NCBI GenBank assembly: GCA_020433835.1 | Contig: JAGRBY010000028.1 | Location: forward strand, 1 to 26,438 | Reading direction: 5' to 3' | Origin: Anaerolineae bacterium | GTDB taxonomy: Bacteria > Chloroflexota > Anaerolineae > 4572-78 > J111 | DNA: 26,438 nucleotides | In this document: in pieces, positions 1 to 26,438 of the stretch | How the letters are laid out: every line of letters starts with the position of its first letter | Position numbering within the stretch: the first letter of the stretch is position 1 | Notes under the pieces: generated by a model | What the model was told of the DNA's origin: nothing | Database searches by the model: none | The model's input: only the letters and a program-made list of their open reading frames with translations | Position numbers and translations under genes: made by a program

Positions 1-57
1 CCACCTGTACCGACTGCCGAACCATCCGTACCGACTGCGCATTCATCGCCCCAATAG
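1..57 (+). CDS. possible 3' end of a plus-strand gene (Pro/Thr-rich tail), partial
   Basis: Frame 1 of the plus strand is open from the window edge to a TAG at 55-57. It would encode a short Pro/Thr/Ala-rich tail containing PVPTAEP and then SVPTAHS, a 7-residue repeat that mirrors a 21-bp DNA repeat (GTACCGACTGC at 7-17 and again at 28-38). Low-complexity Pro/Thr tails are common at the ends of bacterial surface or regulatory proteins. If real, this gene converges on the minus-strand gene ending at base 80, leaving only 22 bases between the two stops. The opposite strand is also open here, so the call is a suggestion only. Confidence 0.25.
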   Translation, partial: PPVPTAEPSVPTAHSSPQ

Positions 58-79
58 CGATACCCAACCATCAAACCCA

Positions 80-1699
80 TTAACTCCCGCTCGCTTCAAA
101 AATGTATATCTCTTGCCCTGTTCCCGCTCTAAATGTCCGAAGGAGTCGCAAATCCGCTTGCGATTGAGGATTATCATAGATTTCATCCAGGGGGACAGGA
201 TGATTTTTATCCAAAATCAAATAATCAATCCCATACACTGTCATAACTTGCAGCACCGTTTCGATGTCGTTATTAGGGACAACCACGCTCAGCCCGCCGC
301 CGTGATAGCGATAGGCGGGCGGATTGCCGATCATCACCGTAGCCGAAGGGTTTTGCTCGGCCACCCAGGCCACGATGGCCGGATAGGTGGCGTCGGCTCC
401 ATTCCAGGCGTTGCCTTTGAGAACACGCTGGTAGTAGATAAAGGTCGATAGGCCGGCGGCCATCACCACCAATCCAACGCCAAAAACGCGCTTAGCCGTT
501 TTAGGTCGCCACCGCGGGCGGCGGGCGGCTACCCAGTCGATGGTGCGATCCAGGCCGATGACGGCTGTGGCATACACAAAGGGCAATACGGCTCCCCCGG
601 AATGAAATAAGCCACCGCGTGCGCCGGGAAAGGCAAACACCAGGGTCATCGCCATAAAAAGTAAAAGCGCGTACATCGCCGCTAACCGGATCAGGAGATG
701 TTTTCGCTCATGCCAAGCGCCGATGAGGGCCAGCGGCCCCAGAAAGATCATACCCCACACGGCTAAAACCGTCTGAAAGTTGTTAATGAACGCCCACCAG
801 CGCCCCTGCACAATGGAACCCACGCCCTGAGCCAGAAAGGTTTGCAGAGAAATTTCTCGCCCGTAGCTGAAGAGATCGTCATACTCTGTCAGCCAAATGG
901 TTTGGGTTCCGGCCGTCGACAGAACCGAGCCGGTAACATCAAGCGTCCGCAGAAACCAGGGCAGCATGGTTAGCAGGTAGGCGAGGGTGATGATGAAGAT
1001 AGAGCGTAGGACGTGGGGCGTGGGGCGTAAAATAAAGACGATTGCTATGGCGATGATGAGAAGCGGGCCGTCGGCGCGAGATAGATGGGCCAGGCCAATG
1101 CAGCTGCCCGCTCCAATGAGACAAAGAATGTGGAAGCCAAATCCTCTATCGGCTTGATCTCTAGTCTCTAGTCTCCAATCTCCAATCCCGGCTAAAAGCA
1201 GGGCCATCGAACCAAAAACCGCAAACGGCGTAAAATTGTCGATGGCTGTCCAAAAGGGGAGGTAAAAGCCGCTGAACAGAGCAAAGAGACCGGCCAACCA
1301 ACTCGACCGCCGCTGGCCGGATAGAAGGGCGGCGGTCAAATAGGCAATCGGCACCAACAGAGCCGATAGAACCACCAACGGCAGTTGAGCCGCTCGATAA
1401 CTTACGCCACCAAGCACCATTCCCACGGCAGCCAAAATGGATGTTAACGGCATCCAGTAGAGGTGGCTCGGCTGGGGCGGCGGGCCGGGCTGATTGAGGT
1501 AGTTCCAGACAAAATCCTCGACAAAGCCACGCCCCTCGGCCAGGTTAACGGCGTTGACATAGTAGTAGGCCGCATCAAAGTAGCTGGGCTGCTGCTGCGG
1601 TAAAGCGGCGAAACTACGCACAACCAGCGCCAGCCCAAAAACAAGGGCCAGATCGCGCCACATCTGTTTGGAATTCAAAAACACAGTATCAACTTTCAT
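80..1699 (-). CDS. PMT/GT39-like integral membrane glycosyltransferase
   Basis: Encodes about 539 aa with many hydrophobic segments and a short soluble C-terminus (last ~100 residues, ending in YIFEASGS). The N-terminus has a first membrane helix followed by a periplasmic-loop motif with FDAAYYYVNAVNLAEGRGF around residues 41-59, the pattern seen in bacterial PMT/ArnT-type GT-C proteins where an acidic residue helps catalysis. Such enzymes move a sugar from a polyprenyl-phosphate carrier to an acceptor on the outer face of the membrane. I chose the ATG at 1699 because it overlaps the stop of the upstream gene in a TAATG, implying translational coupling; an in-frame start at 1738 would give 13 more residues but overlaps that gene further. 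Two heptanucleotide arrays (1158-1185, 1004-1031) lie inside, in what look like loops. Substrate unknown. Confidence 0.8.
   Translation of the reverse strand: MKVDTVFLNSKQMWRDLALVFGLALVVRSFAALPQQQPSYFDAAYYYVNAVNLAEGRGFVEDFVWNYLNQPGPPPQPSHLYWMPLTSILAAVGMVLGGVSYRAAQLPLVVLSALLVPIAYLTAALLSGQRRSSWLAGLFALFSGFYLPFWTAIDNFTPFAVFGSMALLLAGIGDWRLETRDQADRGFGFHILCLIGAGSCIGLAHLSRADGPLLIIAIAIVFILRPTPHVLRSIFIITLAYLLTMLPWFLRTLDVTGSVLSTAGTQTIWLTEYDDLFSYGREISLQTFLAQGVGSIVQGRWWAFINNFQTVLAVWGMIFLGPLALIGAWHERKHLLIRLAAMYALLLFMAMTLVFAFPGARGGLFHSGGAVLPFVYATAVIGLDRTIDWVAARRPRWRPKTAKRVFGVGLVVMAAGLSTFIYYQRVLKGNAWNGADATYPAIVAWVAEQNPSATVMIGNPPAYRYHGGGLSVVVPNNDIETVLQVMTVYGIDYLILDKNHPVPLDEIYDNPQSQADLRLLRTFRAGTGQEIYIFEASGS
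1004..1031. repeat. heptanucleotide array, 4 units, inside the PMT-like gene
   Basis: Four consecutive 7-bp units on the plus strand: GCGTAGG, ACGTGGG, GCGTGGG, GCGTAAA. They encode the stretch LRPTPHVLRS (about residues 223-232) between hydrophobic segments. The units differ by one to three bases, as in a degenerate tandem array. Boundaries are approximate. Confidence 0.65.
1158..1185. repeat. heptanucleotide array, 4 units, inside the PMT-like gene
   Basis: Four consecutive 7-bp units on the plus strand: TCTCTAG twice, then TCTCCAA twice. They encode a charged loop around GDWRLETRD (about residues 172-181) between hydrophobic segments. The two exact pairs make this the clearest of the short arrays. 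Confidence 0.8.
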
Positions 1700-2832
1700 T
1701 AGCCGATGAAGGTCAGTAGCGGAATTGACGCCAACCACAACAGCGCATAATTGAGAGTCTTGGTGGCTCGAACCGAAGCGGCGTAAGCCAGAGCGGCCAC
1801 TACCAAGCCGCTGGTCAGGCGGAGTACGCCGGGAAAATCAACATAGGTTGAAAAGGGCAGCGTCGCCAGCATCAGAATGTGCAGGGCCAGCACCAGGGCG
1901 ATGGGCGACAGGTTACCATGCCGAAAAAATCGAACCAGATTGGCGGTTAAGGCCAAACACGGCAGCAAAATCAACGGCCCTAAAATCAGCAGCACAACGA
2001 TGAGTGTTTGCAGGTTATCGAAACCAAAGGCGAACATGCCGCCGAAGGGAAGCCAACTAAACGAGGTCGCCCCCTGTCCGCCGGATCGCAAACCGATTTC
2101 GCCAAAGTTGAGCCAAATAGCCAGTTGTAACAGCGCAAACGGCCCCAAACTGATCAGCCCGGTTTCGACGAGCGTTCGCCACTGCCGCCTCAGGCAATAA
2201 TAAAGCAAATAGCCGCCTATAAACGCCACCGATGTCTCTTTGCTGAGCACACTTAAAGCCAGAAATAACGCACCCCAGCGCGATCGGTCTTTCTCAAAGG
2301 CATAGACAGCTAAAAGCGCGAAGGTGAGCGCGAACGGCTCATTGAGATCGAGCCGCAGGCTAACCAATTGACCGGCAAATAACCCCACCGGCAGCGCGTA
2401 CCAGGGGTTAAGCCGATGCAAAATCAAGAGTCGCGCCATCGTATAGGTGCCAACGGCTAAAGCGACAAGGTTGAGACCCAGCAGCGTCCACGGGATAAGT
2501 TGAGGCCAACCCAAAGCAACCAAACGCGCTGTTAGGGGATAGAGAAGGCGTTGATAGCGATAAGGGGGGATGTCGAGGTAGGGCGTTGCCCCCAGCGGAT
2601 GTAGAGCCATCTGATAAGCAAATTGGCCGTCGTAGCCGATGGTGCCGTTAGGGTCGCCCTGGCCATAGCGGGTACCGAGACGGACGAAGGTCATCGGGTC
2701 CCAGTGGTTAAGCCAAAGAACGATCAGCACATAAGCCAGCGAAACAACCGCCACGCTGAGAGCCGGGATTAAGGCAGGCCGATCAACCGAGAACAAGGCC
2801 GCCGTATGTTGTTTGATATGGCCGGCGGTCAC
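1699..2832 (-). CDS. GYDGQ-motif polytopic membrane protein (copy 1)
   Basis: A 377-aa protein with roughly nine to ten membrane segments. The first large loop carries GYDGQFAYQ (about 66-74), followed by YRYQRLLYPLTARL (about 91-104), LNEP (163-166) and KET (198-200). These motifs are shared almost unchanged with the protein at 20303-21403, so the two are clear paralogues. The acidic loop after the first helix recalls GT-C glycosyltransferases and related surface-glycopolymer membrane proteins, but I cannot name the reaction. The start is GTG at 2832, in a GTGA overlap with the preceding stop and with AAGGAG about eight bases upstream, so this start is well supported. Its own stop overlaps the next start (TAATG). 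It is probably co-translated with both neighbours. Confidence 0.85.
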   Translation of the reverse strand: MTAGHIKQHTAALFSVDRPALIPALSVAVVSLAYVLIVLWLNHWDPMTFVRLGTRYGQGDPNGTIGYDGQFAYQMALHPLGATPYLDIPPYRYQRLLYPLTARLVALGWPQLIPWTLLGLNLVALAVGTYTMARLLILHRLNPWYALPVGLFAGQLVSLRLDLNEPFALTFALLAVYAFEKDRSRWGALFLALSVLSKETSVAFIGGYLLYYCLRRQWRTLVETGLISLGPFALLQLAIWLNFGEIGLRSGGQGATSFSWLPFGGMFAFGFDNLQTLIVVLLILGPLILLPCLALTANLVRFFRHGNLSPIALVLALHILMLATLPFSTYVDFPGVLRLTSGLVVAALAYAASVRATKTLNYALLWLASIPLLTFIG

Positions 2833-4778
2833 GGAGTGTCTCCTTTTAAACAGTCTACCACATAATAATTTTCAGCGTGAAATAAAACGCTCTCGGCGGG
2901 CGGATGGGCCAGCAGAAAGTCATCACGCCCCACAATAGTCGGGGCCAGTTGACTGTGAAAAGGTTCAAAAAATATCTGTTCGTGGCTCAGATGCTGCGTT
3001 GTAAAATCTTCGGTATTGATCAGCAGTTGGCTAACATTGTAACGCCGGCAAAACTCTTCGATAGTTTGCGGATCGGCTGCATAGTAGGCCGTCATAGTAT
3101 TCAAGATTACATCTGAAGAGGGTAAAGGCAAATCGCAGTTAAACAAGACGGCTCGCTGAGCAAAGAGGGGGATGTTATCTAACGTGCAGGCCGAACCGGC
3201 CAGCAGACTGTCTTTGGGCAGAGTTGCCACAAAATCGATCAGGGATCGTTCCGCCGGTTCAACGCGCAGAATATCAACGTAACTGACTAAGGGCGCATAA
3301 AACAGCCAGCCCATAAGAGCACAACCGGCAAAAGCGCCCAGCACTAACCGGCCCGACGGTGAGCCAGTTAATGATGAAGCGGGTTTCTGGTAGGCTTGGG
3401 CAGCGGATCGTCTCCGGCCGGCGATAAAAACTAACCCGGCAAACAGCAAACCGGCTGCGGCCAGCAGCCACTTCATATTCAAACCACCTATCGTCGCCAG
3501 ATTGGAGGGATAGAAAAAGATGAGACCGAGAGCCACTGCGGCTACGCCACCGGCCAGCCAGGGTAAGATGTTCCTATTGGTTCGGAGCGCGGCTACCCCC
3601 TCCTCCAACGTTGCGGCACCGTTCCAGACGATGAACGCCAGACAAAAAAGCAGCAAACTGACACGGGTATAGCGGCTGGGCAGATAGAGCAAAAAAGCGT
3701 CGGCCAGCCAAATAGCCAGCCATGAGAGAACAAAAGCCGCAAATCCGGCCCAGAGCAAACTCCACAAGACGGCGGGCAAAGCCAGTGCTCTCCGGCCTCG
3801 AATGAGCAGCATTAGGATGCCCAGACTGAGCATCAACAGTAGATGCACGCCATCTTCACCATTATTAACCAAGCCACCTCGCCCCACCACAGGAAAGAGG
3901 AAAAAAAGCGGCGTTTTACCACCGGTCTGAAAGACGGGATTATCCCATATATGATTATAAACGGGTGTGGGTTGGTCGGCGATGGGGATAGATTGAGCAG
4001 GAGCTGCCTGAGCCGGGGTAGGAACCACAAAAAAATCGGTAACGAACAAAGGGGCCATCAATAGTATGGCGATGATGCCTGATCCAAGTAATATGGGCAA
4101 ACCACGCTGATGCAGCCAACTCTGCGGACGGGTTCGCGTGGTCCAAAGCGCGGGCAGAGCATAAAAGCCCCAGCAGATCGCCCCCAACAAAAACATCGGA
4201 GCGTAAAGTAACACGCAAACCAGCAGCGTTACGCCGGCGGCCAGGTAGCGCTGCTGGTGCAGATAGTAAACAACCGGAATAATCAACGATAAGGCCCACG
4301 ATCGCTGCAAGCCGGGCAAAATCGAGGTTGAGGAGGGGGAGGCAAGAATGAGCAAGATGAAACCCACAGCCAGCGCAACGCCGGTGGCCCGGTTTTTGGC
4401 ACGAAGACCAAACTGATACAAATAGAGTGCGCTCAGGGGCAGCACAACAAAGGCCAATAGTTTGCTAAAGAGAAGCGGAGTGAAAAAAAAGCTGCCCGTA
4501 TAAAAGAGCAAGCCGTAGCCCAGGCTTGTTAGAATTAAAGGCACGGGTGTACCAAACAAATTGACAGTAACGTAGCTGGCCTGATTGGTAGGATCAATGG
4601 GAAAGAGCGACGGATCATCAAATTTGGTCATCCAATAGTAGCTGCGGAAATCGCCATCGACACGGTAGGGATCGGTTAACTGGGGGAGTTGCAGGTATAG
4701 CACGGCCAGCATTGAAACAACAATTAAGGTGATAGACCAGGAAATCTGTGGGCGGGAGGCATGTTTTATGACGATCAT
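2829..4778 (-). CDS. large GT-C-like membrane protein, tandem paralogue A
   Basis: A 649-aa protein: an N-terminal helix, a loop with VDGDFRSYYWM and LFPIDP (about residues 40-63), a long polytopic core, and a soluble C-terminal domain of about 130 residues. It shares architecture and motifs with the next upstream gene (4794-6650): D-rich loop plus YWM, FPID, GLQR, PLF, then a C-terminal module beginning near FVATLPKDSLLAG. The two look like an old tandem duplication. The layout matches GT-C glycosyltransferases with an extracytoplasmic C-terminal domain, but no specific family is assigned with confidence. The ATG at 4778 has a GGAG about nine bases upstream. It is 15 bases from the preceding stop and overlaps the next gene by 4 bases. 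Confidence 0.8.
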   Translation of the reverse strand: MIVIKHASRPQISWSITLIVVSMLAVLYLQLPQLTDPYRVDGDFRSYYWMTKFDDPSLFPIDPTNQASYVTVNLFGTPVPLILTSLGYGLLFYTGSFFFTPLLFSKLLAFVVLPLSALYLYQFGLRAKNRATGVALAVGFILLILASPSSTSILPGLQRSWALSLIIPVVYYLHQQRYLAAGVTLLVCVLLYAPMFLLGAICWGFYALPALWTTRTRPQSWLHQRGLPILLGSGIIAILLMAPLFVTDFFVVPTPAQAAPAQSIPIADQPTPVYNHIWDNPVFQTGGKTPLFFLFPVVGRGGLVNNGEDGVHLLLMLSLGILMLLIRGRRALALPAVLWSLLWAGFAAFVLSWLAIWLADAFLLYLPSRYTRVSLLLFCLAFIVWNGAATLEEGVAALRTNRNILPWLAGGVAAVALGLIFFYPSNLATIGGLNMKWLLAAAGLLFAGLVFIAGRRRSAAQAYQKPASSLTGSPSGRLVLGAFAGCALMGWLFYAPLVSYVDILRVEPAERSLIDFVATLPKDSLLAGSACTLDNIPLFAQRAVLFNCDLPLPSSDVILNTMTAYYAADPQTIEEFCRRYNVSQLLINTEDFTTQHLSHEQIFFEPFHSQLAPTIVGRDDFLLAHPPAESVLFHAENYYVVDCLKGDTP

Positions 4779-4793
4779 TCAGAATAACTCCAC

Positions 4794-6650
4794 TTATTTG
4801 TTCCCAATCAAGCTCGTGGAACTGCATTCAATTACTCGATAAGGGCCACTACTGTAGATGGAGGGGACGGTAGGTAATAGAAAATCAGTTGGAGGAGTAG
4901 GAGATAATTTTTTGAGGATCTCGCTGTTCCAGGGTTCGTAGAAAAATTTTTGTTTGGTGATAAAATCGGGATCAAATTGAGCCATATTAAGCACCAGATG
5001 CGTAACCTTGTATTTTTGGCAGAAATCCAAAATAACCTGTGGTGATTGGGCATATTGGGCTTCAAAATATTCAGGGATAAAGATGATCGAACTAGGGTTA
5101 GCATGCGGATGCAAATCTCTAAATAAAACACCGCGTTCTGAAAAGAGCGGAATACCGGACATGACAATCGGAGCGCCGGCAAAGATAGCGTCTTTTGGTA
5201 AGGTACTGACAAACTGGTAAATATTTCGCTCATCCGGCGAGGGGTTGATGGGTTTAAGGCTAAGATTGTTGATGTAATAAAAACCCACCAGTAAAGTAAC
5301 GGCAGTGGTAAAAATCAAGATGATGGTTCGAGACGGTTGGGGGGTTTGACGTAACCAATACCAACTACTGCCGCCCAGGAGAGTTACACCCCCTGCACCG
5401 ATAATGGTAAAAAACCACAGCAACGGAATCAGCAGCAGCCGGGAAGGAAACACGCCATAGGCTACCGCTAAAGACAATGCTAACGCCACAAAAAAGAAAA
5501 TGATCTGTGGCCTTTTGCGGTGCACCCAACCGGGAAATTTCTGCAAGAAATCGGGCCAATTGAGACCCACAAAGAGAATCATAAACAGAAAGATTACAGC
5601 CCGGGTATAACGTGAGGGCTGGTATAAGACCGATGATGAGAAACCAACCAACGTAATAAACGAGGCCACGTACATCACCCATCCGGCCGCCAGTAAATAC
5701 CATCCGGCCGCCGGTATACGACGCAGAGCTTGGCGACCGGATAGTTTGAGAATCACCCCGGCAAAAATAGCCAATACAATAAAGTTGACAATATCAGTTC
5801 CCGCATCAAAAATTCCGGCTCGGCCAAACCAGGGAAAACTGATAAAGAGGGGAATAGCACCCTCATCCGAGAAGTTAGGGTCGTTGATAACAGGTAAATC
5901 TTGCGGTTTAACAAAACTTGTATTGGCCGTCAACCCCCAAACCAATACGATGGCGGCTAGTGAAACGGAAACGAAAAAAGGTGCTATTTTTTTCGGGTCA
6001 AGATCTAAAGTAAATTTATAAGGATGCTGCCACTTAATTAAAGAAAAACCATACCCTAATACAGCTAGAGGAAACGCAGGCCAATAAAAAAGACCACTCA
6101 TAAAAATCGTGATTGCCGCAGCCTTGTACCGTTGTTGGGAGAGATAGTAAACAAAGACAATGAGCAACGGAATAATAATCCCTCTTTGTAAACCACTGCC
6201 TATTGAAACAGATTGGTAGGAGGCCAGCATAAAAAAGGTAAAAATGAGGCTTAAGCTGATAGCACTCAATTGATCTCGCAAGGATTCGGCAAGTTTAAAT
6301 AGGTAAATCAGACACAGGGGCAGTAAGATGAGAATTAAAAATTTGGCAAACCAGATAAAGTTTATAAAAAAGCTGGCGACAAAAAAAACAAGACCGTACC
6401 CAAAACTGATAGGGTACAAAGTTAACTTGTACCCAAAGATATCAAGATACGTAAGCCCGCTCACAAAAATATAATCGATTGGAAACAGATCGGTATCTTG
6501 ATAGCGAGCCATCCAATAAAAATTTTGTAAATCTTTGGGAACCTGATACTTATCCCAAAGATGAGGAGCATAAGCGATAAGGGTTAGCCCTATCGAAATA
6601 AAAATTACGGTTAGTAACAGGTTAGGTTGTAGTTTACGAATAGTTACCAT
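4794..6650 (-). CDS. large GT-C-like membrane protein, tandem paralogue B
   Basis: A 618-aa protein parallel to its downstream neighbour: first helix, loop with KDLQNFYWMARY and LFPID (about 39-59), about a dozen membrane segments, then a soluble C-terminal domain starting near FVSTLPKDAIFAGAP. In both proteins the C-terminal domain appears to be an extracytoplasmic alpha/beta module common in bacterial polytopic glycosyltransferases. It is more AT-rich than the copy at 2829-4778, so the duplication is old or one copy arrived separately. An internal 21-bp duplication (5678-5712) encodes two AAGW repeats in one membrane helix. ATG at 6650; no strong ribosome site, 21-base gap to the upstream gene. 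Function inferred only from topology. Confidence 0.8.
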   Translation of the reverse strand: MVTIRKLQPNLLLTVIFISIGLTLIAYAPHLWDKYQVPKDLQNFYWMARYQDTDLFPIDYIFVSGLTYLDIFGYKLTLYPISFGYGLVFFVASFFINFIWFAKFLILILLPLCLIYLFKLAESLRDQLSAISLSLIFTFFMLASYQSVSIGSGLQRGIIIPLLIVFVYYLSQQRYKAAAITIFMSGLFYWPAFPLAVLGYGFSLIKWQHPYKFTLDLDPKKIAPFFVSVSLAAIVLVWGLTANTSFVKPQDLPVINDPNFSDEGAIPLFISFPWFGRAGIFDAGTDIVNFIVLAIFAGVILKLSGRQALRRIPAAGWYLLAAGWVMYVASFITLVGFSSSVLYQPSRYTRAVIFLFMILFVGLNWPDFLQKFPGWVHRKRPQIIFFFVALALSLAVAYGVFPSRLLLIPLLWFFTIIGAGGVTLLGGSSWYWLRQTPQPSRTIILIFTTAVTLLVGFYYINNLSLKPINPSPDERNIYQFVSTLPKDAIFAGAPIVMSGIPLFSERGVLFRDLHPHANPSSIIFIPEYFEAQYAQSPQVILDFCQKYKVTHLVLNMAQFDPDFITKQKFFYEPWNSEILKKLSPTPPTDFLLPTVPSIYSSGPYRVIECSSTSLIGNK

Positions 6651-6671
6651 TGAGCAGATTTATCAACCTGA

Positions 6672-7625
6672 CTACTGAGATTTAACATTCAGATGTTTAG
6701 ACGTTGTTATTCTATGGGACAGTAAGTAGCCAAAAAGTGGCCCCATTAAAAACACAAAAATAACCGTCGTTGCTCTCACAATTAAAGCAGCAACCAATCC
6801 CTCGCCCGTACCTACATCAAGCAGCGCTGACGATAGGCCGATTACGGCTTCCTGAATTCCGAGATTCCCCGGCGTGACATTTAACAAGAGCGAAAAAACG
6901 GACATCAAACTGACCATTAAGGCCTTAAGAAAGGACACATTGAAATCTAGGGCCTGATAAGCAACCCAAAATGAGACACCATTAAGCAAAATATTAATGA
7001 GGCTGTAAGTGACGAGCTTAACCAAAAGAACCTTATCTTTTTTTACCACCGACCACCCAGTGAGTGAAGTGTTAATAAGCCTAAAGAACTTATTTGATGC
7101 GGGCAAGCTAAAAGGTGGTACTAAAGCCAGAATAGAAATTGAAACCGTCAAAGCGAGAAAAAGAAACAGTATCTGCCACGAAAACCGACTGAGGTCATTA
7201 AACCAAGTGATTATGGTGACAGAACCAATAATCCCAATTACCCAAAAATTTACTAAGTAGTTAGATGCCAAAAGCGCCACAAACTGGGTATAAGGAAAGT
7301 TATGTTGATGCTTAAGATAGGTTGCTCTGGCGATCAATCCTCCTGAAAAAGGCGTTATATAATTACCAAAAGCGGTTACCACCGATAAACCAAACCACTC
7401 TACAAATTTCAGATCGATCTCAAATTTAGCAGCAAACGCTTGCAGAAATAATCCATTCGTGGCCAGAAAAAGGAATCGCAAAAATATAAGTAAGAAAACT
7501 GATCCTATGGATATATGAGATAGGGATAGAAGTAGATCAGCATTGACGGTTAGGTAATAGCCAATGGCGGCAAAGATCACCAACAAAATTATTAAAGATA
7601 GGAAGCGTTTCAGATTGTTACTCAT
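6672..7625 (-). CDS. UPF0104 / lysylphosphatidylglycerol-synthase-type transmembrane protein
   Basis: A 317-aa integral membrane protein with the two signature loops of the LPG_synthase_TM (UPF0104, YbhN/AglD-like) family: TPFSGGLIARATYLK (about 91-105) and TPGNLGIQEAVIG (about 252-264). Family members lacking the catalytic lysyl-transferase domain, as here, are often found beside glycosyltransferases and are suspected to handle or flip lipid-linked intermediates, but their activity is mostly unproven. The protein fills the membrane domain only and ends without a GNAT-like extension. It lies 23 bases downstream of the DUF2079-like gene and 21 bases upstream of the tandem paralogues. The DNA is notably AT-rich (7441-7500 has 20 G+C of 60). 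Confidence 0.88.
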   Translation of the reverse strand: MSNNLKRFLSLIILLVIFAAIGYYLTVNADLLLSLSHISIGSVFLLIFLRFLFLATNGLFLQAFAAKFEIDLKFVEWFGLSVVTAFGNYITPFSGGLIARATYLKHQHNFPYTQFVALLASNYLVNFWVIGIIGSVTIITWFNDLSRFSWQILFLFLALTVSISILALVPPFSLPASNKFFRLINTSLTGWSVVKKDKVLLVKLVTYSLINILLNGVSFWVAYQALDFNVSFLKALMVSLMSVFSLLLNVTPGNLGIQEAVIGLSSALLDVGTGEGLVAALIVRATTVIFVFLMGPLFGYLLSHRITTSKHLNVKSQ

Positions 7626-7648
7626 ATCGAAGTCATTATATTTAGCCG

Positions 7649-9241
7649 CTACCTTAAGGTTGCTTCGTCTGGAAACTCTATGAAAGCGTCTTCATTTTCG
7701 TTAAATAGGCGGGCAAATGTATTCCGATCCTGTTGATGTATCTCAGCAACTTGTACGCGCTTTAGCAAGATAAACTGATCGTTCTCAAAAATGGGTGCAA
7801 ACTCCTTGTATAAATCAGGTGTTTCCACATCGGGATCAAAGTCGGAAGAAAACACGTTATTTTCTGAGGGAAGGACTACATAATCGGCAATGCCAGCAGG
7901 TGATTTGTTAATGCCTCTAGGATAAGAGGTATATCGATACCCATCAACCCAAGCAACTGCCGTGTAAGGCGGAATGGTAACAACACGCTGTGGTTCAATG
8001 TTTTTCTGCACGTCCACTAAAGCGGGTTCAACATTTTGAATTAACCGGGCGTTATACTTCATAGTTTTTTGCACTATCAGAAAATAAGGAATAGTAAATA
8101 AAAAGAATATAGCCACAGCCCCAACCAACAAAGCCAAATTCAACAATTTTATGCTTGCGATGTCTCGCTTGCCCCCAACACTCATCTGAATCAAAACTGC
8201 CCCAGTCAGCATAATAATTCCGGGAAAATTGTGCCATGTAAAAATTGAGAAATCATACACCAAAAAACTGCTACCCATTTTGGCTAATCCCATTACAAAT
8301 AACGCTACTCCAAATGCATTAATTTGTTTAGTTACCCATATTGCTGCCCCCATAGCAACTAAAAAAAGTACTATGGTAGCCCAATAGGAGGGGAGCAGAT
8401 TACCATAAGGTTCCGGTTGATAAAACAACACAAATGGGCCGCTAACTTTAAGTGAGCTAATAAATTTTTCTGCCAAAAAATCGTTCGTGCGATTAAAGGG
8501 CGTTTGCAAAAACTTTATTGTCCAAAAAGCCAAGACAAGAAAAACAGTTGATCCCGCTAAAAACGTAAAATAAAGGCGTTCTCGCTTCCAAAGAAAAAGG
8601 ACCAAGAAGAATACAATGCTCAGGACGGCCATCTCTTCCTTTAAAGAGATAAATAACCCAAATGAGATTAGCAAACCAATGAATACGGGTTTAGTGCTTG
8701 TCTTATTTAAAGATCGCAACTGATGGTAATGTATTAAAAATATAGTAAAAATAATCGCTAAGAATCCGGCCAGAATATCGGGATGAAATCCGTAAGTTGC
8801 TTCATATAAACCGGGGACAGTTAACCCAAAATTCAATAAAAAAATCACTCCGTAAATTATCCCCTGTCGTTGTCCATTCGTATGTTTAAAGTATAAATAC
8901 GCTGTTATAGCCGATACACCATACACAATAGGGCCAAGTAATATCAGCACATACACCATATTTTCTCTTAACAAGGCCTTTATCGGTAGCAAAAAAAACA
9001 GAAAAAAATACGAATGGTCTCCAAATCCACTCCCATAGGTAAACTCCAAAACAAAGTTTCCTTGTAACGTTTCCTGGAGAATCTGATCGTACATAAACAA
9101 ATCCGATGTGTACTGCCAAAAAATCAACGAATTTATCTTTAAATACGCTACAATAAGGATTATAAAGCCTGTAAGTGCGATAAAGACATAATCAACAATA
9201 CCGAGGCATTTAGGGATACTTGTTAATGAAATTGAGTTCAT
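7649..9241 (-). CDS. DUF2079-like polytopic membrane protein
   Basis: About 530 aa with ten or more membrane segments. Near the N-terminus it has SDLFMYDQILQETLQGNF and then a GDHSYFFLF loop, and further on FHPDILAG and KEEMA, all in the order typical of DUF2079 membrane proteins, which are distant GT-C relatives thought to be surface glycosyltransferases. A hydrophilic C-terminal domain of about 130 residues follows the last helix. The start is uncertain: ATG 9241 (used here), TTG 9259 (the only one with a well-spaced AAGGTG) or GTG 9271. The inverted repeat just upstream may have replaced the original translation signal. Moderately AT-rich. Confidence 0.82.
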   Translation of the reverse strand: MNSISLTSIPKCLGIVDYVFIALTGFIILIVAYLKINSLIFWQYTSDLFMYDQILQETLQGNFVLEFTYGSGFGDHSYFFLFFLLPIKALLRENMVYVLILLGPIVYGVSAITAYLYFKHTNGQRQGIIYGVIFLLNFGLTVPGLYEATYGFHPDILAGFLAIIFTIFLIHYHQLRSLNKTSTKPVFIGLLISFGLFISLKEEMAVLSIVFFLVLFLWKRERLYFTFLAGSTVFLVLAFWTIKFLQTPFNRTNDFLAEKFISSLKVSGPFVLFYQPEPYGNLLPSYWATIVLFLVAMGAAIWVTKQINAFGVALFVMGLAKMGSSFLVYDFSIFTWHNFPGIIMLTGAVLIQMSVGGKRDIASIKLLNLALLVGAVAIFFLFTIPYFLIVQKTMKYNARLIQNVEPALVDVQKNIEPQRVVTIPPYTAVAWVDGYRYTSYPRGINKSPAGIADYVVLPSENNVFSSDFDPDVETPDLYKEFAPIFENDQFILLKRVQVAEIHQQDRNTFARLFNENEDAFIEFPDEATLR

Positions 9242-9274
9242 GGCAACACATAAAATCAAGAAAGATAACACCTT

Positions 9275-9357
9275 AGGTGACTGGCACTTTTGCTCAAATA
9301 GCGAACATTGCGTGGTATCTAACGCTACAATTACTGCGATTAAGTGCCAGTCTACCT
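9275..9357. repeat. 83-bp inverted-repeat element between two genes (possible MITE or structured leader)
   Basis: The plus strand reads AGGTGACTGGCACTT at 9275-9289, and its reverse complement recurs at 9342-9357 with one extra base. GACTGGCACTT pairs over 11 perfect bases, and AGGT adds four more beyond the bulge. Between the arms a 52-base core carries a second inverted repeat (TAGCG 9299-9303, CGCTA 9323-9327). The element fills most of the 117-base gap between the GT4 stop and the DUF2079-like start. No clear target-site duplication is seen. It could be a small non-autonomous insertion or an RNA hairpin that tunes expression of the downstream gene. Confidence 0.7.
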
Positions 9358-9388
9358 GTCTGATGAGTAAATACCAAGAAAGATTATT

Positions 9389-10552
9389 TCAAGATAAGGT
9401 ATACATGCTTAGCAGCTTACTGTTCCTAACTTCAATAGAAAACTTCCCCAAGGGTTTAAAGTCTATTATTGCAGACTGTCCCATGTCAGCAAGCTTTTCT
9501 CTGTTATCGCAAAAATAACCTATTTTACCGATCAAGTCTTCTACCAACAGTTGCTCTGTTATATCGCTACGATGATACTCTTGGGTTGTTTTTCTATTTG
9601 GGAATGGAACATCTTCCAAATGCAGCCGGTTCGATTGTACGAAAAGGCCGGTTCGCCCCTCCTGCACAATCTCTGGGGTTGCGAACTGTTTGGTGGTTAA
9701 TACCGGCGTACCGCACGAAAGCGCATATAAAAAGGCCATTCCAAAGGTATCGTCGTGGGTAGGAATAGCCAGAAGATCACACGGCAAAAAAAATTTTTTT
9801 ATTATAGCCTGGTGAGCAAAAACAGGGTCAAAAAATTTAATGGTAGGGTGGATATAGGCTTTTCGTAATTCTGCAGGTGCGTCTGAAATCACATACAGTT
9901 CAGCCTTTTGATTACCACTAACAAATTGTTTAAATGCAGCCAACAACTCATGCAATCCCTTTTTGTAGACAGCATTTCCGACAAACAATATCTTCAGCAG
10001 CGATGGATCTGAACTTACATGGGTATATTCAGCCTGATCGGCAAACAAATTAAAATAATCAGGCAGAGCGGGATAAACAACCTGAATCTTCTGAGACAGG
10101 GCCTCGTCAAATTCACCAAGCAGCCGCTGCAACGAACATTTTGCCGCTTGTGATAGGGGTATCACGCCTCGACATAACGGGTGAGCCAAGGCGGTATAGA
10201 TGCGATCTTTAACAGCCGCATCAAGCTCAACAAAATTGGCCAAACTAATCACATGTTCAAAATCGATAATGTAAGGTCTATTGGGCGTTTTCTGAGGAAT
10301 GAGTTGGGCAAAATGATAAATTTCTATATCCGGGTCTTCAACTTTGGTATCAAACAGATATTTTTGCGCCTGGGCGATAATGTGACGCGCCAGCACGTTA
10401 TCACCAAACTTAAGATAAAGAGGATACAAACGTCGCAGCGATTTTTTCGGTTTAGGGATAACAAACTCTACTCCGCTTGGTGGCTCTATTTTTAGCGAGG
10501 TATAAATATCGTGAAGCGGTTTGTAATTTCTATAAACAATTTTTATTTTCAT
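9389..10552 (-). CDS. GT4-type (group 1) glycosyltransferase, variant active site
   Basis: A 387-aa soluble GT-B protein. The C-terminal half has KILFVGNAVYKKGLHELLAA (about 187-206), the usual start of the donor-binding domain, and DTFGMAFLYALSCGTPV (near 268-284) followed by ATPEIVQEGRTGLFV. In the classic E-x7-E motif the first Glu is Asp here and the second is Tyr, so nucleotide-sugar ribose contacts must differ. It likely adds a sugar to a lipid-linked or cell-surface glycan on the cytoplasmic side. The ATG at 10552 overlaps the methyltransferase stop in a TGATG; a GTG three bases earlier (10555) is the alternative. It is translationally coupled to the methyltransferase, and its stop is followed by the inverted-repeat gap. 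Confidence 0.85.
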   Translation of the reverse strand: MKIKIVYRNYKPLHDIYTSLKIEPPSGVEFVIPKPKKSLRRLYPLYLKFGDNVLARHIIAQAQKYLFDTKVEDPDIEIYHFAQLIPQKTPNRPYIIDFEHVISLANFVELDAAVKDRIYTALAHPLCRGVIPLSQAAKCSLQRLLGEFDEALSQKIQVVYPALPDYFNLFADQAEYTHVSSDPSLLKILFVGNAVYKKGLHELLAAFKQFVSGNQKAELYVISDAPAELRKAYIHPTIKFFDPVFAHQAIIKKFFLPCDLLAIPTHDDTFGMAFLYALSCGTPVLTTKQFATPEIVQEGRTGLFVQSNRLHLEDVPFPNRKTTQEYHRSDITEQLLVEDLIGKIGYFCDNREKLADMGQSAIIDFKPLGKFSIEVRNSKLLSMYTLS

Positions 10553-11295
10553 CACGATTTACGGGCAAAAACGACATAACCATCCGATAAATCATACCGA
10601 TTAAAAAGAGAGGCTACTAAGTTAAGCGGATACGTTGTATATTGATTGCAAAAAACACCAATTAAATTTATAAGCGGATTTGATTTCATCAATCCGCTTT
10701 CTTGCGTTTGCTTTTGCTGGCTCCACTGGTTTTTTTTGCGATACTGAAGGGCTGCCAGCAAAATTCTGGGCCACCGTAGTATGTTTACAAAAGGATACCC
10801 GTAAGAGATAACCTCAATATCAGAAAGCCCCTGTTTCGATAGTAAATCGATCAGCTGTTTTTTTTCATAGCGTCGAACATGGCCGACAATTTCATCATGA
10901 TTTGACCAAAATTTCTCCCGAGACGGCACAGAAATAATAAGCTGCCCATCCTCATTTAACAGCTCGATCATGGTTTTTACAATACAATCATCATGTTCAA
11001 CATGTTCGATAACTTCACAAGCTACCACACAATCATACTTTTCACGAATAGGTGCCGAATAGGTTAAATCAGCGATGATCAGTTGCAATCGTTCTTTATT
11101 TGCTGCCGATAAGTTGTGATATACATTCTCGACATCAGGGTTGTAATCGATCAACATGCCGTTATCAAAGAAACGAAGTAATTCTTGAGAGAGTTGCAAG
11201 TTGCCTGGCCCTACTTCTAAAAAATTATGACCACAAGCTATGCCTCGCAAGATTTCATAGCGACGAAACAGATATCTGGGCGGATAATATTTCAT
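10552..11295 (-). CDS. class I SAM-dependent methyltransferase
   Basis: A 247-aa protein with motif I FLEVGPGNLQLS (about 25-36), an acidic end of strand 2 (LIDYNPD), then DCVVACEVIEHVEHDD (about 88-103) and LLNEDGQLIISVPS, the order expected of a Methyltransf_11/23 fold. The EVIEH segment is typical of small-molecule and sugar methyltransferases. Placed between two GT4 genes, it probably methylates a sugar of the growing glycan or its lipid precursor, perhaps as a cap; the acceptor cannot be read from sequence. The C-terminal ~70 residues, with NQYTTYPLNLVASLFNRYDL, may recognise the acceptor. It starts in an ATGA overlap with the upstream GT4. Confidence 0.9.
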   Translation of the reverse strand: MKYYPPRYLFRRYEILRGIACGHNFLEVGPGNLQLSQELLRFFDNGMLIDYNPDVENVYHNLSAANKERLQLIIADLTYSAPIREKYDCVVACEVIEHVEHDDCIVKTMIELLNEDGQLIISVPSREKFWSNHDEIVGHVRRYEKKQLIDLLSKQGLSDIEVISYGYPFVNILRWPRILLAALQYRKKNQWSQQKQTQESGLMKSNPLINLIGVFCNQYTTYPLNLVASLFNRYDLSDGYVVFARKS

Positions 11296-12377
11296 GGGAA
11301 TAACATCTCTTGTAACATTCCACTAACTTTATCAATCGAGAATTTATTCAAATATAGTTGGTGTCCACGCTTGCCAATCGACTCTAGTTCTGGCTGGTGT
11401 TCGAAACCCCATCTTATGGCTTCAGCAAGGGCTTTAGCATTGCCTTGTTCAATAAGCAAACAATTCTCTTTATCTTCAAAGCCAGTCTCTTCATCGATTT
11501 GGCCAATAACAGTGGGTTTGGCCATGCTCAAAAATTGATACGTCTTGCCTGTAATAACCCGACCAGCTTGACCGGTATTTCCAAAGGGACCCCCCAAACA
11601 TAAATCGGCCGAGCTAATGACACCTGGCAATTTATTATAGTCAATCCATGCCCGATGGTGGACATTATTGAGTTTTAGCTCCGCTACCATATGATGAAAA
11701 AAAGCAATATCTTTGCCCCTGCCGCCAACAAGCATAAACTCTATAGGCAAATCGCTTAAATAAGAAGCCGCTTGCACAACAATGTCGATGCCGTGTAATG
11801 GCAAAAATGTTCCGTAAAAGAAAACCTGAAAGGTATTTTTTGGGTCGCTATATTTTTTACATTGTGGTTTAAACAGATCTTCATTCGTACTGACAGGAAT
11901 GACATAAATTTTGTTGGCATCTATCTGAAAGGTGCTAACAAAATGTTCTTGATGTTTGACCGTATCGGCTAAAATAGCATCTGCATTTTTAAGCATCCAT
12001 TTTTCATAGAAGCCAATTAACCTTGCAAGATAGCTTCCTTGTCTAATCTTTTTACGTTCATTCAGCAAACTATCAAATGGAGAAACTAAGTGGTCTAATA
12101 TCAGTCGTTTACCGAGAGTTATAAGGCGGACAGGCCAGTAAATTTCATATCCTCGAAAGCCCAATATATAGCAATCAGGGTTATATTTCATTCTCACAGC
12201 CAGTAATTTCATCAGCGTTTCAAAATATCGAAAGATACTGGTTGAACGGTTACGGGCTTGATAAACGGTAACCGCCTCAATTCGGGCAAGCCCTTCTACT
12301 AAAGTCTGGGTTCTTACATAATCGGGTGAATAGTAAGACAGAATATAGCAAACCTTTATAGGCTTATTCCTGACCAT
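11292..12377 (-). CDS. GT4-type glycosyltransferase
   Basis: About 361 aa. The N-terminal Rossmann-like domain begins IKVCYILSYYSPDYVRTQTL. The C-terminal donor domain starts around FQVFFYGTFLPLHGIDIVVQAA and contains FMLVGGRGKD and GKTYQFLSMAKPTVIG. The usual K-x-x-E of this subgroup reads KTYQ, so the ribose-binding Glu is Gln here. It likely transfers a sugar to a lipid-linked acceptor in the cytoplasm. I chose ATG 12377; a much longer in-frame TTG start at 12464 lies deep inside the upstream gene and its extra residues do not look like a GT-B N-terminus. It overlaps the GT2 gene by 14 bases and the methyltransferase by 4. Confidence 0.87.
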   Translation of the reverse strand: MVRNKPIKVCYILSYYSPDYVRTQTLVEGLARIEAVTVYQARNRSTSIFRYFETLMKLLAVRMKYNPDCYILGFRGYEIYWPVRLITLGKRLILDHLVSPFDSLLNERKKIRQGSYLARLIGFYEKWMLKNADAILADTVKHQEHFVSTFQIDANKIYVIPVSTNEDLFKPQCKKYSDPKNTFQVFFYGTFLPLHGIDIVVQAASYLSDLPIEFMLVGGRGKDIAFFHHMVAELKLNNVHHRAWIDYNKLPGVISSADLCLGGPFGNTGQAGRVITGKTYQFLSMAKPTVIGQIDEETGFEDKENCLLIEQGNAKALAEAIRWGFEHQPELESIGKRGHQLYLNKFSIDKVSGMLQEMLFP

Positions 12378-13335
12378 TGAGGGTTTCTTTAAAAAGTTCC
12401 ACAGATTTAGAGTCGGGCTGAAAATTCTCGCTCGATACCGTTCCCGCTCGCTCCTTAACCTCAAAGCGAAGCTGGGCCACCTGCTCCGAAACTAATCCCA
12501 CCAAAAATACCAGAACAGCAACCGTCATTAACATCGCCGAGGTCGGGCCATAACGCGAACCAAAAAATAGGATTTTGAATAATCCATAACTAACACCTAC
12601 ACCAAACATAGCAATACTGACCGGAATGAACACCTTTAACGGTGAGAAAAACGTAGCAACTTTAAGAATAATCAATAAAAAACGCGGCCCATCCTTGAAA
12701 ATTTTAATTTTGCTTTTGCCAACCCGTCGAGCGGCCTTGATGGGTATGTAATGCAGTGTATATCCCGACCGAACCACGGCCAGTGTGAGCGTGGTTGGGT
12801 AAGAAAACGTGTTGGGCAGCAGATATACAAATCCGCGCGCGATATGCCCTTTCATAGCTCTAAAACCGGATGTTAAATCTTCGATTTTCAGACCACAAAC
12901 ATAGCTGGCAAACCAATTATAGATTTTGTTAGCCAGGTCGCGATGCCAATCGCTATCTGACTCGTGGGTTCGTGCGCCAACGACCATATCGTATCGATCA
13001 AGCTGCTCTAACAGCCGGGGGATATCTTCGGGCGGGTGCTGCCCATCGGCATCGAGCATGACCATAATTTGGCCTTGAGCCTGCCGAATGCCGGATTTAA
13101 CAGCCGCTCCATTACCAATATTATAGGGATGGGCAATGACTTTGGCTCCGGCCTCGTAAGCGCGCCGGGCGGTCTCGTCTTGCGAGCCGTCGTCAACGAC
13201 AATAATTTCATACGTTTGATCTAATTCGCTCAACACCGTTTGGACGCGCTTGATGACAGCAGCGATACTTGCTTCCTCGTAATAAGCCGGCATGATTATA
13301 CTAATTGCCGGAGGGGTATCTGACTTAATAGGCAT
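12364..13335 (-). CDS. DPM1-like GT2 polyprenyl-phosphate glycosyltransferase with two C-terminal membrane helices
   Basis: A 323-aa protein. The GT2 catalytic domain carries PAYYEE (16-21), VVDDGSQDET (46-55) and DADGQHPPED (95-104, the metal-binding DxD), followed by DLTSGFRAMKG and RRVGKSKI (203-210), the acceptor loop of dolichol-phosphate-mannose-synthase-like enzymes. Two hydrophobic segments (about 234-256 and 267-286) anchor it. Family role: transfer of a sugar from a nucleotide donor to polyprenyl phosphate, making the lipid donor that GT-C enzymes use. That fits the many GT-C-like proteins around it. ATG 13335 has AGAGG about eight bases upstream. A 102-base gap precedes it; I see no convincing promoter there. 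The C-terminal tail of about 35 residues is hydrophilic. Confidence 0.92.
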   Translation of the reverse strand: MPIKSDTPPAISIIMPAYYEEASIAAVIKRVQTVLSELDQTYEIIVVDDGSQDETARRAYEAGAKVIAHPYNIGNGAAVKSGIRQAQGQIMVMLDADGQHPPEDIPRLLEQLDRYDMVVGARTHESDSDWHRDLANKIYNWFASYVCGLKIEDLTSGFRAMKGHIARGFVYLLPNTFSYPTTLTLAVVRSGYTLHYIPIKAARRVGKSKIKIFKDGPRFLLIILKVATFFSPLKVFIPVSIAMFGVGVSYGLFKILFFGSRYGPTSAMLMTVAVLVFLVGLVSEQVAQLRFEVKERAGTVSSENFQPDSKSVELFKETLNGQE

Positions 13336-13437
13336 AAGCTTGCCTCTTGACTGCTAAAACTACATTTTTTCAATACTGATCAAAACAATTTGGAACAGAA
13401 TTACGAGCAACTAGAGTCGAGATGCTAAATTAGGGGC

Positions 13438-15255
13438 CTAATTTCCCCTCACTTGTGTAGAAGCCTTAACAAAAACAACTAATGTTTGGGCCTGATTACG
13501 AAAAACCTTTTGAGGAATATAGGTATGCATCTTTGATATAGCCGGTAGGGTGTTACCTAACACATGGTACACAACCACGTCTACATCTTCCGCCTCAGCC
13601 GCAGCCAGGCTCACATTTAACGTGTCTGCTTCGTTACTATCAATATCAATCATATCGACTTCATAGTTGGGCTTCCAGTCAAACTTGGCAAAATAGAAAT
13701 CAAAAAAATATGGATAGTACATGCCCGTAAATTTGATAGTATCCGAATTATGGTTCTCTTTCAACCAGCGCACCGCATCTTCATAAGGATAGTAGTGTTC
13801 GGCAATGTCTGACAGGTAACTACCCCAGAGTGGTTTTTTCGTCCCATCCCAATTGAGCGGAGTCAACACCATATTAATGGCAATAACGGCTCCTGCCAGA
13901 ATTGCCGCCAAAGCGAAACGTTTTTGGCTTAACGTCTGTAACAGATAATAGCTACCAACGATTATTGCCGGAATTAAAAAAAGATTGAATCGACTGTAGC
14001 CTACATAACCGACCTCATCGATTAGATGAAACAGTGCATCGGCAACAAACGTTCCCCCTAAAAATAATAGCACGGTATATTCTTGCTTTATCAACAGCAC
14101 CACAATGCCTATTATAAAGAAAATTAACAAAGGGCTAAACTGTTCGCCAAATGAGCGGAGAATGATCTGATAAAGAGCCGGGTTGAGTAAATTGGAAAAA
14201 TCGGGCGAAAACTCTCGCCAAACGCCAAAATAGTTGCGGTAGAAGAGATAGAGAAACAAAGGAAAGAGTGTACAAAAGGCTACTTTGCTTTCATCAATCA
14301 ATCGAGCCGCTCTAAGCTTTTCTTTCGTTGGCGGCCAAAACTGAACCAGCCCTCGCAGTAGCACAAACGACATCAAAAAAGGCAGCGTTGTCTCTTTGAT
14401 AAAACCGACCAAAATCAGCGCATACCAGGCAGGTTGCGTAGAAATTGTGGACAAATCGCCCCGGATAATCGACTTGATTCGAAAGCAGACCACCGTCATC
14501 AGCACCAAGGCCGGCATCTCCATATACAGGGTAGAACTATAATACCAAATTACGGGGGTTGTAGCCACCGCCAAGCCAAACAGTAAGCCGAGGGGCCATC
14601 CGGCTAATCGCAGTTCTCTTTGGCAAAACCAGGCCAATAGAATTACCGACAAAAACGGAACTATACGATATGTAGCTTCCTCAAACGGTCCAAAAAGCGG
14701 TACTATCACATAAAGCGGCATTACATTCAGCCAGCGGGTAGCGTGCGGATAGCGCAAAACCCAATCAAAATTTGATTGATTATTCCAGACCAGCAGCGCC
14801 ACCATCCCCACTAAAAATACAGCCGAAAAGAGAATTTGCTTGCTCTTACGCCAACCTTCATACAAAAACAGCAATAAAAGTACAGCCGTCACAAGTCCAT
14901 GGAATTTCATTAACCCCCAGACGTTTAAGACGACATTAATGTGATAGTCTTCGTCACCACGCCACGGAATTACAGCGAGCAATGCCCGATAGTTAAGGAT
15001 AATTATGACTGCCCAAAGAATACCTAAGGAAAGATAATGAACCGGTTGGAAATAAATGACGATTGAATTACTGGCAAGATAAGCCCAGGTCAATCCCAAC
15101 AACACCGAGCCTATCAAAAAAAGCGCCTGTTCCCACAGCTTGGTCGAGATTAACCAGTAAGGACTGAGAACATAGGCTACGACAAATATGGCAAAAAGCA
15201 GTGCGAAAACAAGGTGTCGATGTAATTTAATTGGAGATGAGAAATTGAATGCCAT
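13438..15255 (-). CDS. GT39-like integral membrane glycosyltransferase
   Basis: A 605-aa polytopic protein with about a dozen membrane segments and a soluble C-terminal domain of roughly 130 residues (from about 475). The loop PWRGDEDYHINVVLNVWG (about 97-114) has the acidic pair plus His expected of a GT-C active site facing outside. It is not closely similar to the other membrane transferases here, though the layout is the same. Two N-terminal helices precede the acidic loop, more than usual. It probably uses a polyprenyl-linked sugar made by a neighbouring GT2. ATG 15255 with GAGG about 11 bases upstream; 21 bases after the GT2 stop. The 102-base gap downstream contains no clear hairpin terminator. 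Confidence 0.83.
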   Translation of the reverse strand: MAFNFSSPIKLHRHLVFALLFAIFVVAYVLSPYWLISTKLWEQALFLIGSVLLGLTWAYLASNSIVIYFQPVHYLSLGILWAVIIILNYRALLAVIPWRGDEDYHINVVLNVWGLMKFHGLVTAVLLLLFLYEGWRKSKQILFSAVFLVGMVALLVWNNQSNFDWVLRYPHATRWLNVMPLYVIVPLFGPFEEATYRIVPFLSVILLAWFCQRELRLAGWPLGLLFGLAVATTPVIWYYSSTLYMEMPALVLMTVVCFRIKSIIRGDLSTISTQPAWYALILVGFIKETTLPFLMSFVLLRGLVQFWPPTKEKLRAARLIDESKVAFCTLFPLFLYLFYRNYFGVWREFSPDFSNLLNPALYQIILRSFGEQFSPLLIFFIIGIVVLLIKQEYTVLLFLGGTFVADALFHLIDEVGYVGYSRFNLFLIPAIIVGSYYLLQTLSQKRFALAAILAGAVIAINMVLTPLNWDGTKKPLWGSYLSDIAEHYYPYEDAVRWLKENHNSDTIKFTGMYYPYFFDFYFAKFDWKPNYEVDMIDIDSNEADTLNVSLAAAEAEDVDVVVYHVLGNTLPAISKMHTYIPQKVFRNQAQTLVVFVKASTQVRGN

Positions 15256-15276
15256 TCAGTAAAAACCTCAACCGTT

Positions 15277-16041
15277 CTATCTGCGTCGGACGATGGCCCA
15301 ACTTATCAAGGCCAATCCTACAGCACCAGCCCCTACAAAAAGTGAAGCATACGGTTGGATGTCTTGCTTAACCTCGCTTAGAAAAAATCGAAGAAAGGCG
15401 ACACCGGTTGGCCAAGATGCCCCCTTGGTTTCCCCGCCGATCCGCTTTTGCTCAATCGTGGGAATCTCAACAATTTTCAATTTGGCTCGCATAGCGGCGA
15501 TGGTCATTTCATACTCAATAGTATACCCCATCGAACTGGGGGCGATGGCGTCAAAAACAGCTCGCCGTATGCCGCGATAGCCGTTGATGGTATCGGTCAC
15601 GTAAGGCCGACCCCGATTCCAGTTGAGGTTGGCTAACAACGTGAACGCCTGGTTAACCCACTTGCGCAGGGGTAGGGCCTCATCATCTTCCTCATTCTGG
15701 GCATCCGGCAAAAATCGCGAGGCGATGGCAATATCGGCTCCGGCTTCCAACAATTCAAACAGCTTGGCGATGTCATCAGGATCTTCATTACCATCGGGGC
15801 TAAAAAAGACGATGAACTCTCCACTGGAATTTGCCACCCCAACCCGGAAAGCCTCGCCGCGTCCGCGCCGGGTTTGGTCGAAAATGGGAATATTGTATTC
15901 CTGCAAAAATTCGCGGGTACCGTCGGTCGAGCCACCGTCAACCGCAATAATTTCATCGGCCACATCCTTCGACAGGATAGGAATAAAGGCTCTTACACCC
16001 TCGATCTCGTTCAGGGTTAAGATAATTAAAGTTCGACTCAT
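15277..16041 (-). CDS. GT2 family glycosyltransferase, DPM1-like, with single C-terminal membrane helix
   Basis: A 254-aa protein. GT2 motifs: LTLNE (8-12), VDGGSTDGT (34-42) and a metal-site region FFSPDGNEDPDD (79-90), where the usual DAD is SPD. Then DTINGYRGIRR (150-160) and EIPTIEQKR, as in polyprenyl-phosphate glycosyltransferases. A hydrophobic segment near 233-250 ends in Arg-rich VRRR, a likely membrane anchor. It probably charges a polyprenyl phosphate. It is homologous to the C-terminal part of the fusion gene two positions upstream (shared ASRF, D-x4-RxIxR and EIPT). It starts in an ATGA overlap with the SDR, with AAGGAG about ten bases upstream, so the start is firm. Confidence 0.9.
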   Translation of the reverse strand: MSRTLIILTLNEIEGVRAFIPILSKDVADEIIAVDGGSTDGTREFLQEYNIPIFDQTRRGRGEAFRVGVANSSGEFIVFFSPDGNEDPDDIAKLFELLEAGADIAIASRFLPDAQNEEDDEALPLRKWVNQAFTLLANLNWNRGRPYVTDTINGYRGIRRAVFDAIAPSSMGYTIEYEMTIAAMRAKLKIVEIPTIEQKRIGGETKGASWPTGVAFLRFFLSEVKQDIQPYASLFVGAGAVGLALISWAIVRRR

Positions 16042-17012
16042 AGGGAAGGCTGCTCCTTATACCAGGTGATGGTGCGACGTAACCCTTCGGCCAACGGCAC
16101 CTGGGCTTCAAAATTGAATATCTCGTGGGCTTTGGTGTAGTCGCCAATGCGGCGAGGTTGGCCGCCCGGTTGGCTCGTGTCAAACGCAATTTCGGCCTCG
16201 CTGCCGACCAGGTCGATAATCATCTGGATTAATGCCGCGATCGTTACTTCTTCTTCAGAGCCGATATTGACCGGGTCACATGTTGCATAATGTTCTAACG
16301 AGAGCATCAGCCCGGCTACAAAATCGGTAACGTATAAAAAGGCGCGTGTTTGCGAACCGTCGCCCCAGACTTTGATGGGATTTTGTCCCTCGATTACTTT
16401 TCGAATTAAGGCTGGAATGACATGACTTGTCTCCCAGTCAAAATCATCACGCGGACCATAGGCATTATAGGGACGCGGCAGGGCAATCTTAATCGGGTAC
16501 TGCTCAACATAACAGCGAGCTTGCACTTCTAAAAAGCGTTTAGCCCACCCATAGCCCAAATTCGACGGCTCCGGATCATCCAGAAAACCCTCCACCTCTG
16601 GAGTAGGAACCGAGGCGTAACGGCGATAAATACAGGCCGAACTGGTCAACGAAATTCGCTCGACATCTTGGCGGACGGCAGCTTCCAGAATATTCAAACC
16701 AATCGTCGCGTTATCGAATAGGATCGAGCCAGGATGGGTGCTATTGTAACCTACGCCGGCCACCATCGCGGCCAGGTGAAAGACCGCCTCTTGCTGGCGG
16801 CATGCTTGTTCTGCGAATTCCAAATCGGCCAGATCACCTTCTAGAAACTCCACTTCATTAGCCGCCGAACCGATTTTATCAAACAACTTCTGGCGCGAAC
16901 GCCCGCACACACGCACCTGCGCTCCCGCCCCCAACAACTGTTCTACGAGATGAGAACCAATAAAACCGGCTCCTCCAGTTACTAAAATTCGTTTTCCCCT
17001 CCAAAACGACAT
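16038..17012 (-). CDS. extended SDR, GDP-L-fucose synthase / GDP-sugar epimerase-like
   Basis: A 324-aa protein with the NAD(P)-binding motif TGGAGFIGS (12-20), AGVGYNSTHPGSILFDN (85-101), catalytic SACIY with Ser125 and Cys127, Y154-x3-K158, and SHVIPALIRK with His197. The S-x-C, Y-x3-K and His set is the signature of GDP-L-fucose synthase, GDP-mannose 3,5-epimerase and GDP-colitose-synthase-type enzymes, which epimerise and/or reduce a 4-keto GDP-sugar. Length is typical. It sits directly downstream of the His-variant PLP protein, suggesting consecutive steps on one nucleotide sugar. ATG 17012 has AGGAG about nine bases upstream. The exact sugar is not readable; the lack of a nearby GDP-mannose 4,6-dehydratase is a gap in the pathway model. 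Confidence 0.9.
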   Translation of the reverse strand: MSFWRGKRILVTGGAGFIGSHLVEQLLGAGAQVRVCGRSRQKLFDKIGSAANEVEFLEGDLADLEFAEQACRQQEAVFHLAAMVAGVGYNSTHPGSILFDNATIGLNILEAAVRQDVERISLTSSACIYRRYASVPTPEVEGFLDDPEPSNLGYGWAKRFLEVQARCYVEQYPIKIALPRPYNAYGPRDDFDWETSHVIPALIRKVIEGQNPIKVWGDGSQTRAFLYVTDFVAGLMLSLEHYATCDPVNIGSEEEVTIAALIQMIIDLVGSEAEIAFDTSQPGGQPRRIGDYTKAHEIFNFEAQVPLAEGLRRTITWYKEQPSL

Positions 17013-17029
17013 ATTTCTTTCTCCTGAAT

Positions 17030-18904
17030 TTATTTTTTAAAGTTGAACCATTCGGACATGAGTACACCTAACGCCGGAAAGATGCTGGTAGCCACTTGCA
17101 AATATGTACTAAAATCTGGTTTGAGGAATTCAACCGTTGGAATCTCAGCTACACGCCAGCCGTCTTTGAGCGCTCGGATCGATAGCCGGTAATAGCGGGT
17201 TAAAGTGTAGCCCGGTAATGTTAAGCTTGCCAACTTTGAGCGTTTGATAGCACGCAAATCGCTGAAGTAATCGGTCAAATTGCCGTAAAATAGCAGGTTA
17301 GCCAGCAGGCTAAAAACCCGGTTACCAACACTCCGGTAGCGACTCATTTGCTGGAGGTTACGCCGTTCACCACCAACCGTAAATCGAGAAGCCACCACCA
17401 TATCGTTCCCGCGTTCCAAATTCAACAGCAAGCGGCCAACATCACTGGGGTTGTGCCGACCATCGGCTGTGAAGAAAATTAGATTTTCCTGGGTGATTTC
17501 AAGGCGTCCTGTCAATAATAAATCGAGCGTATCCAGCGTGTTGCTTTGAATTAATTCAATACCGTGTTTTTCAATGAATGCTTTTGCTTCATTATTTAAA
17601 TCGTGATGAACAGCCACCACCCGATCAAATAAATCGAGCGGTATCACCTCTAGAGCTTGCTCAATAGAGGCCGGACGAACAGCAGCAATAACCAAACAAG
17701 CTCCGGCTCGCGGAGCGCTGGGTCGTTGTCGAAAAAACCGCTCAAACAGTTCCGCCATATAATCCAGATCAAACTCGGTCAGACCCTGATGGCTGGCAAT
17801 ATAGAAACCGTTTTGGTTGACCCATTTAGCGACCGGATATTGATCCTCGCACCAATTTAAGAGATGGTGGTAAACCGGCTGGTTGGTGAGCGGCAGCATA
17901 TCGCGTGTCTCGACGCCGTTTTGCTCGAGAAAATTAACCAGCTCCGTCTTCGGTTCATCGCGCAACACGATTGGAAACATCATAAACGAATGTTCGTTGC
18001 CGGGTCGAGTTTTGGGTAGTTGCAAATAACCATCAAGATGAGCCAGCTTTTGAATAAGCAGCCGTGCATTCGCCCGCCGCGCGGCAATCATCGCCTCAGA
18101 CTCTTCCAACTGAGCCAGCCCTAGTGCCGCCTCCATTTCGGTTACACGGAAGCTGTGGCCTACGCTCACAAAACTAAAACGTCGGGCGACAATCATCTTC
18201 AACTCTTCATCCGACTTATCTTTATCATCATCAATGCTAATGTAAATTGAGTCTCGGCCGTGATTCATCAAAGAGCGCATCCGCACAGCGTATTCCGGAT
18301 CATTTGTTGTATTAAAACCACCCACACCGGTCACCAAAATATGGGCCACGTAGGTGGAAAAACAGCCAATATCCCCCAAACTACCCACCCGTCGGTTCTG
18401 GTATGAAGCAAACATGGTTTCCGCCGAGTCTTCAATAACCTTCAAATTGTAGCGGCTGGCAATAGCGCAAATGGGTCCCATATCGGCGGGCTGTCCAAAT
18501 AAATGCACCGGAATGATGGCCCGTGTACGCGGAGTGATCTTCGCTTCTAACTGACTGGGATCAAGTTCGTAATAATGAGGGTCGACATCGACCAAAACCG
18601 GCATCAATTGGTTATGCAGCACAATGTTAGCCGTGGCAACAAACGTAACCGCCGGCACAATAACTTCATCACCATCTGCCCAGCCATGGAGTTCTTTCAT
18701 AGCTTGTAGTGCAATTTGTAAGGCACTTGTGCCACTGTTAGACATAATACCAAAACGACAGTGATGGAGACTGGCAAACTCACTCTCTAAGCGCTGCATC
18801 ATTGGACCGTAAGAAAGTCGGTTGTTATTGAGCGCTTCCATAACCAGTGCTTTAGCCCGAGGGCTAATATTTAAAGTTCCTACGCCTATAACCGGAGGTT
18901 TCAT
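17030..18904 (-). CDS. fusion: DegT/DnrJ/EryC1/StrS-like PLP domain (Lys replaced by His) + degenerate GT2-like domain
   Basis: A 624-aa protein, far longer than a typical sugar aminotransferase (~380). Residues 1-390 show the DegT/StrS fold: NSGTSALQIALQA (56-68), PAVTFVATANIVL (84-96), IEDSAE (157-162, with the PLP-pairing Asp159) and GSLGDIGCFSTYVAHILVTG. Where the Schiff-base Lys should be there is His188, as in the ColD/RfbH sugar 3-dehydratases, so transamination is unlikely and a dehydratase or other role is possible. After a linker (about 393-400), residues 401-624 resemble the GT2 at 15277-16041 (ASRF, D-x4-RAIKR, EIPTVE), but the VDDGS motif is absent and the DAD is TAD at 479-481. 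Start supported by AAGGAG about nine bases upstream of ATG 18904. Confidence 0.88.
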   Translation of the reverse strand: MKPPVIGVGTLNISPRAKALVMEALNNNRLSYGPMMQRLESEFASLHHCRFGIMSNSGTSALQIALQAMKELHGWADGDEVIVPAVTFVATANIVLHNQLMPVLVDVDPHYYELDPSQLEAKITPRTRAIIPVHLFGQPADMGPICAIASRYNLKVIEDSAETMFASYQNRRVGSLGDIGCFSTYVAHILVTGVGGFNTTNDPEYAVRMRSLMNHGRDSIYISIDDDKDKSDEELKMIVARRFSFVSVGHSFRVTEMEAALGLAQLEESEAMIAARRANARLLIQKLAHLDGYLQLPKTRPGNEHSFMMFPIVLRDEPKTELVNFLEQNGVETRDMLPLTNQPVYHHLLNWCEDQYPVAKWVNQNGFYIASHQGLTEFDLDYMAELFERFFRQRPSAPRAGACLVIAAVRPASIEQALEVIPLDLFDRVVAVHHDLNNEAKAFIEKHGIELIQSNTLDTLDLLLTGRLEITQENLIFFTADGRHNPSDVGRLLLNLERGNDMVVASRFTVGGERRNLQQMSRYRSVGNRVFSLLANLLFYGNLTDYFSDLRAIKRSKLASLTLPGYTLTRYYRLSIRALKDGWRVAEIPTVEFLKPDFSTYLQVATSIFPALGVLMSEWFNFKK

Positions 18905-18931
18905 CCCGTTAGCTCCTTCATTAGATACGGA

Positions 18932-19936
18932 TTAAACAAGTAGAGGGGGGTGGTTTCGATGCCGATCATCGGCCGGGTTGGTTATCCAGCCTAAACTAAG
19001 GGCTTGATGAAGTTCGGCAATGCCCTGTCGCAAATCGATGTGAGTCGTGTAATTTAGCACACGTCTGATCTTTTCAAAGGATACGTGCAGACTACGCATA
19101 TCACCGCCAAAGCTGCGATCTTGTAGTTCAACCCGCAGCGCCGGCCACTGTTCTTGCAACAACTGAACCAGTTCCTGTTTGCTTGAGTTCAAAGCTTCGT
19201 TGCCGACATTAAAAATTTGTCCGTCAACTTCGGAACGCGGTGCATCGGCTACCTGTAACATCGCCTGGGCGACATCAGCAACGTGGATAAAGGCCCGTCG
19301 GAAGTTTTCTTGATAAATCACTAACTTTTCGGCCTGATGCGCCTGCCAGGCAAATTGGTTAACCATCAAATCGAACCGGGTACGGGGGCTAACTCCAAAA
19401 ACAGTGGCTAATCGCAGGCAGGTAACGGCCGGTCCGGTTTGGCTTGATTGAGCTAATAGAAACTGCTCTGCCGCTACCTTCGACTCGGCATACGATGATT
19501 GAGGCTGAAGCGGTGACTCTTCGGTGACCATTTCTCCGTCGGAAGCCAAGCCGTAATTACTATAGCTGGAAGCAAAAATCAAGCGATCAACGCCGGCCTG
19601 GGCCGCTGCCTCATAAACAAGCCGGGTTCCCTCAACGTTGACCTGCCAGGTAGCCTCTCGACCAGCCTGGTTACAAGCCGGAAAACCCACCAGTGCCGCC
19701 AGGTGGATCACCGTATCGGCATTGCTCATAATTTCAGCCAGTGGAGCGCGTGCGGTTAAATCCTGTTTTGTCCAAGCAAAATTGGCAAAGGGCAAGAAAG
19801 AGAGCAAGCTATCACCCCCAAAGTTAAGGGTATCGATGATCATGACCCGATCACCACGGGCTAATAAGTGAGCAGTAACCATCGAACCAATATATCCGGC
19901 ACCGCCGGTAATTACGAAATATTTCGATGCAGACAT
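18932..19936 (-). CDS. extended SDR, NAD-dependent nucleotide-sugar epimerase/reductase-like
   Basis: A 334-aa protein. TGGAGYIGS (10-18) is the dinucleotide-binding loop, HLAALVGFPACN (78-89) the substrate loop, FASSYSNYG (121-129) holds the catalytic Ser, and YAESK (149-153) the Tyr-Lys pair. There is no Asp-Glu after the Ser as in 4,6-dehydratases, so an epimerase or reductase is more likely. RRAFIHVADVAQAM (213-226) is the usual C-terminal substrate segment. First gene of the block that runs down to base 13438, and first after the 366-bp non-coding region, so any promoter there would drive it. The ribosome site is weak (GGTTTTAGAG before ATG 19936). 27 bases separate it from the fusion gene. 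Confidence 0.88.
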   Translation of the reverse strand: MSASKYFVITGGAGYIGSMVTAHLLARGDRVMIIDTLNFGGDSLLSFLPFANFAWTKQDLTARAPLAEIMSNADTVIHLAALVGFPACNQAGREATWQVNVEGTRLVYEAAAQAGVDRLIFASSYSNYGLASDGEMVTEESPLQPQSSYAESKVAAEQFLLAQSSQTGPAVTCLRLATVFGVSPRTRFDLMVNQFAWQAHQAEKLVIYQENFRRAFIHVADVAQAMLQVADAPRSEVDGQIFNVGNEALNSSKQELVQLLQEQWPALRVELQDRSFGGDMRSLHVSFEKIRRVLNYTTHIDLRQGIAELHQALSLGWITNPADDRHRNHPPLLV

Positions 19937-20043
19937 CTCTAAAACCTATCTATCTGAATACTTTGTTGAATATGAATAATGGCGGGGAGCACAGTGGTTA
20001 CCTCATAGATAGTAGAAGTACAGGGTACCATATCAGATTCATT

Positions 20044-20066
20044 CTGACCGTGACATCCGTGGTCAG
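20044..20066. repeat. inverted repeat in the leader of the SDR operon
   Basis: CTGACC (20044-20049) and GGTCAG (20061-20066) pair perfectly across 11 bases. It lies between the promoter candidate and the SDR start, so in RNA it would form a 6-bp leader hairpin, or in DNA an operator. Confidence 0.35.
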
Positions 20067-20132
20067 CCCGATACAAGGATATGATAACAAGAGGAAGTTT
20101 TCAGCGTACATTTTTGATGTTAACAAGTTACG

Positions 20133-20161
20133 AGTACAAATTGAAGCGTGGTTTTGGTCAA
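20133..20161 (-). promoter_or_regulatory. candidate sigma70-type promoter for the SDR-led operon
   Basis: On the minus strand, TTGACC (20161-20156) and TGTACT (20138-20133) are separated by 17 bases. They match 5 of 6 and 4 of 6 of the -35 and -10 consensus. Transcription from here would give a leader of about 190 bases before the ATG at 19936. A 13-bp palindrome abuts the -35. It is the best match I found in the gap, but AT-rich DNA produces such matches by chance. Confidence 0.4.
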
Positions 20162-20163
20162 AA

Positions 20164-20176
20164 TTCCATTATGGAA
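20164..20176. promoter_or_regulatory. 13-bp perfect palindrome next to the candidate -35 box
   Basis: TTCCAT-T-ATGGAA: 6-bp arms around one base, two bases upstream of the candidate -35 hexamer. Position and symmetry suit a dimeric regulator, but no cognate regulator gene is in the window. Confidence 0.35.
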
Positions 20177-20196
20177 AACAATAGATGAGATAGAAC

Positions 20197-20213
20197 ATCA
20201 TGATCACCATGAT
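20197..20213. promoter_or_regulatory. 17-bp palindrome upstream of the candidate promoter
   Basis: ATCATG (20197-20202) and CATGAT (20208-20213) flank a 5-base spacer. A second symmetric site about 30 bases upstream of the first; possible operator or activator site, untested. Confidence 0.3.
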
Positions 20214-20302
20214 ACAATAAAAACGCCACAAGTGGAAGTGTCGAAGATAAAAACAGTTTTTGCCACACCAGTCTTCAACTTTATCAGCCGTTTCTATCTT
20301 CT

Positions 20303-21403
20303 TCATCCGGCAACGCCGTTGATCAGCAGAACATTGGTAAAAATCCAAAAGACGCTGTAGTTAAGAATACGTCGCGAGCGCCGCCAAGCGCCAAAAAGGA
20401 GCATCGCGGCCATTAAGCCCATAGTCAGGCGCAGCATGGCTACCGGCTCGCGAAATGTAGAGGTCGGCAGAAATAACACGACAACGCTGTTAAGCAGCAA
20501 ACACAATACAAAGGGATGAAGTTGTCGCCACCATAGTGTTCGTAAACTTAACCACAGTCCGGCGATACTCGGCAAAATCGACATGGGGCCGACCACCAAT
20601 GAAATGATAAGGAACGCGCCTACGCTCACCCCGGCAATCGCCAGCCAGCCGGCCAGCGGCACCGGGCTAAACGGTGTGGCCCCCGCGCCCCCTGACCCTA
20701 CGCCAAAACTACCGAGCCACCCCCACAGAAAAAATTGATAAATGACAAACGGTATCGCCGCTAAACCCAATCGAAAAGTCCAGCCCCACATCCTCTGGGA
20801 AAGGGTGTACAGCATATAAGCTGCCAAAAAAACCAGCGTGGTTTCTTTACCCAACGCCGCTAACGCAAAGGCCCCGACCGCCCACCATCGACGTTCTCTG
20901 GCCCAGGCCAACATCGCCAATTGAACAAAGGCGTGAGCCAGAGGCTCGTTCAAATCGGCCCGGAGCGAGAGAAGTTGCCCGCCGTACAAACCATACACCA
21001 GGGCATACCAACGGCTTACGCGCAGGTGTAACAGAAGCTGTTCCGTAGCCCACGTTCCCAGCGCCATCGCGCCGATGTTGATAACGATCAGCGTCCACGG
21101 GATCAAGCCTGATTGCCCAAAGGCCAACAATCGCGCTGTCAGCGGATACAAAATACGCTGGTAGCGATAGGCCGGCACATCGATATAGGGTGCAGCCCCG
21201 CTTGGATTGAGCGCGATTTGATAGGCAAACTGCCCGTCGTAACCTTCGCTGCCTTTGGGAGCGCTCTCACTGAAGCGAGTTCCCAACAGAATAAAAGCTT
21301 TGGGGTCGCCATTGTTAACCAACAAAATGCCCGCTACGTAGATCAAACTGATGAGCACAACTATAACCGTTGGTGTTATTAATTTTTGGTTGAGCAAGTT
21401 CAT
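20303..21403 (-). CDS. GYDGQ-motif polytopic membrane protein (copy 2)
   Basis: About 366 aa, with the same motif series as the protein at 1699-2832: GYDGQFAYQ, PAYRYQRILYPLTARL, LNEP and GKET, with nine to ten membrane segments and no soluble C-terminal domain. The two copies sit on either side of the central biosynthetic block. The acidic GYDGQ loop after the first helix suggests a GT-C-like or glycopolymer-forming membrane protein; the reaction is unknown. I chose ATG 21403, which follows the upstream stop by one base (TGATATG) with GAG about nine bases before it; a GTG at 21415 would add four residues. It ends just before the 366-bp gap and so is probably last in its operon. Confidence 0.85.
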   Translation of the reverse strand: MNLLNQKLITPTVIVVLISLIYVAGILLVNNGDPKAFILLGTRFSESAPKGSEGYDGQFAYQIALNPSGAAPYIDVPAYRYQRILYPLTARLLAFGQSGLIPWTLIVINIGAMALGTWATEQLLLHLRVSRWYALVYGLYGGQLLSLRADLNEPLAHAFVQLAMLAWARERRWWAVGAFALAALGKETTLVFLAAYMLYTLSQRMWGWTFRLGLAAIPFVIYQFFLWGWLGSFGVGSGGAGATPFSPVPLAGWLAIAGVSVGAFLIISLVVGPMSILPSIAGLWLSLRTLWWRQLHPFVLCLLLNSVVVLFLPTSTFREPVAMLRLTMGLMAAMLLFGAWRRSRRILNYSVFWIFTNVLLINGVAG

Positions 21404-21404
21404 A

Positions 21405-22877
21405 TCAAGGCTCACGCTTTAAATCATATAAATAGAGCTGGATCGAGCCCCAATCTGCCATCATCACGTGGGGATAAGTTTGGTCGAGCGTTTTTTGAAG
21501 ATCAAGCTGGGCCTCATCGACATAACCGGGCATGACGGTCAACCACAGGCGATCCGCGTCGGCAGTGGCTTCGCGCCAATCGACAATATCGCCACCAAAA
21601 AGACGATGGGTGGTTGGCCCGGTAAAAGTTGCGCCAGGCACATCGATCACTTTCTGCGGGATGGCTGTATACCACAACGCCGGCAGGCCGGAGGCCTCTT
21701 GCAAATGCAAACTTACGTCGCCGGGAGCAAAACCGGACTCGATAGTTTGCACGGCGGTTCTGATCGGCGGTTTGGCCGGATCAGGGGTAGTGTAATGGGT
21801 GACTAATGTAACAACAACCGGAAAGAGCAGCGCGGTCAGAAAGTAAGGGGTGGGTGAGATCTTGGGAGCAGCCGTACTGCCACGGGCCAACAGCAGGATC
21901 AAAGCCGGTGATGTGACGGCAAATGAGCGTTCAACGTAAATCGAGCGGGGAGACAAGAGCGATATGGTCATTACGGTAACGAGAGGCGTCAAGAGACTTA
22001 ACCACAGCGCCAATTCAAAACGATGGGGCTGGCTTGCACGCCGCCGCGATTCCCACGCCGTTAAAATTAAGATGGCTAAAAGCAGAAAAAGCGCAATCGG
22101 TACCACCCAAATGGGAGCGCGATGGCCAAACAGCAGATAGTAGATGGTTGTTAGGGGCGACAAAATACTCGGCGCAGCTTGCCAGGCCTCACCGCCCAGG
22201 TAAGTGGTGGTGCGGGTTAAGGCTTGTGTAGCTTGAGGCAAAAACAATAAGCCAATTAGAGCATCGGCTATAACCAGAAAAATGAACTTTGACGGATACA
22301 TCCGAACGTTAAATAGCCACCAAAGATGCAAACCAATCAATAAAAAAGCGGTAAAATAGTGAACGTACAGCCCAAAAGCGGCCACAAAAATATAGCCAAT
22401 CCAGGCTAGCCACGCTTTGTCGGCTACGACAGCATACAGAAAAAGCCACATTATTGCAATGGCTAACAAGACGATCAAGCTGTACATGCGCACTTCTTGG
22501 GCAAAATAAACTTGAAAAGGCGCTATCGCCATAGCTACGGCGGCTACTGCGGCCGTAGGTTCATCGAACAGCCAATTAGCAAAGCCATAGATCAACCCAA
22601 TTGCGCCGACGCTAAACAAGGCCGATAAGGAGCGCACGGCAACCTCATTGTCTCCTAACGCAAGCCAGAAGTGCAAAAGCAGATAGTAACCGGGGGGATG
22701 AACTCCATGCGGCGCGTTGGCTAAAATTTGAGCTAAACTCAGGCGGGCAGTTAAGGTACTGAACGTTTCATCGTACCATAAGCTAGACGATCCAATGCAA
22801 GCCCATCGCAGACCGGCACCAATAGTCAAGGCAGCGATCAAGATGAGTCTCGGATGTTGTGACAGCCAAGCTTTCAT
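21405..22877 (-). CDS. GT39/ArnT-like integral membrane glycosyltransferase
   Basis: A 490-aa protein with about a dozen membrane segments. The first loop has SSLWYDETFS with Asp36-Glu37, the acidic pair of PMT/GT39 enzymes, then HPPGYY (60-65) and FAQEVRMYSL (around 125-134), the usual succession of PMT_2-type proteins. A soluble C-terminal domain of about 120 residues follows (from about 368, PIRTAVQTIESGFAPGDV). It is a paralogue of the adjacent gene at 22917-24425, with the same motifs and domain layout. It probably transfers sugars from polyprenyl phosphate to an outer-face acceptor. ATG 22877 has AAGGGA about ten bases upstream. One base separates its stop from the next start. Confidence 0.88.
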   Translation of the reverse strand: MKAWLSQHPRLILIAALTIGAGLRWACIGSSSLWYDETFSTLTARLSLAQILANAPHGVHPPGYYLLLHFWLALGDNEVAVRSLSALFSVGAIGLIYGFANWLFDEPTAAVAAVAMAIAPFQVYFAQEVRMYSLIVLLAIAIMWLFLYAVVADKAWLAWIGYIFVAAFGLYVHYFTAFLLIGLHLWWLFNVRMYPSKFIFLVIADALIGLLFLPQATQALTRTTTYLGGEAWQAAPSILSPLTTIYYLLFGHRAPIWVVPIALFLLLAILILTAWESRRRASQPHRFELALWLSLLTPLVTVMTISLLSPRSIYVERSFAVTSPALILLLARGSTAAPKISPTPYFLTALLFPVVVTLVTHYTTPDPAKPPIRTAVQTIESGFAPGDVSLHLQEASGLPALWYTAIPQKVIDVPGATFTGPTTHRLFGGDIVDWREATADADRLWLTVMPGYVDEAQLDLQKTLDQTYPHVMMADWGSIQLYLYDLKREP

Positions 22878-22916
22878 TTCGATTTATCCCTTGCCATCGT
22901 CCCGTTTTTTATGGGG

Positions 22917-24425
22917 TCAGCGGCCCGCTTCAACATCATCATTTACCTCATCGAGGGCATAGGTAAAAATGTAAATGCCATCAATTTTATTTTCATCCAA
23001 CACATGATAACGACTATCAAACAACCGCTTTTGTTTGACCTGATAATCCGCCGAGTGTTCGATACCCATCACCAACCAGGCCCGATTATACCCCTGCACG
23101 CTGGTTTCTAGCGGTTGAGGTGTTCCGCCCACGGCGCTAATGATTGACTGAGAAGGTGCATTTTTACTGGCCTCATCAGGATCAAGAGGCAACAAAATAT
23201 GGGGAACTTGGTGGGGGTAAGCAAGGAAAGGGAGAAAAGAGCTGTCGCTGGTATGGAGCACCACATCGCCGGGTTGGGTATGGGTGTTTACGTACGTAGC
23301 CGCCGCGCGCCAGGCCGGTTTTTCAAAAGCCGGATTGAAATAGAAATTAAAAAGCGAGAACAGCATCAAGGCCACCGTTGGCAAAAATAAAAACCCATTT
23401 ACTCGGCGTTGAGGAGATCGCATCGTCCCCCAGGCAACCAGTATGTAAAAAGCGGGCGACGCTGTGAGCACCGTGCGGAGTTGAAAGATAGGCTGGATGA
23501 GTGAGATTAAAAATGTACCTACCAATGGAATGAACCCCCATAGCAGCAGCCACAGTAAGGGTTTTGTATCGATATGCCTCCGCCAAATGATGTGACGCCC
23601 ATCATTGAGTACGACAAAGATGATGAGCAGCGTTGTAACCAGCGAAACGGCAATCCAAAACGAAGGCAGGGTGTAACTGATGAAAAAACCGGATAGCGTG
23701 GTAAACAGAACCAGCGGACTGGGTTGGGCGATCCAGTATGTATCGGCAACCGCGCGTGTCTGCGCTATAAACACACCCACCCAGGGTAAATAGAGCAGTC
23801 CGACGACAACCATCGCGACCAAAAAGTGGAAAATTTTCTGGCGCTGGCGCTCAATGAGAAAAACATACAAGGCCATCGCCGCAAAAATAGGAAAAGCAAA
23901 ATAGGCCGTATAAGCGGCCAGCGTCGCGGTTACGACAAATACAGCCCACCACCCATACCGATCGGTCCGAAGTGCTTGAAAAAAACAACAGCTACTCAAG
24001 AGGGTTAGCAGCAGCAGTTGGGTATACAGCCGCGCTTCTTGGGCATAGAAAAGCTGCAAGGGGGAAACAGCCATGATTACAGCGGCCATCAGGCCAACCC
24101 GTTCATCAAAAAGCAGGCAGCCTAACCAATATATGGTCACAACCGCCGCCGCCCCGAACAATACACCCGGTAGACGGACTATGATTTCATTTTGCCCAAA
24201 ATTCAGAAAAAGCTTGACGATTAAAAAATAAAGGGGGGGATGCACATCCGTCGCCGTAATGGCAATTAATTGAGGCACCGGCTGACGAGCCAGCAGCACG
24301 GTCAGCGCCTCATCGTGCCAGAATGACCACTCGCCCAGTTGATAGAGCCGCAGCAGTAGGCCGATTAAAGTCACCAGCACAATCCATTTGTGACGCTTGA
24401 GTATTACAACCGTAGCGCGTATCAT
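22917..24425 (-). CDS. GT39/ArnT-like integral membrane glycosyltransferase
   Basis: A 502-aa protein with about a dozen membrane segments. The first periplasmic loop has WSFWHDEALTV with Asp38-Glu39, then DVHPPLYF (60-67) and YAQEARLYTQ, matching PMT_2/ArnT-type GT-C glycosyltransferases. A soluble C-terminal domain (from about 365, WRAAATYVNTHTQPGDVVLH) mirrors that of the next gene, so the two form a tandem paralogous pair. Likely role: transfer of a polyprenyl-phosphate-linked sugar to a lipid, glycan or protein acceptor outside the cytoplasm. It starts in an ATGA overlap with the preceding stop. 39 bases to the next gene. Confidence 0.9.
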   Translation of the reverse strand: MIRATVVILKRHKWIVLVTLIGLLLRLYQLGEWSFWHDEALTVLLARQPVPQLIAITATDVHPPLYFLIVKLFLNFGQNEIIVRLPGVLFGAAAVVTIYWLGCLLFDERVGLMAAVIMAVSPLQLFYAQEARLYTQLLLLTLLSSCCFFQALRTDRYGWWAVFVVTATLAAYTAYFAFPIFAAMALYVFLIERQRQKIFHFLVAMVVVGLLYLPWVGVFIAQTRAVADTYWIAQPSPLVLFTTLSGFFISYTLPSFWIAVSLVTTLLIIFVVLNDGRHIIWRRHIDTKPLLWLLLWGFIPLVGTFLISLIQPIFQLRTVLTASPAFYILVAWGTMRSPQRRVNGFLFLPTVALMLFSLFNFYFNPAFEKPAWRAAATYVNTHTQPGDVVLHTSDSSFLPFLAYPHQVPHILLPLDPDEASKNAPSQSIISAVGGTPQPLETSVQGYNRAWLVMGIEHSADYQVKQKRLFDSRYHVLDENKIDGIYIFTYALDEVNDDVEAGR

Positions 24426-26437
24426 TCCTCTTTATTTACCTCGCTGGCGCGATCGGACAGTTTGTAGAGTTGATAAGCACCGGCGACGTCAGATAGGGGA
24501 TAAAGGTCTTGATTTTCCAATGCCTCAAGAACGGTGGTATCGAGCCGATCAGGGAACTCGTTTTTCATAAATTCAAAGCCGGATCGATGGATCAAGACGT
24601 GCGTGACCCCGGCTTGTCGCCAATTCCGGGCAATGGCGTCGGCGGATTGGTATTGATCAACCAAATGCGGAAATTCATCGAGAATACTGTCCGGTCGGCA
24701 GTCGCGTTGGCAGTAGTAGCTGCGCGGCTCCCACAAAAAGACAATTGTCGCTCCCGGCGGCAGATCGGTATTGATCTGCTGCATAGTCGCGTAGTAAGCC
24801 CCCAATTGCCGGGTCAGATAACGGTCACGGGATTCCAAGCCGACCAGGTAAGGCAGCGGATCGATTTTCATCGTCAGCAACCCCACATCGATAATGGTCA
24901 AGGCTAAGGTTAAAACCACAGCGATGTTGATAAAGCGGCTAAAAGAAAATTGCGGCAGATCGAGCCGCGGCAGTTCCGACCAAACCCAGCCGGCCAGGGG
25001 AGCCAATCCAACCAACCCCGGCAGCAGCAGGCGAGACTGCCACAACGCTTTCGACCAGATCACGCCCAGCGTCCAGAACGCAAAGTGAGCCGCGACGTAG
25101 AACACCAGCGCATTGAGGGCAGCGGGTCGGTCGCCACGCCGAAAGAGCGTCCACCCGATTACCAACGGCAAAAAGAGTAACAACAGCGGTCCGGTTCGTC
25201 CATCCCAGTAATTAGCATCGCGCACGCCCAAAGACAGCAGCCAGGGCAATCCCAGCAGCGTCGAAGGCCGCCAGCCGATGCCCGTTCCGGCAGCCGCGTA
25301 CCACTCAGCCCGAAAGTTGTCCCAAAACGATCCGCCGAATAATCCGTATAAAAACGGATAAACCGGATTGCCGGTGAAAACCCAGTTTCTCAGGTACCAG
25401 GGTGAAGCGACCAGCAAGGCCACGAGACAGAAGAGCAGGAAGGGCGTTAGAGCGGAGAGCGGAGAACGGAGAGCGTGGGCCGGGGTGCCTAGTGCGCTCC
25501 GGAGAAGAAGTAACCCGACAACGACGGGCGTAACGAAACTGGTGTATTTAAGCCCCATCGCCAGTCCGGCGAAAATGGCGCTGAGGATGACAAATGACAA
25601 TTGGTAATTGGTAACGGCTGACGGTTGACCGTTGGTTGCGGATCGCTGATGACTGTCTGCTATTTGCAAGAAGCAAAGTACGGTATAGAGACTGGCGAGT
25701 TGATAGAAAGCAAGGGCGAGATCATTATAGGCCCATCCGGCTAGCGTGCCCAGCATGGGCATACTGGCCAGAATAACGACAGCAGGCCAGGCAGATTTTT
25801 GGCCCAGAAAGCGTCTGGCGGTCAGGTAAACGAGACCGGCCAACAGCAGCCCAAAGCTAAAATGCAACAGTTTGGCCGCGATATCGCTGCGCAGGAGCAT
25901 AGCCCAGGCAAACAGCATCTCCATCAGCGAGGGAAAGCTAAAATGAGGAATGTCGATGCCGCTGACAATACGTCCCGCCTGTAGATAAAGTTTGGGGGCG
26001 GTCAGATGATAGAATAGGCCATCCCAATCCGCAGGTGGCAAAAGCGCGATTGACAATGCCAGTAAACCAATAAGTGTCAGATAGAGGGTAACCAGGGGGT
26101 GTGGCGGGTTGATGAAGGGCCAGGAGCGGCCTTGCTGGAAAAGTCGCCAAAGTTGGGGCGCAGCGACTACACTTAAACCTACCGTGACTGCGTACGCCAC
26201 CAGTGGATAAAATAGCCCCACTACCCCCAAGCCGAATACGAGTAGTCCCAGCAGCCCGAATCCCAGCCCCGTACCTAAGATTACTATCTCGCCGAACTCT
26301 ACTGTATCTCTGGCCAGGTACTTGAGCAGCCAGGCCCCTAATCCCAAACTTATAGCGCCCAGCCAAATCGCTACCAAGAGATCAAGCAGAACGTTAACCA
26401 CAGCCGCCACATTTTCCGCGACGAAGGGTTTCTGCAC
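24422..26437 (-). CDS. PMT-like integral membrane glycosyltransferase (5' end at the window edge)
   Basis: 671 aa are visible. The only start candidate at the edge is a GTG at 26437, one base from the window end, so the true N-terminus may lie outside. After four or so helices comes PPADWDGLFYHLTAPKLYL (about 134-152), with Asp137 and Asp139 and a His, the acidic loop of a GT-C enzyme. Further on, ASPWYLRNWVFTGNPVYPF is typical of this bacterial PMT-like family. A soluble C-terminal domain occupies the last ~140 residues. Two heptanucleotide arrays (25585-25661 and 25449-25476) encode loops between helices. First gene of the window's operon chain; its DNA is GC-rich (25201-25260 has 36 G+C of 60). 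Confidence 0.85.
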   Translation of the reverse strand: MQKPFVAENVAAVVNVLLDLLVAIWLGAISLGLGAWLLKYLARDTVEFGEIVILGTGLGFGLLGLLVFGLGVVGLFYPLVAYAVTVGLSVVAAPQLWRLFQQGRSWPFINPPHPLVTLYLTLIGLLALSIALLPPADWDGLFYHLTAPKLYLQAGRIVSGIDIPHFSFPSLMEMLFAWAMLLRSDIAAKLLHFSFGLLLAGLVYLTARRFLGQKSAWPAVVILASMPMLGTLAGWAYNDLALAFYQLASLYTVLCFLQIADSHQRSATNGQPSAVTNYQLSFVILSAIFAGLAMGLKYTSFVTPVVVGLLLLRSALGTPAHALRSPLSALTPFLLFCLVALLVASPWYLRNWVFTGNPVYPFLYGLFGGSFWDNFRAEWYAAAGTGIGWRPSTLLGLPWLLSLGVRDANYWDGRTGPLLLLFLPLVIGWTLFRRGDRPAALNALVFYVAAHFAFWTLGVIWSKALWQSRLLLPGLVGLAPLAGWVWSELPRLDLPQFSFSRFINIAVVLTLALTIIDVGLLTMKIDPLPYLVGLESRDRYLTRQLGAYYATMQQINTDLPPGATIVFLWEPRSYYCQRDCRPDSILDEFPHLVDQYQSADAIARNWRQAGVTHVLIHRSGFEFMKNEFPDRLDTTVLEALENQDLYPLSDVAGAYQLYKLSDRASEVNKEE
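25449..25476. repeat. heptanucleotide array, 4 units, inside the PMT-like gene
   Basis: Plus-strand units AGAGCGG twice, AGAACGG, AGAGCGT. They encode ALRSPLSAL (about residues 322-330) in a loop just before a membrane helix. Same size as the two arrays in the gene at 80-1699. Confidence 0.75.
25585..25661. repeat. degenerate heptanucleotide array, about 11 units, inside the PMT-like gene
   Basis: Read in sevens on the plus strand: GGATGAC, AAATGAC, AATTGGT, AATTGGT, AACGGCT, GACGGTT, GACCGTT, GGTTGCG, GATCGCT, GATGACT, GTCTGCT. Adjacent units repeatedly share four to seven bases in register. They encode a polar Ser/Thr/Asn/Gln-rich loop (about residues 259-285) between two membrane helices. 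The last few units are the least certain. Confidence 0.65.
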
Positions 26438-26438
26438 G

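Follow-up and report, generated by a model that had tools for sequence, protein, structure and literature searches.

A 624-residue protein encoded on the minus strand (17030..18904) of the 26,438-nucleotide Anaerolineae contig analysed here (the window) joins a His-type DegT/StrS enzyme to a degenerate GT2 domain, with both halves aligned in homologues. The N-terminal half (residues 1-393; 17726..18904, minus strand) is a predicted GDP-4-keto-sugar 3-dehydratase of the DegT/StrS fold, and the C-terminal half (residues 396-624; 17033..17719, minus strand) is a pseudo-GT2 domain that we call GT2L. Because GT2L has lost its nucleotide/metal site and kept its lipid-phosphate site, its most likely role is to dock the dehydratase to polyprenyl phosphate. 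We lean towards a specific form of this reading, in which the pseudo-GT2 brings a ColD-like dehydratase to the lipid carrier, next to an active sister GT2. The dehydratase chemistry and the GT2 fold are both known. Searches of open-licence PMC papers listed no description of such a dehydratase fused to a GT2 that is dead at the donor site, conserved at the acceptor site and accompanied by an intact paralogue.

An earlier note on this DNA had described the two halves as a single gene, and Pfam agrees, assigning PF01041 to residues 17-385 (E 6.1e-92) and PF00535 to residues 471-558 (E 1.2e-6). The note had also proposed a search for the same two-domain architecture elsewhere, with separate genes joined by sequencing error as its counter-case. 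Of the 120 homologues listed, 116 are at least 580 aa long, align over both halves and carry His188; one of the other four is a 376-aa fragment (P0041) identical to the window's own gene, and the closest among the matches listed is an Anaerolineae MAG protein (92%). Since one fused gene recurs in so many assemblies, an accident of sequencing or assembly is ruled out. The query and these 116 homologues make up our 117-protein alignment. For gene context we used 80 loci out of 155 relatives, found by two peptide patterns other than the His motif, and the main genes of these loci plus the window give the 81-gene counts. Genes longer than 560 aa were scored as fused, and L030, which is fused but cut by a contig end, is therefore scored as unfused; the L018 gene is likewise cut by a contig end. 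Together, the listed homologues and the 80 loci form a clade with fused and unfused members from bacteria and archaea, and the fused loci outside the window (n=14) represent, by record title, at least nine phyla, with no phylum named for three of them. Unfused His-type dehydratases occur in 15 loci with archaeal titles (for example L017, L019, L021, L022, L024, L047 and L076-L080).

The N-terminal half has the aspartate-aminotransferase-type DegT fold that is also found in the PLP-dependent nucleotide-sugar 3-dehydratases ColD, E1 and SpnQ. His188 (codon 18341..18343, minus strand), which lies inside CFSTYVAHILVTGVGG, occupies the alignment column of the Schiff-base Lys in GDP-perosamine synthase 3bn1, where ColD and RfbH also have His. 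It is invariant in the 117 aligned proteins and in 81/81 loci genes, so that the Schiff-base Lys of the DegT/StrS sugar aminotransferases is absent from all 117; these counts and the ColD/RfbH alignment rule out a chance His or a Lys at this site in relatives. Asp159 (18428..18430, minus strand), which from the fold type I literature we take to be the partner of the PLP pyridine nitrogen, is just as constant (117/117, 81/81) and occurs in ColD, RfbH and 3bn1 as well. Both residue assignments in the earlier note are thus borne out. PMC8987622 describes the Lys-to-His change as what most importantly sets the 3-dehydratases apart from the aminotransferases. The note's wording that such enzymes use PLP without transamination as such was loose, since the same account has ColD use PMP that is regenerated through transamination with glutamate (PMC8987622).

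The four [2Fe-2S] cysteines of the E1/SpnQ subgroup are missing: in loop 214-246 none of the 117 proteins has three Cys, and none of the 66 unfused proteins has two. Their absence rules out membership in the E1/RfbH group, despite five residues that match RfbH and differ from ColD (Phe88, Tyr185, Ala187, Arg217 and Asp218). Residues that match ColD and differ from RfbH are Glu162, Arg253, Glu256 and His372-Gln373, of which Glu162, Arg253 and His372 are also carried by perosamine synthase. In a quick maximum-likelihood tree of 107 rows with an arbitrary root, 24 fused and 66 unfused rows form one clade (SH-aLRT 99), and a split with SH-aLRT 91 separates this clade, ColD, two RfbH, two RfbH-like rows and a Solidesulfovibrio protein from 11 Lys-type rows. 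ColD joins the RfbH rows beside the clade as a long branch; the Solidesulfovibrio row and several others are also long branches, which leaves the deep order unsure. By sequence and gene context, the DegT half is best assigned to ColD-type 3-dehydration, with a GDP-4-keto sugar as substrate; the assignment is well supported, and ColD-route dehydratase chemistry in the DegT half is highly probable. The ColD-like dehydratase proposed earlier has therefore gained in weight, through His188, the missing Fe-S cysteines, the ColD/RfbH side of the tree and the GMD-like and ColC/Fcl-like neighbours described below. The Solidesulfovibrio protein (L083:3992-5197, S. magneticus plasmid pDMC1) is likewise a DegT protein of the His type (FSLYVAHII) and contains a cysteine-rich loop (GCSCPSC...YC). 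Its gene adjoins a GDP-L-fucose synthase gene, with a thiamine-pyrophosphate-dependent E1 gene and a transketolase-type gene nearby, and it is possibly an Fe-S 3-dehydratase of another deoxy-sugar pathway.

The pathway context of 3-dehydratases, a source of the 4-keto sugar and a reductase/epimerase, is present in the window as P0123 and P0122, and the window has no GMD gene. The fusion gene sits in a tight run, 27 bp after P0123 and 17 bp before P0122, and the genes for P0122 and P0124 overlap by 4 bp. P0123 (18932..19936, minus strand) is an SDR. Among solved structures it comes closest to 6vo6/6vo8 (176 bits, against 105 for the next), presumably Cj1427, a GDP-heptose C4-dehydrogenase. P0122 (16038..17012, minus strand) is a ColC/GDP-L-fucose-synthase-like SDR nearest to GDP-L-fucose synthases, and it keeps the equivalents of E. 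coli GFS Ser107, Cys109, Tyr136, Lys140 and His179, where we take Cys109 and His179 to be the C/H dyad. Passages of PMC7949155 give the GFS roles of Ser107, Tyr136, Lys140 and a C/H dyad, and cite a Cj1427 structure whose code does not appear there. Further window genes encode GT-C type (PMT_2), GT2 and GT4 enzymes, a flippase-like protein and a methyltransferase, and the set is a surface-glycan cluster. Two members of the AZOBR_p60025 family (cell surface glycopolymer formation; 20303-21415 and 1699-2832), both above the NCBIfam cut-off, flank this cluster. Five of its long ORFs (540-649 aa; 80-1738, 2829-4778, 4794-6650, 7649-9271 and 13438-15255) have no Pfam or NCBIfam match at E 0.001.

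Across the loci, neighbourhoods were counted with a similarity-guided gene caller. A GMD-like gene (at least 100 bits) lies within four genes in 21/66 unfused and 1/15 fused loci, and in 12 of those 21 it directly precedes the dehydratase gene on the same strand, with a score of at least 250 bits. The scarcity of an adjacent GMD in the fused loci weighs against the proposed pathway. An Fcl/ColC-like SDR is near in 11/15 fused and 20/66 unfused loci. The presence of GMD in whole genomes (9/14 fused, 6/14 controls) is uninformative as support for a ColD-type role. Cj1427-like SDRs within four genes (3/15 fused loci, namely the window, L004 and L006; 1/66 unfused) are too few to build on; a P0123 relative adjoins the fusion gene in L004 (364 bits), and another lies in its vicinity in L006 (148 bits). 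In E. coli O55 the DegT gene overlaps a GDP-L-fucose synthase family gene, with gmd in the same cluster, and this trio of gmd, colD and Fcl-like colC is the same as our GMD-like/dehydratase/Fcl-like sets. The O55 C3-dehydratase is described as characterised in PMC10440746. On this context, GDP sugars are favoured over dTDP sugars. Directly after the unfused dehydratase in L048, L055, L060, L065, L068 and L072 is a gene of cluster c8 (median 424 aa) that by eye resembles a sugar-pathway C-methyltransferase, which suggests branched sugars.

GT2L has a GT-A fold of the polyprenyl-phosphate GT2 branch (DPMS/GtrB/ArnC). The match comes from the half folded alone, the list from the whole-protein fold search being filled by DegT chains. 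As regards membrane attachment through TM or interface helices, the predicted model shows helices at 523-539 and 598-623. Of six donor/metal residues (E12, D38, D39, D91, Q93 and R202), GT2L keeps zero to four in all 117 proteins. His433-His434 (17603..17608, minus strand) stand where the donor-binding D38-D39 (VDD/VDGG) are expected, and the degenerate donor/metal motif TADGRH (479-484; 17453..17470, minus strand) corresponds to DADLQH in PfDPMS and to SPDGNE in the neighbouring GT2s. The earlier note had both VDDGS and DxD lost; this is right for the first, whereas TADGRH has lost only the first Asp. It had taken the neighbour at 15277-16041 as the scaffold reference; that protein is itself non-classical and reads VDGGS and SPDGNE. 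On these residues we hold the pseudo-GT2 to be very likely non-catalytic, in line with what the note had supposed.

The lipid-phosphate site is retained. Arg507 (17384..17386, minus strand; 117/117) is the equivalent of PfDPMS Arg117, which there also contacts the donor mannose, Arg524 (17333..17335, minus strand; 116/117) is that of Arg131, and Asn528 (17321..17323, minus strand; 116/117) stands at Ser135, where all 16 intact neighbour GT2s have Asn as well. The PfDPMS roles, including that of Arg117, are those given in PMC5526996. With Asn counted for S135, all three residues are kept in 115/117 proteins. The 16 neighbour GT2s have the three lipid-phosphate residues without exception and six of six donor residues in 15 cases (five in the other), and K178 is kept neither in them nor in GT2L. 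From this pattern, docking of the pseudo-GT2 on lipid appears reasonably likely.

The intact sister is P0124 (15277..16041, minus strand), a polyprenyl-phosphate-type GT2 with its donor and acceptor residues in place. The neighbour GT2s were chosen as having at least 140 bits to the window's GT2, lying within four genes and being shorter than 330 aa (11 fused and 5 unfused loci); S-P-D-G-N-E and D38 occur in 16/16 of them and G39 in 15/16. In a 71-row tree, the 29 pseudo-GT2 rows cluster together (98), with the group of these 16 GT2s (81) as their closest neighbours, and a branch of support 98 divides both groups from 26 other GT2 rows, which include the window's other GT2 entered twice. That the neighbour GT2s form one group is partly built in, since they were picked by similarity, but the placing of GT2L beside them is not. 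The pseudo-GT2 is, by its sequence relationships, probably a dead duplicate of the neighbouring GT2. A sister-type GT2 (at least 110 bits) lies within four genes in 13/15 fused and 8/66 unfused loci (Fisher p 4.5e-8, which overstates the difference because the genomes are related to each other), or in 13/14 and 7/47 when at least two genes are present on each side. The sisters of all 13 fused loci have six of six donor residues, including those of L001 and L011; the one in L001 scores weakly (112 bits), is encoded on the opposite strand and carries Thr where Arg131 is expected. In the two exceptions, a sister-type GT2 is five genes away and intact (L006) or lies on another contig of the genome (L009; a similarity match of 230.8 bits). 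We consider the case for a partnership between the pseudo-GT2 and the intact GT2 evenly balanced.

From the fold, the His, the lost donor site, the retained acceptor site and the gene order, all of which can be read in the sequence, we infer activity, docking and channelling as follows. The N-terminal half would be a ColD-type, Fe-S-free, PMP/glutamate-dependent 3-dehydratase. A GDP-4-keto sugar and PMP would form a ketimine, His188 would remove the C4' proton, the C3 hydroxyl would leave, and hydrolysis would yield a GDP-3-deoxy-4-keto sugar, these steps being modelled on ColD and E1. In the window, the C4-dehydrogenase-like SDR P0123 may supply the 4-keto group, the ColC/Fcl-like SDR P0122 would epimerise and reduce, and P0124 would then load the sugar onto polyprenyl phosphate. 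GT2L would dock the dehydratase on membrane polyprenyl phosphate, possibly as a partner subunit of the active GT2, and the reactive 4-keto-3-deoxy intermediate would be made and used on the spot at the membrane. The fusion protein, bifunctional in appearance, is probably mono-catalytic. The earlier suggestion of substrate capture or channelling to the membrane is strengthened by the retained lipid-phosphate site and the intact sister GT2, and it keeps its conditional standing here. A precedent for the first steps is the in vitro conversion by Cj1427 and then the HS:5 PLP 3-dehydratase, with PLP and glutamate, to GDP-3-deoxy-4-keto-heptose, as reported in PMC10680097. Given this precedent and the closeness of P0123 to Cj1427, the window looks like a natural version of the same step order, for which a hexose and a heptose are alike possible.

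It is also conceivable, if rather unlikely, that the protein is a plain soluble 3-dehydratase and GT2L a structural or oligomerisation appendage that binds no lipid. Three loci inside the fused clade (L010, L014 and L016) manage without GT2L, their single-domain dehydratase stopping after the DegT fold, which is natural loss of the pseudo-GT2; GT2L also evolves faster than the DegT half (median identity to the window 40% against 71%, n=116), and soluble GT2s match its fold well too. What speaks against a mere appendage is the pattern of conservation, in which the lipid-phosphate positions rank 2, 9 and 10 among the 229 GT2L columns and the donor positions 56 to 227, together with the occurrence of GT2L in loci of nine named phyla, mostly with an intact sister GT2 nearby. 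As a separate observation, an intact GT2 lies directly downstream of the dehydratase in L010 and L016.

DprE1/DprE2 provide an analogy for a further scheme, in which the dehydratase acts on a polyprenyl-phosphate-linked 4-keto sugar held by GT2L. GT2L does keep the residues with which PfDPMS binds the phosphate of its product, Dol-P-Man (PMC5526996), and an intact GT2 and GT-C type (PMT_2) enzymes share the cluster. No DegT position tells the fused and unfused proteins apart by having a residue in 90% or more of the former and in less than 30% of the latter, and the unfused relatives adjoin nucleotide-sugar genes; for both reasons the substrate is probably the same GDP sugar, which makes the scheme improbable. 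Equally improbable is its corollary that C3 deoxygenation on the carrier would give, in the window, a 3-deoxy sugar keeping its 6-hydroxyl, since a Cj1427-like C4-dehydrogenase, instead of a 4,6-dehydratase, would supply the 4-keto group. A 4-aminotransferase or other PLP chemistry with a re-purposed His form has still poorer prospects: GDP-perosamine synthase is the best match of the DegT half in sequence and fold, and SpnQ is described as transaminating if its reductase is absent (PMC8987622), but His replaces Lys in 117/117 and 81/81 sequences and the clade falls on the His-type side of the tree. That GT2L still works as a glycosyltransferase through a changed donor site is very hard to credit, for although the second Asp of its motif persists in 75/117 (Asn in 34/117) and D545 in 117/117, none of the 117 keeps more than four of six donor residues, and the equivalents of Glu12, Asp39 and Arg202 are scattered.

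The lipid-docked dehydratase that we favour would belong to an additional clade of His-type sugar 3-dehydratases, distinct from ColD and E1/RfbH and spread over archaeal and many uncultured bacterial genomes, and it suggests that 3-deoxy sugars occur in lineages about whose surface glycans little is known. With this arrangement, a rare sugar would be produced at the very site of its loading onto the membrane. Because the sequence shows both that the donor site is lost and that the acceptor site is strictly retained, lipid-carrier channelling becomes testable with three point mutations.

Among known systems, ColD (GDP-4-keto-6-deoxy-D-mannose 3-dehydratase) shares the DegT fold, the His at the Lys position, the lack of Fe-S cysteines, Glu162/Arg253/Glu256/His-Gln and a ColC/Fcl-like SDR as neighbour, but it is only 24% identical and falls outside the clade, and the E. 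coli O55 protein has 388 aa and no GT2 domain. E1/RfbH (CDP-4-keto-6-deoxyglucose 3-dehydrase) differs in having its own cysteine-rich Fe-S loop, which the fusion protein lacks. In Campylobacter HS:5, Cj1427-type C4 oxidation, PLP/Glu 3-dehydration and C4 reduction match the window genes; in contrast, the non-6-deoxy product there stems from an in vitro combination of enzymes, which are separate proteins, and the passages of PMC10680097 and PMC10440746 on them mention no GT2 domain. Compared with the polyprenyl-phosphate GT2s dolichyl-phosphate mannose synthase, ArnC and GtrB, GT2L has lost the donor/metal site and is fused to a PLP enzyme.
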